Assembly: GCF_030052995.1 (NCBI RefSeq)
Contig: NZ_JASJPW010000001.1
Coordinates: 1,298,501 to 1,362,500, forward strand
Direction: 5' to 3'
Origin: Gemmobacter sp. 24YEA27
Lineage (GTDB): Bacteria > Pseudomonadota > Alphaproteobacteria > Rhodobacterales > Rhodobacteraceae
DNA: 64,000 bases
A model generated the notes under the pieces. The model was not told where the DNA came from and made no database searches. It saw nothing but the letters and a program-made list of their open reading frames with translations. Below, piece after piece: positions 1 to 64,000 of the stretch (positions within the stretch are counted from its first letter, which is position 1; the number at the start of each line of letters is the position of its first letter). A program made the translations under genes and the position numbers.

Positions 1-370
1 CTTCGCGGGCCTTCGCGCCGATGACGACGAACACCGCCGGCGTATCTCCCCGGTTGATGAATTGATGCCCGTCCGGCGTCCCGGCGGGAAAACCGGCGCA
101 ATCGCCCACGCGCATGATCTCTTCACCGTCATCGGTGATCATCACGCATTCGCCCGCCACCATCAGGACGAATTCGTCTTCCGCGCTGTGCCAATGGCGT
201 AAACTCGACAGCGCGCCGGGTTTCAGCGTCACGAGATTGACGCCGAATTGCGTCAGCCCTGCCGCCTGACCGAGCCGCAGGCTTGAGCGCCCCTCCATCA
301 TTTCAGCATAGGGCGAGGGGTAGATGGAGCCGGTCTTGACCGGAACCTTTGTCAGATCGAGCTTTTTCAT
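1..370 (-). CDS. Cupin-domain protein, cut by the window edge
   Basis: Reading the minus strand from an ATG at 370 gives MKKLDLTKVPVKTG followed by a single cupin beta-barrel. The first cupin motif is visible as HWHSAEDEFVLMVAGE and the second as GTPDGHQFINRG. The C-terminus runs off the left end, so at least 123 residues are present. Small cupins of this kind often bind a metal through the His/Glu set seen here; the substrate cannot be told. The ATG shares one base with the TGA of the thiolase gene upstream (TGATG), so the two are probably translationally coupled in one operon. Confidence 0.85.
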   Translation of the reverse strand, partial: MKKLDLTKVPVKTGSIYPSPYAEMMEGRSSLRLGQAAGLTQFGVNLVTLKPGALSSLRHWHSAEDEFVLMVAGECVMITDDGEEIMRVGDCAGFPAGTPDGHQFINRGDTPAVFVVIGAKARE

Positions 371-1581
371 CAGACCCTCTCGATGATGGTGGCGGCGCCC
401 ATCCCCGATGCGATGCACAAAGTGGCAAGGCCGAGGGTCAGATCGCGCCGCTCCATTTCGTCCAGCAGCGTGCCGATGATGATCGCGCCCGAAGCGCCCA
501 GCGGGTGCCCCATCGCGATCGCCCCGCCATTTACGTTCACGCGATCGGGCGAGACGTTGAACGCCTGCATGAACCGCAAAACCACCGCAGCAAAGGCCTC
601 ATTGACCTCGAACAGGTCGATATCGCCGATTCTGAGGCCGGACTCCTTCAGGATTTTTTCCGTCACCGGCACCGGGCCGGTCAGCATGATCGTCGGATCG
701 GTGCCGATCTTGGCGGTGGCGCGGATCCGCGCGCGCGGCTTCAGCCCATGCGCTTTGCCAAACGCGGCATTGCCGATCAGCACCGCCGCCGCGCCATCGA
801 CAATCCCCGAGGAATTCCCGGCATGGTGGATATGGTTCACACGCTCCAGCTCGGGGTATTTCATCAGGGCAATCCTGTCGAAACCGGGCATTACCTCGCC
901 GATGTCTCTGAAACTGGCTTTCAGCGCGCCCAGGGCCTCGGCCGTGGTGCCGGGGCGCATATACTCGTCATAGTCAAGGATGGTGAGCCCGTTGATATCT
1001 TTGACCGGCACGATGGATTTTGCGAAACGCTGATCCGCCCAGGCCGCCGCCGCCCGGGCCTGGCTTTCGGCGGCCAGCTGGTCTGCCGCTGCGCGCGAAA
1101 TGCCGAATTTTGTCGCGATGATATCCGCGGAAATCCCCTGCGGCACGAAATGGGTTTTAAAGGTCAGCGCCGGGTCCACCGCAATCGCTGCCCCGTCCGA
1201 GCCCATGGCGACCCGGCTCATCATCTCGACGCCACCGGCGATATAGGCCTGCCCCGCGCCGGCCTTCACCTGGTTGGCGGCAAGGTTCACCGCCTCCATG
1301 CCGCTGGCACAAAACCGGTTGATCGAGAGGCCGGGGATCGCCTCGTCCAGATCCGAGAGCAGCACCGCCGAGCGCGCCAGGCAGCCGCCCTGTTCCCCCA
1401 CTTGCGTGACATTGCCCCAGATCACATCCTCGACCGCATGGCCTTGCAGCCCGTTGCGGGTCTGCACCGCGTTCAGCATCTGCGCCGAAAGCGCGACCGA
1501 GGTGACCTCATGCAGCGCGCCATCCGGGCGCCCGCGCCCGCGCGGGCTGCGCAAGGCGTCATAGATATAGGCGTCAGTCAT
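370..1581 (-). CDS. Thiolase (acetyl-CoA C-acyltransferase family)
   Basis: This 403-residue protein has the length and all landmarks of a degradative or biosynthetic thiolase. The acylated nucleophile Cys lies near residue 90 in NRFCASGMEAV. The C-terminal half carries FEVNEAFA, the GGAIAMGHPLGASGA loop with the catalytic His, and the second active-site Cys in LCIASGMGAA. The reaction is reversible condensation or thiolysis of acyl-CoA with CoA in the cytoplasm. A Shine-Dalgarno GGAGGAAAG sits just before the ATG at 1581. Whether the substrate is acetoacetyl-CoA or a longer 3-ketoacyl-CoA cannot be decided from sequence; the partner cupin gene gives no help. Confidence 0.93.
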   Translation of the reverse strand: MTDAYIYDALRSPRGRGRPDGALHEVTSVALSAQMLNAVQTRNGLQGHAVEDVIWGNVTQVGEQGGCLARSAVLLSDLDEAIPGLSINRFCASGMEAVNLAANQVKAGAGQAYIAGGVEMMSRVAMGSDGAAIAVDPALTFKTHFVPQGISADIIATKFGISRAAADQLAAESQARAAAAWADQRFAKSIVPVKDINGLTILDYDEYMRPGTTAEALGALKASFRDIGEVMPGFDRIALMKYPELERVNHIHHAGNSSGIVDGAAAVLIGNAAFGKAHGLKPRARIRATAKIGTDPTIMLTGPVPVTEKILKESGLRIGDIDLFEVNEAFAAVVLRFMQAFNVSPDRVNVNGGAIAMGHPLGASGAIIIGTLLDEMERRDLTLGLATLCIASGMGAATIIERV

Positions 1582-2503
1582 CGTCTTTCCTCCATCCGTC
1601 TCAGGCCGGACCTCTCACGGGCCGTCACAATCGCAGGTCAGGTCGCAGCCTGGTGTCGATTTCCGTCCAATACAGTCACTTGCGCCGTCGGGGCCGGGAG
1701 GGGCAGGGATCGCTTTCGCAGCCATTCCGGCCTCAGTCTGATGCCGCTGTCCTGTTCATCTTCTTGTCTTTGGTGGATTTGCGCAATGATACCGCTGCGT
1801 CACGACATCTCGTAAAACGCATGCGGAGCAGCGGCAGCGCGGGCGAGGGTGCGCTGATTGCCGACCCTTTGTTTCGCGTATTCTCGAAGGCTTAAGGCCT
1901 GGGAAGAAGAGAAAGGGCTGGAGGTTGTTCACTTTGGGATGAAGCAGAGGAAGGTGAAGCGGGGCGTGTAGCCCCGAAGAAAGTACTGCGCTTCTTCGGT
2001 CTTCATCATCCTTCTTTCCCATATCTATCCCTGTTACCCCCCCCCCCAGTCATATCTTTCCATGCGCCAGGTCAGAGAGTGCCTTATTTAGGGTAATATG
2101 CTGATACAGAAATATTTTGGTTGGGAGATGTGGGTAATATGCGCGATCAAACTGATCTGTCCACCTTACACCCTGTGCCTGACCTCTGTTCTTTCTTTTC
2201 TCCCTTACATGTACCAAATTTTGCAAAGGACAGCCTGTGCTTGCAATGAAACGTCAGGGTCAACGGTTAGCTCCGGTCGGCGCACCGTGGGATTTGCAAG
2301 CTTCGTCTGATCGGATATGAATGGGGTGGGACGCCGTCGCCGAATGACTGCCTAGGGGCAGCAATGCTGCAGGGCGGAATTTTGCCCTGTTACAGCGAAA
2401 GAGAATGGTTTTATTTGACGTAACAGGGGTTTGATTGAGTTGCGCATAAAGAGATGATTTCACTGCAGAACCGCTACAAGCTTTGCAAAAGGAAAGTGCC
2501 GAC
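1582..2503. other. Long intergenic stretch, AT-richer, no supportable gene
   Basis: About 920 bases separate the divergent thiolase and hydrolase genes. No open frame here looks like a protein. Visible structure: an 8-bp hairpin (CCGAAGAA at 1974-1981 with TTCTTCGG at 1992-1999), a run of ten C at 2038-2047, and an AT-richer stretch from about 2048 to 2500 that presumably holds the promoter of the hydrolase-GSCFA pair. Base composition departs from the surrounding genes, in line with an acquired segment. Confidence 0.5.
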
Positions 2504-3511
2504 ATGGTGCAGGTGACTGTTCCCCCTTCCGAAGTGGCATATGAAGTGGTTGATGTATCGGATCTGGGGGCAATGCTCTTGGCGCGATCCCCGAAAGTTC
2601 TGGGAGCGACGATAGAAATCGCTGTCGCCGGTACAGGACCTCAGCGCTTGCCGGTACGGGTTCTCGCGGCGCCGCGCGGGGATCTGACTGGCGTAGCGCT
2701 GGTGGTGGCGTTCCATGGCGGGGTCAACCGGGAGAAGATGAAAATACCGGCATTTGACGGTCGCTTCATCCTGTCGGCTCCGGATCGGCGCGAGACGATT
2801 TTATTGTCGATTGCCGACCCGTCACTTGCGATGGCGGATGATCTCGCGGCCTGTTTTTTTGCCGGCAATCACCTTGGTGACACGCCCGCGCAGATTACTG
2901 CCGTGGTACGGTCGGTTGCAGAAAGCATCAAACCTGAGCGGATCATCTTTGTCGGAGGATCCGCCGGCGGCCATCCAGCGCTTTTGCAGGCGAGCCGCTT
3001 CGAGGACAGCATCGCAGTCCTGTGTAACCCTTTGACCAACATATCAATCTACTATCAACCTACCGTTCGTCGCTATTATGAGATCTGCTGGCCCGACCTC
3101 TCAATCGAGGAGATCGAAAGCCGGATCGTGACCGATGCCTCAATTGTTCTCGGGCCCAGGATGGCCGGCAAAGTGCTTTGGTTGCAAAATGCGACCGATC
3201 ACCATATCACCAATCAGACCCTGCCAGCGCTTGCGCGGCTGAACAATCCGCAAAAGCTCATGTTCCTCAGCACCTTTCTGCCCGGTCTTGTCGGTCACAA
3301 CTTTGATCCGGCCCTCTGGGCGCTTTGGGTCAGGGCGGCGGTTGAATCTCCGGACGCCAGTCTGGTCGGCATCGCGGGCTATTTTGCGACGATTCAGGAA
3401 CGGATTGCTGCGCCCGCCGCGGGCAGGAGTGGCAAGTCAAAGCCGGCTGATCCGCGCCAGATTAGTATCGCAGACCGCATTGCGGCCTGGGCAAAGGAGA
3501 TCAGGGCATGA
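2504..3511 (+). CDS. Alpha/beta-hydrolase-fold protein, partner of GSCFA protein
   Basis: Product of 335 residues. The core carries FVGGSAGGHPALL, a nucleophile-elbow motif (GxSxGG), preceded by an oxyanion-type segment VVAFHGG, and a late His in GLVGHNFDP that could complete a triad. This fits a serine hydrolase or acyltransferase of the alpha/beta fold. The ATG at 2504 was preferred over an in-frame TTG at 2483 because AAAGGAAAG lies 9 bases before it. No signal peptide is seen, so the protein is probably cytoplasmic. It overlaps the next gene by ATGA, implying coupled translation. Substrate is unknown; polysaccharide or glycan acyl groups are plausible from the partner and from nearby capsule-export genes, which is inference. 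Confidence 0.75.
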   Translation: MVQVTVPPSEVAYEVVDVSDLGAMLLARSPKVLGATIEIAVAGTGPQRLPVRVLAAPRGDLTGVALVVAFHGGVNREKMKIPAFDGRFILSAPDRRETILLSIADPSLAMADDLAACFFAGNHLGDTPAQITAVVRSVAESIKPERIIFVGGSAGGHPALLQASRFEDSIAVLCNPLTNISIYYQPTVRRYYEICWPDLSIEEIESRIVTDASIVLGPRMAGKVLWLQNATDHHITNQTLPALARLNNPQKLMFLSTFLPGLVGHNFDPALWALWVRAAVESPDASLVGIAGYFATIQERIAAPAAGRSGKSKPADPRQISIADRIAAWAKEIRA

Positions 3512-4533
3512 GCCACCCTTACTCGGATCTGCCGGAACGAGCCTATTGGCGCGCAGCCGTTGGGGGGCGTCATTACGCCGACCTTAAGGACCTGGCCGAG
3601 CCGATCCCTGTGCCCGAGGGTGCGCGGATCGCCACGGCAGGCAGTTGTTTTGCTCAGCATATCGGCCGCCATCTGCGCCTGCGCGGTCAGGGCTATCTGG
3701 ACATGGAGCCCGCGCCTGATTTCCTGACTGCATCAGAGGCGCGGCAGAATGGCTATGGTCTGTTCACCTGCCGCTATGGCAATGTCTATACCGCCCGGCA
3801 GCTCTTGCAGCTGACGCAGGAGGCAATGGGCCTGCGTCAGCCGCTGGATATTGTCTGGCCATTGGGTCAGCGCCATGTCGATGCGCTGCGCCCTTCGGTC
3901 GATCCGGTTGGCCATGCGCAGGCAGCGGATGTCCTGGCGCTGCGGGCCCTGCATCTGCGGGCAGTGCTCGATATGCTCAAAACGCTGGATGTGATGGTCT
4001 TCACGCTGGGCCTGACCGAGGCCTGGCGCGACAGCCGCGATGGCACGGTTTATCCAACTGCTCCCGGAACCGTGGCCGGAGTCTATGATCCGCACATCCA
4101 CGAGTTCGTTAACTTCAGCTACGTGGATGTGCTTGCGGATCTGACTGAGTTCCGCAAGCTTTTGCACAGTGTCAACCCGGGGGTCCAGATCATCCTGACA
4201 GTGTCGCCGGTGCCGCTGGCGGCAACGGCATCGGGCGGGCATGTACTTGTCGCGACCGGCCAGTCGAAGGCGACCTTGCGTGCGGTCGCCGGTGACCTTG
4301 CCCGCAGTCATGGGGATATCTTTTACTTTCCCTCCTACGAGATCATTTCTTCTCATCCGGCACGGGGTATGTTCTTCGAGCCGGACCTGAGGAATGTGAA
4401 CGATTTCGGTGTCAGTCTGGTCATGCAGCATTTCTTCGGCGCTTTGGGCGCGCACCCGGCTGTGGTCACTGACACGGCAGCGCCTGACACCCCGATTTGC
4501 GACGAGAGCCGCCTTGACGTTTCTGCCCTTTAA
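3508..4533 (+). CDS. GSCFA-domain protein
   Basis: The family signature is explicit near the N-terminus: IATAGSCFAQHIGRHL, with the Gly-Ser-Cys-Phe-Ala that names the family, near residues 45-50. GSCFA proteins are SGNH-like hydrolases; later blocks such as VFTLGLTEAW and ILTVSPVPLAAT match this fold. At 341 residues it is a normal full-length member. It starts inside the hydrolase stop codon (ATGA overlap), forming a two-gene unit. GSCFA proteins are often encoded in surface-polysaccharide regions, and capsule export genes lie 2-4 kb downstream here, so a role in modifying a surface glycan is plausible but not shown. Confidence 0.85.
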   Translation: MSHPYSDLPERAYWRAAVGGRHYADLKDLAEPIPVPEGARIATAGSCFAQHIGRHLRLRGQGYLDMEPAPDFLTASEARQNGYGLFTCRYGNVYTARQLLQLTQEAMGLRQPLDIVWPLGQRHVDALRPSVDPVGHAQAADVLALRALHLRAVLDMLKTLDVMVFTLGLTEAWRDSRDGTVYPTAPGTVAGVYDPHIHEFVNFSYVDVLADLTEFRKLLHSVNPGVQIILTVSPVPLAATASGGHVLVATGQSKATLRAVAGDLARSHGDIFYFPSYEIISSHPARGMFFEPDLRNVNDFGVSLVMQHFFGALGAHPAVVTDTAAPDTPICDESRLDVSAL

Positions 4534-4568
4534 TGGCGCGCTGCACCCGCGGGCCGGATGGTAATCCT

Positions 4569-4584
4569 CCCCGTTTTAACGGGG
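4569..4584 (+). terminator. Possible terminator after GSCFA gene
   Basis: CCCCGT and ACGGGG form a 6-bp stem around a four-base loop, 35 bases after the GSCFA stop. The T-run that follows is weak (TGCATGTTGTTTC), so this may be a poor terminator or simply a hairpin. Confidence 0.35.
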
Positions 4585-4603
4585 TGCATGTTGTTTCTCA
4601 CCC

Positions 4604-4650
4604 AGAACTGAGCCATTTAAGCGCATAGTTTTCACTGAGAACTGAGCCAT
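4604..4650 (+). repeat. IS21-type terminal direct repeats
   Basis: The 13-mer AGAACTGAGCCAT occurs at 4604-4616 and again at 4638-4650, 34 bases apart, just before the transposase remnant. Multiple direct repeats at the ends are characteristic of IS21-family elements, where the transposase binds. This marks the left end of the element; no right end was found. Confidence 0.7.
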
Positions 4651-4700
4651 GTGAACCTTCTCCCAACGCGGTTAGCGGCGGGAGCAACTGAGTGATCCAC

Positions 4701-5220
4701 ATGGGACTTTTGAACATCATCCGACGCATGCATTTGCGGCAGAATCTGTCGATCCGCGAGATTGCGCGGCTAAGGGGCGTGTCACGGATCGAAGCCATTG
4801 GACGCCATTGGTTCGAGACCAATGGCTGAGGCGTGACCAGGCACCTGGCGGCTAATATGATAGAGCCAAAATTTGCAACGCCGGAGCGACCCAGCAAGCT
4901 TGATGCCTATGCCGAGAAGCTGGCTGGTTGGCTGAAGACCGAGGCTGGAAAGTCGCGCAAACAACGGCGCACGGTGAAGCAGTTGCATGCCGATCTTGCA
5001 GTGCCTGGCTTCACCGGCTCCTATCCCCGGGTTGCAGCTTTTACGCGACGATGGAAGGCAGATCGTCAGCGCGAACAGCAGACTATGGCGCGCGGGATCT
5101 TTGTGCCGCTGCATTTTGCCCCCGGTGATGCTTTCCAGTTCGACTGGAGCGAGGATTTTGCGGTTCTGGGCGGCGAGCGCACGAAGCTGCAGATGGCGCA
5201 TATCAAAGCGTTGCGGTTAG
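4701..5220 (+). pseudogene. istA: IS21-family transposase IstA, N-terminal remnant
   Basis: The frame from ATG 4701 begins MGLLNIIRRMHLRQNLSIRE, the usual IstA helix-turn-helix start, but stops at a TGA at 4828. The same frame resumes with VTRHLAANMIEPKF and continues through the linker to FQFDWSED, which holds the first Asp of the DDE catalytic triad. Homology ends near 5220; the remaining two thirds of IstA and all of IstB are missing. About 39 bases appear to be inserted between the SR and the VTR of the HTH domain, and they carry the stop and a hairpin. The element is dead. It lies between the GSCFA gene and a tRNA gene. Confidence 0.85.
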
Positions 5221-5475
5221 TCGGTGAGTGCGCTGGTTCAGAACACCAAACAACCCCGACAACCCCGACAAGGCACGGTGGCGCGACTCCTGTCACGCGG
5301 TGCTGAGTGACCCTTACTTTGCGAATGGGATGGGCGGGGCCGCAAGCCTCGCCCTTTCTACATGTCGAACGAGTCGCTAAGGTGCTGAATGCACCATGTG
5401 GAACACCCACATGACTGTAACACATGACGCGAGAGGCGTCTTGCTAAGTCTTTGATTTTATGGAAATAAAACGAT

Positions 5476-5550
<75 letters not shown>

Positions 5551-5625
5551 ACCGTGAGCGGGTGTTTAGCGAAGGCTCTTGCAGGCTGCAAGAGGGGATA
5601 TGAAGGAAATTTGGCAGGAGTTTGT

Positions 5626-6813
5626 ATGGCCGGGATCTGGGATGTCATCGTGCTTGGCGCTGGTGCGGCGGGGATGCTCGCGGCGGTTGAGGCGGGACGG
5701 CGCGGGCGGCGGGTGCTTGTGATCGAACATGGCGCGAATCCGGGCGAGAAGATCCGCATTTCGGGTGGCGGAAGATGTAATTTCACCAATACAGGGATCG
5801 GGGTCGGGAATTACCTTGGGGCCAATCCGCGTTTCGCGCTTTCGGCGCTGAAACGGTTCAGCCAGTGGGATGTTGTGTCGCGATTCGATCAGGCCGGCAT
5901 CGCCTGGCATGAAAAAACACTCGGGCAGCTTTTCTGCGACGGATCGGCGAAACAGGTTGTGGCCTGGCTGGTGGGGGAAATGCGCGATGCCGGGGTCGAG
6001 CTCTGGCTTGCGACCGAACCCGGAGAGGTGAGCCGGTCGGGCGCTGGCTTTCGCGTGGCCACGCCGCGCGGGGTGCAGGAGACGCGCTCCCTTGTGCTGG
6101 CCACCGGCGGCAAGTCGATTCCGAAAATGGGGGCGAGCCCCTGGGGATACCGGGTCGCGGAAAGCCTCGGGCTGAAGGTGACGGATACGCGGCCGGCGCT
6201 GGTGCCGCTGACATTTGCGGAACAGGAACTGGCCTGGATCTCGCCTCTGGCCGGGGTCTCGGCGCCGGTGCAGATCAGCTGCAGGGGCGGGCGGTTCGAT
6301 GAGGCAATGCTCTTTACCCATCGCGGGCTGTCGGGGCCGGCTGTCTTGCAGATCTCGAGCTATTGGCGCGAGGGGGACCGGATCTCGGTTGACCTGCTGC
6401 CGGGGCGGGAGCGGGATGCAGGCTTTGCCGCATTGCTGAAAGCCGCGAAACGCAAGGGCGGGCGGGGGACGCTGACCCAGGCGCTGAGCCCGGTGCTGCC
6501 GGAGCGGCTGGCGAAGCATCTGGGCCAGGGCGAGCCGGGGCCTCTGGCGGAAATGGCGGATGCAAAGCTCGACCAGCTGGCGGCGGGGTTGCATGACTGG
6601 CAGCTGGTGCCGGTGGGCTCAGAAGGGTATCGCACGGCCGAGGTCACGCTGGGCGGCGTCGACACTGACGGGCTGGACGCAAAGACCATGGCGGCGAAGG
6701 CGGTGCCGGGTCTTTATGTGGTGGGCGAGCTGGTGGATATCACTGGCTGGCTTGGCGGGTATAATTTCCAATGGGCCTGGTCTTCGGGCTGGGCGGCGGG
6801 GCAGGTGGCCTGA
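5626..6813 (+). CDS. HI0933-family NAD(P)/FAD-dependent oxidoreductase
   Basis: A 395-residue flavoprotein. The N-terminal dinucleotide-binding fold is VIVLGAGAAGMLAA, followed by the family signature EKIRISGGGRCNFTN. The C-terminus has the second FAD motif, GLYVVGELVDITGWLGGYN, ending in WAWSSGWAAG. These are hallmarks of the YhiN/HI0933 family of conserved flavoproteins of unsettled function. The ATG at 5626 was chosen because GGCAGGAG lies 5 bases upstream; upstream in-frame codons lie inside the tRNA gene. It is followed by a strong two-way terminator, so it is probably transcribed alone. Confidence 0.92.
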   Translation: MAGIWDVIVLGAGAAGMLAAVEAGRRGRRVLVIEHGANPGEKIRISGGGRCNFTNTGIGVGNYLGANPRFALSALKRFSQWDVVSRFDQAGIAWHEKTLGQLFCDGSAKQVVAWLVGEMRDAGVELWLATEPGEVSRSGAGFRVATPRGVQETRSLVLATGGKSIPKMGASPWGYRVAESLGLKVTDTRPALVPLTFAEQELAWISPLAGVSAPVQISCRGGRFDEAMLFTHRGLSGPAVLQISSYWREGDRISVDLLPGRERDAGFAALLKAAKRKGGRGTLTQALSPVLPERLAKHLGQGEPGPLAEMADAKLDQLAAGLHDWQLVPVGSEGYRTAEVTLGGVDTDGLDAKTMAAKAVPGLYVVGELVDITGWLGGYNFQWAWSSGWAAGQVA

Positions 6814-6840
6814 ACGTCGCCGGCAGCCAGAGCAGAATGA

Positions 6841-6869
6841 AAAAGGGCGGCCCGATGGCCGCCCTTTTT
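6841..6869. terminator. Bidirectional rho-independent terminator
   Basis: AAAA, then GGGCGGCC (6845-6852), loop CGAT, then GGCCGCCC (6857-6864) and TTTTT. The perfect 8-bp stem has T-runs in both orientations and separates the convergent flavoprotein and capsule-export genes. Confidence 0.9.
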
Positions 6870-6901
6870 GCTGCTGTTGAAAGGTCAGGACGAATGACGG
6901 A

Positions 6902-8646
6902 TCAGGATGAGACCTGTTCGCGCAGGATCGCCACCGTCATCGAAATCATCAGATAGATGCCGATCAGAATCAGCAGCGTCACAAGGGTATTCTCGAAGAC
7001 GCGGGGATAGGTCGGCACATCGGGCGGCACCGGCGCCACCGAGATCGAGAGATAGCGGGTCTGGCTGTTCGCGGCGATTCGCGCGGTTTCCTTGGCCTGA
7101 AGCGACTGCGCCAGCATCATCTGACGCGTCTCGACCTCGGCCTGGGCAAGCCGCAGCTGGCCCTGGATCTGCGCCAGCGAACTCTCGCCGCCCTGACCTT
7201 CGGTCAGCCGGGTGCGCAATGTCGCGATCTCGGCCTCCAGCGTGGCGATCCGGCGTTTGACCGGCTCCAGCCGGGCCGCGTTCGGGTTCTGGTTCGCCTC
7301 CATCTGCGCCAGGGACAGCCGTTCCTGGATCAGCTGATTGTCGAGTGTGCCGATCTGGGTTGTCAGCAGCGTCAGCTCGGTCTCGGAATTGAGAACCTTG
7401 AACTGTTCCTGCAGCGCGATGACTTTCTGCTGCGCTTCGAGCAGTTTGATCTCGGCATCCGTGTAACCTTCGTCCGAGGACTGCATCGCATCTTCGCGCA
7501 GGCGGTGGGTGAGCTGGTCGACCTGTTCCTCGGCATAGGAAATCAGCTGCTTCGACCATTCGACCGAAAGCTGCGGATCCGGAGCAATCGCTTCCATCCG
7601 GATGATGCCCTCAGACGGGTCATAGGAAATCAGGATGTGGGATTTATAAAGCTTATAGGCGTCTTCCAGCGAGGCCTCGGGTGGCAGGCGCAGAATCGGG
7701 TCGATCGCCGCGCCCATAAATGCCTCGCGGAACCCGACATCGCCTTCCAGCCGCATCATCGCCTCGCGCGATTGCAGATAGCCCTGCACCGCGATGGAAT
7801 CCTGCGAGGTGGCAAGCGAGGTGCCCTGCAACATGCCGCCAAGTGCGCCCCCGGCCTGCGGGCTTTCCGCCTTATGCACCGCGAATTCCGATTTGGTGCC
7901 ATATTGCCGCGTCGCGACCGACGAAAAATACCAGCCCGCGACCAGCGTCGGCAGCAGGACAAAGATGAACATCCGCACGAAGAGGAGCGCCAGCTTGCGG
8001 CGGCGGCGTTTGGCGATGTCCTGCTGCATGCGCAGGATCTCGGCGGCGTGATTCACCTCGATCCGCTGTTCGGTCGAGGGCACCTGGATCGGCTTGATGG
8101 TCTGGGGCAGTTGCACGCCGTCGCCGGGCAGGGGCGAGAGCGCCCGCCCGGTGCCGCCCCCCGCCTTGCCGCCGCCACCCTCTCCGGCAGCAGCAACCGC
8201 AGTGCCGGGTTCGGCCGAGACCATATCCAGCATCGAGCCGCGCTCAAACGGGTTGATCCCGGCGGCGCGCAGCAGACGCACCGCATCGTGATCCGAGGTC
8301 GCGGGCAAGTTGTGGCTTTGCGCAAGGCGGCGGGCGGTGCGCAGCTGGCGCCCGGTCAGCCCTTCCTTGCGGATCGCTGCCAGCTCATGCGCGACCGGAT
8401 GATTCGCCTCTGGCCCGGCGGAGGGCTCTGGTTCCTGAGGGCTGCCGGCGTTCCCGGCCCTGGCCCCGGATGCGACCGGGCCCCCGCCGTTTCGAATTTC
8501 TGATCGCCGAACCCGTCTTCGGGATTGTCGAACAGCATCTCGCCCGGCGTCGCCGTGGCAACGAGCACAGGCGCCGGACGCGGGGCCGGGGCAGCAGGCG
8601 TCTCCTGGCGGCGAATGTTGTACCGCGCGGCCTTAAGCATAGTCAT
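6902..8646 (-). CDS. kpsE: Capsule polysaccharide export inner-membrane protein (KpsE/BexC/CtrB-like), one frame break
   Basis: The protein is a polysaccharide co-polymerase-type exporter subunit. It has a cytoplasmic N-terminal region, a transmembrane helix after KRRRRKLALLFVRMF, a long periplasmic domain with coiled-coil segments rich in Leu, Gln and Glu, and a C-terminal membrane helix before LREQVSS. Such proteins span the periplasm and couple the KpsMT ABC transporter to the outer-membrane channel. Read straight, the frame opens only at 8308, but homologous N-terminal sequence (DNPEDGFGDQKFETA, then EGLTGRQLRTARRLA) continues upstream in two frames joined at the C5 run 8481-8485, where one base seems missing. 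Corrected length is about 581 residues. Its start overlaps the kpsT end by 14 bases. Confidence 0.82.
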
Positions 8647-9283
8647 AGAGGCGTTTCGCTTCTTCGAGGGTGTCGAACATATAAAGCTGCCCATTGCGCA
8701 GCACCGCCGCCTGGCGGCAGAATTTTTCCAGCGTTTGCGCTGAATGCGACACGATGACAACCGTCGCGTTCTTCAGTCTTTCGCGCAAGATGCCACCGGC
8801 TTTGCGGTTGAACTCCACATCGCCGGTCGAGGGCATGCCCTCGTCGATCAGGTAGATGTCGAATTCCAGCGCCAGCAGGAGCGAGAAGTTGAAGCGCGAT
8901 TTCATCCCCGAGGAATAGGTCGCATAGGGCATGCGGAAATAGTCGCCAAGATCACAGACCCAGCGGCAGAAGCTTTCGACATAATCGGGGTCAAGCCCGT
9001 AAAGCCGGGCAATATAGCGGCTGTTTTCCAGGGCCGACATCTTGCCCGAGACCCCGCCCATGAAGCCCAGCGGAAACGAGACGCGGCTGGTTTTGGTGAT
9101 GCGGCCATCATCGGGTTTCTCCAGCCCTGCCATCATCTGGATCAGGGTGGTCTTGCCGGTGCCATTCGGGGCGAGGATCCCCAGAGAGCGGCCCTGTTCG
9201 ACGCGGAAAGAGGCGCGGTCAAGGATCACCTTGCGCCTTGTGCCGGTCCAGAAGGATTTGGAAACACTGTCGAACTCGATCAT
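8633..9283 (-). CDS. kpsT: Capsule polysaccharide ABC transporter ATP-binding protein
   Basis: A 216-residue ABC ATPase, the usual short length for KpsT/CtrD/BexA. Visible elements are the Walker A LAPNGTGKTTL near residue 40, the signature YSSGMKSRF, the Walker B FDIYLIDEGM and the switch His in VIVSHSAQ. It powers export of capsular polysaccharide across the inner membrane with a KpsM permease, which is not encoded in this window. It overlaps the following kpsE-like gene, indicating one transcript. The region upstream (9284-9500) has an AT-richer stretch that may hold the promoter. Confidence 0.9.
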   Translation of the reverse strand: MIEFDSVSKSFWTGTRRKVILDRASFRVEQGRSLGILAPNGTGKTTLIQMMAGLEKPDDGRITKTSRVSFPLGFMGGVSGKMSALENSRYIARLYGLDPDYVESFCRWVCDLGDYFRMPYATYSSGMKSRFNFSLLLALEFDIYLIDEGMPSTGDVEFNRKAGGILRERLKNATVVIVSHSAQTLEKFCRQAAVLRNGQLYMFDTLEEAKRLYDYA

Positions 9284-9501
9284 ATTGTAACCTGCTCCGG
9301 GCTATTGGCCCTATGTCCTTCCGTCTTACGGCCTCTGACGCCCCGGGGCGGCAGAGCTATCCACAGACCAGGTGGATAATCCGGCATTTGCGTTAACGCG
9401 TTCTGACCAGTGTCGCTGCACATTCTGGCCGCATTATGTCTGCGGCGACAGTCCTGTGACACAGAATTGTGAGCTCCGCGATTTTACGGGGAACGGACGG
9501 G

Positions 9502-10738
9502 TCACGGCGTCGGGGCAGAGGGAGCCGGACCCCGGCGCAGCAGGGCACGCGCGACGAGCACGGCAATCGGGCCGGCAAGCAGGCTGATCGCCATGCCCAT
9601 CCGTGCCGCCTCCCGCATGGCGCCGCCGGGCAGACTGGCCTCGATCGCAACGGCGGGTACGGTGAAGCCGATTGAAAGCAGCATGACCGACAACACCAGA
9701 TCGCGCACCCGGAGCCCGCGCGGCAGGCGCGAGCCGAAGATCGCCGCCAGAATAAGGACCACGAGCGCCATCCCCGCCGGTCTTCCGAGCCAGAGCGCAC
9801 CAAGCATTACCAGCGTGGTCGGCGCGAAGGCCGCGAGATCGACGCCCCCCGGATCAGGCCAAAGAGGAAGAGAATGAGGATGACCGGCCATACGAGAAGC
9901 CGGATCAGCCGGTTCAGCGGGTCATGCAGGAAACTTTCGGCCTCGGCGAAAAGGCCAAAGCTGCGATCGGCATGGGCGATGGCCGGCAGGAGCGGCAACA
10001 GCCCGAGCGTCGCCGGCAAGCCTGCGGCCGCGACCCCGAACCAGCAGAAGGCGCCCGCGATCGCATAGGGCCAGAGCGCGCCGCCGCGCGCCGCTCGCGC
10101 TCCGTGGCGCCCGCGCCGGGGCTGCGGCCGAAGAAACGGTGCACCACCAGCGCCGCGGCCAGCGTAACCAGGAGCCACATCAGCCGCGGTGAGACGGCAA
10201 GATTGCTGAGCCCAAGGATCACCAGCGCCAGGATATCGGTGGCAATCGCCAGAAGCATCACCAGATGCAGAGCCGGACGCCGGCCAAAAACCATGCGGCC
10301 AAAAAGACAGACCAGCAGCGTATCGCTGCCCAGAGGCGCCTGCCATCCGCCACCGCGCACCGCTTCCTCTGCGGTCTCAAGCAGCGCAGACAGGATCAGC
10401 CAGCCCGTGCCAGCCCCGATCAGCCCGCCCGCAGTCATGCCCAGCGGCAGGATCGCACGCCGGCCCGACAGCGAGCCACGCTCCAGCGTCATCGCCTCCC
10501 AGAGCTCTTTGCCGATCAGAAAGAAAAACAGCGCCATCAGAATATCGGCAACGATCATAAAAGGCGTAAGGCTGACCGAGCCGGCCCAGACCCAGCCCGG
10601 CAGAACCAGATCAGAGATTCGCCATTCAATGAAATCGTAATAGCTGCCTGGATCCAGGTTGACCCAAAATGTCGCCAGCCCGGCGCCGGCCAGGAGGGCC
10701 AGGGCAAAGGTGCGGATATGGGGCGAGATTCGATACAT
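9502..10738 (-). CDS. nhaA: NhaA-like Na+/H+ antiporter, two frame breaks
   Basis: Three overlapping minus-strand frames together give one multi-spanning membrane protein of about 412 residues. The N-terminal part has DILMALFFFLIGKELWEA, matching the NhaA segment with the AVFFLLVGLE-like motif, and LAIATDILALVIL, the counterpart of NhaA LAIIDDLGAI. The first Asp of that pair is Thr here while the second is kept, so this is a divergent member. Breaks lie near 10080-10095 and in the C6 run 9845-9850; each is repaired by adding one base. The start is uncertain: ATG 10738 puts the first membrane helix near the N-terminus, while ATG 10798 would add 20 residues. Confidence 0.75.
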
Positions 10739-10909
10739 GGCGGGCAAGACTACATCGCGGGCAAGGTGTCGGGCAGCTGACCCCTCCGGCTTAGCCATGC
10801 CCGCCCTGGCCCGCAACCATGGCTTCCCCGATCACCCCCGGCCTGTTGCAACCTTGCCCGCTTACAGCCGGAGCCCGTGCCTGGTGGCATGTCGGGTATG
10901 CCTCCGGCG

Positions 10910-10969
10910 GGGATATTCAGAGACAGAAAATGAGCAGAAAAAAGTACATTTTCTGTCTCTTAATATCCC
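10910..10969. repeat. Intergenic palindrome, copy A
   Basis: Arms 10910-10932 and 10947-10969 pair over GGGATATT...GAGACAGAAAATG with only a short mismatch between the two blocks. The left flank is GCCTCCGGCGG and the right flank CGGGGGTGAGAC. The same layout recurs at 13679-13736 and 44954-45010, with partial copies near 27655 and 30722. Confidence 0.8.
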
Positions 10970-11054
10970 GGGGGTGAGACTCCGCAGGAGACGAGGGGGC
11001 TGGCCCCCAAGAGCCCGGCTGGTAAAAGAAAAGCACAGTTCCTATTTTCATACG

Positions 11055-11657
11055 ATGGATCTGACCGACGAAATCCGGGCCTGCCGCCTTTGTGAGGCGC
11101 GTTTCCAGATGACCGCCACCGCGCATGAGCCGCGACCTGTGGTCTGGTTCCGCCCGGCGCCGGCCGGGCAGGGGGCGCGGCTGATGATTGCGGGCCAGGC
11201 GCCGGGCGCGCGGGTGCATCTTTCGGGGCGCCCCTTTACGGATCCGAGTGGTGACAGGCTGCGCATCTGGACCGGGCTCGAGGAGGCGCAGTTCTATGAT
11301 CTCTCGCGCATCGCCATTGTGCCGATGGGCTTCTGCTTTCCGGGCTATGACGCGAAAGGGTCCGATCTGCCGCCACCCGCAGTTTGTGCCCTGACCTGGC
11401 GGGAGCGCGTGATCGCCAGTCTTCCCGATCTGCGGCTCACCCTGCTGGTCGGAGGCGCTGCGATCCGCTGGCATCTCGGGTCGCGCGATGTCACTGCCAC
11501 AGTCCGTGCCTGGCGCGATTTCGGGTCGCGCGGGATCTTTCCCTTGCCCCATCCCTCCTGGCGCAATACGGGATGGCTGAAACGCAACCCCTGGTTCGGG
11601 GACGAGCTGCTGCCGGAGCTGCGCGCCCGGATCCGCAGTGTGATGGAGATGCCATGA
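11055..11657 (+). CDS. Uracil-DNA glycosylase family protein
   Basis: A 200-residue protein with the layout of small UDG-superfamily members: an N-terminal CRLCEARF pair of cysteines, LMIAGQAPGARVHLSGRPF (the motif-1 region), then GFCFPGYDAKG and a late LPHPSWRN that corresponds to the HPS loop of UDG family enzymes. Four cysteines (two in CRLC, two near 95-112) could hold an iron-sulfur cluster as in family-4 UDGs. The catalytic polar residue cannot be assigned with confidence. The last four bases overlap the next start codon (ATGA). The ATG at 11055 matches the conserved N-terminus. Confidence 0.8.
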   Translation: MDLTDEIRACRLCEARFQMTATAHEPRPVVWFRPAPAGQGARLMIAGQAPGARVHLSGRPFTDPSGDRLRIWTGLEEAQFYDLSRIAIVPMGFCFPGYDAKGSDLPPPAVCALTWRERVIASLPDLRLTLLVGGAAIRWHLGSRDVTATVRAWRDFGSRGIFPLPHPSWRNTGWLKRNPWFGDELLPELRARIRSVMEMP

Positions 11658-12460
11658 GCGAGTCCACGCTTCCCAGTCTGCTTGACGAGGCCCATGCGGC
11701 GCTCAGCGCCGATTCCGGCAATGAGGCGGCGCTTTTGCGCTTTTATGACCGGCTCGCGGATGGCGAGCTGTATCTTTTGCTGGAACGCGAGGCGGCGGGA
11801 GAGACCCTGGATCCTAAGGTGTTCGATCTGGAATCCGGCCCAGTCGTTCTGGTCTTTGACCGCGAAGAGCGGCTGGCGGATTTCACCGGCGGTATTGCCC
11901 CCTGGGCGGCGCTGCCGGGCCGGGTGATTGCGGGGCTCTTGCGCGGTCAGGGGATCGGGCTCGGCGTCAATCTGGGGGTCGCGCCGTCTGAGATGCTCTT
12001 GCCTCCCGAAGCGATGGACTGGTTGTCTGAGGCGCTGGACCCCGCCCCGGAGGAAGCGCTTGGCCGCCCGGCGCGGTTCTTCGCGCCTTCCGTCCCGGCG
12101 GGGCTGAGCCTTGCGCTCCAGGACAAATTCGCCTCGGCCCGCGGGCTGGCCCGGGCCGCGCTTCTGACCGGCGTCGAATATGATGACGGGCGGCGTGGCC
12201 ATCTCCTCGCCTTCATTGGCGCAAGACCCGAGGCAGAGCCGGCACTGGCGCGCGCCGTGCAGGAAGCGCTGGTGTTCTCGGGCCTCGACGCGGCGGCGCT
12301 GGATGTCGCCTTTTTCGGACCGGATGACAGGGCGCTGACCGCCTTAACGGCTGAGGCGCAGCGGTTCGACCTTCCCGAACCCGAAGCGCCGGTCCCGCAA
12401 GAGCGGCAGGCCTCGCCTGGGCCCGGGATGAATCCGGAAAAACCACCTTATCTGCGCTGA
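11654..12460 (+). CDS. SseB-family protein
   Basis: A 268-residue acidic protein without a signal peptide. The N-terminal half, from NEAALLRFYDRLADGELYLL to a segment GPVVLVFDREERLADFTGG, matches the SseB N-terminal domain; the C-terminal half fits the SseB C-terminal domain followed by a Pro-rich tail. The name comes from E. coli SseB (enhanced serine sensitivity) and the biochemical role is unclear. It is translationally coupled to the UDG-like gene by ATGA overlap. Confidence 0.8.
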   Translation: MSESTLPSLLDEAHAALSADSGNEAALLRFYDRLADGELYLLLEREAAGETLDPKVFDLESGPVVLVFDREERLADFTGGIAPWAALPGRVIAGLLRGQGIGLGVNLGVAPSEMLLPPEAMDWLSEALDPAPEEALGRPARFFAPSVPAGLSLALQDKFASARGLARAALLTGVEYDDGRRGHLLAFIGARPEAEPALARAVQEALVFSGLDAAALDVAFFGPDDRALTALTAEAQRFDLPEPEAPVPQERQASPGPGMNPEKPPYLR

Positions 12461-12529
12461 GAGTGGGGTGTCATTTAACCCCATATATCAAGATATTGAT
12501 TTTATTGCATTTTATATGAAATCAACCGC

Positions 12530-12558
12530 TTGACCATGTCGGCATCATCAGCGATAAG
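12530..12558 (+). promoter_or_regulatory. Likely promoter of rplM-rpsI
   Basis: TTGACC at 12530-12535 and GATAAG at 12553-12558 are separated by 17 bases, a good match to an alphaproteobacterial housekeeping promoter. An AT-rich tract lies directly upstream (12490-12525). The expected transcript starts near 12565 within a short C5/G6 hairpin at 12559-12581 ahead of rplM. Confidence 0.6.
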
Positions 12559-12614
12559 CCCCCATCCGAATTCGCGGGGGGATTCCCTCGCCTCTATCCT
12601 TGATGGAACCACCG

Positions 12615-13079
12615 ATGAAAACCTTCACCGCTACCCCGGCGGATATCGAGAAGAAGTGGATCCTGATCGACGCTGAGGGCGTCGTTCTGGGTCGCCTCGC
12701 CACGATCGTCGCCAATATCCTGCGCGGCAAAAACAAGCCGACCTTCACGCCCCACATGGACATGGGTGACAATGTCATCGTGATCAATGCGGACAAGGTC
12801 CAGCTGACCGGCAACAAGCGCGAAGACAAGCGCTACTACTGGCACACCGGCCACCCGGGCGGCATCAAGTCGCGCACCGTGCGCGAAGTGCTGGAAGGCA
12901 ACCATCCCGAGCGCGTCGTGATCAAAGCTGTCGAGCGCATGATCACCCGCAACAGCCTGGGCCGTCAGCAAATGTCGAACCTGCGCGTCTATGCCGGCGC
13001 AGAACATGCCCATGAAGCTCAGCAGCCCACCGTCCTCGACGTCAAGCCGCTGAACCCGAAGAACACCCGGAGCGCGTGA
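12615..13079 (+). CDS. rplM: 50S ribosomal protein L13
   Basis: A 154-residue protein with the L13 signatures [18 protein letters not shown], the block [32 protein letters not shown], and an ending of the form [15 protein letters not shown]. It assembles early into the large ribosomal subunit. The ATG at 12615 gives the conserved MKTF start. rpsI follows after five bases, the universal rplM-rpsI pair. Confidence 0.98.
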
Positions 13080-13084
13080 TTTAA

Positions 13085-13588
13085 ATGGCCGATATCAAGT
13101 CTCTCGACGATCTGAAGGCCGCTGTGGGCACCGCTGCTCCGGCCGCCGCTGCCGAGGCTGCTGTGCGCGCCCCGGTGCGTGACAAGCTGAACCGCTCCTA
13201 TGCGACCGGCAAGCGTAAGGATGCGGTTGCCCGCGTCTGGATCAAGCCGGGTTCGGGCAAGTTCCTGATCCGCAACAACAAAGGCGAGTATATCGATTAC
13301 ACCGCCTATTTCGCGCGCCCGGTGCTGCAGATGATCCTGCGTCAGCCCTTCCAGGTGGCGAATGTTGAAGGCCAGTATGACGTCATGGCGACTGTCGCCG
13401 GTGGCGGCCTTTCGGGCCAGGCCGGTGCGGTGAAGCATGGCATCTCGAAAGCGCTGCAGCTGTTCGAGCCGTCGCTCCGTGGCGCCCTGAAGGCAGCAGG
13501 CTTCCTGACCCGCGACAGCCGCGTCGTGGAACGTAAGAAATACGGTAAGGCCAAAGCCCGCCGTTCGTTCCAGTTCTCGAAGCGCTGA
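13085..13588 (+). CDS. rpsI: 30S ribosomal protein S9
   Basis: A 167-residue S9. The conserved part runs from [18 protein letters not shown] to the C-terminal [17 protein letters not shown], whose Lys/Arg tail reaches toward the ribosomal P site. The N-terminus carries an Ala-rich extension of about 35 residues, common in alphaproteobacterial S9. It is co-transcribed with rplM and ends at a clear terminator. Confidence 0.98.
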
Positions 13589-13606
13589 TCCGTTTCACAT
13601 TACACG

Positions 13607-13636
13607 AAAGGCGCGGGGGAAACCTCCGCGCCTTTT
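13607..13636 (+). terminator. Rho-independent terminator after rpsI
   Basis: AAAGGCGCGG (13607-13616) pairs with CCGCGCCTTTT (13626-13636) around a nine-base loop, 20 bases after the rpsI stop. Confidence 0.85.
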
Positions 13637-13678
13637 GCGTTCAGTCGCTGCTTCTGGCTGGCTGCGGAAGCCTCCGGC

Positions 13679-13736
13679 GGGATATTTGAGGACAGATGAA
13701 AAGCCTTTGCTGATTTCATCTGTCCTCAAATATCCC
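13679..13736. repeat. Intergenic palindrome, copy B (perfect 23-bp arms)
   Basis: Arms 13679-13701 and 13714-13736 are perfect reverse complements (GGGATATTTGAGGACAG and onward), separated by a 12-base loop. The left flank is GCCTCCGGCGG; the right flank continues CGGGGTGAGCGGCGAAGC. It lies between the rpsI terminator and the M48 protease gene. Confidence 0.9.
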
Positions 13737-13784
13737 GGGGTGAGCGGCGAAGCCGCGAGGGGCAGGGCCCCTCCCTTTGCGTCG

Positions 13785-14495
13785 CTATTCAACGGGGGCG
13801 GGCAAAGCAGGTCGGGTCCAGCGCGCCTCATTGGCCTCTATGGCCGCAATGCGGTCGGCGGTTTTCGGGTGGCTGCGCAGCCAGACCGGCACTTCGCCTC
13901 CTCCGCCGCCGGTAAGGGTCTCGAGCTTGCGGAACAGGCTGATCTGAGGCCCGGAGCCGTAACCCGCGCGGATCATCAGGGCGGTGGCCCAGGCATCCGC
14001 TTCGAATTCATCGCGCCGCGACAGCCTGGCCATCAGCGTGCGTGACAACAAATTGGCGATCATGCCGCCAATGCCGGGGAGAAATCGGTTAAGGACGCCC
14101 GCGAGCAGGATGCCGACCGCATTCTGGCCGGTGAAATCGATCATGCGCCGCCGCGTATGGCCATGTGCCACATGGCCAAGCTCATGCGCGATTACCGAAG
14201 CCAGTTCTTCGGGCGTCACATGGCCCTGTTGCTTTTTCGTCAGAAATCCCCGCGTCAGGAAGATGCGGCCATCATGTGCGGCAAGCCCGTTCACAGGCTC
14301 GATGTCGAGGAGGTTCACTTTGACCTCTGGCAGATCAAGGGCCCGGGCAAGCCGCGCCGCAACCGCCTGGATTTCAGGATCATCCAGCGGGCGGGATTGC
14401 TGATCCAGCATCCGTTTCGAACGCCAGACCGAAAAGCGCATCATCAGGAAGCCATAGGCAATCAGCAGCAAAAAGGGCATGAGGCGCAGGATCAT
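13785..14495 (-). CDS. M48-family membrane metalloprotease
   Basis: A 236-residue protein whose first 20 residues (MILRLMPFLLLIAYGFLMM) form a membrane anchor. The zinc-binding HExxH motif is HELGHVAHGHT, with the third ligand probably Glu in RRDEFEADAWA. This is the HtpX/peptidase M48 type, an inner-membrane zinc protease for quality control. It is shorter than HtpX (about 290 residues) and has a single clear N-terminal helix, with a second hydrophobic stretch at AVGILLAGVLNRFLPGIGGM. The ATG at 14495 was chosen because it begins directly at the hydrophobic anchor. Confidence 0.88.
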   Translation of the reverse strand: MILRLMPFLLLIAYGFLMMRFSVWRSKRMLDQQSRPLDDPEIQAVAARLARALDLPEVKVNLLDIEPVNGLAAHDGRIFLTRGFLTKKQQGHVTPEELASVIAHELGHVAHGHTRRRMIDFTGQNAVGILLAGVLNRFLPGIGGMIANLLSRTLMARLSRRDEFEADAWATALMIRAGYGSGPQISLFRKLETLTGGGGGEVPVWLRSHPKTADRIAAIEANEARWTRPALPAPVE

Positions 14496-14532
14496 GCCCT
14501 GAATATAGGGCAGTCGGAGGTTTGAACAGCCC

Positions 14533-15582
14533 TCAGAGGGCAAGTGCCCGCGCAACCCGCTCCTGGAAATACTGCACGCCCCGTTCATGGTGGCCGGAGA
14601 GCGGGCCGGAAGTATAGGCGCCGGCGGCGTAATTGCGATGGGTTTCCACACAGACCTGGTAATCCTCGCGCACCACCGCAAGCGTGCCCTGTACCGATTT
14701 CTGCCGCGCCTCCTCGGCCCCGGCTGCGGTATCTGCGAAGAAGAAATGGTAATGCTGATCGGTATGGCCGACCGAGGACGGGTTGATCCGGCTGACATTC
14801 ATGCCGCCGTCAAACAGCGACAGCGTCCAGTTTGGCCACATCCAGAGCCATTTGCCCCGGTAGAACAGCCCGTCTTTCGGCGGCGCGGTCATCTTCACAT
14901 AGCCTTTATGGGCGGTGGTGGCGAAGGCCTCGAAATCTATCGCCGCGAAGAAGCCCGGATGGGTGCCGGGGATGTGGTAGCCTTCGACGAAATTGTCGGT
15001 ATAGACTTTCCAGTTCGCGTCGAAACTGACGGTTGCGGTGTCGGTGGCCTGGTAGCTCTCCATCGGCTCATCTGCCAGCTCTTCGGGCAGATCGCCCAGC
15101 TGGTCCAGCAGGCTCTCCACCGGATCAATCGCAGCAAAGAGCAGCCCGCGCCATTCCGCCAGCGAGACCGGCTCCAGCGGCCAGTCCTCGGGGATAATGG
15201 CGGGGTCTTTGCCATACCATGGCGCCTGAACCAGCCGGCCCGTGTCTGCGAATGACCATTTGTGATAAGGGCAGACGATCAGCCCGCATTTGCCGGCTCC
15301 ATCCGCGAGGAGCTTCGCTCCGCGATGGCGGCAGACGTTCCGGAACCCCCTGAGCACCCCGTCCCGTCCCCGGATCGCAAAGACCGGGATCCCGGCAATG
15401 TCGATCGCCAGATAATGCCCGCTTGCAGCAACATCCGAGACCGGACCCATCAGCTGCCAGGAGCGGTTGAAGATCCTGGCGCGTTCCTCCTGAAACACTT
15501 CGGGCCGGATATAGAGGCCAGGATCGAGGTTCAGATATTGCTGGCCTGGAAGGACGTCATCATGGCGGGTATTGGCTGGCAT
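14533..15582 (-). CDS. Rieske non-heme iron oxygenase, alpha subunit
   Basis: A 349-residue oxygenase. The Rieske [2Fe-2S] ligands are visible as CRHRG and, 17 residues on, CPYHKW. The mononuclear iron site is suggested by NFVEGYHIPGTHP with two His, plus the usual distal Asp. Such subunits hydroxylate aromatic rings or quaternary amines using electrons from a separate reductase; no reductase gene lies nearby, so the substrate stays open. The ATG at 15582 has GGAGG seven bases upstream, and was preferred over a longer frame starting at 15651. Confidence 0.88.
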   Translation of the reverse strand: MPANTRHDDVLPGQQYLNLDPGLYIRPEVFQEERARIFNRSWQLMGPVSDVAASGHYLAIDIAGIPVFAIRGRDGVLRGFRNVCRHRGAKLLADGAGKCGLIVCPYHKWSFADTGRLVQAPWYGKDPAIIPEDWPLEPVSLAEWRGLLFAAIDPVESLLDQLGDLPEELADEPMESYQATDTATVSFDANWKVYTDNFVEGYHIPGTHPGFFAAIDFEAFATTAHKGYVKMTAPPKDGLFYRGKWLWMWPNWTLSLFDGGMNVSRINPSSVGHTDQHYHFFFADTAAGAEEARQKSVQGTLAVVREDYQVCVETHRNYAAGAYTSGPLSGHHERGVQYFQERVARALAL

Positions 15583-15660
15583 CGGCTTGCCTCCATTCGT
15601 GCCATCACTGGTGTTTGTACGAATGTGCCAGATTAATCCCGCGCCTGGCAAGAGGCGCGT

Positions 15661-16842
15661 TCAGCGCAGCGCTTTCACGCCGCGCGTGATGCCGTCCAGG
15701 GTCATCGGCACCATGCGGCCCTCGAAAATGGCATCAATCATCCGGGTGGACTGGCTGTAGCCCCATTGCCCTTCGGGCACCGGGTTGATCCAGAGGTGAT
15801 GCGGCCATTGTTCGGTGGCGCGGGTCAGCCAGGTCTGGCCGGATTCGCGGTTCCAGTGTTCATTGGCGCCGCCTGGATGGCTGATCTCATAGGGCGACAT
15901 GGCGGCATCGCCGACAAAGATCGCGCGCCAGTCAGGCCCATGGCTGCGCAGAATATCCCAGGTGGGCGTCTGGTCCGTCCAGCGGCGCTGATTGTCCTTC
16001 CAGACGCCCTCATAAAGGCAGTTGTGGAAATACCAGGTCTCGAGATGGCGGAATTCGGACTTCGCTGCCGAAAACAGCTCTTCCAGAACCTTCACATGCG
16101 GGTCCATCGAGCCGCCGATATCCAGAAACAACAGCACCTTGACCGCATTGCGCCGCTCGGGCCGCGTCTGTACATCCAGCCAGCCCTGTTTCGCCGTGGC
16201 GCGGATGGTGCCGGCAAGGTCAAGCTCTTCCACCGCGCCGTCCCGCGCCCAGCGGCGCAGCGCGCGCAAGGCCAGTTTGATATTGCGCGATCCGATCTCG
16301 GCCTTGTCATCAAGGTTTCGGAATTCGCGCCTGTCCCAGACCTTGACCGCACGGCGGTGGCGGCTCTCGTTCTGGCCGATGCGGATGCCTTCGGGATTGT
16401 AGCCATAAGCGCCAAAGGGCGAGGTGCCGGCGGTGCCGATCCATTTATTGCCACCCTGATGGCGGCCTTTCTGTTCTTCCAGCCGCTGGCGCAGCGTTTC
16501 CATCAGCTTGTCAAAGCCGCCAAGCGCCTGGATTTCCGCCTTTTCCGCATCTGAGAGGAATTTCTCGGCCAGCTTTTCCAGCCAGTCGCCGGGCAGGTCC
16601 AGCGCTTCGATCACCGCCTCATCCGGGATCTGATCGAGGCCCGCAAATGCCTGGGCGAAGGCGCGGTCATAGCGGTCGAGATGACGTTCGTCCTTGATCA
16701 GAGTGATCCGGCCAAGATGGTAAAAGGCGTCGATATCATTGGTGGCAAGCCCCGCCTCCAGCGCCTCGAGAAAGGCGAGAAATTCGCGCGGGCTGACCGG
16801 CACAGCTTCGCGGCGCAGCGATTCGAAAAAGGGCAGAAACAT
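15661..16842 (-). CDS. CoxE-like von Willebrand factor A domain protein
   Basis: A 393-residue cytoplasmic protein of the CoxE-like group. The N-terminal half is helical with charged segments; the C-terminal half is a vWA-type domain beginning VLLFLDIGGSMDPHV, whose D-x-G-x-S form is a variant of the MIDAS metal site (DxSxS). Proteins of this kind work with MoxR-type AAA ATPases, and one is encoded 3 kb upstream on the same strand (19201-20040). A GGAGGG ribosome site precedes the ATG. The pair probably acts in maturation or insertion of a metal cofactor or in complex assembly; which target is unknown. Confidence 0.82.
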   Translation of the reverse strand: MFLPFFESLRREAVPVSPREFLAFLEALEAGLATNDIDAFYHLGRITLIKDERHLDRYDRAFAQAFAGLDQIPDEAVIEALDLPGDWLEKLAEKFLSDAEKAEIQALGGFDKLMETLRQRLEEQKGRHQGGNKWIGTAGTSPFGAYGYNPEGIRIGQNESRHRRAVKVWDRREFRNLDDKAEIGSRNIKLALRALRRWARDGAVEELDLAGTIRATAKQGWLDVQTRPERRNAVKVLLFLDIGGSMDPHVKVLEELFSAAKSEFRHLETWYFHNCLYEGVWKDNQRRWTDQTPTWDILRSHGPDWRAIFVGDAAMSPYEISHPGGANEHWNRESGQTWLTRATEQWPHHLWINPVPEGQWGYSQSTRMIDAIFEGRMVPMTLDGITRGVKALR

Positions 16843-16859
16843 CGCGCCGCCCTCCGGTG

Positions 16860-17027
16860 TCAGCTGTAGAGGCGCAGCAGGATGACCTGCGCAAACAGGC
16901 CGGTCACCCCCAGCAAAAGCCCGATCCCAAAGGCATATTGCGCCATATCTGCCGCTTTGCCGCCCAGCTGGCGGGCGCGGACCGCGCCGATCACTGCCCC
17001 CAGAAGGAAACCCCCGATTGCCAGCAT
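16860..17027 (-). CDS. Small two-helix membrane protein
   Basis: A 55-residue protein: start MLAIGGFLLGAVIGAVRARQ, a hydrophilic turn GGKAADM, then a second hydrophobic segment YAFGIGLLLGVTGLF and a short basic tail. Two transmembrane helices are expected. It ends 17 bases before the CoxE-like gene, and codons show strong G/C at third positions, supporting a real gene. Function unknown; it may belong to the same transcript as the vWA and DUF2927 genes. Confidence 0.7.
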   Translation of the reverse strand: MLAIGGFLLGAVIGAVRARQLGGKAADMAQYAFGIGLLLGVTGLFAQVILLRLYS

Positions 17028-17084
17028 TCTGTTCGCCCCCGTCCTGCCTGTCTGGGCTGGTCGGGGGCTGTCTCAGCCCGGCGA

Positions 17085-18462
17085 TCAGCCGCGGAAGAGG
17101 CCGCGCAGCCCGAGCGCGCTGATTTCACGCGTCCGCGCCCGGATATTGGCCTCAGAGCCGAAGCCATAGCGCGCAAGCGGCTGGCTGTCCACTCGCAGCC
17201 GGTCGGCTTCGGCCTTGCGGCCCAGCATGTCGAGCGCCTCGGCACGGATAAGCTGGGTGGTGGCCAGCAGCCCGTGGTTTTGCGACTGACGGATCACCGG
17301 GATCGCCCTTTCGGTGAAGCGCAGCGCCTGGTCGGCTGGCCATTGGCCAGCGACAGTGCGGCCAGCTGCATGTCGATATGCGCGACATAGACGGCGCCGG
17401 CCGGCTGGGTCCGCCAGATCGCGGCGGCTTTGGTGAATTCCGACACGGCCGCGACGCGGTCCGATCCGACCAGAAGCCGCGCATGGGCGAAATAGGCAAA
17501 GGCGAGGCGGCTGTCTTTCCAGCCCTGGGCATGGGCCATTGCAATCGCCTTTTCGGCGGCGGCCTTGCGGCGCGCATTGCCATAGCCCGGGTTCAGCGCA
17601 ACCGCGATAAGTTCCTTCCAGGCCGGCGGCGTGATCGAAGTGTCCTGGGTCAGCGGCCCGCCGGTCCCGAAAATTGCCGGCAGCTGCGCGGAGACTTCGG
17701 CTTTCGACATGCCAGAGCGCAGCTTTGGCGAATACCAGGCGCGCAGGATCTTCATGTCGAAATCGGTCAGCACGGCCTGGAAATTATCGTCATTAAAGAC
17801 CGAATCGGTCAGCCGGTACATGTCGTTCAGGGGCCCATCGCCTGGGCCAGTTCCTCATGCAGGCAGTCGCGCACTTCCTGCGGGCTGGCATCCGAGGGCG
17901 CGAAAATCCCGACGGTCCTGCGCTCGGTCACGCGGGTCCAGTCGACGCGGTAGGTGCCGCGATTGGCCTGGTATTCCGCAAGGCTGGAAACATTGGGGAC
18001 CACGAAACAGGCGGCATTCGGAGCCGCGCGGCCGAGCTCGCGGCGGGTGCTGAATTCGATGGTGACGGAAGCCGGTTCCGAGGCGCTCACACGGCGCACA
18101 TTCAGGCCGGCCTCGCTGCGAAACCGCTGCAGCAGGCGGTCGAGATCGGCGCCTGCGGTGGCGGGTACATTGCCGGTGAGGGACACGGTGACCGGCCCTT
18201 CAAAGCGGCTGAAATACGGCAGCTCGCGCCCGCTTTCCAGCCGGAAGCCAAGCCCGAGGAAGGCGGCTGTCATATCGGCGGGGCTGTGACGCACCGAGGC
18301 GACCGGCGCCAGACCCGCAACGGGGTCTACGAAAGCCGGAGCCGAAAGGATGCCGGCCTCGGTGGCAGGAAGCATCCGTCCCTTGGTTACGTCAGCATTG
18401 GGCGCGGGTGCGCAGGCGGTAAGGGCCGCCAGGGCGGCGGCAAGCAGCGGAATGTGTCGCAT
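17085..18462 (-). CDS. DUF2927-domain lipoprotein, two frame breaks
   Basis: The N-terminus MRHIPLLAAALAALTAC is a lipoprotein signal with lipobox LTAC, so the protein is exported and lipid-anchored. The body contains GFRLESGRELPYFSRFEGPV and the late CLHEELAQAMGP block followed, in the next frame, by LNDMYRLTDSVFNDDNFQ, which is typical of DUF2927 proteins. The join at the G4 run 17830-17833 needs one added base. A second break near 17329-17340 leads to a C-terminal helical region ending ISALGLRGLFRG. Corrected length is about 459 residues. It lies between MoxR and CoxE-like genes, all on the minus strand. Confidence 0.78.
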
Positions 18463-19200
18463 TGAGTGGCAGCTCGATCTTTGCGTGCGGAGGTTTGCCC
18501 CCGGCAGTTGCATTGGCCTCCGGCCAGGCCAGCACGCGATGCCCCCGCATCACATGCTGGCCTGAGCCGATGGTGGTCCGTGACGAGCGCATCCGACGGC
18601 GCGGTAACGGGGGGGCGAGCAGACATATGGGTGCCCCCCGGAACCGCGTCGTTCACAGCCGTCCCGGGACCTTCCGGGCAGCGACGCGCGAAATCTCTGA
18701 CGGCAGGGCGATCCGGGCAGGGATGCGCTGGCGGTCAGAGAATGCTGGTGAAGAGGGATGGAGTGCGGCAAGACCCGCCGGTTGCGACCGGTTGGACCAG
18801 ACATTGTCCGGGCCGCCGGTACGTCCGGTCGCGGTCAGAACGATGTCCATTGTTGCCAGCATACAGGTTGTGTCTCCATCACCAAAGCTTCTGTGTTTCT
18901 ATTCAACACAATCCCTTTGTCGTGATCGGGGCCTGTATGTGTCAATTGCGCGGAATCTGCGTGTTCAGCGAGTCACTAGCCATCGCGGTCACTTTTGCTT
19001 CAGGAACCAGATATGGCCCAAAATTGTCACGCAATATTTCAATATGTTTCATAAATTGTAATGTTGTGATGTGATTGTGGCAGGATCGTGGCGTAATCGG
19101 GGCAAAGTCGCCCGAATCGTCCCTCAGGCTGGACACAACACCGGGGCAGGATTCGGGCAAAAGCAATTCGGGGTTGATCCCCTGTCGCGCGACCCGGGGC
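18463..19200. other. Intergenic region between moxR-like and DUF2927 genes
   Basis: About 740 bases without a supportable gene. The part 18870-19080 is AT-richer and may carry a promoter for the DUF2927 lipoprotein gene. Open frames on the plus strand here do not resemble proteins and have poor codon use. Confidence 0.45.
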
Positions 19201-20040
19201 TCAGCGATTCCCCCGTGACATGAAGGCCAGCCGCTCGAAAAGCTGCACATCCTGTTCGTTCTTCAAAAGCGCGCCATGCAGTTTCGGAAGCAGATGCCGG
19301 GGATCGCGTGCGAGGTCCTCGGGCGCGAGGTCTTCCGCGAGGATCAGCTTCAGCCAGTCCAGCACCTCCGAGGTCGAGGGCTTTTTCTTCAGCCCCGATG
19401 TTTCCCGGATGGCAAAGAACTCAGTCAGGGCGGCGGTGAGCAGGGTTTCCTTGATATCGGGGAAATGGACACGGATGATCGCGGCCAGGGTCTCGGCATC
19501 GGGGAAGCGGATATAGTGAAAGAAACAGCGGCGCAGGAAGGCGTCGGGCAGCTCTTTCTCGTTGTTCGAGGTGATGATCACCACCGGCCGCTGCCGGGCC
19601 TTCACCGTCGCGCCGGTTTCATAGACATGGAACTCCATCCGGTCGAGTTCCTGCAGCAGGTCATTCGGGAATTCGATATCGGCCTTGTCGATCTCGTCTA
19701 TCAGCAGCACCACCCGCTCGGGCGCATCGAAAGCCTGCCAGAGTTTCCCACGGCGGATGTAATTCTGCACGTCATGGACCCGGGCATCGCCGAGCTGGCT
19801 GTCTCTGAGCCGGCTGACCGCATCATATTCATAGAGCCCCTGCTGGGCGCGGGTGGTGGATTTCACATGCCATTCGATCAGCTCCATGCCGAGGCTGGCC
19901 GAGACCTGACGCGCCAGCTCGGTCTTGCCGGTCCCGGGCTCTCCCTTCACCAGCAGCGGACGGCCCAGAACCACTGCTGCATTCACCGCCACGGCGAGGT
20001 CGGGAGCCGCGATATATCCTGTGGTAGACTGGAATTTCAT
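19201..20040 (-). CDS. MoxR-family AAA+ ATPase
   Basis: A 279-residue ATPase. Walker A is VKGEPGTGKTELAR near residue 33, Walker B is VVLLIDEIDKAD, sensor 1 lies in VVIITSNNEKELPDAF, and the arginine-finger region is LRRCFFHYIRFPD. This is the MoxR/CoxD branch, whose members act as chaperones with vWA-domain partners. The CoxE-like vWA gene at 15661-16842 is the likely partner. The C-terminal third (from SEVLDWLKLILAEDL) is the lid domain. The protein is complete. Confidence 0.92.
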   Translation of the reverse strand: MKFQSTTGYIAAPDLAVAVNAAVVLGRPLLVKGEPGTGKTELARQVSASLGMELIEWHVKSTTRAQQGLYEYDAVSRLRDSQLGDARVHDVQNYIRRGKLWQAFDAPERVVLLIDEIDKADIEFPNDLLQELDRMEFHVYETGATVKARQRPVVIITSNNEKELPDAFLRRCFFHYIRFPDAETLAAIIRVHFPDIKETLLTAALTEFFAIRETSGLKKKPSTSEVLDWLKLILAEDLAPEDLARDPRHLLPKLHGALLKNEQDVQLFERLAFMSRGNR

Positions 20041-20223
20041 GTGTTCACACGCCCTTGCCGGATTGGGTGCCCAATGGGCCTCGCGGACCCTATCGGCGCG
20101 TTGAATTTATCGCAACTGCTAGTGACATTGCTGCCCACATGAGCTAAATGCCGCGCCAACGGGAGTGCGCATATGACAGAAGCCCACCTGTCGGCGCCCG
20201 CCGGCGACAAGGAGAGATCTGCG

Positions 20224-20646
20224 ATGAAGGCCGAAGTTTTCCTGCCCGACGATTACCGCCCCGCCGAGGGCGAGCCCTTTATGAATGATCGTCAGCTGGA
20301 ATATTTCCGTCGCAAGCTGATCATCTGGAAGCAGGAGCTGCTTGGCCAGTCCGCCGAGACCCTTGGCAACCTGACCGAAAGCGGTCGCAATGTGCCCGAT
20401 CTCGCTGACCGCGCCTCGGAAGAGACCGACCGCGCGCTGGAACTGCGCACCCGTGACCGGCAGCGCAAGCTGATCTCGAAGATCGACTCGGCGCTGCGCC
20501 GCATCGAGAACAACGAATATGGCTATTGCGAAATGACCGGCGAGCCGATCAGCCTCAAGCGGCTGGATGCGCGCCCGATCGCGACCATGACGCTCGAGGC
20601 ACAGGAAAAGCATGAGCGCCGTGAAAAGGTACATCGTGACGACTGA
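20224..20646 (+). CDS. dksA: RNA polymerase-binding transcription factor DksA
   Basis: A 140-residue protein with coiled-coil arms and the tip motif DLADRA (DxxDxA) that reaches into the RNA polymerase secondary channel to modulate promoters, with ppGpp. The zinc-finger region YGYCEMTGEPISLKRLDARP keeps only one Cys of the usual four, the variant form found in Rhodobacterales. The ATG at 20224 was chosen because AAGGAGAG precedes it by 7 bases; an upstream ATG at 20173 would add 17 residues without a good ribosome site. A terminator follows at 20722. Confidence 0.93.
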   Translation: MKAEVFLPDDYRPAEGEPFMNDRQLEYFRRKLIIWKQELLGQSAETLGNLTESGRNVPDLADRASEETDRALELRTRDRQRKLISKIDSALRRIENNEYGYCEMTGEPISLKRLDARPIATMTLEAQEKHERREKVHRDD

Positions 20647-20721
20647 GGGCTGTCAAAGGCCCGTTCCGGGACAGCGCCAGGCGTGGCAAGGCTTGCAAAC
20701 AGGCCGCTGACACAGGAAAAG

Positions 20722-20745
20722 AAAGCCGGGCTTCTGCCCGGCTTT
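20722..20745. terminator. Terminator after dksA
   Basis: AAAGCCGGG (20722-20730) pairs with CCCGGCTTT (20737-20745) around CTTCTG. The stem is perfect, with A and T runs on both sides. Confidence 0.85.
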
Positions 20746-20788
20746 GTCATTGCCGGCGGGCTGACCGGTTTCTCAGGATCAGGACAGA

Positions 20789-21970
20789 ATGACGCTCAAA
20801 GACCAGGCGGTGACCATACTCGGGGCGGGGGTTGCGGGTCTTGCGCTGGCGCGGGCGCTGGCGCTGAAAGGCGCGCGGGTGATCGTGATGGAACAGGCCG
20901 ACGCCATCCGCGAGGTCGGTGCCGGTTTGCAGATCAGCCCGAATGGCGCTCGGGTTTTGCAGGCGCTTGGCCTGGGGCCCGCGCTGGAGGCCGCCTCGCT
21001 GCGCGCCGGGGCGGTTGAACTGCGCGACGGCTTTGACGGCAGCCTCGTGACGCGGCTCGATGTGGCGCGGCTCCGCCCTGATCAGGGCTGGCATTTCCTG
21101 CACCGCGCCGATCTGATCTCGCTTTTGCTTGATGGCGCCAAAGCTGCCGGCGCCGAGTTGCGGCTGTTGCAAAAAGTGCGCCGCGTCGATCTGAGCGGGG
21201 CGCAGCCGGTGGTTGAGACCTGCACCGGTGCATTGGAACCCGCCTCGATCCTGATCGGGGCCGATGGGCTGCAATCCCATACCCGCGCCGCGCTGAATGG
21301 CGAGGCGAAGCCGGTTTTCACCAGGCAGGTCGCCTGGCGCTGCCTTGTGCCCTGCGATCCGTCCGAGCCGAAGGTCGCCGAGGTCCATATGGGGCCGGGG
21401 CGGCATCTTGTCAGCTATCCGCTGCGCGGCGGCACGCTGCGCAATATCGTCGCCGTCGAAGAGCGTGACCGCTGGACCGAAGAGGGTTGGTCGATCCGCG
21501 ATGATACGATGGAGATGCGGCTGGCCTTTGCAGATTTCAGCCCGCGGGTGAAGGGCTGGCTCGACCAGGCCGGGGATGTCTGGCTCTGGGGTCTCTTCCG
21601 CCATCCGGTCGCGAAGACCTGGGTCCGGGTGCTGCCCGAAGGTGCGGTGGCGCTCATTGGCGATGCCGCGCATCCGACTTTGCCCTTCCTTGCTCAGGGC
21701 GCGAATATGGCGCTGGAGGATGTCTGGACGCTGGCGGCGATCCTCGAGCGCCACGGCACGGCCGGGCTGGTGGCCTATCAGGTGGCGCGCGCGCGGCGCA
21801 CGCAGCGCATCGTGACGGCGGCCAGCCGCAATGCGCGCGCCTATCACCTTTCGGGCCCTTTGCGCGCGGTCGCGCATCTGGGGCTGCGGCTTGGTGGCCG
21901 CATTGCCCCCGGTGCCGCGCTGTCGCGGTTCAACTGGCTTTATGATTACGATGTGACGAAGATCGGCTGA
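20789..21970 (+). CDS. FAD-dependent monooxygenase (salicylate hydroxylase-like)
   Basis: A 393-residue class A flavoprotein monooxygenase. The N-terminal FAD fold is VTILGAGVAGLALARAL, the middle DG motif is LIGADGLQSHTR, and the second FAD motif is ALIGDAAHPTLPFLAQGAN. This set identifies the PHBH/salicylate hydroxylase-like group, using NAD(P)H and O2 to hydroxylate an aromatic or cyclic substrate, which cannot be named here. The gene stands alone between the dksA terminator and the convergent xth gene. Confidence 0.88.
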   Translation: MTLKDQAVTILGAGVAGLALARALALKGARVIVMEQADAIREVGAGLQISPNGARVLQALGLGPALEAASLRAGAVELRDGFDGSLVTRLDVARLRPDQGWHFLHRADLISLLLDGAKAAGAELRLLQKVRRVDLSGAQPVVETCTGALEPASILIGADGLQSHTRAALNGEAKPVFTRQVAWRCLVPCDPSEPKVAEVHMGPGRHLVSYPLRGGTLRNIVAVEERDRWTEEGWSIRDDTMEMRLAFADFSPRVKGWLDQAGDVWLWGLFRHPVAKTWVRVLPEGAVALIGDAAHPTLPFLAQGANMALEDVWTLAAILERHGTAGLVAYQVARARRTQRIVTAASRNARAYHLSGPLRAVAHLGLRLGGRIAPGAALSRFNWLYDYDVTKIG

Positions 21971-21976
21971 GATCGC

Positions 21977-22755
21977 TTACGCCGCCAGACGCACCCAGAC
22001 CGGCACATGGTCTGACGGTTTGTCGCCGGCGCGAACATCCTTGTCGATGCCGGTCTCTTGCAGCAGATCCGCTGCCTGGGGCGTCATCAGCACATGGTCG
22101 ATACGGATCCCGTTGCCGCGCTCCCAGGAATTGGCCTGGTAATCCCAGAATGTGTATACACCGGGGCGCGGGTCGCGGGTGCGGATCGCTTCGGTCAGGC
22201 CGAGGTTCAGAAGCCTGCGGAACGCAGCCCGGCTTGCGGGCAGGAAAAGCGCATCTTCCAGCCAGGCCTCGGGCTTTGCGGCATCCTCGGACTGGGGATC
22301 ACATTGTAATCGCCCAGGAAAAGCGTCGGCTCTTCCAGCGCCAGCAGGGTGCGCGCGCGGGCCTCAAGTCGTTCCATCCAGGCGAGTTTATAGTCATATT
22401 TCGGCCCCGGCGCCGGGTTCCCGTTCGGCAGATAAAGCCCGCAGACCCGCACCACGCGCGGGCCTTCAACCACAGCCTCGATCCAGCGCGCCTGTTCGTC
22501 GCTGTCATCCCCCGGCAGGCCCCGTGTCACATCGGAAAGCGGGTATTTCGACAGGATCGCCACCCCGTTGAAGCTTTTCTGGCCATGGGTCTCGACCTGA
22601 TAGCCCATCTCCTCAAAGAGCTCGCGCGGGAAGCCCTCATCGACGGATTTGATCTCTTGCAGGCAGACCACATCGGGTTCGGCCTCGCGCAGCCAGCGCG
22701 GCAGTGCCTCGATCCGGGCCTTGATGCCGTTGATGTTGAAGGTGGCGATCTTCAT
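21977..22755 (-). CDS. xth: Exodeoxyribonuclease III, one frame break
   Basis: The N-terminal part starts MKIATFNINGIKARIEAL and has the catalytic LQEIKS (metal Glu) and LYLPNGNPAPGPKYDYK. After LFLGDYNVIPSP the frame fails; adding one base near 22288 restores EDAAKPEAWLEDALFLPASR and continues to GIRIDHVLMTP and the final catalytic SDHVPVWV. The corrected enzyme has about 259 residues, normal for XthA: 3'-5' exonuclease and AP endonuclease in base-excision repair. The break is at CCGGAG read as CCGAG. Confidence 0.88.
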
Positions 22756-22810
22756 GGCATTCTCCCGGAGAGGTGAGCGGCGCGAGGAGAGGCCCCCGCG
22801 CCGGAAGGGG

Positions 22811-25231
22811 TTACGAGCGCAGCGCGCCGCCGGTCGCTTTGGTGACCTTTTCAATGACCTTTGCCGAGACGGCTTCGATATCTGCGTCGGTCAGCGTGGC
22901 GGCGGTCGGTTGCAGCCGGACAGTCAGCCCGAGCGATTTCTTGCCCGCGCCCATCTGTGCCTCGGCCTTGTCGCCGGTGAAGTGGTCAAAGACGCGGACA
23001 GACTCGATCAGGGCCTTATCGGCACCAAGGGCGGCGTTGACGGCCACCAGGGCTTCGGTCTTTGCATCGACCACGAAGGCGAAATCACGCTCGACCGCCT
23101 GGAGGTCGCTGATCACCAGCGCCGGGCGGGTCGGTGTCTTCACCTTGGGCGCCGGGATATTGGCGATCTGTACGGTAAAGCCGACCGCCGGGCCTTTGAC
23201 CCCCATCGCGGCCAGAACGCGCGGATGGATCTCGCCGTAAGTCGCAAGCGTATTCGGCCCAAGGCCGATCACGCCCGAGCGGCCGGGATGCCACCAGGCA
23301 TCGGCTTTGCGGGTGATCTGCACCTTTGCGGGCGCGCCAAGTGTGGCCAGCACCGCCTCGACATCGGCTTTCGCATCGAAGACATCGACCGGACGGCGCG
23401 AGGCCCATGGATCGCGCGGCGCCGAGGCGCCGACCAGCAGGCCCGAGGCCAGCAGCACCTGTTCCCCGGGCTCACCGCCGGAGAAAACCGGGCCAACCTC
23501 GAAAAGCGCCATATCCTGGAAGCCGCGCGCCTGATTGCGCGCCGCTGCCGCCAGCAATCCCGACAGCAAGTCGGGGCGCAGATGGCTCATCTCGGACGAG
23601 ATCGGATTGTCGACCTTCACCGCATCCGTGCCACCCCCGAACAGGGCCGCAGAAGCGCCGTCGATAAAGCTGTAGGTCACGCATTCATTATAGCCGAGGC
23701 CGGCGATCTGGCGCCGCGCGGCTTTCTCGCGGATTTGCATCGGCGTGAGGATCGGCTTCGGCACGCCCGGGAGCGCTCGGGTCAAAGGCGCGCCGACCAG
23801 TTTCGTCAGGCTCGCGATCCGCGCGACTTCCTCGACCAGATCCGCCTCGCCCTGGACATCGGGGCGCCAGGAGGGGGGGGCGGCCATCAGCCCGTTCATC
23901 GTGAAGCCAAGGGCTTGCAGCGTGCGGATCTGTTCGGCCTCGGGGATCTCCATGCCGACAAGGCTGATCAGCCGTGCCGGGTCCAGCCGGTAGGCGCGGG
24001 TGGTGTCGGGGGCGGCGCCATCGCTCACGACATGGCTGGCCTCGCCGCCGCACAGATCCAGCACCATCTGCGTCGCCAGTTCCAGCCCCGGCAGGGTGAA
24101 AGCCGGGTCAACGCCGCGCTCGAACCGATAGCGCGCATCCGAGTTGATCTTGAGCGCGCGCCCGGTGGCGGCGACGGTGATCGCATCCCAGAAGGCGGAT
24201 TCCAGAAAGACCGTGGTGGTCGCGTCGGTGCAGCCCGAGTCCTCGCCCCCCATGATGCCGGCCAGGCTTTCCGGCCCGCGCGCGTCTGCGATGACCATAT
24301 CACCGGCGCGCACAGCATAGGTCTTGCCATCCAGCGCCAGCAGGGTCTCGCCGGCAACTGCCGGGCGGATATGCAGCGCGCTGCCCTCCATCCGGTCGAC
24401 GTCAAAGACATGCAGCGGGCGGTTCAGCGCGAAGGTGAAATAATTGGTGATATCGACCAGGGTCGAGATCGGGCGCAGCCCAATGGCCTTCAGCCGGTTT
24501 TGCAGCCAGGCGGGCGAGGGTCCGTTCGTCACCCCCCGGATCACGCGGCCCGCGAAATGCGGCGCGGCTTTGGATTTCAGCGCAGGCTCGATCCGCACCG
24601 TCACCGGGCTGTCGAATGTGCCGGCAACCGGCGTGATTTCCAGCGGTTTCAGCTGGCCCAGCCCACGCGCGGCCAGATCGCGCGCCACGCCCCGGATCCC
24701 AAGCGCATCGGGGCGGTTCGGGGTGATCTTGATCTCGATCACCGGATCATTGACGCCCTTATAATCGATGTAGCGCGCGCCCAGCGGCGCATCCGAGGGC
24801 AGTTCGATAATGCCGTCATGATCGTCCGACAGTTCCAGCTCGCGTTCGGAACACAGCATCCCGTTTGAATCGACGCCGCGGATGTTACCGGGTTTCAGAT
24901 CGACTCCGGTGCCGGGCACATGGGTGCCCACCGGCGCGAACACACCGACCAGCCCGGTTTTCGCATTGGGCGCGCCGCAGACCACCTGGACCTCGACCGG
25001 ATCCGATCCCGGCCCGCCCGGATAGGTCGCAACACGGCAAACGCGGAGCCGGTCGGCATTGGGGTGCTGCACCGCCTCGATCACGCGGCAGATGCGGAAG
25101 GCCCCGAGCCGTGCCGCCGGGTCTTCGATCCCCTCGACCTCAAGCCCCAGATCGGTCAGCGCATCGGCGATTTCCGTGACGGAAGCGCCGGTTTCCAGAT
25201 GGTCTTTGAGCCAGGAGAGGGTGAATTTCAT
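22811..25231 (-). CDS. pheT: Phenylalanine-tRNA ligase beta subunit
   Basis: An 806-residue protein of normal length. In order: start MKFTLSWLKDHLETG, an OB-fold tRNA-binding domain (about residues 40-150), the B3/B4 editing region, B5 domain, a catalytic-like core that pairs with PheS, and the C-terminal ferredoxin-fold anticodon-binding domain ending VSAKVIEKVTKATGGALRS. It works as (alpha-beta)2 with PheS in the cytoplasm. pheS is not adjacent in this window; the next gene upstream lies on the other strand. The ATG at 25231 begins at the conserved MKFTLSWL. Confidence 0.95.
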   Translation of the reverse strand: MKFTLSWLKDHLETGASVTEIADALTDLGLEVEGIEDPAARLGAFRICRVIEAVQHPNADRLRVCRVATYPGGPGSDPVEVQVVCGAPNAKTGLVGVFAPVGTHVPGTGVDLKPGNIRGVDSNGMLCSERELELSDDHDGIIELPSDAPLGARYIDYKGVNDPVIEIKITPNRPDALGIRGVARDLAARGLGQLKPLEITPVAGTFDSPVTVRIEPALKSKAAPHFAGRVIRGVTNGPSPAWLQNRLKAIGLRPISTLVDITNYFTFALNRPLHVFDVDRMEGSALHIRPAVAGETLLALDGKTYAVRAGDMVIADARGPESLAGIMGGEDSGCTDATTTVFLESAFWDAITVAATGRALKINSDARYRFERGVDPAFTLPGLELATQMVLDLCGGEASHVVSDGAAPDTTRAYRLDPARLISLVGMEIPEAEQIRTLQALGFTMNGLMAAPPSWRPDVQGEADLVEEVARIASLTKLVGAPLTRALPGVPKPILTPMQIREKAARRQIAGLGYNECVTYSFIDGASAALFGGGTDAVKVDNPISSEMSHLRPDLLSGLLAAAARNQARGFQDMALFEVGPVFSGGEPGEQVLLASGLLVGASAPRDPWASRRPVDVFDAKADVEAVLATLGAPAKVQITRKADAWWHPGRSGVIGLGPNTLATYGEIHPRVLAAMGVKGPAVGFTVQIANIPAPKVKTPTRPALVISDLQAVERDFAFVVDAKTEALVAVNAALGADKALIESVRVFDHFTGDKAEAQMGAGKKSLGLTVRLQPTAATLTDADIEAVSAKVIEKVTKATGGALRS

Positions 25232-25530
25232 CGTCAGGTTCCGCTGAGGCGAGGCTATAGGGCAGCCGGTGGTGTCGCAGGTGGGCAGTCGCTTGTATCG
25301 CAAAGGGCATTAGCGCAACGGCGCTCAAAGGGAAAGGCGGCAGCGGCATATGCCCTGTAACGGGCAGCAGGAATGACCCGGGCGGCAAGCCCGGCGCCTC
25401 GACAGAATGCTTGCCCGGAAGGGCCGGGCGATTTAACCATCACCGGACCGTTACGCGCCCGAAAACGTGCCGGAACAGATGACAGACAGTGTGACAGGCG
25501 GCGGGCCGGACAGTGTGAAGGAAAAGTGCT

Positions 25531-26271
25531 TTGTATGACGCGCCTCTGATTTCAACATCGACGATTTCCCGGAATAAGCAGATTGCGACCGCGACCAGGC
25601 ACCGAACCGGGCCCGGGGCCAGACCTGAGACCAGATCCGGGAGCAGTGGCACGCGCGTCTTCGCCTGGCTTGCCTGCGCCGCGCTGCTCTCGGCCTGTGT
25701 TGCGCCCGCTGGAACGGGTGGGGGCACGGGGGGCGGCACGGCCAGCAAAGGCGGCGCGATGAGCTTTATCGGCGGAGAGATCCGGATCGAGCCGCCCGCC
25801 GGCTATTGTATCCATCCCGGTGCCAGCAGCGATTCGTCCGATGGCGCGGTGGTGCTGATCGGTGAATGTGCGGCGAAAGGTGCTGTGGTTCCTGCCGTGA
25901 TCAGTGTCACCATCGGCGGCGAGGGATCGGCCGAGATCCTGCAATCCGGCGCCAAAGCGCTGTCGGATTATTTCATGTCGCGCCCCGGTCGCGCCGCCCT
26001 TGCGCGTGATGGCAACCCTGCCTCGGTCGTTGTGCGCCAGACAGCGCTGTCGGGAGGCGCGCTGGTCATGCGGATGTTTGACCGCCAGGTGGGGGAATAC
26101 TGGCGCGCGGTGCTGGGGCTGCGGGGGCGTCTGGTCTCGGTCTCGGTCATGGCGCCCGAGACGAGCAGCCTGTCCCCCGACCAAAGCCGCGCGCTGCTGG
26201 AAAAATCCATCACTTCGATCCGCGCCGCCAACGGTTCGACGGTGAAAAAGCCAGCGGTTGCGGCACCCTGA
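25531..26271 (+). CDS. Predicted lipoprotein of unknown function
   Basis: A 246-residue product with a hydrophobic stretch VFAWLACAALLSAC ending in lipobox LSAC, so probably a lipoprotein, preceded by an unusually long N-terminal region (about 42 residues). After the Cys comes a Gly/Thr linker and a compact domain with GGEIRIEPPAGYCIHPG and VSVSVMAPETSS. No family recognised. The frame has no ATG before the signal; TTG at 25531 has GAAGGA eight bases upstream. A mis-called start or an unseen frame break near the start is possible. Confidence 0.6.
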   Translation: MYDAPLISTSTISRNKQIATATRHRTGPGARPETRSGSSGTRVFAWLACAALLSACVAPAGTGGGTGGGTASKGGAMSFIGGEIRIEPPAGYCIHPGASSDSSDGAVVLIGECAAKGAVVPAVISVTIGGEGSAEILQSGAKALSDYFMSRPGRAALARDGNPASVVVRQTALSGGALVMRMFDRQVGEYWRAVLGLRGRLVSVSVMAPETSSLSPDQSRALLEKSITSIRAANGSTVKKPAVAAP

Positions 26272-26445
26272 AAAGGGCGCCGGGGATCTGGCCCGCAGCG
26301 GGGGCGATGTTTTCTGCTGCAACACCCGGCCCGGCCTGCTAACCAGGGCATGGGCCAGATGTGGGCCAGGGACTGTTTCGGCGGGCGGGACACAACGCGG
26401 CATCCGGCCCCGGGAATTTTGGCCAGACATACGAAACGGAAAGCA

Positions 26446-27219
26446 ATGGCAGGGCGACTGAGAGAGAAACTTGACCGGCTCATCTTCCGCCGCGCGCTGG
26501 CGCGCTGGTCGGAAAACGCCGGCGAAGCCGCCACGACCCCGCTTGACCGCCTGCGCAGCCTGCGCGGCCTTGCCCGTCAGACCCGCCGCGAGGTCGACCG
26601 CGTCCTGTTCGAGGCCGAATACCGCCTGACCCTGCCGCTGATCGGCGCAGGATCCTTCCGCCGCCTGCCGGGTACCGACTGGGCCTGGCGCCCGGATCTG
26701 TGGAAAGGCCCGATCCCCGTCCCGGGCATGACGGCGGTCGAGGGCAAATCGCTGATCTGCGAGGGCACCACGCTGTTCCATGACTGCCGTCGTTCGGAAC
26801 TGACCGTCCGCCAGCTGCGCAATACCCGCGAAGAGGATGTGGCGCCTTTTGGTTTTCGTATGGATGTCTTCCGCTTTGACGGCAGTTTCCTGTCGCTGGT
26901 GCTGGATCTGCCCGATGCGGCGGCGCAGGGGCTGCGGTTGCGGCACCTGATCCGGCTTGACGCCATCATCGAGGTGGAAAAACCGCTCGAAGTCTTTGCA
27001 AGGCTGAACATCCGCCATGGGCCGAATGTCGAACAGGTGGTGCGCGAGCTGCCGCTGAACGGCAAAGACGCCTGTGTCGAATTCGACCTCGCCTATACAA
27101 GGGTCAATGAGAAACGGATCGAAAAGCTCTGGATCGACCTGATTTTCGAAGGGCCCGAAATGAACCAGGTGACGCTGCGCGATCTGACGATCAGCCGGCG
27201 CCCCAGGGCCGAACTGTAA
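26446..27219 (+). CDS. DUF6478-family protein
   Basis: A 257-residue soluble protein: a basic helical N-terminus (AGRLREKLDRLIFRRALARW), then a central block GTDWAWRPDLWKGP, TLFHDCRRSELTVRQLRNT, and an ending IFEGPEMNQVTLRDLTISRR. These blocks match the DUF6478 proteins typical of Rhodobacterales. Function unknown. The ATG at 26446 starts at the conserved N-terminus. The small gene at 27230 follows after 10 bases, so both are probably on one transcript. Confidence 0.78.
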   Translation: MAGRLREKLDRLIFRRALARWSENAGEAATTPLDRLRSLRGLARQTRREVDRVLFEAEYRLTLPLIGAGSFRRLPGTDWAWRPDLWKGPIPVPGMTAVEGKSLICEGTTLFHDCRRSELTVRQLRNTREEDVAPFGFRMDVFRFDGSFLSLVLDLPDAAAQGLRLRHLIRLDAIIEVEKPLEVFARLNIRHGPNVEQVVRELPLNGKDACVEFDLAYTRVNEKRIEKLWIDLIFEGPEMNQVTLRDLTISRRPRAEL

Positions 27220-27229
27220 GGAACTGACC

Positions 27230-27622
27230 ATGCCGGACGCCGTCACCCTGACCCGCACCCGCATCCGCGCCGGCACCTGGGAGGGGATCCTCTCGGGTGC
27301 AGGTGACACCGCCCCGACCCTTGAAGTCACGCTGGACGGCACAATGCAGCCCGGCGTCACCGTCACGCCGATCCCCGGCCGCTCCGGCGATTACGCGGTG
27401 AAAGTGCCGGTCCGGTCCGAGGTGCTCTCGGAAGGCGTCCAGACCTTCCTGATCCGGCGCAAGGGGGCGGCGGCCGAGCCGGTGCTCGCCCATTTCACCA
27501 TCATCACCGGCGTCGCCATGGAAGACGACCTGCGCGCCGAATTCGACCTCCTGCGCGCCGAGCTCGATATGCTCAAACGCGCCTTCCGCCGCCATTGCCT
27601 GGAAGCCGCCGGCCGGAGCTGA
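27230..27622 (+). CDS. Conserved hypothetical protein downstream of DUF6478 gene
   Basis: A 130-residue protein with no signal peptide. The first part is beta-rich (TRTRIRAGTWEGILSGAG, TLEVTLDGTMQPGVTV), and the C-terminus is a helix with regular heptads (DLRAEFDLLRAELDMLKRAF) that could be a coiled coil for oligomerisation. AAGGA lies 9 bases before the ATG. Function unknown; its tight spacing to the DUF6478 gene suggests a shared role. Confidence 0.65.
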   Translation: MPDAVTLTRTRIRAGTWEGILSGAGDTAPTLEVTLDGTMQPGVTVTPIPGRSGDYAVKVPVRSEVLSEGVQTFLIRRKGAAAEPVLAHFTIITGVAMEDDLRAEFDLLRAELDMLKRAFRRHCLEAAGRS

Positions 27623-27654
27623 CATCCGGCTGAACGAGTGACGCCAGAGGGAGG

Positions 27655-27715
27655 CGAGGACAGAAAACCCGATCCGGGCTTTCTCTTGACGTAAATACTT
27701 CCCCGCCGGAGGCGC
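27655..27715. repeat. Intergenic palindrome, degenerate copy
   Basis: The segment has GAGGACAGAAAA on the left, TTTCTCTTGACGTAAATACTT on the right and the flank CCCCGCCGGAGGC, recalling the full copies at 13679 and 44954 but with poor pairing. It lies between convergent genes. Confidence 0.45.
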
Positions 27716-27742
27716 TTCGCGCCCTGAATGGCGGTGAAACAG

Positions 27743-29227
27743 TCACATCCGCCCGGTTTTCCTGAGCCGGACATGCCAGGACAAAGCCTCTTCCAGAATA
27801 TGCGGCGTATGGCCGCCAAAGCTCAGCGCCCGCTCATAGTAATCGCCAAGGCCCGCCCGCCAGTCGGGATGGGCGCAACTGGCGATGATCCGCACCGCCC
27901 GTTCGCGCGGGGCCAGCCCGCGCAGATCCGCAAGCCCCTGTTCCGTCACCAGAATATCCACGTCATGTTCGGTGTGGTCGACATGGCTGACCATCGGCAC
28001 CACCGATGAAATCGCGCCCGCTTTCGCAATCGACTTGGTCACAAAGACCGAAAGCATGGAGTTTCGCGCAAAATCCCCCGATCCCCCGATCCCGTTCATC
28101 ATATTCGTTCCCATCACATGGGTTGAATTCACATTGCCGTAAATGTCGAATTCCAGCGCGGTATTGATCGCGATCAGACCCAGCCGGCGCACAACTTCGG
28201 GATGGTTCGAGATCTCCTGCGGCCGCAGGATCAGCTTTGGCTTATAGCGGTCGAACTGCGCCATCACCCTTGCATTGCACCCGGCTGACAGGGTGATCGA
28301 CGAACCCGAGGCGAAACTCAGCTTGCCTGCATCCATCAGATCGAACGTGCTGTCCTGCAGCACTTCGGAATACATCCGCATGTCTTCAAACGGGCTGGCG
28401 ATCAGCCCGTGCAACACCGCATTCGCAATCGTCCCGATCCCGGCCTGCAAAGGCGCGAGCCGTTTTGTCAGCCGTCCCGCTGCCATCTCTCCCTCGAAAA
28501 ACCGGATCAGATGGCCGGCAATCGCCCGCGTCTCATCGTCAGGCGCAGAAATCGCCGCTGCCGAATCCTGTTTCTCGGTGATTACAATTGCGGCGATCTT
28601 CTCGGGCGGAATGGCGATCCAGGGCGTGCCGATCCGGCTGTCCACCGTCACCACCGGGATAGGCATCCGGTTCGGCGCATAGGTCGGGATAAAGACATCA
28701 TGCAGCCCCTCAAAACTCAGCGGCTGCGAAAGGTTGATCTCGACGATCACCTTATCCGCCAGAATGGCGAAACTCGCGGAATTGCCGATCGAGGTCGTGG
28801 GAATGATGCCGCCATCCGAGGTGATCGCCACCGCCTCGATCACCGCCACATCCACCCCCGGGATCTGGCCACGCCGGAGCTGTTCAACGGTTTCCGACAG
28901 ATGTTGGTCAATGAACATGACCTCACCCGCATTGATCGCCCGGCGCAGTCCCGGATCTGACTGAAACGGCATTCGCCGCGCCGTCACTTTCGCCTCTGCC
29001 AGGATCTTATCTAGGTCATGGCCGAGGCTCGCCCCGGTCAGCAGCGTGATCTTCAGCGGGTCGGTCTTTGCCCGCTCCGCCAGCGCCAGCGGCACGGCCA
29101 TCGCCTCACCCGCACGGGTAAAGCCCGACATGCCGACCACCATCCCGTCCCGGATCAGGCTTGCCGCCTCAGCGGCAGAGACCACCTTGTCGCGCAGGGC
29201 CCCGTGACGGATCCGGTCCTCATACAT
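27743..29227 (-). CDS. Acetyl-CoA hydrolase/succinyl-CoA:acetate CoA-transferase family protein
   Basis: A 494-residue class I CoA-transferase of the Cat1/Ach1/AarC type. The likely catalytic Glu is in YSEVLQDSTFDLMDAGKL, and the CoA-binding region carries GTNMMNGIGGSGDFARN and TEQGLADLRGLAPRERA. The probable reaction is CoA transfer between succinyl-CoA and acetate (or propionate), or acyl-CoA hydrolysis, in acetate or short-chain acid metabolism. The ATG at 29227 is followed by a normal N-terminus. A palindromic site lies 97-111 bases upstream and may be a short-chain acyl-CoA regulator operator. Confidence 0.9.
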   Translation of the reverse strand: MYEDRIRHGALRDKVVSAAEAASLIRDGMVVGMSGFTRAGEAMAVPLALAERAKTDPLKITLLTGASLGHDLDKILAEAKVTARRMPFQSDPGLRRAINAGEVMFIDQHLSETVEQLRRGQIPGVDVAVIEAVAITSDGGIIPTTSIGNSASFAILADKVIVEINLSQPLSFEGLHDVFIPTYAPNRMPIPVVTVDSRIGTPWIAIPPEKIAAIVITEKQDSAAAISAPDDETRAIAGHLIRFFEGEMAAGRLTKRLAPLQAGIGTIANAVLHGLIASPFEDMRMYSEVLQDSTFDLMDAGKLSFASGSSITLSAGCNARVMAQFDRYKPKLILRPQEISNHPEVVRRLGLIAINTALEFDIYGNVNSTHVMGTNMMNGIGGSGDFARNSMLSVFVTKSIAKAGAISSVVPMVSHVDHTEHDVDILVTEQGLADLRGLAPRERAVRIIASCAHPDWRAGLGDYYERALSFGGHTPHILEEALSWHVRLRKTGRM

Positions 29228-29297
29228 GGCAGTGCTCCTGTGGCATCATGGCTGGCTGACCCCTGCTAGGGGCTGCGCGCCTGCCACGCAACTTTTG

Positions 29298-29338
29298 TAT
29301 GCGAAAGTATGCGAAGACCTGATATGCAAAATTTGCAT
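29298..29338. promoter_or_regulatory. Palindromic operator candidate upstream of CoA-transferase
   Basis: ATGCAAA and TTTGCAT (29324-29338, one central base) form a perfect palindrome. TATGCGAA occurs twice nearby at 29298-29305 and 29308-29315. TTTGCAAA-like sites are bound by RamB/PccR-type short-chain acyl-CoA regulators, which control acetate and propionate genes. Position, 71-111 bases upstream of the CoA-transferase start, suits a regulator. No such regulator is encoded in the window. Confidence 0.5.
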
Positions 29339-29361
29339 GCGTGCATCAATAAATGCATATC

Positions 29362-29832
29362 TCAGGCGATCAGAGCTGCCGCTTTGCCACCGCTCACCGT
29401 CAGGGCATCCCCGGGGGCTATCCCCAGCAAAAGCCCGCGCTGGCCGGCATTGATCCAGACCTTTTCCGCCGTCGAGACCGTCACTTCCAGCGCAACCGGC
29501 ACCGCTTTGCGCTGCCCGAAAGGCGATATGCCGCCGGTATGATAGCCTGTCAGCTTCTCGGCCTTTGCCGGCTGCATCATCGCCGCCTGTTTGGCCCCAA
29601 AAGCCGCCGCCACCTTCTTCATTGACAGGCTTGCATCCGACGGGATCACACAGCAGGCGGGCTTGCCGTCAACCTCGACCATCAGGCATTTCAGCGCCAG
29701 ATGCGGGTCAAGGCCAAGCGCCTCAGCCGCCGCCATGCCGATCTTTTCTGCTCCCGGATCATAGTCATAAGGGTGAAGCGTGAACGCCACACCCGCGCGC
29801 GTCAGCTGATCGGTGCCGCGCGTCGCCGCCAT
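29362..29832 (-). CDS. ybaK: YbaK/EbsC-type Cys-tRNA(Pro) deacylase
   Basis: A 156-residue protein of the YbaK/ProX fold. Visible blocks: FTLHPYDYDPGAEKIGMAAA, LALKCLMVEVDGKPACCVIP with the conserved Lys, and GYHTGGISPFGQRK. It hydrolyses Cys mis-attached to tRNA-Pro. Its ATG shares one base with the stop of map (TAATG), so the two are translated together. Complete and normal length. Confidence 0.92.
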   Translation of the reverse strand: MAATRGTDQLTRAGVAFTLHPYDYDPGAEKIGMAAAEALGLDPHLALKCLMVEVDGKPACCVIPSDASLSMKKVAAAFGAKQAAMMQPAKAEKLTGYHTGGISPFGQRKAVPVALEVTVSTAEKVWINAGQRGLLLGIAPGDALTVSGGKAAALIA

Positions 29833-30653
29833 TACGCCGCCGCCTGATCCCAGGTCCGGAAAAAGGTGCCCGCAGGCGAGAGGGTAAAGATCTCGCAGCC
29901 CGTCGCGGTCACCCCGATCGAATGCTCATATTGCGCCGAAAGCGATTTGTCGCGCGTGACTGCGGTCCAGTCATCGGCCAGTGTCTTGGTCTCCGGGCGG
30001 CCCAGATTGACCATCGGCTCGATGGTAAAGAACATACCCTCTTCGAGGATGATCTTATCGGCGCTGCGGGTATGGTAATGCAGCACATTCGGCGGCGCAT
30101 GGAACACCAGCCCCAGCCCGTGGCCGCAGAAATCGCGCACCACCGACATGCGCTGCGCTTCGACATGGGTCTGGATCGCGCGGCCGATATCGCCAAAGCT
30201 CGCGCCGGGCTTCACCTCGGCAATGCCACGCATCAGGCTTTCATGGGTGACCTCGATCAGCCGCTCGGCCTTGCGCGGCATCTTGCCGGCCGCATACATC
30301 CGGCTGCTGTCGCCATACCAGCCATCGACAATCACCGTCACGTCGATATTGGTGATATCGCCCTCGGCCAGCACCTTCGGCCCCGGGATCCCGTGACAGA
30401 CGACATGGTTGATCGAAATGCAGGAGGCGTGCTGATAGCCTTTATAGCCGATGGTTGCCGAAATCAGCCCGCGCCGCCGGATCTCCTCGCGGATGAAATC
30501 GTCGATGGACGCCGTGGTCACCCCCGGCTGCACCAGAGGCGCAACCATGTCGAGGATCTCGGCCACCTGCCGCCCCGCCGCACGCATCCCCGCAAAATCC
30601 GCCTCTTCATAGATGCGAATACCGTCTTTCGTGATCCGTCCGCGCGTGTCCAT
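29832..30653 (-). CDS. map: Type I methionine aminopeptidase
   Basis: A 273-residue cytoplasmic peptidase that removes N-terminal Met. Metal ligands are visible in sequence: Asp in NIDVTVIVDGWYGDSSRMY (two Asp), His in GHGLGLVFHAPPNV, Glu in FTIEPMVNLG and Glu in AQYEHSIGVT. The substrate-binding His is in NHVVCHGIPG. It heads the map-ybaK unit. The N-terminus lacks a zinc-finger extension, as in most bacterial enzymes. Confidence 0.95.
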   Translation of the reverse strand: MDTRGRITKDGIRIYEEADFAGMRAAGRQVAEILDMVAPLVQPGVTTASIDDFIREEIRRRGLISATIGYKGYQHASCISINHVVCHGIPGPKVLAEGDITNIDVTVIVDGWYGDSSRMYAAGKMPRKAERLIEVTHESLMRGIAEVKPGASFGDIGRAIQTHVEAQRMSVVRDFCGHGLGLVFHAPPNVLHYHTRSADKIILEEGMFFTIEPMVNLGRPETKTLADDWTAVTRDKSLSAQYEHSIGVTATGCEIFTLSPAGTFFRTWDQAAA

Positions 30654-30721
30654 CGCCCCTCGCTTTCAACGCCGTAAATAGGCAATCGCAAAGAAAAACA
30701 CCAGAGCCAGCGGCCCCTTGC

Positions 30722-30770
30722 CATTTTCTGTCTGAAAATACCCTCCGGGGGTGTGGGGGTGGAAAACCCC
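30722..30770. repeat. Intergenic palindrome, half copy
   Basis: CATTTTCTGTCTG followed by AATACCCTCCGGGGGTG matches the right arm and flank of the copy at 10910-10969, but the left arm is absent. A separate G5/C5 stem follows (GTGGGGGTGG and AACCCCCG). It lies between map and the CinA-like gene. Confidence 0.5.
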
Positions 30771-30817
30771 CGCCGCCACGCTATACCTTTACGCGCAATG
30801 CATCTGATGAGGCGCCT

Positions 30818-31535
30818 ATGGCCAATCCCAAAGCCGCAATGCTGGTTATCGGGACGAGATCCTCTCCGGCCGCACCCGCGATTCCAATCTCTGGCACCTG
30901 GCGGGTGAACTGACCCGCGCCGGCATCGACCTGACCGAGGCCCGTGTGGTCGGCGACGCGCATGCCACCATCGTCGCGGCGGTCCGGGCGCTCTCGACCT
31001 CGCATGACTATGTCTTCACCTCGGGCGGCATCGGTCCGACCCATGACGATATCACCGCCGATGCGGTGGCCGAGGCGATGGGGCCGCAATCTCCCACAGG
31101 GCGGACGCGATGGCGCTGCTCAGGGCGCATTACGATCGTCAGAGCCTCCCCTTCAACGAGGCCCGCCAGCGCATGGCCCGTATCCCGGATGGTGCAACGC
31201 TGATCGACAATCCGATCTCGGTCGCGCCCGGCTTCATCCTCGGCAATGTCCATGTCATGGCAGGGGTGCCGAATATCTTCGAATCCATGCTGGCCTCGGT
31301 CCTCCCGCGCCTCACCGGCGGCGCGCCGCTTTTGTCGCAAAACCTGCGTGTCATGCGTGGCGAGGGCGAGATTGCCGGCGATTTTGGCCGTCTGGCCGAA
31401 GAGTATCCCGATCTCAGCATGGGGTCTTACCCGTTCCAGCAGAACGGCGCTTTCGGCACCAATCTGGTGATCCGCGGCACCGATCCGGGGCGGCTTGATC
31501 AGGCGATGATGCGTCTTGTGGGGATGTTTGGATGA
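30818..31535 (+). CDS. CinA/MoeA-like competence-damage protein, two frame breaks
   Basis: The protein has the molybdopterin-binding (MoCF) fold of the CinA N-terminal domain: MLVIGDEILSGRTRDSN, then FTSGGIGPTHDDITADAV, NPISVAPGF and GVPNIFESM. The first frame breaks at GGG 30851-30853, the second at the G4 run 31080-31083; one added base restores each. Corrected length is about 239 residues, matching the stand-alone MoCF-domain form that lacks the C-terminal amidohydrolase. Its stop overlaps the GNAT gene by ATGA. Confidence 0.82.
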
Positions 31536-32237
31536 ACTGGCCGGGAAAACTCATAGCCGATGTTATGGAGGCCACCTGGCCGCCCTTTGCCACCCGTATC
31601 CTGGGCCGTTCCACCTGCGCGACGGGGCAGGGGGCGGCAAACGCGTCTCGGCGGCCACCGTGCATGGGTCCTGGAACGAGGCGACGCTCAGCGCTGCCGA
31701 GGCCGCAATGGCCGAGCCGCTTTTCACGATTTACGATGGTGACGCAGCCCTTGATGCCGCGCTTGAGACGCGGGCTATGAGGTGATTGATCCGGTGGTGA
31801 TCTATGCTGCCCCGGTCGCGGATCTGCAACAGGATCTGCCGCCGCTGGCCGCTTTCCCGCATTGGCCGCCGCTGGAGACCGCCCGCGAAATCTGGGAACA
31901 GGGTGGGATCGGCCCCGCCCGGATCCGGGTGATGGAGCGCGTGTCCGGCGCAAAGACCGCGATCCTCGCGCGGCACAGCGACCGCCCGGCCGGCGCCTGT
32001 TTCGTGGCGCTTTCCGGGCATCATGCGATGATCCATGCGATCGAGGTCGCGCCGCATATGCGCCGCCAGGGCGCAGGCGCCAGTCTTCTGGCTGCGGCGG
32101 CAAACTGGGCCGCAGATGCGGGGGGCCATTCGCTCAGCCTCGCAGTGACAGAGCAGAACACCGCCGCCCGCGCGCTTTATGATCGCGCCGGCATGTCGAT
32201 TGTGGGAAAATACCATTACCGGATCCGAAAGGGCTGA
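31532..32237 (+). CDS. GNAT-family N-acetyltransferase, two frame breaks
   Basis: Three frames join into one protein of about 235 residues. The beginning is VMEATWPPFATRILG, the middle (after one added base near 31606) reads FHLRDGAGGGKRVSAATV, and after a second near 31772-31774 the C-terminal GNAT core follows: MIHAIEVAPHMRRQGAG (acetyl-CoA motif A, RxxGxG), then LAVTEQNTAARALYDRAGM. The acceptor substrate is unknown. Translationally coupled to the CinA-like gene. Confidence 0.8.
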
Positions 32238-32291
32238 GTTCAGGCTCTTTGGTCCGGTCTGACCGAGGTCGTTACAGGGGTTCCGTTTGCC

Positions 32292-33318
32292 GTGACCTTC
32301 CGCTTGCCCCTGCCGGCCCTTGTGCTGGTTCTTGTCCCTGTGCTGCCCTTCGCCGCGCCGCAACCCTTGCGCGCGGCAGAACCATTTCAGCCGCTGTTCT
32401 CGTTTCCTGTGGCAGGCGCCACCGCGCAGCCTGCAGCCTATGACAGCTATGATCTGCCGGTGGCGCCCTGGCGCAATGACGAGCTGACGGTGGAAACTTT
32501 CGAGGGTCAGGTCGACCGCCGCGCCTGGCAGCTGGAAAGCGCCGGTGCCTCGCCCCTGGAATTGCTGGCGCCGTTGCGCGACCAGCTTCTGGCGCTGGGA
32601 TACGAGGTCGTGCTGGATTGCGAGGCACGCAGATGTGGCGGTTTTGATTTCCGTTTCGCAACCGAAGTGCTGCCAGAGCCGGGGATGCATGTTGATCTCA
32701 ACGAATTCCGCTTTCTCTCTGCCCGACGGGGCGATGAGGCCGTGGGGCTGATGGTCAGCCGCTCGGCCAGCGCGGGATTTGTGCAGGTGATTTCAGTCGG
32801 ACGCGAGGCGCTGCCGGCGCCAATCCCGGTATCGGGGTCCCGGGTAATTCGGAGCCTGGTATGTCGGGCACAAGCCCCGGTCGGCCAGATCCTGTGGCGG
32901 TTCCCCTGATCAAACCCGTGACGCCTGCCGCCCCGGGGCTGAGGCAGACGGGCAGTCGCAGCTTGATGCCGGCCTGCCCTTTGCACTGGACGATCTGGTA
33001 TTCGAGACCGGCTCCGCCGCGCTCAGCGATCGCGATTACGCCTCGCTCACCCTGGTCGCGGCCTGGTTGCAGGCCGATCCGGCCCGGCGTCTCATCCTGG
33101 TCGGGCATACCGATCTCTCGGGTGCGCTTGGTGCCAATATCGCGCTGTCGAAGCGGCGGGCCGAGGCGGTGCGTCAGGCCCTGATCACCGATTTCGGCAT
33201 TCCGGCCGCCCGGATGACCGCCGAAGGCGCTGGCCCGCTTGCGCCGCGCGCCAGCAATGCGAATGATGAGGGGCGCCAGAAAAACAGAAGGGTCGAGGCC
33301 ATTCCGGCCCCGACCTGA
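32292..33318 (+). CDS. OmpA-family cell-envelope protein, two frame breaks
   Basis: The start is GTG at 32292, followed by a signal peptide (LPALVLVLVPVLPFAAP, then LRAAEP). An N-terminal domain of about 170 residues precedes a Pro/Gly-rich linker, then the OmpA-like peptidoglycan-binding domain: LVFETGSAALSDRDY, LILVGHTDLSGALGANIALS and KRRAEAVRQAL with the conserved Asp and Arg. Breaks lie between 32815 and 32905 and at the G4 run 32935-32938. Corrected length is about 342 residues. It is periplasmic or outer-membrane associated and binds the cell wall. Confidence 0.78.
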
Positions 33319-33418
33319 GTTTGGCTTCCCGACAAGGCGTGTAACGGGACAGCGGAATTTCAGATTCCGGGGCACTCAGTCGCCCCGGTGGTTACCTGTG
33401 CGGCTCTCCTTTGCGGGG

Positions 33419-34323
33419 TCACCACTTATCCGGCCCTTTGTCGATAAAGCGGCGTGCGAGGAAGTCGATGAAGGCGCGCACTTTCGGTTGGGTGAACCTG
33501 CCCGGCGGGTAGACCGCATAGATGCCCAGAACTTCGGTCGGCAGGCCGGGAATGGCCTCTTCGACCTGGCCCTGGCGCATCGAATCCGCATAAAGGAACG
33601 AGGGCAGATAAGCGATCCCAAGCCCCGCCAGGGCGGCGTTCAGCAGGCTCTGCCCGTCATTCACCGTCAGCCAGCCATTCGAGCGCACCTGGCGGCGTTC
33701 ACCCGAGGGCGCGGTCAGCTTCCAGACATTGCCATTGGCCTGGTTGGAATAATGCAGGAGCTTGTGTTCGTTCAGATCGTCGATCTTCATCGGGCGGCCA
33801 TAGCGCTGGAAATAGCTCGGCGAGGCGATCATGCGCTTGGTGGTCTCGGTCAGTTTGCGGGCGCGAAGCGAACTGTCTTCCAGCTCACCCACCCGGATCG
33901 CCATGTCGAACCCTTCCGAGATCAGCTCTACATAACGGTTGTTGAGCACCATATTCACGGTGATATCGGGGTATTCCAGCAGGAAATCCCCAGAATGGGC
34001 GAAAGCAGGTTCACCCCGAAATCGGTCGCAACCGAAATCCTGAGCAGCCCTGAAGGGGCCGATTGCATCGACGTCACCAGCGCATCCGCTTCGCCGGCGT
34101 CATTCAGCACGCGGCGGGCGCGGTCGTAATAGGCAAGGCCAATCTCGGTCGGTGAGACACGTCTGGTGGTCCGGTTCAGCAGTCGCGCACCAAGCCGTGC
34201 CTCAAGCGAGGAGACATGTTTCGAGACGGCGGATTTCGAGATCCCCATCTTCTTGGCCGCATCTGTGAATCCGCCCTGATCCACAACGGTGGCAAAAGCT
34301 TCCATCTCGGTCAGTCGATCCAT
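33419..34323 (-). CDS. LysR-family transcriptional regulator, one frame break
   Basis: The N-terminal winged HTH is visible in FATVVDQGGFTDAAKKMGIS followed by KSAVSKHVSSLEARLGARLL. The effector domain runs through LLRISVATDFGVNLLSPILG and, after one added base at the C4 run 33988-33991, DFLLEYPDITVNMVLNNRY to the end. Corrected length is 301 residues, normal for LysR. No clear target: the nearest divergent gene is the small EF-hand protein 480 bases away. Confidence 0.88.
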
Positions 34324-34801
34324 CGGGTTCCTCGGCAGCAGAATTGAGGGCAGAAAACTGGGGTAGCGACGCAGCCATAGTGCCCGGAGGTCCGGGCTGC
34401 GCAGTCAGCGCATCTTTGCCCGGGAAAGACCCTCCAGATCCTGGGCCTTCGCTCTCTTTGCCCCCCAATTCGGGCGGGATCGGGGCAGAGACGCGACCTA
34501 TCCGGGGAATTTGCAGGGATCGTTGAAGGCACGGAAACGGCGACCCTGGTCCGGATGGGCGGTTTGTCTGTGCCCATCCGACAGGCAGGGCCTTGCGCAA
34601 AGCGCGGGCCGGCCCTGGCGGGAAAAGGGCGCAAAGCCGCTCCAGGCGGAGAAAATCCGCGTGCAGGGACGGTTTCAGCGGGCGATCCCCGCCGGTTGGC
34701 GGCGGCTCTTTACCCTGCCGCGATCCTGCCCAGATTGGAGGTCGGGGCCGGTAATGCCGCGCCCCGTCAGACTGAAACGGAAACACCGAAAGGATGACCC
34801 G
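34324..34801. other. Intergenic region between LysR and EF-hand genes
   Basis: About 480 bases between divergent genes, with no supportable gene on either strand. It must hold both promoters, but no clear -35/-10 pair was recognised. Confidence 0.4.
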
Positions 34802-35065
34802 ATGAAACGCCCGATGAAACGCATGGCTCTCTTCGCAATGTCGCTTGGCCTTTTCGCAGGCGCAGCAGTCGCTCAGACCGCCCTGCCGATGATCGAGGAC
34901 CTGGATGCCAGCGGTGACTGGTCGCATGCCGAGCTGCAATCGGTGTGGCCAGATCTGACCGCAGAGGGCTTCGCTGCCATCGATACCGATGCCAATGGCG
35001 CGGTCTCGCCGGAGGAATTGCAGGCCGCAGTTGATGCAGGCATCGTACAGCTGCCCGCGCAGTAA
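34802..35065 (+). CDS. Small secreted EF-hand protein
   Basis: An 87-residue protein with a signal peptide (MKRMALFAMSLGLFAGAAVA, cleavage probably at AVA-Q). The mature part has one canonical calcium loop DTDANGAVSPEEL and a degenerate first loop around EDLDASGDWSHAEL. It is likely periplasmic and binds calcium. AAAGGATG precedes the ATG at 34802 by a suitable distance. Followed by a strong hairpin terminator. Confidence 0.8.
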   Translation: MKRPMKRMALFAMSLGLFAGAAVAQTALPMIEDLDASGDWSHAELQSVWPDLTAEGFAAIDTDANGAVSPEELQAAVDAGIVQLPAQ

Positions 35066-35087
35066 CGCGGCAGATACGCAGCAGACA

Positions 35088-35117
35088 GGGGGGTGGCGTC
35101 CGGGCCGCCCCCCAACC
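35088..35117 (+). terminator. Terminator after EF-hand gene
   Basis: GGGGGGTGGC (35088-35097) pairs with GCCGCCCCCC (35104-35113) with one T-G wobble, followed by AACCCTTTT. Confidence 0.65.
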
Positions 35118-35930
35118 CTTTTCCTCCCTTTGCGGTGCGTGAAAGCGTGATCGCCAGCCTCACCGCCTGAACAATGGCGCGCTGATCAACGGCGCGTTTC
35201 GCAACCGGCCCGGCGGCCCCGGTCGCGCCCCCGATCAGATTATATACGGGTCCTGCCAGCTGAACGGGCCGCCCGCAATCCCGCCGCGCGGCGCCCGGGC
35301 CCGTACTGGCCAGGTATTGCGTCCCCACAAGACATCTCACCACATCAAACCCGGCACTCCTGGCCCCTGACATCGCAATACGAGCGCCGGACTTCACTCC
35401 CCGCCAGCCGATCAGCGTCGCGCAGCACATGCAAGCTCATCCCGGCACGAAGGCCAGGATCGCGCGGCACCACCCCGATGGAGCGGATCACCACTTCAGT
35501 CTCCGCCAGCGTCACGGCGGCGCAGACCCACCGCGCCCCGCGCTACCTGTCACCGATATTCAGAAGATCTGCTCCGGGCGCGCGTGCCGCGCAATCCTGG
35601 CCTTCGTTCCTCGACATCCCTTGCCCTACCCGCGCCCGCCGCAGCACCTTGCGCGGCGGCCTCATCCCTTTGGTATGTCGCCTCCCCCCGCGGTCTTGGC
35701 GCCAGCAGGCAGGGGGGGCGGGGAGGCGGTTATGGAAACAGCCATCCCGGCCCATCGCCGCGACCGCACGGGTGGCGGCGTTGGCAATCATTCCGGTGCC
35801 GCCCCGCGTCCGCCCGCGCGTCCGCAGGCATGTTCACGCTGCTGTGAAGCATGCCTCGATCACCCCGCTATCGCCGTGCCCGGTCACATGCTTAACTCCA
35901 CCCATCCATGTCCAGCACCGGAGCCAGACC
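35118..35930. other. Unassigned 800-base region, possibly decayed gene
   Basis: No complete gene can be supported. On the minus strand a short, coding-looking stretch reads VVIRSIGVVPRDPGLRAGMS (about 35415-35495) before a stop, and other frames hold similar fragments, which fits an old gene broken by many changes. I could not place it in a family. Confidence 0.3.
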
Positions 35931-36362
35931 ATGAGACCCGTCACCGCCGCGCTTTTCGCCTCAATCCTGCTTGCAACCGCCGCCTTTGCTGCCGAACCGA
36001 GCCAGCCCGAAGCCATTGAACGCGCAAAGCTGATGAAAGAGATCGGCACTAACTCGAAGATCCTGGGCGAGATGGCCAGCGGCAAAGCGCCCTATGATGC
36101 CGCTGCCGCCGACGCCGCCAAAACCGTCCTGATCGCCGCCGCAGGCCGGATCGACACGGTTTTCGCAACCGCAGGCGCAGAGGACCCGGTCTCAGAGGCC
36201 CTCCCTGCGATCTGGACCAGCTGGGAGGATTTCACCACAAAATCCGCCGGTTTCGGGCAGGCGGCCGGAGCGCTGGACACCAGCTCGGCCGAGACTATCA
36301 AGACAGGTATGGCCTCGATCGGTGCCAGCTGCAAAGCCTGTCATTCGGTCTTTCGCGAATAA
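35931..36362 (+). CDS. cycP: Cytochrome c' (c-prime)
   Basis: A 143-residue protein. The signal peptide is MRPVTAALFASILLATAAFA with cleavage before AEPS. The mature part is an all-helical bundle with one heme site CKACHSVFRE at the extreme C-terminus, the hallmark of class II cytochromes c. These periplasmic proteins bind NO and CO at five-coordinate heme. The ATG at 35931 begins the signal peptide, with GGAG upstream. A clear terminator follows. Confidence 0.9.
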   Translation: MRPVTAALFASILLATAAFAAEPSQPEAIERAKLMKEIGTNSKILGEMASGKAPYDAAAADAAKTVLIAAAGRIDTVFATAGAEDPVSEALPAIWTSWEDFTTKSAGFGQAAGALDTSSAETIKTGMASIGASCKACHSVFRE

Positions 36363-36386
36363 TCCGTTTTAGCCTCTTGCCCTGAA

Positions 36387-36420
36387 AAAAGCCGCGCCGC
36401 ATCGCGCTGGAGCGGCTTTT
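36387..36420. terminator. Terminator after cytochrome c' gene
   Basis: AAAAGCCGC (36387-36395) pairs with GCGGCTTTT (36412-36420) around a 16-base loop that itself contains a short GC pairing. Confidence 0.75.
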
Positions 36421-36429
36421 CTGGTTTAA

Positions 36430-36900
36430 CAGAACGCTGAAAAAATCTGGTGTGCGGGCCTGTTTGCCTTGAGCAGGGCACGATGCCGCCGGGCCTTGGT
36501 ATAGCCGGCCTGACGGTCAGGTCTGCCGTCGATGGCGGTGCGACGGGAATTCCTGGCGAGCGTGCGGCGATTTGCGGTGTGACCCGCATCTGGCGCAGCC
36601 TCGGCGACCCATTCGGCACTGTCAGAGCCGCGGTCTGCCGCCCGGGTCAGATCGGCCCGGACGACCCGGGTCTCCGGACCGGTCGTCGAAGCATGGCGCG
36701 CGCCGGAGGAGCGTTTCTCGCTGCGCAAATCGACTTCGGCATTGCGCTTGCGGCATGTGGGGTGGGGGAGGATATGGGCGGCGCGCGGGTTTCTGGCGGA
36801 TCGCCTGGATCAACGCCTCCGTCGGAGGTCACGCTGTCCTTCGGCTGGAAGCGCTTGATGGATGCCCGGCACGTCACCAGGGTACCATAGACCGGGAAGC
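36430..36900 (-). pseudogene. Decayed IS5-family transposase
   Basis: Minus-strand fragments in more than one frame match IS5-type DDE transposases: a start region with FQPKDSVTSDGG, then NAEVDLRSEKRSSGARHAS, a segment DRGSDSAEWVAEAAPDAG, and the C-terminal SRRTAIDGRPDRQAGYTKAR, which parallels the usual IDGRTTRHxGY block. Internal portions are missing and the end is cut at 36430. No intact inverted repeats were identified. The element is inactive. Confidence 0.65.
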
Positions 36901-37271
36901 GATCGTCTGACAGCAGCGGTTCTGCATCACGATGCGCCAGGCCGGGGATGATCAGCAGACATTCCGGGGGACTGTGCGCCTGAGGGGACAGTCATGACCC
37001 GACGGGACATTTCCGTGGTCAGCACCCGGTCACGGTTTTTTCGTGAGCACGGGTCGGGACCAGGACAGCGTCGTCGATCCCAGGGCGCACGAACCAGCGA
37101 AACGGCGAAACAGCAGGTTGCAACCGTCTGCGCGCTGAGCTGGTGCCGGGACCGGATCTTGCGCAGCGGATGCCGTGCCGGGATTCGCTCCCCGGGGGCG
37201 ACGTCGCTGCACAGCGATCCGGTCGCCGCCCCTCGAGGCAGGGGTTTTCAGCTTCCTGTTGAGGCGCCGGG
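36901..37271. other. Unassigned region next to IS5 remnant
   Basis: About 370 bases with no supportable gene. The nearest upstream feature is the transposase remnant, so part of this may be further element debris or flanking intergenic sequence. Confidence 0.35.
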
Positions 37272-37574
37272 TCAGGCGCAGTTCATGCTGGTGATCTTTC
37301 CTGCCGCGTCCAGTTGGACATTCAGCCGCGCCTGGTTGTAATCCATCGTCACCGCCTGGCCCGGCGAAATCACCCGCATCGGATCGCGGCGCCCCGCAAG
37401 GCTCGCGAGCATGGCCTTATCCTGACCGATCAGATGGCCGGCGGCGCGGGCGCCGCAAGTGTCATCGGCAGGCGCGGGCAGGCTCGGCGTGGTATCCGCC
37501 GGGGGCGCAGGGACGCAGGCGCCGAGGGCAAGTCCCGCGCAAAGCGGCAGCAGAGTCAGACGTAACAGGGGCAT
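37272..37574 (-). CDS. I78-family peptidase inhibitor lipoprotein 1
   Basis: A 100-residue protein with a lipoprotein signal (LTLLPLCAGLALGAC, lipobox LGAC). After a Pro-rich linker comes the I78 inhibitor domain: CGARAAGHLIGQ, then RVISPGQAVTMDYNQARLNV and an ending ITSMNCA with paired Cys. I78 proteins inhibit serine proteases in the periplasm. GGAGG precedes the ATG at 37574. A close homologue is encoded directly upstream. Confidence 0.82.
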   Translation of the reverse strand: MPLLRLTLLPLCAGLALGACVPAPPADTTPSLPAPADDTCGARAAGHLIGQDKAMLASLAGRRDPMRVISPGQAVTMDYNQARLNVQLDAAGKITSMNCA

Positions 37575-37611
37575 TGCTTTCCTCCTTCTGTCCGGCGAAC
37601 CGGGACTGGTG

Positions 37612-37911
37612 TCAGCCGCAGGTGAGGCTGGTGATGTGATCCTGCGCATCCAGCGCGACATTCAGGCGCGCAGGGTTGAAATCTTCGGTGACCATATCGC
37701 CGGGGCGGATCAGACGCAGCGGGCCGTCCACCTCGTCTCCAGGCAGCGAGGTTGCCGGGCCGCCGGTCAGATGCGCCATGCGATCCGCGCCGCAAAGCGC
37801 CGGATCAGCGACCTTGCGCGGGGCCGGGCCGCCTCCGCCGCTTCCGGCACAGCCCGCAAGGCCAAAGCCCGCAAACAGCATCAGTCCAAATCCAAAGGCG
37901 CGGCTTCGCAT
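37612..37911 (-). CDS. I78-family peptidase inhibitor lipoprotein 2
   Basis: A 99-residue relative of the downstream gene: lipoprotein signal (FGLMLFAGFGLAGC), then ALCGADRMAHLTGGPA, LIRPGDMVTEDFNPARLNVA and an ending DHITSLTCG. GGAGGAAG precedes two consecutive ATG codons; the second (37911) has better spacing and was used, the first (37914) adds one Met. The tandem arrangement suggests a gene duplication. Confidence 0.82.
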   Translation of the reverse strand: MRSRAFGFGLMLFAGFGLAGCAGSGGGGPAPRKVADPALCGADRMAHLTGGPATSLPGDEVDGPLRLIRPGDMVTEDFNPARLNVALDAQDHITSLTCG

Positions 37912-37939
37912 CATCTTCCTCCCGGCAGTGTCGGTGGAT

Positions 37940-38122
37940 TTAATCACATTCCGCCCGGGTTATGATCCCCTGATCGACGACATACGCAGTGATCCGCTGA
38001 GGCTTGCCATCGCCGTGACCGACGATGCCGCGCGGCGGGATGCCTGGCGGGATGATCCCTGAAGGCAGGCCATTTTTCGCGCCGATCCCTTGCGAGGCGG
38101 CAGCTCTCTGGCCCGTATTCAC
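37940..38122 (-). CDS. Small hypothetical protein
   Basis: A 60-residue frame from GTG 38122 with a Pro/Gly-rich middle, [17 protein letters not shown], and an ending [13 protein letters not shown]. Third-position G/C is high, which supports coding. Just upstream another frame reads [17 protein letters not shown], a signal-peptide-like start, so this could be the C-terminal part of a small exported protein split by a missing base. No family recognised. Confidence 0.35.
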
Positions 38123-38254
38123 TCCAGGCTGGCCCCGCGCAACAGAGAGGCCGCGGCAAAGCGGGAAACCATAGAAAACATGTCTCTTCCTGCGTTGCTT
38201 TCCGCGCCCGTCTGCCCCAGGTTACGCGCGATTGTTAAGGGAGAAACATCAGCC

Positions 38255-39385
38255 ATGCGTACCCGTGCCGCCGTCGCTCTTGCTGCAGGCAAACCGCTTG
38301 AAATCATGGAAGTGAACCTTGAAGGCCCGAAACGGGGCGAGGTTCTGGTGGAGATCAAGGCGACGGGGCTTTGCCATACCGATGAATTCACCCGTTCGGG
38401 CGCGGATCCGGAGGGGATCTTCCCCTGTATCCTCGGGCATGAGGGGGCCGGGATCGTGATCGAGGTCGGCGAGGGCGTGACGACGCTGAAGCCCGGCGAT
38501 CATGTGATCCCGCTTTACACGCCGGAATGCCGGGAATGCTATTCCTGCCTCTCGGGCAAGACCAATCTCTGCACCGCGATCCGCAATACCCAGGGCCAGG
38601 GGCTGATGCCCGATGGCACCACGCGGTTTTCGCTGCTCGATGGCACGCCGGTTTACCACTATATGGGCTGCTCTACCTTTGCGAACCATACGGTGATGCC
38701 GGAGATCGCGCTGGCCAAGGTCCGCGATGACGCGCCGTTCGACAAGATCTGCTATATCGGCTGCGGCGTGACCACCGGTATCGGCGCGGTGATCAATACC
38801 GCAGGCGTCGAGATCGGCTCGACCGCAGCGGTGTTTGGCCTTGGCGGTATCGGGCTGAACGTGATCCAGGGCCTCAGAATGGCCGGGGCCGATATGATCA
38901 TCGGCGTCGATCTGAATGACGATAAAGAGGAAATGGCGCGCAAATTCGGCATGACGCATTTCGTGAATCCGTCAAAAATCGAAGGTTCGGTGGTGCAGGA
39001 GATCGTCAATCTGACGAAGCGCGGCGCGGATCATCTCGGCGGTGTTGATTATTCGTTCGATGCGACCGGCAATGTCAAAGTGATGCGCGACGCGCTGGAA
39101 TGCTCGCATCGCGGCTGGGGTGTGTCGGTGATCATCGGCGTGGCGCCGGCGGGGGCCGAGATCTCGACCCGTCCGTTCCAGCTGGTGACGGGGCGGGTCT
39201 GGAAAGGCACCGCATTCGGCGGCGCGAAAGGCCGCCGGGATGTGCCGAAATTCGTCGACTGGTACATGGATGGCAAGATCGAGATCGATCCGATGATCAC
39301 CCATCAGCTGAAGCTGGAAGAGATCAACCATGGTTTCGATCTGATGCATGAGGGCAAGTCGATCCGGGCGGTCGTGGTCTATTAA
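38255..39385 (+). CDS. frmA: S-(hydroxymethyl)glutathione dehydrogenase (class III alcohol dehydrogenase)
   Basis: A 376-residue zinc enzyme. The catalytic zinc ligands are in TGLCHTDEF and GHEGAGIV, the structural zinc in [15 protein letters not shown], and the NAD fold in [14 protein letters not shown]. The substrate set and the [13 protein letters not shown] block match class III ADH, which oxidises S-hydroxymethylglutathione in formaldehyde detoxification. The ATG at 38255 starts at the conserved MRTRAAV with GGGAGA upstream. A strong terminator follows; no FrmB gene lies directly next to it. Confidence 0.95.
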
Positions 39386-39456
39386 GGACAACCTGCCAAA
39401 GACCGCCCGCCCTTTCGGGCGCGGCGGTCTCCGGCAGGCGTGTTTCAGGCAAAAGG

Positions 39457-39481
39457 AAAGGGGCGCAACGCGCCCCTTTTT
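39457..39481. terminator. Bidirectional terminator between frmA and trhO
   Basis: AAAG, then GGGCGC, loop AAC, then GCGCCCC and TTTTT: a perfect 7-bp stem (39460-39466 with 39470-39476) flanked by A and T runs, between convergent genes. Confidence 0.85.
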
Positions 39482-39509
39482 CTGTGTCCGGACCCGAAAG
39501 GGGGCAGGA

Positions 39510-40427
39510 TCAGGCGTCGGACGGGTTGGCGCCCAGATGCCTTTCGCCGCGGGCCTTTGCCAGGCGCATCTGTTTTTCGCGCTCGCGGAAACGGGCGCGA
39601 TCATCGGGAGTGTATTCCGATACGCAGGCCGGGCAGCAGACGCCTTCTTCATAGGAAGGGTGCCGGCGATCTGCGGCTGAGATCGGGCGGCGGCAGGCGC
39701 CGCAGCTGAGGTAATCGCCGGGGACAAGGCCATGGCCGACCGAGACGCGGCCATCAAAGACGTAGCATTCGCCGTTCCAGAGCGACTGTTCTTCCGGCAC
39801 ATCTTCGAGATATTTCAGGATGCCGCCCTTGAGGTGGAAGACATCCTCAACGCCTTGCGAGATCAGGTAATTGGTGGATTTCTCGCAGCGGATGCCGCCG
39901 GTGCAGAACATCGCGATCCGCTTGTTGTGAAAGCGTTCGCGATTGGCCTCCCACCAGGCGGGGAAGTCGCGGAAGCTTTTTGTGCCGGGGTCGATGGCGC
40001 CCTGGAATGTGCCGATGCCCACCTCGTAATCATTGCGGGTGTCAATCACCGCGACATCGGGGGCGGTGATCATCTCGTTCCATTCGGCGGGCGAGAGGTA
40101 ATGGCCGACCGAGGCGCGTGGATCGACGCCTTCGATGCCCATGGTGACGATTTCGCGCTTCAGTTTCACCTTCATGCGGCCGAAGGGCATCTCGTCCGAC
40201 TGCGCTTCTTTCCAGTCGAGATCCGCGCAGCCGGGCAGGGCGCGCAGATGCGCCAGCACGGCGTCGATGCCCGCACGTGGGCCGGCGATGGTGCCGTTCA
40301 CGCCTTCGGTCGCAAGCAAAAGCGATCCTTTCACGCCTTCGCGCGCGCAAAGATCCAGCAGCGGCTGGCGCAGGGCGGCAGGGTCGGGGAATCTGGTAAA
40401 GTGATAGAGGGCTGCGATGGTGATCAT
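39510..40427 (-). CDS. trhO: tRNA uridine(34) hydroxylase (rhodanese type)
   Basis: A 305-residue protein of the YceA/TrhO family. The N-terminal domain starts MITIAALYHFTRFPDP; the rhodanese domain has the catalytic Cys in FCTGGIRCEKS; the C-terminal region has four Cys in SCGACRRP and CCPACVSEY that could bind metal. TrhO makes 5-hydroxyuridine at the tRNA wobble position in an oxygen-dependent way. The ATG at 40427 was chosen from the conserved start; the longer frame upstream has none. Confidence 0.93.
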   Translation of the reverse strand: MITIAALYHFTRFPDPAALRQPLLDLCAREGVKGSLLLATEGVNGTIAGPRAGIDAVLAHLRALPGCADLDWKEAQSDEMPFGRMKVKLKREIVTMGIEGVDPRASVGHYLSPAEWNEMITAPDVAVIDTRNDYEVGIGTFQGAIDPGTKSFRDFPAWWEANRERFHNKRIAMFCTGGIRCEKSTNYLISQGVEDVFHLKGGILKYLEDVPEEQSLWNGECYVFDGRVSVGHGLVPGDYLSCGACRRPISAADRRHPSYEEGVCCPACVSEYTPDDRARFREREKQMRLAKARGERHLGANPSDA

Positions 40428-40523
40428 AGGCGCGAAATGGACCTCCGGGGGCGTGAAATCAAGCGGATTGGTTGACGCAGGCGCCCGCCCGCGTGAGGGT
40501 GACCAAAATTCGGAGGGCCTGAG

Positions 40524-41138
40524 ATGCGCGAAACCGATGCGGCGCTGATCGTCATTGATGTTCAGAATGACTTCTGCCCCGGCGGCACATTGGCGGTCGA
40601 AGGCGGTCATGAGATCATCGCCGGGATCAATGCGCTGATGCCGGACTTTGGCTGCGTGGTGCTGACCCAGGACTGGCATCCGGCGGATCACAGCTCTTTC
40701 GCCGACAATCATCCCGGGGCTGCGCCGTTTACGGTGACGGAGATGCCCTACGGGCCGCAGGTGCTCTGGCCGCGCCATTGTGTGATCGGGTCAGAGGGGG
40801 CGGAGTTTCACCCGGATCTGGCGACCGACCCGGCGCAGCTGATCCTCAGAAAGGGGTTTCGCGCCGGGATCGACAGCTATTCGGCCTTTTTCGAGAATGA
40901 CCGGGAAACCGCGACCGGACTAGAGGCCTGGCTCCGCGCGCGCGGGATCACGACTTTGGTGCTGGCAGGCCTCGCCACCGATTATTGCGTGGCCTATTCG
41001 GCGCTGGATGCAGTGCGGCTTGGGTTCCGGGTCGAATTGCGCGAGGATCTCAGCCGCGCGATTGATCTGGATGGCTCGCTGGAAGAGGCGCGGGCGCAAA
41101 TGGCCGATGCGGGCGTCGTGATGGTCGATCCGCGCTGA
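40524..41138 (+). CDS. pncA: Nicotinamidase
   Basis: A 204-residue isochorismatase-fold hydrolase. The catalytic triad is visible: Asp in VIDVQNDF, Lys in ILRKGF and Cys in LATDYCVAYS. Metal-site residues are in TQDWHPADHSSF. It converts nicotinamide to nicotinate. The nicotinate phosphoribosyltransferase gene follows 88 bases on, forming an NAD salvage unit. Complete, normal length. Confidence 0.95.
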   Translation: MRETDAALIVIDVQNDFCPGGTLAVEGGHEIIAGINALMPDFGCVVLTQDWHPADHSSFADNHPGAAPFTVTEMPYGPQVLWPRHCVIGSEGAEFHPDLATDPAQLILRKGFRAGIDSYSAFFENDRETATGLEAWLRARGITTLVLAGLATDYCVAYSALDAVRLGFRVELREDLSRAIDLDGSLEEARAQMADAGVVMVDPR

Positions 41139-41226
41139 TATTTCCTGACAGGAATGCTGGTCAGGGTGCTGGACAGTGACGCGGGGGGTTGCTTTAACCG
41201 CTTCACTGCCTGGAGGAGGCTGAGAC

Positions 41227-42519
41227 ATGGTCGATATCGCAACGCGCGTGCACAATCACAACTGGAAGATCGACCCGATTGTCCGGTCTCTGCTGGACAC
41301 CGATTTCTACAAGTTGTTGATGTGCCAGTCGATTTACCGGAACCGCCCGGATACGAATGTCACCTTCTCGCTGATCAACCGCACGAAGTCTGTGCGCCTT
41401 GCCGATCTGATCGACGAGGGCGAGCTGCGCGAGCAGCTGGATCATGTGCGTTCGCTGAGCCTCAGGCGCGGAGAAAGCACCTGGCTGCGCGGCAATACCT
41501 TTTACGGCAAGCGCCAGATGTTCCGCCCCGATTTCATGGAATGGTTCGAGGGGCTGAAACTGCCGCCCTATTACCTGGAAAAGCGCGACGGCCAGTATGA
41601 GCTGACCTTTGAGGGCAAATGGCCCGAGGTCATGCTCTGGGAGATCCCGGCGCTGGCAGTGATCATGGAGCTGCGCTCGCGGGCTGTGCTGAAGGATATG
41701 CACAAATTCGAGCTCCAGGTGCTTTATGCGCGCGCCATGACCCGGCTTTGGGAAAAGGTCGAACGGCTCCGGGCGATCCCGGGGCTGAAAATGGCCGATT
41801 TCGGCACACGCCGGCGGCACAGCTATCTCTGGCAGGACTGGTGCGTCCAGGCGCTGCAGGAGGGGCTGGGAGAGGCCTTTACCGGCACCTCGAATTGCCT
41901 GATCGCGATGAAGCGCGATATCGAGGCGATCGGCACCAACGCGCATGAGCTGCCGATGGTCTATGCGGCACTGGCTAAGGATGATGCCGAACTCGCCCAG
42001 GCGCCCTATCAGGTTCTGGCCGACTGGCATGACGAACATGACGGCAATCTCAGGATGATCCTGCCCGACACATTCGGGACCGAGGGCTTTCTGAAACGCG
42101 CGCCTGACTGGCTGGCGGGCTGGACCGGCATCCGGATTGACAGCGGCGATCCGGCAGCGGCGGCAGAGCGGGCGATCCGCTGGTGGAAAGAGCGCGGCGA
42201 AGACCCGCGCGAAAAGCTGGTGATCTTCTCGGACGGGCTGGATGTGGCGATGATCGAAAAGCTGCATATTCAATTCCAGGGCCGGGTGAAGGTCTCCTTC
42301 GGCTGGGGCACCAATCTGACCAATGACTTCCGCGGCTTTGTGCCGAATGACGCGCTGGCGCCGTTCAGCCTTGTCTGCAAGGCGATCTCGGCCAATGGCC
42401 GCCCGACGGTGAAACTGTCCGACAACCCGAACAAGGCAATGGGGCCGGCGGCGGAAATCGCGCGCTACAAGCGCGTCTTCGCGGTTGGCGACCAGCAGGC
42501 GCAAGAGGTGCTGGTCTGA
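41227..42519 (+). CDS. pncB: Nicotinate phosphoribosyltransferase
   Basis: A 430-residue enzyme that makes nicotinate mononucleotide from nicotinate and PRPP. Blocks include [18 protein letters not shown] near the start, [18 protein letters not shown] with the site of the catalytic His, [13 protein letters not shown], and [26 protein letters not shown] site precedes the ATG. It continues the NAD salvage pathway after pncA. Confidence 0.95.
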
Positions 42520-42562
42520 TCTGGCGCATCCCCGGGAGCAGGGGCGGAGCGGGAGTATTACT

Positions 42563-42871
42563 GTGACGGTCAGACATTTCTATCTGGCGATGGCTATTAT
42601 CGGCACGCTGGTGCCCTGGCTGTTCTTCGGCTCGTTCTTTGCCCTGAACGGCCTCGATATCCCGCTCTTCCTGCAATCGCTTTTCGCGAACGGGGCCGCA
42701 GCGGGTTTTTCCATCGACGTGCTTTTGTCGATCCTCGTCTTCTGGGTCTGGTCCTGGCGGGATGCTGCGCGCAACAGGATCCGGCACTGGTGGCTGGTGC
42801 TGCCCGCGAGCATCTTCGTCGGTCTGTCACTGTCGCTGCCGCTTTACCTCTGGCTGCGCGAGCGGGCGTGA
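42563..42871 (+). CDS. DUF2834 membrane protein
   Basis: A 102-residue protein with three hydrophobic segments: LAMAIIGTLVPWLFFGSF, FSIDVLLSILVFWVWSW and WWLVLPASIFVGLSLSLPL. The layout and the FLQSLFANGAAAGFSIDVLL block match DUF2834 proteins. The start is GTG at 42563, with GGGAG eight bases upstream. Function unknown; it lies 43 bases after pncB and may share its transcript. Confidence 0.78.
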   Translation: MTVRHFYLAMAIIGTLVPWLFFGSFFALNGLDIPLFLQSLFANGAAAGFSIDVLLSILVFWVWSWRDAARNRIRHWWLVLPASIFVGLSLSLPLYLWLRERA

Positions 42872-43032
42872 CGCGGAGCGCGCGGCGATAGCGGGTAAAC
42901 TGATCTCACGTCGCATATGGCCCGGTGGTCTGCCGCAGCTCCGGCCTCTGATTCGCCGGGCCGGAAACAGGGCAAGGTGCATTTCCCGCAGAGGCCCGTG
43001 ATCGCACCAGGATATGCGCGCCCGTCACGCGG

Positions 43033-43509
43033 TCAGAGCGGCTTTTCGAACCAGACCCTGCGGAAGCCGTCTTCTTCGCCCCGTCGCGTCTCGACATAGC
43101 CAAGCTTCGGGTAAATCGCGATATTTTCGACCATTTTCTCATTTGTATAGAGAGAAATGGCCCGGAGCCCCAGGCGCCGCGCCTCTGCCTCGCAACAGCC
43201 GATCAGCGCCTTGCCGATGCCGCGCCCGGCGGCCGCGGGCAGCACCGCGACATTTTCCAGCAGCATCACATCCCCTTGCGGTGCAAAGACGATGAAGCCC
43301 AGGAGATCACTGCCATCTTCTGCGATCCAGACATGACCGGCAGCGATCTGACCGCAGTAATCCGCCAGCATTGGCGCCGGCCTGCGCCCGATCAGCGGGA
43401 TATATCTGGAATAGGCCTGTTCGGCACAGGCAAGAATGGCGGCTTCGTCTGAGGCCTCGGCCGGACGGATCATCGTCGCTCTATCTGTATCAGTGTGGCT
43501 GTCAGTCAT
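43033..43509 (-). CDS. GNAT-family N-acetyltransferase
   Basis: A 158-residue single-domain GNAT. The acetyl-CoA motif is LENVAVLPAAAGRGIGKALI (QxxGxG-like), followed by SLYTNEKMVENIAIYPKLGY. Acceptor unknown. The ATG at 43509 lies inside the end of arfB (8-base overlap), so the two are coupled; a second Met at residue 13 (IRPAEASDEAA follows) is the more conserved start of the domain. Confidence 0.88.
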   Translation of the reverse strand: MTDSHTDTDRATMIRPAEASDEAAILACAEQAYSRYIPLIGRRPAPMLADYCGQIAAGHVWIAEDGSDLLGFIVFAPQGDVMLLENVAVLPAAAGRGIGKALIGCCEAEARRLGLRAISLYTNEKMVENIAIYPKLGYVETRRGEEDGFRRVWFEKPL

Positions 43510-43924
43510 CGTCGCCCACCTTGCCCCGCATCGATTTGACCTCACCGCGCGCGGATTTTGACGCGAGCCTGCGCTGCTGGCTGCCCCAGGTGGCTTTGGT
43601 CGCAATGCGGCGCTTCGGGACGACCAGCGCCTGGCGGATCAGTTCAATTAGCCGCTCGCGGGCGATCTCGCGATTGCGGGCCTGGCTGCGGGTCTCATCA
43701 ACCTGAATGACCAGCGCGCCTTCCAGCGTCCATTTCCGCCCGGCGAGGCGTTTCAGCCTGGTTTTGACCGGGCCTGTCAGATGCGGCGAGCGTTCGGCCT
43801 CGAATCGCAGCTCTACCGCGGTCGAGACCTTGTTGACATTCTGCCCGCCGGGACCGGAGGCGCGCATGAAGCTCTCCGAGAGCTCCCAGTCGGCGAGAGA
43901 GATGGTTTCGGTGACATATAACAT
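43502..43924 (-). CDS. arfB: Alternative ribosome-rescue factor ArfB
   Basis: A 140-residue peptidyl-tRNA hydrolase of the YaeJ/ArfB type. The catalytic GGQ is in RASGPGGQNVNKVST, and the C-terminal basic tail (PKRRIATKATWGSQQRRLAS) enters the empty mRNA channel of stalled ribosomes. It releases peptides from non-stop complexes. A terminator lies immediately upstream at 43948-43976, so arfB probably has its own promoter or depends on read-through. Confidence 0.93.
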   Translation of the reverse strand: MLYVTETISLADWELSESFMRASGPGGQNVNKVSTAVELRFEAERSPHLTGPVKTRLKRLAGRKWTLEGALVIQVDETRSQARNREIARERLIELIRQALVVPKRRIATKATWGSQQRRLASKSARGEVKSMRGKVGDDD

Positions 43925-43947
43925 GGGAAAATGGGGCGCAAAGCAGA

Positions 43948-43976
43948 GAAAGGGCCGCCTGATCGGCGACCCTTTC
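43948..43976 (-). terminator. Strong hairpin terminator upstream of arfB
   Basis: On the minus strand GAAAGGG-T-CGCC pairs with GGCG-G-CCCTTTC around GATCA: 12 bp with one wobble, followed by TCTCTGCTTTG. It would end a transcript coming from 44175 toward 43976. Confidence 0.7.
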
Positions 43977-44048
43977 CGAGTTCCAAGGAGATGGGCCAGT
44001 TAGGAATTGAAGGCCCAATCAGTCGTTCGTCTTACTGAGGGGCTGCCC

Positions 44049-44121
44049 TCAGAAAACACCCCTCCTGACTGTCTTGACACCTCTCTCCAATATCACTCTA
44101 GACACTGGATCACCTCCTTTC
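44049..44121 (-). other. Maximal Shine-Dalgarno site and 18-codon reading frame
   Basis: On the minus strand GAAAGGAGGTGATCCA (44121-44106) is fully complementary to the 3' end of 16S rRNA over 16 bases. GTG follows immediately (44105) at the right spacing and opens an 18-codon frame ending in TGA at 44049. A hairpin CTGAGGG/CCCCTCAG and the terminator at 43948 follow. The stretch may be a tiny gene, a leader peptide or an sRNA that binds ribosomes; nothing decides between these. Confidence 0.4.
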
Positions 44122-44175
44122 GAAAAGTTTCCGATAGGGTGATGCTGGCACAGATTTGGTATCGATCAAGTAAAT

Positions 44176-44796
44176 TTACGCAAATCTAGCGGTCACTTTG
44201 CCGATTATGATGCGGAAAGGCACCAGTGCGACCAGGGCAAGCGCAATTTTTACGCACCAGTCCCCAATCGCGAGAGAGACCCAGAACGGAGCAGCCGGTC
44301 CAAAGCCCAAGAGCGGCCCGGGTGCGGCGGCCCAGGAGACATCGACGCCTGGCTCGAGGAAGGTGAAGAGGGCGGAGAAGGCGATGGAGAAAAAGATCAC
44401 GGTGTCGATGCTGGACGAGATCAGCGACGAGATCAGCGGCGCCTGCCACCAGGGACGGTTGCGGAGCGCGGTAAAGATAGAGACATCGGTCATCTGCGCG
44501 ACCAGATAGGCCAGTGCCGAGCCGATGGCGACGCGCAGCGTGACCAGGGGGCCGGACACACCCATGATCTGTGTGCCGATCAGGGAACAGATAAGCCCGG
44601 TCAGGAACCCTGCCAGCACCACGATCCGTGCGGCGCGCGGTCCCTGAAAGCGGTTGACCAGATCTCCGACAAGGAAGGCGAAGGGGTAGGTAAAGGCACC
44701 CCAGGTCAGGAAATCCCCAAAGGGAAACTGCACGAGGATGTTCGAGGCCAGCACGATGGCGGCCATGGCAAGAATGCCAGGCAGAAGGCGGGTCAT
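44176..44796 (-). CDS. VUT-family queuosine precursor transporter
   Basis: A 206-residue membrane protein with about six hydrophobic segments. Blocks TYPFAFLVGDLVNRFQGPRA and the helix SSLISSSIDTVIFFSIAF match the YhhQ/VUT (COG1738) family, which imports queuosine precursors (preQ0/preQ1) for tRNA modification. The ATG at 44796 begins MTRLLPGILAMAAI. No preQ1 riboswitch was recognised upstream. Confidence 0.82.
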   Translation of the reverse strand: MTRLLPGILAMAAIVLASNILVQFPFGDFLTWGAFTYPFAFLVGDLVNRFQGPRAARIVVLAGFLTGLICSLIGTQIMGVSGPLVTLRVAIGSALAYLVAQMTDVSIFTALRNRPWWQAPLISSLISSSIDTVIFFSIAFSALFTFLEPGVDVSWAAAPGPLLGFGPAAPFWVSLAIGDWCVKIALALVALVPFRIIIGKVTARFA

Positions 44797-44953
44797 GGAT
44801 TTGTTTTCCGTTTTGACAAGGTAGCGGAGACTTGGCCCCCACCTGCGCGGGGGACGGCGCTCATTACGCCTGTCCCGCCTGGCCGTCAATCGCGCGGATG
44901 CCTGCTGCGCGGGCATCGGGGGGCGCTGCCCCCCGCCCCCTTCGGAGTCCCCC

Positions 44954-45010
44954 GGGATATTTAGAGACAGATGAAAGAAGGGCTGCTTTTCATCTGTCCT
45001 TAAATATCCC
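44954..45010. repeat. Intergenic palindrome, copy C (inverted orientation)
   Basis: Arms 44954-44976 (GGGATATTTAGAGACAG and onward) and 44988-45010 pair with two mismatches around an 11-base loop. The flank CCGCCGGAGGC is on the right, so this copy is inverted relative to 13679-13736. Confidence 0.85.
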
Positions 45011-45060
45011 CGCCGGAGGCCTTCCCGGGGCCGTATGCGGCTCCGGGAACATCTGTTGCT

Positions 45061-45981
45061 TCAGTTCGAGTCGAGCACGGCCTGGCACTGGCGTGGCAGG
45101 TCGGCCATGGTGAACTGGCGCGGGTGTTTTTTCTTCGGCGGATCTTCTTCGTCCGGGTCCTTCTTGCCAGGTTGCTGCTTTGGCGGGTTCAGATAGTCGG
45201 TGACCCACCAGTTCAGTGTCTCGTCACAGCCATTGCCGCCTTTGGAGAGGTCGGCCACCGTGGGCGTCTGGGTCTCGCAGGCGGTGGCGCCCGCCGGACA
45301 TTTCAGCCGCACGTGGAAATGGGTGTCATGTCCCGCCACCGGGCGCAGCTTTTGCAGCCAGGCGGTGTCGGACTTCTTCGCGGTCTTGCAGATTTCCAGT
45401 TTGATCGCGGCGGCAACAAAGATCCGGTCCACGCGCGGGTCTGACGCCGCGACCTTCAGCAGGTTCTGCGCTGTCGGCCCCCAGGCGCGGGTGACCGATT
45501 TCTGATCGGCCGAACGCATCGGGATCGACGAGAGGCTCTCGCGCTCTGCCACCGATAGGTCGAGGCGTTTTGGCGCGAGCCACCAGATATCCGCATCCAG
45601 CCCGATCTGATGGCTGGCATGCCCTGTGATCATCGGGCCGCCCCTCGGCTGGCTGATATCGCCGATATAGAGACCTTTGCCCCAGCCGATCTGGCTTGCG
45701 GCATAGGACAGGTCCATCAGGAATTCGACCATCACCGGCTGGCCCCAGTTGCGGTTTCTGGACAGGCGCATCGACTGCCAGTGCGGGCCGTTTTCCGGCA
45801 TTTTCAACAGCCCCGCCGCGCAGCCTTTCGCATAGGATCCGATCGGCATCGGATCTTGTTGCGAGGGCGTCTTCCAGGCGCCGAGCAGATCCTTGGCCAG
45901 CTGCTGCGAGGCTGCCGGAAGCGGCGCGATCAGACCTGCACAAAGCGCCGCGAGCAGAGGGAGGGCACGCAGTTTCATCAT
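45061..45981 (-). CDS. mepA: Penicillin-insensitive murein endopeptidase
   Basis: A 306-residue periplasmic enzyme. The signal peptide is LRALPLLAALCAGLIAPLPA. Zinc-site motifs are GHASHQIGLDADIWW and GHDTHFHVRLKCP. MepA cleaves D-Ala-meso-DAP cross-links in peptidoglycan. The C-terminal tail is charged and Lys/Asp/Pro-rich (KQQPGKKDPDEEDPPKKKHP), an addition beyond the catalytic domain. The ATG overlaps the MFS stop (ATGA). Confidence 0.93.
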   Translation of the reverse strand: MMKLRALPLLAALCAGLIAPLPAASQQLAKDLLGAWKTPSQQDPMPIGSYAKGCAAGLLKMPENGPHWQSMRLSRNRNWGQPVMVEFLMDLSYAASQIGWGKGLYIGDISQPRGGPMITGHASHQIGLDADIWWLAPKRLDLSVAERESLSSIPMRSADQKSVTRAWGPTAQNLLKVAASDPRVDRIFVAAAIKLEICKTAKKSDTAWLQKLRPVAGHDTHFHVRLKCPAGATACETQTPTVADLSKGGNGCDETLNWWVTDYLNPPKQQPGKKDPDEEDPPKKKHPRQFTMADLPRQCQAVLDSN

Positions 45982-47456
45982 GGCTGTTCACCTTTGGCAT
46001 TGACGAAGGCCAGCAGCACCAGCCCGAGCAGGAAAAGCGCGATCAGCGGCAGGCCGATCCCGATACGTTGCGAGCCCGAGATCATGCTGACCAGCGCGAT
46101 GGCCGAGGGGGCGATGAAGCTCGCGACCTTGCCGGAAAGCGCGAAGAGGCCGAAGGCTTCGGTGGCGCGGTCGGGGGTGGTGTGGCGCAGCATCATGGTG
46201 CGCGATGCCGCCTGGACCACGCCGCCCGCGCCGCCGATCAGCGCGCCGCAGATCATGAAGATCCGGTCGGATTCATTGGATGCGGAATCCAGCGCGATGC
46301 CCCAGATCTGGTCGCGGGTCAGGCCCAGCAGCACAAGGCAAACCAGCGTCAGCACCAGAACCGCCACTGCGATCACCGGCTTGGGCCCGAAAGCGCGGTC
46401 GGCGCGGCCGCCTGCCCAGGAACAGGCCACAGCAGCCACCGCGCCGACGATGCCGAAAATGCCGATCTGCCCGACGCTCCAGCCCAGAACGCCCGAGGCA
46501 TAGACCCCGCCAAAGGCATAAAGCGCGTTCAGCGCGTCGCGGTACAAAAGTGAGGAGCCGAGATAGGCGCTCAGGCTGCGGCGGAACCGCAGCGAGGCAA
46601 TCAGATCCTTCAGCTCAGTCAGCGCGCGGCCCAGTTGCAGTGGCCGGCTGACGGTTTTCGGTTCTTTGACCCAAAGGAAGAAGGGAACCATGAAGACCAT
46701 GAACCAGATGGCGGTGAAGGGGCCGACGATGCGGGTGCCGATCATCGTTTCGCTGTCTTCGCCGAGGATCGGCCGGATGCCAAGATAGGTGCGCGGCCCG
46801 GCCTCGGCCGTTTCGATTGCGCTGAGTTCCGGCCCGGCGAGGCTGTCATCCTCGACCAGTGGCTGGCCGGCTTCGCCGATTGCGCCGGCATATTCGCCGC
46901 CTTCGTCCTGGGGTGCGGCGATGAACAGGCCCAGCATCAGGACCAGTGCGATCAGCCCGCCCAGATAGCCAAAGGCAAAGCCATAGCCCGAGATCGCGCC
47001 GAGATCCTCGTGATCAGACAAAGACGGCATCAGCGCATTGGTGAAGATGGTGGCGAATTCCATCCCGATAAAGCCCATGCCGAAGAACACGACCGCCCAC
47101 CACAGGATGCCGATCTCTCCGCCAGGTGCGACCCACCACAGCGCCCAGGCGCCGATCACGTAGAAGGACGAGAAGATCCAGACCCAGATCAGCCGCCGCC
47201 CGGTGGAATCGGCAATGGCGCCAAGGATCGGCGCCAGAAGCGCGATGATGATCGAGGTTGCGGCGATGCCCCAGCCCCAGAAGCTCTGGGCGGCGGCTTT
47301 GGCGGCCTCTTCGTCGAGACCGGTGCCCATGTAATAGCCGCGTGCGACCTCGGCGAAATAGGGGCCGAAGATGAAGGTCAGCAGGAGCGTGCTATAGGGC
47401 TGGCTGGCCCAGTCAAAGAAATACCAGCCCCAGATCCGTTTCTTTGCACTGACCAT
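45978..47456 (-). CDS. UMF1-family MFS transporter
   Basis: A 492-residue protein with 12 predicted membrane helices. The start IWGWYFFDWASQPYSTLLLT is the signature of the UMF1 (Atg22-like) family. A long polar loop (about 60 residues, rich in Glu and Gly) sits between helices 6 and 7. Such proteins export or import small solutes; the substrate is not known. ATG 47456 has GAGGG seven bases upstream; ATG 47480, which would add eight residues, is overlapped by the stop of the upstream gene remnant. Confidence 0.85.
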   Translation of the reverse strand: MVSAKKRIWGWYFFDWASQPYSTLLLTFIFGPYFAEVARGYYMGTGLDEEAAKAAAQSFWGWGIAATSIIIALLAPILGAIADSTGRRLIWVWIFSSFYVIGAWALWWVAPGGEIGILWWAVVFFGMGFIGMEFATIFTNALMPSLSDHEDLGAISGYGFAFGYLGGLIALVLMLGLFIAAPQDEGGEYAGAIGEAGQPLVEDDSLAGPELSAIETAEAGPRTYLGIRPILGEDSETMIGTRIVGPFTAIWFMVFMVPFFLWVKEPKTVSRPLQLGRALTELKDLIASLRFRRSLSAYLGSSLLYRDALNALYAFGGVYASGVLGWSVGQIGIFGIVGAVAAVACSWAGGRADRAFGPKPVIAVAVLVLTLVCLVLLGLTRDQIWGIALDSASNESDRIFMICGALIGGAGGVVQAASRTMMLRHTTPDRATEAFGLFALSGKVASFIAPSAIALVSMISGSQRIGIGLPLIALFLLGLVLLAFVNAKGEQP

Positions 47457-47479
47457 TTGCACGCCCTCTGTTTCGGTCA

Positions 47480-47743
47480 TCAGTGAATCGCGAAACGGCC
47501 CCGGGCGCAAGCGCTCAGGCCTGCATCGGCGGCCAGGGGCGGGTGACATCGGCGTGTGACCAGGCCGTGATTCAGGCGGGAAACGGCGGGCATCAGGTCG
47601 GCAAGCCAGGCGCTTCGGCCATGGTTCAGCTCAGGCCAGGGGGCGATATCCCGGGGCAGGCAGAGATGGGTGTCAAAGGGCGCAAGTTCCGGCTGCCGCC
47701 GTGCTCTGGCGATCACGAGGGCCATGCCCATCCAGGGGTACAT
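47480..47743 (-). pseudogene. Thioesterase-like (THEM6-type) gene remnant
   Basis: An 87-residue frame whose first half, MYPWMGMALVIARARRQPEL and DTHLCLPRDIAPWPELNHGR, resembles the start of hotdog-fold acyl-CoA thioesterases of the THEM6 type, including the ELNNGR-like block. Resemblance stops after this and the frame ends early, well short of the usual 150 or more residues. It looks truncated or frameshifted. Its stop overlaps the upper candidate MFS start (TGATG). Confidence 0.4.
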
Positions 47744-48049
47744 CGTGTTCTCTGTATGGCGCCCGGCTCTGAACTGCGCGTGATCGTGCGCGCCGCGGGG
47801 GGGATCCGAACCTGAGAACAAGGATGTTTCCACGCGCGCAGCAACGCTCCGGCTGCATCCGTTAACCGGGGCTTCACCGCTGCCCTGTCACCATTGGGGA
47901 GAGACAGACCTGCAGGACGGCAGACCTGGGGCACGGCAGATCATGCGCCAGACAGAGCGGGCGCATGACAGACTGGCGTCAGCCTGCTTTGGCTTGCCCT
48001 GAGACCCGGCTCGCGCTACCTGTTCCAAAGCTGGCATGATGAGGAAAAG

Positions 48050-48337
48050 ATGAAGTCCGTTTTCGATATCCTGATGCTTCTCCTCGGTGTGGCGCAATTT
48101 GTGGTGCTCGCCCATGTCATTCTCAGCTGGCTGATCAATTTCCAGGTGCTGAATATCCGCCAGCCGCTGGTGGCCCAGATCTGGTACAGCCTGAACCGCC
48201 TGCTCGAGCCGGTTTACAACCGCGTCCGCAGCATTCTGCCATCGATGCAGGGCATTGATTTCGCGCCGCTGGTGGTCCTGCTCGTGATCATCGGGCTTCG
48301 GATGATCCTTCTCAACAACCAATACGCCTTCATGTGA
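48050..48337 (+). CDS. yggT: YggT-family membrane protein
   Basis: A 95-residue protein with two hydrophobic halves: FDILMLLLGVAQFVVLAHVI and FAPLVVLLVIIGLRMILL. The middle has NRLLEPVYNRVRSILPSMQGIDF in the family pattern (LEPxxxxxRxxLP). YggT proteins are inner-membrane proteins linked to cell division and osmotic tolerance in some bacteria. GAGGAAAAG precedes the ATG. Its TGA shares a base with the recQ ATG. Confidence 0.88.
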   Translation: MKSVFDILMLLLGVAQFVVLAHVILSWLINFQVLNIRQPLVAQIWYSLNRLLEPVYNRVRSILPSMQGIDFAPLVVLLVIIGLRMILLNNQYAFM

Positions 48338-50398
48338 TGCGCGACAGCGTCCCTCTCTCTCCCGCCGCGCTGCTGGCGGAGATATTCGGCTTTCAGGGCT
48401 TCCGCCCCGGCCAGGCCGAGATTGTAGAGGCGGTGACGGCCGGGCTGAACACGCTGGCGATCATGCCGACGGGTGGCGGGAAATCGCTGTGTTTCCAGCT
48501 GCCTGCTCTGTGCCGCGACGGTGTGACGGTGGTGATATCGCCGCTGATCGCCCTGATGCGCGACCAGGTCCGGGGCCTGCGCGAGGCGGGGGTCGAGGCG
48601 GGCGCGCTGACCTCCGGCAATACCGATGAGGAAACCGAAGAGGTCTTTCAGGCGCTGGATGAGGGGCGGCTGAAGCTTCTTTACATGGCGCCGGAACGCC
48701 TGGCGGCGGGGGCGACTTCGGCGCTGCTCCGCCGGATCAATGTGACGCTGATCGCGGTCGATGAGGCGCATTGCGTCAGCCAGTGGGCCATGATTTCCGC
48801 CCTGATTATCTGCGCATCGGGGAACTCAGGCGCGCGCTGAACGTGCCGCTTGCCGCCTTCACCGCCACCGCGGATGAGGAAACCCGCGCCGAAATCGTGC
48901 AGCGCCTGTTTGATGGCGCGCAGCCCGAGACGTTTCTGCGCGGCTTTGACCGCCCGAATATCCACCTCTCCTTCGCGGCCAAAGACACGCCGCGCGAACA
49001 GATCCTGCGCTATGCGGCCGCGCGGCGTGGTCAGTCCGGCATTGTTTATTGCGGCACCCGCGCCAAGACCGAGACGCTGGCCCAGGCTTTGCGCGAGGCG
49101 GGCCATTCTGCCTTGCATTACCATGGCGGCATGGAGGCGGGCGAGCGCCGCCATGTCGAGACCCGGTTCCAGCGCGATGACGGGCTGATCGTGGTGGCGA
49201 CGGTGGCCTTCGGGATGGGGATCGACAAGCCCGATATCCGCTGGGTCGCCCATGCCGATCTGCCGAAATCCATCGAATCCTATTACCAGGAGATCGGCCG
49301 TGCCGGTCGTGATGGCGCACCCGCCGAGGCGCTGACGCTTTATGGTGCCGACGATATCCGCTACCGCCGCACTCAGATCGACGAGGGCGCAGCGCCGCCC
49401 GAGCGTAAGGCCGCCGATCATGGCCGCCTCAACGCGCTTCTGGGTCTGGCCGAGGCGCTGGCCTGCCGCCGTCAGGTGCTGCTGGCCTATTTCGGCGAGG
49501 CAAGCGGGCCTTGCGGCAATTGTGATCTCTGCGCCACGCCGCCGGCGGTGTTTGATGGCACAGAACCTGTCCGCAAGGCGCTTTCCGCCGTGCTCAGGAC
49601 CGGCGAAAGCTATGGTGCGGGCCATCTGATCGACATTCTCACCGGCACATCGACCGAAAAGGTGCGCGCGCGCGGGCATCAGGATCTGCCGACCTTCGGG
49701 TCGGGCGCGAGCTTTCGAAAGCCGCCTGGGGATCGGTTTTTCTGCAGATGATGGGGCGCGATCTTCTGCGGCCGGATTTTGAACGCCACGGCGCGCTGAG
49801 AATGACCGATGCCGCCCGCCCGGTCTTGCGCGGCGAGGTGGACATCCAGCTTCGCCGCCCCGATATCCGCGCGCCGAAATCGGTGGTCAAGGCGCTGGTG
49901 GCTGAGGAAGACGCGCCGATCCTTTCGGCGCTGAAGGCCAAACGCCGGGCGCTGGCCGAGGCGGCGGGGGTCCCGGCCTATGTGATTTTCGCCGACCGCA
50001 CCCTGATCGAGATGGCCGAGAAACGGCCCGAAACCCTGGATCAGATGGCGCAGATTTCCGGGGTTGGTGCGAAAAAGCTGGAAAGCTACGGGCTGGCATT
50101 CCTCCAGGTGATCGCGTCGGGGATGCAGGCGCCGCATCCGGCGCGGATGGCGCTGGCGGGGCAGGCGGCGGGCGCGGTCTATGACCTTCTGGCCGAGGCG
50201 CAGCTGCGGCTCGCGCGGGGCGAGGACGGGATCGGCAAACATCTTTCCTGCAATGCGACCACCTTGCGCCAGATTGCCGAACGCCGCCCGTCAAGCCTGA
50301 CCGAGCTGGAGCGGGTTCAGGGCATGGGACAGCAAAAGGCCGAGCGATTCGGCCCGGCCTTCCTTGATATCCTGCATCGGGCTGCCGGTGCGCGCTGA
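48337..50398 (+). CDS. recQ: ATP-dependent DNA helicase RecQ, two frame breaks
   Basis: Three frames form one 687-residue helicase. Motif I is IMPTGGGKSLCFQLPA, motif II VDEAHCVSQW; after one added base at GGG 48785-48787 comes GHDFRPDYLRIGELR, then motifs V and VI (TVAFGMGIDKPDIRW, QEIGRAGRDG). The zinc-binding Cys lie in CRRQ and CGNCDLC. After a second added base at GGG 49698-49700 the winged-helix end and HRDC domain follow (DRTLIEMAEKRPETLDQMA), plus a C-terminal helix-hairpin region. RecQ unwinds DNA in recombination repair. Confidence 0.92.
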
Positions 50399-50421
50399 GG
50401 CTTCCCGCCCGGTGGCGCGGC

Positions 50422-51801
50422 TCAGCCGGTCACCCGCCTGTCGCCGCCAAGCTGGCTGATCGCCATCTGCGCCATACCCTGGTTCATCACCGTCGCATCT
50501 GCGAGCATAAAGACCGCGCCGGCGCCGTTCTGCACCTGGATCAGCAGCCGCCGTTTTGCGGTCGAGAGGCTGAAAAAGCTGACCGGACCACCCTCTGCCG
50601 TCAGCCGCTCATCTTGCAGCTGCGTCAGCATCACGCGGCAGAAATCGGCAAGCAGTGCCAGGGTTTCCGCATCGCCTGCAAGCAGGGTATGGGCCGCGCC
50701 ATCTTCATGCTGCAGGCCCGCCTGCAAGATCCCGGGCTGGACTGGCTTGGCTTTTTTCGCAATGGGTGCAACCGGTTCGGGGTCTGGCCTAACCGCAACA
50801 TCGGCCTCGACCCCGACTTTAGCCCCGGTGGCCGTGACGGGCAGGTGTTCCACCGCTGCGACGGGCTCGGAAACGCTTTCGGCAACCGTGTCGGAAACCG
50901 CGCTTTCAGGGGTCGGGACCTCCGTATCTGACCCGGCGTCGGAAAGGATCGTTTCAGCCACTTTCGCAACTTCCGCGACGAGAGGCGGGTCTTCTTCGGC
51001 TTCCGCCGTGAACCTGGCTTCAAAATCGGGGGCGGCCCGGGGTTCCACCGGCCTCTCGCGTGGCTCCCGGTCATAGATAGTGCGGCCAGGCTGGCCGGCG
51101 AAGCCACGCAGCAGCGCCGCAAGGGGCGCGCCGCCGGTTTCCTGCCATTCCGCTTCTGACCCGGCAGATGCCGCGATTTTGCGGCGGTCGCCAAAGAGGA
51201 AGAAGCGATGCCCGAAAAGGGCTGCGGTCTCACGCTCCATCCGCTCCATCAGCCGGCCACGATCCTTATCCGATCGCAGCTTGTCGCCGCGCGACACGAT
51301 CAGGATGGAGCGATCGGGCCTGGGCCCGCCCAGGGCTTCGACAATCGCCTTTTCCGTCAGCCGCCAGGCCTGCGAGCCGATGGTGACCCAGATCATCACA
51401 TCGGCCGATTGCACGAGGTCGATCTGATCGCCGGTCAGCTCTTCGGCCCTGGTCATCGGCAATTCGATCAGCTCAAATCCCGACAGATGCGGCTGATCGA
51501 GCCAGAGACGGACAAATTCGGCCTCATGAAACAGCTCTTTCGTGCCGGGGAGGGCGGCGCGGATCTCGCGACCATCCCGCCCGGAGGCCTCTATCCCGGG
51601 GATCTCGCGCCAGCCGGCGACCAGCACCGGGCGCGCGCTCTGCCCGATATTGTCCGGCAGCAGCTGGTCGCGCATCAGCGCATTCATCACGGTGGATTTT
51701 CCGGCACTGACTTCGCCGCAGATCACCACGCGCAAGGGTGAACCAGTGTCAGCACCTGCGCGTTTTTCCTGCAAAAGGGCGGTCAGATCTGTCATTTTCA
51801 T
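50422..51801 (-). CDS. GTPase with C-terminal Roadblock-like domain
   Basis: A 459-residue protein. The N-terminal GTPase domain has the P-loop VVICGEVSAGKSTVMNAL (about residues 25-42) and a SRGDKL segment in the place of the base-recognition NKxD. The usual DxxG switch is replaced by LIELPMTRAEE, so hydrolysis may be weak or absent. A long acidic, Val/Glu/Pro-rich linker (about residues 235-340) leads to a compact C-terminal domain (GILQAGLQHEDGAAH, LALLADFCRVMLTQL, AGAVFMLADATVMNQG) with the strand-helix pattern of Roadblock/LC7. It overlaps the dynamin-like gene by ATGA. Confidence 0.7.
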   Translation of the reverse strand: MKMTDLTALLQEKRAGADTGSPLRVVICGEVSAGKSTVMNALMRDQLLPDNIGQSARPVLVAGWREIPGIEASGRDGREIRAALPGTKELFHEAEFVRLWLDQPHLSGFELIELPMTRAEELTGDQIDLVQSADVMIWVTIGSQAWRLTEKAIVEALGGPRPDRSILIVSRGDKLRSDKDRGRLMERMERETAALFGHRFFLFGDRRKIAASAGSEAEWQETGGAPLAALLRGFAGQPGRTIYDREPRERPVEPRAAPDFEARFTAEAEEDPPLVAEVAKVAETILSDAGSDTEVPTPESAVSDTVAESVSEPVAAVEHLPVTATGAKVGVEADVAVRPDPEPVAPIAKKAKPVQPGILQAGLQHEDGAAHTLLAGDAETLALLADFCRVMLTQLQDERLTAEGGPVSFFSLSTAKRRLLIQVQNGAGAVFMLADATVMNQGMAQMAISQLGGDRRVTG

Positions 51802-53933
51802 GCGGCAGCCCCAGGTTCGGGAAGCTTCAGCCCGGTTTCCAGCGCGGCAAGCGCGGTCAGACGGTGCTCCAGCGCCTCCATTTTGGTTTGCAGGCGCCGC
51901 AAGACGGCCTTCCGGGCTTCGGGGTTAAGCGCAATGCGTTCCATATCTGTCTTGTCCTGTTGCAGCCGGTTCGCGTTTTCCGACAGGATTGCATCGAACA
52001 TCCTGAGCATCACACGGATCCGCGACATGCCCACACTGGCGCGCTCCAGCTGCGCCTCATTATAGGCCGCGAGAATTTTCTCGACCGAAGGCCGCAGCTC
52101 TTCGGTGGTCAGCATGCGCAAAGCGCCCAGCGATTTGTCGACATTCAGCGAGGGCTTGCGCCAGAAGGCCCAGCTGCGGTCAACGATCATGCCGACGCGC
52201 AGGTTGCGTTTCGCGAAGGTCAGGGTCGAGGTGAAACTGTAGCAGGGCAGTCCCTCCAGCGTTATCTCGGCGGTCGGATCCCCGGATGTCCTGTCCTGGA
52301 ATTTCGAACCAATCGCATGGCGGCAGGCCTGGATACAGCTTTGCAGCGCGGCGTCCGTTCCGCTGCGCGAGCCTATATAGCATTGGCGCGTTTCGGCCTC
52401 GAGCGCCGACTGAAGCGGCAGCAGGTCGAAATCGAGCGTTGTACTGGCATCGCCTGACTGAGCATCGCCGAAAAGCCGGTCCTCGAACGCGTTTTTCTGG
52501 CGGTCGACAAAATCGCCGATCGCATCCATGAGCCGCGCCTCAAGCCCGGTCCAGGATTTCGACACCACCTGTTCGATCTGCGTATCCGCCGCGTCGACGA
52601 GGCCCTCAAGCCGGTTGCGCAGATCGCGGATGCCTGAGATTTCAGACCCCACATCACGGGCCGCAGTTCTGGCGATATCGCTGCGCAGGCTTTCCATCTG
52701 CACCCGCAAAGCGTCGCGTTCGCGGTTGTCGATGAACCGGGCCGCATTCAGCTCGGCCCTGATATCACCGCGCAACTGGTTGAGCTGCTGGCTGCCCACA
52801 CCGCTGTCAAGCGTGGCCGAGAGCGTGTCTTTCAGCCGGTTCAGCCCCGAGGCGAGCATCAGCCGGTCTTTGCGGTCGCGCGGCAGGCGGCCGCAGGTTT
52901 CGCGGATATACTGCGCAAGCTCGTCACTGTCGGCGGCCTCGCGGAGTTGATCGGCCCCTTCGTCTTCGCGCAGCGCCAGATCGGCAAGCCAGGCAGATCC
53001 CGCAACGATACGAAAGTCGATTTCCGGGATCGCGGCGCGCAGCCGGCATTCGACATCGGCGATGACGCGCGGCACCTGGGCGCTGTAATCGTCAAGCTCG
53101 TCGATGCGATTTATGAAGATCACCACATCCTTGTCGTCCTGGCGCGCCAGGATCCGGATCAGCGCGACGTCGACATCGGTCAGCGGCTGATGCGCCGAAA
53201 GCACCATGATAAAGACATCGGATTTGTCGAGGCTGCGGCAGGTCAGCTCGTCACGCAGAAGGAACGGGTCATTTACCCCGGGGGTGTCGGTGATGATGGC
53301 CGGCACCTGGAATTCCGGCAAGCTCATGTAAACACTGGCGCTTTTTGTGAGTGCGGCATAACGGCCAAGCGCTTCGCGGTCGAGCCCGTCATCGCTTCCC
53401 GGGCCGGCGCAGACATAGCGCTTCAGCAGACCGGCCGAAAGGTAGTCATGGTCATGTCTGCTGCCAAGCAGCGCATGGTAATGGCGCACGAGCCGGCGCT
53501 GCGCGCGTTCGCGCATCTCTTCGCTCTGGCGGCGCAGCACGTCGCTGTCAAAGCCCGGCAACAGGTCTTCGGTCAGCTGGCGGATGGCAGAGCCGCTGTC
53601 GGTGATCTCCTGCCAGTCGGCTTCGTCGAAGAATTCGAAACGCGCGCCCGAGGCAGGATCCGAGGCGATATTGACGCGGATATTGGTGACCACCGATGTC
53701 CAGGGATTGATATCCGAGGGCAGGAAATCATGCTGCTGCAAAAAGGCATTGAGGAAGGTGGATTTCCCGGCCTTGACCTGACCGATCACTGCGATGCGGG
53801 CGGTCCAGTCCTCCAGCCGGTTGCGCAAGGGGGCAAAATTCGACCTGGTTTTCGGATCGACCAGGTGGTCGGCCCTGTCGAGCCCGTCGCGCAAAAAGGC
53901 GAGCTCCTGCCGCAGTTGCGGAGCGATTTTCAC
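51798..53933 (-). CDS. Bacterial dynamin-like GTPase
   Basis: A 711-residue large GTPase. The P-loop is VIGQVKAGKSTFLNAFL (residues 51-59 core), switch I has a Thr in INPWTSVVT, switch II is ITDTPGVNDP (residues 216-219 core), and the G4 motif is FINRIDELDD. The rest is helical with long coiled-coil-prone arms, as in dynamin stalk and bundle domains, with hydrophobic Trp-rich IVDRSWAFWRKPSL near residue 610 that might touch membranes. The GTG at 53933 has GGAGG upstream. Dynamin-like proteins reshape or fuse membranes. Confidence 0.8.
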   Translation of the reverse strand: MKIAPQLRQELAFLRDGLDRADHLVDPKTRSNFAPLRNRLEDWTARIAVIGQVKAGKSTFLNAFLQQHDFLPSDINPWTSVVTNIRVNIASDPASGARFEFFDEADWQEITDSGSAIRQLTEDLLPGFDSDVLRRQSEEMRERAQRRLVRHYHALLGSRHDHDYLSAGLLKRYVCAGPGSDDGLDREALGRYAALTKSASVYMSLPEFQVPAIITDTPGVNDPFLLRDELTCRSLDKSDVFIMVLSAHQPLTDVDVALIRILARQDDKDVVIFINRIDELDDYSAQVPRVIADVECRLRAAIPEIDFRIVAGSAWLADLALREDEGADQLREAADSDELAQYIRETCGRLPRDRKDRLMLASGLNRLKDTLSATLDSGVGSQQLNQLRGDIRAELNAARFIDNRERDALRVQMESLRSDIARTAARDVGSEISGIRDLRNRLEGLVDAADTQIEQVVSKSWTGLEARLMDAIGDFVDRQKNAFEDRLFGDAQSGDASTTLDFDLLPLQSALEAETRQCYIGSRSGTDAALQSCIQACRHAIGSKFQDRTSGDPTAEITLEGLPCYSFTSTLTFAKRNLRVGMIVDRSWAFWRKPSLNVDKSLGALRMLTTEELRPSVEKILAAYNEAQLERASVGMSRIRVMLRMFDAILSENANRLQQDKTDMERIALNPEARKAVLRRLQTKMEALEHRLTALAALETGLKLPEPGAAA

Positions 53934-54311
53934 GACGGCCTCCTTCCGGCCGGGATTCCGGCCACGCTGACTGGAAAAACGGCCAGCACCGGGCAAACAT
54001 CTCGCCACAGCTGACAGTCCGCTGCCCGGCCGCGCGCCGGGACAAAGGGGGGATACTGGCCCTGTCGGGCCGTTCTGGCCGCACTACTCGTTACCCCTGT
54101 CCGATTGCTTTACGTCACAGCCGGACAGATATCCTTAATGGTGGCTGGGTTATGGCGGTCTGAGGGCCAAGTCTTGGCTTTGAACGTCCTGGAACGCACT
54201 CTGTCCGGTCCCCTTCGGGGCTTGCAGGCATTTACCGCCCCGGCACAGCCCGGTCTTCTGGCGTCCCGGAAGGCGCCCGAAGACCGAAGATGCCCAAATG
54301 CCAGGGCCGTA

Positions 54312-54668
54312 TCAGACCTTCAGCTTGCCTTCGACGTTTTTCACGGAGATGCGGGCGAGACCTAGGTTCGCATTGCTGCGATCCAGCGCAACATAAACGA
54401 AGACATTCGGGTTCGAGGCCAGCGGGCGGATCAGGTGCAGCTGGGTGCCGAGCGTGATCAGGATGTCTTCGATATGATCATCAAGACCCAGAGCGGCCAT
54501 CGCAGCGTTCTTTGCGCGCACCACTTCGGTGTTTGCAGCGCCGGCGGCTTCGAGGTCGAATTTGATGCCGCTCGACTCGCTTGCGAGCATCAGGCCGGTT
54601 TCGCTGTCAACAAGGCAGGCGCCGATAAAGCCGGCGATTTTTTTCAGTTCAGTGATGTTGGTCGACAT
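54312..54668 (-). CDS. Roadblock/LC7-domain protein (MglB-like)
   Basis: A 118-residue single-domain protein. MSTNITELKKIAGFIGACLV begins the first helix and strand; DSETGLMLASES, TEVVRAKNAAMAALGLDDH and NVFVYVALDRSNANLGLARI follow in the Roadblock/LC7 order. Such domains often bind small GTPases or act as their GAPs, as MglB does for MglA. It is the first gene of the minus-strand run, with the dynamin-like and GTPase-Roadblock genes 378 bases further on. Confidence 0.85.
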   Translation of the reverse strand: MSTNITELKKIAGFIGACLVDSETGLMLASESSGIKFDLEAAGAANTEVVRAKNAAMAALGLDDHIEDILITLGTQLHLIRPLASNPNVFVYVALDRSNANLGLARISVKNVEGKLKV

Positions 54669-55244
54669 TTCGGGTGAGATCCTTTGTTTGCAAGATGTAT
54701 CATTTCTGAATTCAACATTTGTTTTAATGTTGGCCTGATTGGATCCATTTTGGGAAAATGCGGTAATGATTTTGGCGCAATAATGTCGATTTTTGTCTTT
54801 GGGATTTTTGTAATTAATAAATATGTATACAAATCATATAATTATACATTTTGTACCTTCTCAGGTTGATGCGGTTTAAGGTCTTTTTCCTCTGGTTGTT
54901 TTTTGTGTCATTTAATAATTTTTGCTGACTCTTTGGTTGTAAATATCGGATAATTTACCGACTTAATTCAATTGATGGTTGTGATTTTTCGGGCTGGATC
55001 TGCAACAACGATGGCCGGCCCTTCTTTCGAAGTGAAGTGATGATCATCGCATGATTGTATCGCTTCGATATGTGAATCAACCGTGCCGTGATTTAATCAA
55101 TTAAAAGTTGATATGAACTCCGGCTCTGTAAGCAGAAGGACGTATTGAGCCAGACGGCAGCGGATCCGGGAGCGGCCAGGGTCCGGAAAAGCGCGGCCCA
55201 TTAAAGAGGGTAGCCCGGCTGCGACACCCGGGGGCGCGGGTCGG
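54669..55244. other. AT-rich leader ahead of the Roadblock gene
   Basis: About 460 bases (54680-55130) are markedly AT-rich against the GC-rich surroundings, with runs such as TTAATAAATATG and TTTAATAATTTTTG. No gene is supportable. It should contain the promoter of the Roadblock gene and could be a silenced or horizontally acquired regulatory segment. The end (55130-55244) returns to the normal composition. Confidence 0.55.
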
Positions 55245-55861
55245 TCACGCCCTGGCGCGGTACTCTGCCGGAATCAGACCCCGCAGCGCATTGCCGACCC
55301 AAAGCCGGACGATGCCCAGGTCTTCGGGCCGCAGGATCTCTTCGGGGCAGGCCAGCTCACTGCGCAGGACACCCGGCAGCAGGCCAGAGCTCAGCGGCGG
55401 TGTGCGCAGCCCGGCGCCACGGTCGAAAAATACGGTGGTGATCGTGCCCTCGCTGATCTCGCCGCGCTCGTTCAGAAACAGCGCCTCGTCAATCCCGGCG
55501 GGCAAGGCCGCCCGGGCCGCATCATGAATAGCGCGGTGCGAAGATTTTACCGAAAGCCAGGGATCATCCGAAGCCAGCCGTTGTCCGGCGAGGCTGACGC
55601 TCCAATGCGGTTTCGCGGCGGGGAGGGGATGGGTTTCCCAAAGCAGCCGCCCCGTTGCATCCAGGGTCAGCCGCAGCCGGGCAGAAGACGCGGGCCCCGC
55701 AGGCGCCGCAGGTTCCGGCCGCGCCCAGCCAAGTGCCAGCGCGCTGCGCTGCAGCCGCGCCAGATGCAGCGGCCAGCGCGGCGCGGTGGCCCGGTCCAGA
55801 GCACCGTCTCGATCAGCGTCAGTCCCGGCTCACCGCCGCATTGACGAAGCGCGCTTTCCAT
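55245..55861 (-). CDS. pabC: Aminotransferase class IV, aminodeoxychorismate lyase-like, one frame break
   Basis: A class IV PLP enzyme of about 205 residues. The first frame reads MESALRQCGGEPGLTLIETV; after one added base near 55788-55792 it continues LHLARLQRSALALGW, LASDDPWLSVKSSHR (PLP Lys region), EALFLNERGEISEGTITTVF and LLPGVLRSELA. It converts aminodeoxychorismate to p-aminobenzoate in folate synthesis. The start overlaps pabB by 43 bases, an unusually long overlap that fits the group's pabBC pairing. Confidence 0.82.
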
Positions 55862-56975
55862 AGCGCCTCCTCCCATTCGCCGGCCTCGGTCGAGCCATAG
55901 ACCACGCCGCCTCCGACATTCATCCTGATTTCACCGCCATCCACCGTCAGCGTGCGGATAGCGACCGAGAAATCGGCGCTGCCATCGGGGGCCATCCAGC
56001 CGATCGCGCCACAATAGGCATCGCGCGCGAAAGGCTCGACCTCGCGGATGACCTCCATCGCGCGGATCTTCGGCGCGCCGGTGACCGACCCGCAGGGGAA
56101 CAAGGCGCGGATCAGGTCAGGCAGGCTGGCAGGCTGCGCAAGCTGGCCCTGCACCTCGGACACCATCTGATGCACGGTCGCGTAATGTTCGACGGCGTAA
56201 AGTTCGGGCACTTTCACGCTGCCGATCTGCGAGATCCGGCTGATATCATTCCTCAGCAGGTCGACGATCATCAGATTCTCGGCCCGGTCCTTGGGCTTGA
56301 GCGCAGCTCTTGCGCCAGGCCCGCGTCGCGGGCGGGGTCGGCGTCGCGGGGGCGGGTGCCTTTCATCGGGCGGGTGGTGATCCGGCCATCGGCCTCAAGG
56401 CGGAAGAACAGTTCGGGGCTGCGCGAGACCAGAGCCGGCTCGCCCGCCAGATCGACAAAGGCGCCATGCCCGACCGGGCCAGAGCGCCGCAGCCGGCCGT
56501 AAAGCCCCTCGGGCGTGCCCGAAAGCAGGCGCGAGACCAACGGAAAGGTCAGATTGGCCTGGTAGATATCGCCGGCCGCGATCAGCTCCAGCACCCGGGC
56601 AATCGCACGGTTGTAGTCTTCGCGCGAGATCACCGGCTCGGGCGCGGAAATACGGGTCGCCCCGGCTTCCTCCGCCATCCTCGCCAGAATCGGTGCGGGG
56701 TCACAGGGGCCGGTATAGGTCGCGAGATGCACCAGCGGCAGGCGGCGATCCCCGGGCATCAGCGGAAGAAGCCGGTCCTCGAACGCATATCCCGCCTCAT
56801 ACGAGATATAACCCGCAATCCATGCCCCGGCCCGGCGCGCCTCTTCGGCGTCGCGCAATACCGTCTCGACTTCCTCAGGGGTGCGTGCGGTTTTCACCGA
56901 CAACGCGTCATCAAACAGCGCCGGGCGCTCCCCGGGGCCGTGTTCGAAAAAAATCTGGCGTCTGCTGCTTTGCAT
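55819..56975 (-). CDS. pabB: Aminodeoxychorismate synthase component I, one frame break
   Basis: The protein has IAGYISYEAGYAFED, IAAGDIYQANLTFPL, RPMKGTRPRDADP and, after one added base at GGG 56293-56295, SPKDRAENLMIVDLLRNDIS, FPCGSVTGAPKIRAMEVI and MNVGGGVVYGSTEAGEWEE. This is the chorismate-binding fold of PabB. Corrected length is about 385 residues. It transfers ammonia to chorismate for p-aminobenzoate. The ATG at 56975 begins MQSSRRQIFFEHG. Followed by overlapping pabC. Confidence 0.88.
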
Positions 56976-57201
56976 AATGGGCACAGGAATAGGGGCTGGC
57001 GGAGGACTGCGCCAGCCGGAATAACGGGTGGGAGCCGTTGCGACCACTGGCGGAGATCGGTGGCGCGACAGGGAGCGCGATGGGGGACGCGGCCCGGCGT
57101 GCTCTGGCGCGGGTGTCGGTTTGCCCTTGCGCCCATGCCGCGCCCCTCTATAACCCCGGAAAATTTAGCGACAGCCAGCCCAAAAACCTGAGGTTCCCGA
57201 C

Positions 57202-60530
<3,329 letters not shown>

Positions 60531-60555
60531 TCTGCCCCGAGAGCACTCATCCGGT

Positions 60556-60581
60556 AAAAGCCGCCCTTCGGGGCGGCTTTT
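60556..60581 (+). terminator. Terminator after carB
   Basis: GCCGCCC (60560-60566), loop TTCG, GGGCGGC (60571-60577), then TTTT, with AAAA on the left: a strong two-way hairpin. Confidence 0.88.
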
Positions 60582-60747
60582 GCGTCAGTTTTCTCAACAA
60601 TCTCGTGAACTGGCGGTTTTCCCCCATATTTTCATGACGATTCCGGCGGGGCTTCGCCATGCTTTCGGGGCGCATGGACCCATTCCGCATTCGGCCAGTT
60701 ATCCCCGCGTCCACTGAACGTGAGGCTAACGAACCAAAGGAGTGACC

Positions 60748-61343
60748 ATGAAACGGATCCCCCCTTCGCCGCCCCGCCTGTTATCGCGCTGGCCGCTTCG
60801 CTGATGCTTGGCACCGCTGCCCTGGCGCAGGAGACCACATCTGATCCGGCGCAGACGATGCCGGAAGCCGGCACTGTCGATGAGACCGGCGCCCCTGCAG
60901 ATCCGCTGATCGAGGGGCAACCCGAGGCCACGCCGGCAGCGCCTGACCCGGCAACCGCAGATGTGCCGCCTTTGCCCGATGCGACCGAGACCCCGGTGGC
61001 CCCCGCCGAAATGCCTGCCACTGAAACCTTCACCGTGCCCGAAGGGTATAGTGTGGTCAGCGACTGGACGGCTGTGACCGCCGATCAGCTTATGGGCGCC
61101 ACGCTCTATGCGGCAGATGGCTCGAATATGGGGTCGGTCGCCGACCTTGTGCTCAGCACCGAAGGGCCGGTTCAGGGCGTCGTCGCCGATGTCGGCGGCT
61201 TCCTTGGTATCGGCACGCATCGCGTCAATCTGGGCCATGATCAGGTCACCCTTTACCGCAATGAGAGCGGCACGGTGATCGCGGCGACTACGCTTGGCGC
61301 CGAGGCGCTGAAAGCGCTGCCCGCCTGGGAGCCTGCGCAGTAA
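60748..61343 (+). CDS. Exported PRC-barrel domain protein, one frame break
   Basis: Starting at ATG 60748 (AAAGGAG seven bases upstream), the frame fails in the C6 run 60759-60764; with one base added the start reads MKRIPPFAAPPVIALAASLM and a signal peptide ends near LAQE. A long acidic Pro/Thr/Ala linker follows, then the PRC-barrel: WTAVTADQLMGATLYAADGS, MGSVADLVLSTEGPVQGVVA. Corrected length about 198 residues. Many such exported proteins exist in the group; function unknown. Confidence 0.82.
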
Positions 61344-61643
61344 GCGCAAGTCTCATCCCGATCACCCGTCGGGCGGGCTCAGGGCCTGGCGGGTGTATGA
61401 CCAGGATCATTTCCATGCCCACGATCCTGGTCGGGACGGCCCGCAGTCAGCTGCGGGTCGTTCTGTCTTGACTTTCGGGCGTGGTAAGCCCATTTCTGCC
61501 CGGTCCGACAGCCCGTGCCGCGTGAGCACTGAAAGGCCCGGACGACAGGTTCCCACCATCACGCAGGGGCGCCGATGGCGCGCACGGCATCCGGAATTCT
61601 CCGGGGGCGAGGGCCGCTGTCTTCCTTGACGTATGGAACGAAC
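61344..61643. other. Intergenic region with two hairpins
   Basis: About 300 bases between the PRC-barrel and rhlE genes. Visible are CCAGGATC paired with GATCCTGG (about 61400-61425) and GACGGCCCGCAG against CTGCGGGTCGTT (about 61434-61465), the second followed by CTGTCTT, which could end the PRC-barrel transcript. No gene is supportable; rhlE should start from a promoter nearer 61600. Confidence 0.5.
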
Positions 61644-63005
61644 ATGACGACTTTCGCAGATCTCGGCCTTTCGCCGAAAATTCTCGCCGCGCTGGAAAAG
61701 ACCCAGCTGAAGGCGCCGACCCCCATTCAGGCCCAGGCCATCCCGCATATCATGGCGGGGAAGGATCTGATGGGCCTCGCTCAGACCGGAACCGGCAAAA
61801 CCGCCGCATTCGGCCTGCCGCTTTTGCACCGCATCCTTGACCTTGGCCACCCGCCGGGGCCGAAGAATATCCGCGCCCTGATCCTTGTGCCGACGCGCGA
61901 GCTGGCGACGCAGATCAAGGACAATATCACCATGTTCACCCAGGGAACTGCGGTGAAGGTGGTGATTGTGGTCGGGGGTGCTTCGATCAACAAACAGGCC
62001 CAGGCGCTGGTGCGCGGCGCCGATGTGCTGGTGGCAACGCCTGGCCGGCTGATCGACCTCCTTGGGCGCGGCGATGTCAGCCTTGAGAAATGCGGATATC
62101 TCGTCCTCGACGAGGCTGACCATATGCTCGATATGGGCTTTATCCATTCACTGCGCCAGATCGCGAAACATATTCCGGTGCGGCGCCAGACGATGATGTT
62201 CTCGGCGACGATGCCGAAGGATATCAATGAGATCGCCGAGACCTATCTGCGGGATCCGGTCAAGGTGCAGGTCGCACCGCCGGGCAAGCCGGCTGAGAAA
62301 GTCACCCAGGGCGTGCATTTTATCCCCAATGGCGACAAGGCAAAGCTGCTTGAGGAATATCTGAAAAAACACCCGGGCGAGCAGGCGCTGGTCTTTTCGC
62401 GCACCAAGCACGGTGCCGATAAGCTGGCCAAAGTGCTGGGCGGCTGGGGCTTTAAAGTGGGGGCGATTCACGGCAACCGCAGCCAGAATCAGCGTGACCG
62501 CATCCTGACCGAATTCAAATCCGGCGCGGTAGATGTGCTGGTCGCAACCGATGTCGCCGCGCGCGGCATCGATATTCCAACCGTGCGGCACGTCTATAAC
62601 TACGATCTGCCGAATGTCGCTGACAATTATGTGCACCGGATCGGGCGGACGGCACGGGCCGGGGCCAGCGGCTCTTCGATCAGCTTTTGCTCGCCCGCCG
62701 AGATGGGCGAGCTGGCCGATATCGAAAAGCTGCTGAAAAAGGCGCTGCCAGTGATGGGCGGCGCGCCCTGGGCGGCGGACGCAATCGCGGCTGCTCCCAA
62801 GCCCGGGCAGAATCGCGGGCAAAATCAGGCGCGTGGCCAGAATCGTGGCGGGCAGAAACCGGGGTCAAAACCGCTGCCACCGAAAGCGTCGCGCCCGGGC
62901 GCGGGCAAGCCACAGGGCGGCCGTCCGGGTGGGGCGAAGCCTGCTGCAGCACGGCCCCAGGGGGGCGCAGCGGCTCCGTCGCGGCGCCCGAAACCGCGCG
63001 GCTGA
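61644..63005 (+). CDS. rhlE: DEAD-box RNA helicase (RhlE-like)
   Basis: A 453-residue helicase. The Q motif is LKAPTPIQAQAIPHI, motif I AQTGTGKTA, motif II LVLDEADHMLD, motif III MFSATMP, and motif VI YVHRIGRTARAG. The C-terminal tail (about residues 385-453) is low-complexity, rich in Gly, Arg, Gln and Pro (GQNRGQNQARGQNRGGQKPG), typical of RNA-binding tails of RhlE-type enzymes. It remodels RNA in ribosome assembly or decay. The ATG at 61644 starts MTTFADLGL. Confidence 0.94.
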   Translation: MTTFADLGLSPKILAALEKTQLKAPTPIQAQAIPHIMAGKDLMGLAQTGTGKTAAFGLPLLHRILDLGHPPGPKNIRALILVPTRELATQIKDNITMFTQGTAVKVVIVVGGASINKQAQALVRGADVLVATPGRLIDLLGRGDVSLEKCGYLVLDEADHMLDMGFIHSLRQIAKHIPVRRQTMMFSATMPKDINEIAETYLRDPVKVQVAPPGKPAEKVTQGVHFIPNGDKAKLLEEYLKKHPGEQALVFSRTKHGADKLAKVLGGWGFKVGAIHGNRSQNQRDRILTEFKSGAVDVLVATDVAARGIDIPTVRHVYNYDLPNVADNYVHRIGRTARAGASGSSISFCSPAEMGELADIEKLLKKALPVMGGAPWAADAIAAAPKPGQNRGQNQARGQNRGGQKPGSKPLPPKASRPGAGKPQGGRPGGAKPAAARPQGGAAAPSRRPKPRG

Positions 63006-63013
63006 GGCGATCA

Positions 63014-63039
63014 GATGAGGCGGCTCAGACCGCCTCATC
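63014..63039. terminator. Hairpin between convergent genes
   Basis: GATGAGGCGG (63014-63023) pairs perfectly with CCGCCTCATC (63030-63039) around CTCAGA. It overlaps the last codons of the minus-strand gene. The T-run is weak, so it may be a terminator for both or only a structure. Confidence 0.45.
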
Positions 63040-63477
63040 CTCAAGGTTCAGCTTCATCTGCAACAGCACATGCTGGATCGCGATGGTCTCCCGCAGGAGC
63101 CGTTTCGATTCGTTGATGCTGATTTTCCCGTCGGCAATCGCCAGGTTGTATTCGCTCATCAGCATCGCGAAGCGCTGCGCGAGGGCGACAACATCCTGGT
63201 TGATGCCCGAGGTTTCCGGTTCTTTCCGGTCATTGTCATAGGCGAGTGTAATACCGCGCAGATCGGCCAGGGCCGAGGTGACATGCGGGAAACGCGCGGC
63301 GGCCTCGAGCTGGGCGACCACATCGACTGGCATGAAACGATCCGCATGCTCTTCGCTGTCGGAATAATAGCGCCCCAGAGTGGCTTTGGACTTTCCGGTC
63401 AGCGCGCAGGCGGCCTCGATGCCGACATCCTTGACCAGAGTTTCGCTGTGCTTTTTCAGATATCTCGCCACAGACAT
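63025..63477 (-). CDS. Putative HTH regulator (CII-like)
   Basis: A 150-residue protein. The N-terminal part VARYLKKHSETLVKDVGIEA with CALTGKSKATLGRYYSDSEE resembles a helix-turn-helix module in which GKSKATLGRYY would be the recognition helix. The C-terminal part is helical (LAQRFAMLMSEYNLAIADGK, then ESKRLLRETIAIQHVLLQMK) and could mediate oligomerisation. Similar proteins in the group are named phage regulatory CII-like. The family assignment is tentative. ATG 63477 was preferred over 63489. Confidence 0.6.
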   Translation of the reverse strand: MSVARYLKKHSETLVKDVGIEAACALTGKSKATLGRYYSDSEEHADRFMPVDVVAQLEAAARFPHVTSALADLRGITLAYDNDRKEPETSGINQDVVALAQRFAMLMSEYNLAIADGKISINESKRLLRETIAIQHVLLQMKLNLEDEAV

Positions 63478-63671
63478 GGCCAACCTCATTCAGATCCGGG
63501 ATGCGGCGCGCGGCAGTCTGGCGAGGCAGCCTGGCGGGGCGGTCCGGGTGTAGCAGAGCTAAATAATTCAATATTTTCCTGTTAATCTCACTGCAAGCCT
63601 TTGTCACCGATAAAGGAGAGACCGGAGAGCCGGGGTCTAAGCGCGTGTCCGGACCGCCGCAGAGCTTCGGT

Positions 63672-63977
63672 CTACTGCCCGCGCGGGTGGGGGCTGTCTG
63701 AGGTTTCCGATTTCACGCAGATGCGGGTGGCAGCCCGCAGGCCGGACAGGATGTAACGCGTGAAGCAGGCCCTCGCCTGCAGGTAATTGGTGGCTGAATG
63801 GCCCTCCAGCTTCGCGCAGGCCCGGCCCCATATCAGAGGGCGGCTGATGACAAAATCCGAGCCGGCGGTGCCCTGGGCGGGGCGCAAGAGGCCACGTGTC
63901 CGGGAGGCGGTGCTGCTCCGTGGGACAGGGAGCCTGTGCGGCAGAAGCGCCGGAGAGGAAAGGCGGGATTGCGGCAC
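63672..63977 (-). CDS. Hypothetical protein near the window edge
   Basis: A 101-residue frame from GTG 63977. The C-terminal half (LIWGRACAKLEGHSATNYLQ, ACFTRYILSGLRAATRICVK) has strongly G/C-biased third positions and a globular helical look, which supports coding; the N-terminal half is Ser/Pro/Arg-rich and less convincing. The true start may be internal. No family recognised. Between 63478 and 63671 nothing else is seen. Confidence 0.35.
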   Translation of the reverse strand: MPQSRLSSPALLPHRLPVPRSSTASRTRGLLRPAQGTAGSDFVISRPLIWGRACAKLEGHSATNYLQARACFTRYILSGLRAATRICVKSETSDSPHPRGQ

Positions 63978-64000
63978 ATTCGGGGGCTACAGGTCCACAA

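Follow-up and report, generated by a model that had tools for sequence, protein, structure and literature searches.

The window analysed here is a 64,000-nucleotide stretch of the Gemmobacter sp. 24YEA27 genome (contig NZ_JASJPW010000001.1), in which three neighbouring minus-strand genes encode proteins of 118 aa (RB), 711 aa (DLP) and 459 aa (G2); their coordinates were confirmed by an ORF check. The features of the locus are the following.

54312..54668, minus strand: RB, a separate gene for a divergent Roadblock/LC7-like protein of 118 aa
51798..53933, minus strand: DLP, a dynamin-like GTPase of 711 aa, in subgroup Ib of the tree (Dynamin_N, 5.5e-16)
53760..53783, minus strand: G1/P-loop of DLP, GQVKAGKS, residues 51-58
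53277..53288, minus strand: G3 of DLP, DTPG, residues 216-219, invariant in 19/19 aligned sequences
53100..53111, minus strand: G4 of DLP, NRID, residues 275-278
52158..52178, minus strand: aromatic-basic loop of DLP, RSWAFWR, residues 586-592, a candidate membrane-inserting tip
51798..51801, minus strand: ATGA overlap of the DLP stop and the G2 start (translational coupling)
50422..51801, minus strand: G2, a short dynamin-family (pseudo)GTPase of 459 aa, with a Roadblock-like C-terminal domain and apparently no space for a stalk
51691..51717, minus strand: P-loop of G2, GEVSAGKST, residues 29-37
51454..51474, minus strand: degenerate G3 of G2, ELIELPM for xIIDTPG, residues 110-116
51283..51294, minus strand: G4-like SRGD of G2, residues 170-173, with D173 invariant in 24 aligned sequences
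50767..51096, minus strand: linker of G2, about residues 236-345, variable and not conserved between relatives
50446..50766, minus strand: predicted Roadblock-like C-terminal domain of G2, about residues 346-452

An initial annotation had described a same-strand trio in which a 711-residue dynamin-like GTPase with complete G1, G3 and G4 motifs overlaps by ATGA a second GTPase that retains its P-loop and has lost DxxG. All of this was borne out: the trio by the minus-strand ORFs, the DLP motifs by inspection, Pfam and the 19-sequence alignment, the state of G2 by an intact GEVSAGKST and by ELIELPM at G3, and the overlap at 51798-51801. Ordinary housekeeping genes flank the locus, and the ten flanking ORFs scanned include no GTPase, Ras-like or other. 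A search of 50,697 phage records gave no match to DLP. A second dynamin locus of the same genome (L021) is without RB.

A dynamin-like GTPase and its short partner

DLP starts at a GTG; a longer GTG reading would give 736 aa, and the 711-aa start is favoured because relatives (for example L032 and L022) begin M[KQ]IAP. The Dynamin_N match scored 59.5 bits (cut-off 27), as for the G domain of bacterial dynamin-like proteins, and G51, Q52, G56 and K57, the DTPG motif, and N275, R276 and D278 are invariant in the 19 aligned sequences, DLP included. In the PDB the DLP family profile matched Nostoc BDLP (8.4e-13) and then Cj-DLP1 (1.8e-12), although the 119-aa N-terminal assembly domain of Cj-DLP1 is absent from DLP, the P-loop of which starts at residue 51 with 50 residues before it. 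Of 73 aligned DLPs, 56 have tryptophan at column 588 and 52 at column 591; by analogy, this Trp-basic loop is a candidate for a membrane-inserting tip. Part of DLP also matched the PADLOC models for LeoA (4.1e-12) and LeoBC (2e-9), matches for which the output gives no cut-offs and which may be generic to dynamins. The LeoABC systems have several dynamin-family genes per operon, and we know of no Roadblock component in them.

The best PDB match of the G2 family profile was Cj-DLP2 (5owv_C, 9e-19). The G domain of G2 is followed by about 110 variable residues and then by a Roadblock-like region of about 105; in this place Cj-DLP2, compared by sequence only, has about 350 residues that include its neck and trunk. 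G2 is read as a dynamin-family G domain with a lost G3 and, as judged from its sequence, no room for a stalk. Many G2 paralogues have DTPG at the position of ELIELPM. DxxG was lost in all 19 G2 ORFs with a window-type C-terminal Roadblock domain but in only three of the 45 without one, being kept in the other 42; the exceptions were L079, L081 and L099, the last of which carries a fused RB, while the other fused G2-RB proteins of the same set retain DxxG (three of four fused proteins).

Roadblock-like domains in G2 and RB

The initial annotation had assigned a Roadblock-like domain to the C-terminus of G2, to be checked by HMM search. Plain Pfam did not bear this out, as the Roadblock model gave no match to the isolated C-terminus and the 25 families (of 28) that Pfam listed for 27 G2 proteins did not include Robl_LC7; profile-profile comparison, however, did find Roadblock. 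When a profile of 27 G2 C-termini, the window G2 included, was aligned by hhalign with a profile of Pfam-positive Robl_LC7 proteins, the match (P 3.5e-5, probability 72%) was co-linear over 94 of 115 columns and scored 31.0, against 18.9 for the best of 100 column shuffles and 16.0 for the reversed control. The C-terminus also agreed with RB in profile comparison (P 7e-4), and its model matched a Pfam-positive Streptomyces Roadblock protein (hmm E 1.1e-4, in a small set); the s131 profile matched it weakly (P 0.013, score 18.2 against a shuffle maximum of 15.9). By profile similarity, G2 is thus predicted to carry a Roadblock-like C-terminal domain. The alternative, a different small alpha/beta fold, would be in keeping with the Pfam result and with the hhalign probability of 72%; we regard it as improbable given the co-linearity, the margin over both controls, the agreement with RB and with the Streptomyces protein, and the fusion of RB at the same place of G2 in other genomes.

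For RB, described initially as a stand-alone Roadblock/LC7 protein, the name appears to hold at the level of the family and is not legible in the window sequence alone. Pfam returned nothing for the window RB up to E=1, whereas 12 of 41 family members matched Robl_LC7 (E up to 1, best 2.9e-4). These hmm matches are mostly weak, yet in a Robl profile search of 1,245 neighbourhood proteins the best 40 matches were all RB (E 5.4e-5 to 0.16). Profile comparison of RB with Robl_LC7 did not exceed the best shuffles (20.1 against a maximum of 21.7, and 19.8 against 21.4 in a second comparison). RB has 1570 homologues at E <= 1e-3, and relatives on Streptomyces, Acinetobacter, Comamonas and Methylomagnum plasmids lie in other gene settings; no dynamin was annotated in the four regions viewed outside the Rhodobacteraceae.

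Linkage of RB, DLP and G2 in relatives

Whether relatives keep the three genes together had been proposed as a test, and the gene-neighbourhood survey favoured the idea. RB and DLP are present in the same seven of 13 genomes of the genus, and in 51 of 80 RB loci a DLP or G2 lies within 9 kb of RB; the remaining 29 have neither in the fetched flanks. At the 50 RB loci with separate hits the nearest DLP or G2 is on the same strand without exception (50/50), at a median gap of 276 nt, and RB may stand before or behind the dynamin genes. Five genomes carry RB as a C-terminal fusion to G2. The shared genomes, the close loci and these fusions make chance an unlikely cause of the grouping, and the fusions suggest physical contact of RB with G2.

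A survey of one genome per genus, 28 of which have DLP, extended the pattern. G2 adjoins DLP in all 28, and a Roadblock-like gene lies near the pair in 23 by HMM count, or 24 with G097, where a fusion to G2 had masked the RB from this count; in G015 and G075, which have DLP and G2, Roadblock was not detected. All six RB genomes fall within the 28 DLP genomes of 120 (Fisher p 1e-4). A Ser/Thr kinase and a PP2C phosphatase are encoded alongside in 20 of the 28. That DLP and G2 form a conserved pair with RB encoded alongside is well supported by gene composition and linkage, as is the coupling of a dynamin-like protein to Roadblock proteins first proposed from the window.

The window set is a compact, reduced version of larger Rhodobacteraceae operons that the initial annotation had overlooked. 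Type I operons have two DLP-G2 pairs; type III operons encode a kinase, an FHA-like protein, a phosphatase and a third Roadblock-like family, a separate member of which follows G2. The type III Roadblock-like profile (n=8) matched Robl_LC7 with P 1.2e-5 and a score of 35.0, against 14.1 for the best of 40 shuffles. Some relatives are plasmid-borne.

Discussion

The arrangement resembles Cj-DLP1/Cj-DLP2 of Campylobacter jejuni (PDB 5owv; PMC6104087), in which the two genes likewise lie side by side and the partner is of the DLP2 type; most bacterial dynamins are described as occurring in gene pairs (PMC6104087). It differs in that DLP is without the long N-terminal assembly domain, the window G2 has lost G3, an extra Roadblock gene is present, and a linker and Roadblock-like domain stand in G2 in place of the Cj-DLP2 neck and trunk. 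Like other bacterial dynamin-like proteins, among them Nostoc BDLP, DLP has a Dynamin_N domain with G1, G3 and G4 and a length of about 700 aa; the Rhodobacteraceae proteins differ in their coupling to Roadblock-like proteins, joined in 20 of the 28 genomes by a kinase and a phosphatase. The Streptomyces conservon, described as an operon of histidine kinase, Roadblock, small GTPase and conserved protein (PMC4316618), also joins sensor, Roadblock and GTPase; here, a dynamin replaces the small GTPase, and a type III Ser/Thr kinase, FHA-like protein and PP2C replace the histidine kinase. The scan of the ten flanking ORFs found no operon of conservon make-up at this locus.

MglA/MglB, the parallel drawn initially, holds in so far as a GTPase gene is again coupled to a Roadblock protein (PMC4316618). 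The GTPases here, however, belong to the dynamin family and are not small and Ras-like, RB itself has no Robl_LC7 match, and neither the adjacent genes nor the ten flanking ORFs include a Ras-like small GTPase next to a Roadblock gene; judged by these sequences, Cj-DLP1/Cj-DLP2 is the closer parallel. The earlier interpretation is, overall, partly supported.

Our best explanation, to which we give a probability of about 0.5, is a compact Rhodobacteraceae Roadblock-coupled heterotypic dynamin system in which the joint is formed by Roadblock contacts instead of a stalk and would assemble or gate a dynamin pair that tethers membranes. We infer a mechanism in which the G domain of DLP would pair with that of G2, as in Cj-DLP1/Cj-DLP2, and G2 would bind nucleotide, hydrolyse it poorly and act as an activating structural partner. 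Cj-DLP2 has been described as a central back-to-back dimer, removal of the trunk tip leaving heterodimers alone (PMC6104087). The Roadblock domain of G2 may take the role of that trunk: by pairing with itself or with RB it would link two DLP-G2 units, which could then bridge two membrane patches. Because the joint would now be a separate small protein, assembly could be gated. At this locus the supply of RB would do so, and sister operons would use either a PAS protein or a Ser/Thr kinase together with an FHA-like protein and a PP2C phosphatase. The system would probably serve to tether, seal or remodel the cytoplasmic membrane on demand when cells are under stress. More tentatively, this Rhodobacteraceae family of dynamin systems may be phospho-regulated, the partner's stalk having been swapped for Roadblock and the assembly of a two-membrane tether placed under kinase/FHA-like/PP2C or PAS control through Roadblock pairing, of the G2 C-terminus with RB or, in type III, with the third Roadblock-like protein.

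Another possibility, which we put somewhat short of an even chance, is defence against phage or membrane surveillance, DLP clustering at damaged membrane and delaying lysis with kinases or PAS proteins as sensors. Bacillus subtilis DynA is reported to delay phage lysis (PMC8844932) and a kinase-kinase-phosphatase module to act against phage (PMC11341870); the patchy presence of DLP in the genus, the plasmid-borne relatives and the PADLOC matches point the same way. The housekeeping neighbours, the lack of any match to DLP among the phage records and the possibly generic nature of the PADLOC matches argue against it. This proposal concerns purpose and can be combined with the Roadblock-coupled mechanism.

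It is rather unlikely that RB works as MglB does, a Roadblock dimer binding the G domain of DLP or G2 as its GAP or GEF and setting the nucleotide state instead of serving as a joint. MglB, a Roadblock protein described as both GAP and GEF for MglA (PMC9481161, PMC11016934, PMC4316618), provides the precedent. RB is coupled to GTPase genes, and a G2 with a lost G3 may itself belong to the regulator; the five fusions to the end of G2 nevertheless fit an assembly role equally well or better, and the scanned flanks are devoid of a Ras-like GTPase. Dynamins, moreover, have built-in activation through G-domain dimers and so need no outside GAP. That RB is a passenger, a common Rhodobacteraceae Roadblock family inherited beside dynamin genes by happenstance, is very improbable: RB does occur at 29 loci with neither DLP nor G2 in the fetched flanks, and its relatives far beyond the Rhodobacteraceae, but the fusions, the uniform strand, the two gene orders, the shared genomes and the occurrence of another Roadblock-like family at this position in type III operons all speak against it.

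To our knowledge few triggers of bacterial dynamins have been described. The recurring gene sets, often beside kinase and phosphatase genes, suggest a so far undescribed membrane-remodelling switch in a Rhodobacteraceae family that links dynamins to Roadblock-like proteins. This linkage makes it possible to name, gene by gene, the signalling route of bacterial dynamins and the switch for their assembly. If the reading is true, bacteria would have a way for Roadblock scaffolds to control membrane remodelling without Ras-like GTPases. In eukaryotes, Roadblock proteins scaffold the GTPases of membrane traffic (Rag/Ragulator), and a bacterial dynamin under Roadblock control would bear on the origin of such control.

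Genes of the cluster and assignment of RB

The coordinates proposed for the three genes in the initial annotation were borne out, all on the minus strand, and the genes read as follows in order of transcription.

54668-54312, minus strand: RB, first; stand-alone, putatively Roadblock-like protein, 118 aa
53933-51798, minus strand: DLP, second; dynamin-like GTPase, 711 aa, GTG start
51801-50422, minus strand: G2, third; short dynamin-family partner, 459 aa

The two GTPase genes do overlap by ATGA, the stop of DLP with the start of G2. DLP is a dynamin-family GTPase (Pfam Dynamin_N, 5.5e-16) and its G1, G3 and G4 motifs, described earlier as complete, have invariant core residues across 19 aligned sequences including its own; the Dynamin_N match of G2 is confined to the P-loop (1.8e-7, residues 25-57). 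Ten flanking ORFs were scanned, encoding YggT, RecQ (three pieces), a chorismate-binding enzyme (two pieces), an aminotransferase-IV enzyme, CarB, a PRC-barrel protein and a DEAD helicase, and there was no GTPase among them. Close relatives have recQ, the chorismate-binding gene and carB (window 48334-50398, 55819-57047 and 57202-60530) as longer, unbroken frames, and here each is split into overlapping frames, which probably reflects single-base indels in the assembly; RB, DLP and G2 have intact frames.

RB had been taken for a stand-alone Roadblock protein, a claim that holds at the level of its family but is not readable from this single sequence, which has no Pfam match up to E=1. A scan of the host genome with the Pfam Roadblock model, Robl_LC7, also gave nothing up to E=1. 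In a wider set of RB sequences Robl_LC7 was matched by 12 of 41 (best E 2.9e-4) and the next family by two; in a narrow set, which has 20 sequences in common with the wider one, it was matched by three of 40 (best E 0.02) and WDR54 by five. The RB family is at or below the reach of the Pfam Robl_LC7 model. When a Roadblock profile made from 27 Pfam-positive sequences from other bacteria (three of 30 loci were left out) was used to search 1,245 predicted proteins from RB neighbourhoods, the best 40 among the matches listed were all RB (E 5.4e-5 to 0.16). Direct comparison of the RB profile with this profile was no better than shuffles (19.8 vs a maximum of 21.4 in 100; 20.1 vs 21.7 in 60). The sole match of the RB profile among PDB sequences, a serine protease at E 0.79, was set down to chance. 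Judged on sequence, RB is likely to be a divergent Roadblock subfamily.

Linkage of RB to the dynamin genes

Relatives keep the genes together, as their treatment as one cluster in the initial annotation implied. RB occurs in seven of 13 genomes of the host genus and DLP in the same seven. With one genome per genus of the family (n=120), DLP was present in 28 and RB in six, all six being among the 28 (Fisher 1e-4); in five of the six, RB and DLP were no more than about 2.5 kb apart, and in the other (G047) RB was on a separate contig. A search of named genomes gave 104 RB matches, of which the best 80 were analysed with flanks of up to 9 kb, shorter at contig ends. DLP or G2 was found within the flanks of 51 of these 80 loci and was absent from 29. 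Where the hits were separate (50 loci), the closest DLP or G2 was always on the strand of RB, with a median of 276 nt between hits and <1 kb in 49. Ten of the 29 RB-alone loci are extra copies from strains in which another RB of the 80 is linked (L067, L069, L072, L077, L080, L082, L089, L113, L119 and L129), and seven are from Ruegeria (L118, L120, L122-L124, L127 and L128). Directly behind the Ruegeria RB of L118, L120, L122, L123, L127 and L128 are a response regulator and a histidine kinase, another signalling setting. The host genome itself has a degenerate second RB with an altered C-terminal end (L038 8016-8444; G000:C1:1725141-1725449), near which there was no DLP match.

The C-terminus and the G3 switch of G2

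The proposal that G2 ends in a Roadblock-like domain was supported by profile comparison. A profile of 27 G2 C-termini matched the Roadblock profile over 94 columns (P 3.5e-5, probability 72%) with a score of 31.0, against at most 18.9 for 100 column shuffles and 16.0 for the reversed profile, and matched the RB profile over 76 columns (P 7e-4, score 24.7; 60 shuffles ≤19.5). F6, an unrelated family used as a negative control, showed no similarity in the same comparisons. In five genomes the RB domain forms the C-terminus of G2 within one ORF: HTM 045 (L033/L099), G097 (L041), Rubricella aquisinus (L039/L087), a Litoreibacter MAG (L107) and Loktanella sp. D2R18 (L088). The RB model used to map these fusions was trained partly on the fused sequences themselves; an earlier model, trained without any fused sequence, also detects RB in all five. 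The G2 of type III operons, which encode a kinase, an FHA-like protein and a phosphatase, is without a Roadblock-like end, and the next gene, s131 (128-150 aa, n=8 used), represents a third Roadblock-like family: its profile matched the Roadblock profile (P 1.2e-5, score 35.0; 40 shuffles ≤14.1) and, weakly, the G2 C-terminus (P 0.013). The G2 C-terminus, the RB fusions and the s131 profile matches thus place a predicted Roadblock-like module at the end of G2 or right behind it in several settings.

The 80 RB loci contain 67 G2 ORFs; a pattern search found a P-loop in 64 of these, and the other three (L073, L093 and L096) were set aside. The G3 switch motif DxxG, reported as lost from the window G2, is absent from 19/19 ORFs with the window-type C-terminal domain; it is kept in 42/45 without that domain and lost in three (L079, L081 and the RB-fused L099). 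Fisher's test on this association gives 1.8e-13, a p-value that overstates the independence of these related sequences. In type I operons, which have two DLP-G2 pairs, DxxG is retained by the first G2 and missing from the second in all 15 loci where both were scored, and the second has a Roadblock-like end in 14 (the exception is L081). Type III-like operons contain an extra G2-like protein (L170 7403-8725; L073 11128; L093 9820), whose P-loop was not found by pattern in L073 and L093.

Operon types and the wider dynamin system

RB was first in 21 of the 80 loci, behind in 30 (including the fused L107) and alone in 29; L099 was scored as RB first and its dynamin genes run the opposite way. Type I has the order RB-DLPa-G2a-DLPb-G2b, with F6 behind in ten loci, and type II the order DLP-G2-RB, with F5 before DLP in 14 loci and a PAS protein (F12) behind in six. 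F6 (about 119 aa) was ruled out as a further Roadblock, having no similarity. The second half of F5 (about 286 aa) resembles s260, the 260-aa gene of type III operons (P 9.6e-5 without a shuffle control, the divergent row L049_308 being left out of the s260 profile); the first half was weak as a Roadblock (P 0.0013 over 45 columns) and is not claimed as one.

In a tree of 73 DLPs, the window DLP groups with 15 of the 18 second-position type I DLPs, which makes the window set a reduced type I operon, RB-DLPb-G2b. All 15 first-position type I DLPs belong to a separate clade (17 tips, support 1.0), which also contains the first DLP of the host's second dynamin locus. That locus (L021 9025-16883; G000:C1:941039-948765) has the order DLPa-G2a-DLPb'-DLPc, the middle DLP being split into two frames, and has no RB. 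A search for an empty site located recQ and pabB in 13/13 genomes of the genus, on different contigs in eight, and gave no clean empty site; in G006 a stretch of 7.8 kb containing other genes separates the two, and a different contig carries the dynamin cluster.

The commonest arrangement is type III, kinase-(FHA)-PP2C-G2-like-DLP-G2-s131-s260 (for example L170 3016-13411, L036, L044, L050 and L193 4496-17743). In L170, Pfam identified the kinase (6.8e-30) and PP2C (3.1e-10), with an FHA-like match below the curated cut-off, and on a Ruegeria conchae plasmid two dynamin pairs are followed by genes annotated as kinase, FHA and PP2C. Every DLP locus in the 120-genome sample was inspected (34 loci in 28 genomes). 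G2 adjoins DLP in 28/28 genomes. A Roadblock-like gene (RB, s131 or a G2-type end) was present in 23/28 by an HMM count that is not blind, six of the eight training sequences of the s131 model coming from counted genomes; G097, in which RB is fused to G2 and was masked in that count, is the 24th. No Roadblock-like gene was detected in G015 and G075, and none was counted in G050 and G085, where contig ends lie beside the DLP-G2 pair. A Ser/Thr kinase with a PP2C phosphatase occurred in 20 of the 28, an FHA-like protein in 11 and s260 in 19; the kinase, PP2C and FHA proteins were located by BLAST with those of L170 and L073, and these counts are likewise not blind. The three genes of the window are thus the compact form of a broader dynamin system of Rhodobacteraceae, in which a Roadblock-like component is usual.

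Proposed working and origin

The best PDB matches of the DLP profile were Nostoc BDLP (8.4e-13) and Cj-DLP1 (1.8e-12), and that of the G2 profile was Cj-DLP2 (9e-19), Cj-DLP1 and Cj-DLP2 being the heterotypic dynamin pair of Campylobacter. The account in PMC6104087 describes a 2:2 tetramer in which Cj-DLP2 forms the central back-to-back dimer, heterodimers when the trunk tip of Cj-DLP2 is removed, and GTPase activity and lipid binding that are triggered by tetramer formation. Unlike Cj-DLP2, which has a neck and trunk, G2 is too short for either. Since there is no room for these parts, we propose that the Roadblock part of the G2 system may take over dimerising from them, and a Roadblock that is a separable or regulated piece would make control possible. 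An aromatic-basic loop of DLP, with W at column 588 in 56/73 and at column 591 in 52/73 aligned DLPs, is a candidate membrane tip on sequence grounds. A defence purpose of the system is a rival explanation that is compatible with the Roadblock-dimerising mechanism; another is that RB acts as an MglB-like regulator. Membership in the LeoABC system was also considered and is a possible placement: part of DLP matches the PADLOC models LeoA (4.1e-12) and LeoBC (2e-9), though such a match may be generic to dynamins.

Heterotypic bacterial dynamin pairs are already known. In the PMC literature (titles and abstract starts among the matches listed; subscription papers and preprints fall outside this scope), we found none that brings together a bacterial dynamin and Roadblock proteins and none for a bacterial dynamin with a kinase-FHA-PP2C operon. 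To our knowledge, there is no earlier description of Roadblock coupling of bacterial dynamins or of a stalk-less dynamin partner.

Across the class, in a genome set with few members of Rhodobacteraceae, DLP was found in at least two of 372 genomes, G2 in at least two of 385 and RB in at least four of 385, these counts being lower bounds with at most 3 (DLP), 4 (G2) and 11 (RB) candidates scored per genome; two of the four RB matches came from genomes outside Rhodobacteraceae, and one of these two was weak. DLP matched 23 of 72,556 plasmid records, 12 from Leisingera and five from Ruegeria, and had no match among phage records. Relatives of RB are present on three viral contigs and, at 45-57% identity, on plasmids of Streptomyces, Acinetobacter, Comamonas and others, other phyla included (15 of 28 records among the matches listed). 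In the four such plasmid regions viewed, a Pfam-positive Roadblock gene was close to the RB relative in two (Streptomyces and Acinetobacter) and no dynamin was annotated in any. These two plasmids (L191 4022-6354; L189 47-1924) have the RB relative, the Pfam-positive Roadblock gene and a 271-321 aa protein side by side, possibly a two-Roadblock system without a dynamin; the 271-321 aa protein of the Streptomyces plasmid has a weak DUF4388 match. An RB domain also stands behind a putative DUF4388-like N-terminal part on a viral contig (L185 7455-8342) and behind a putative PAS-like part in G272 (L165 1495-2586). Our inference is that RB represents an older kind of Roadblock, which became associated with dynamins in Rhodobacteraceae.
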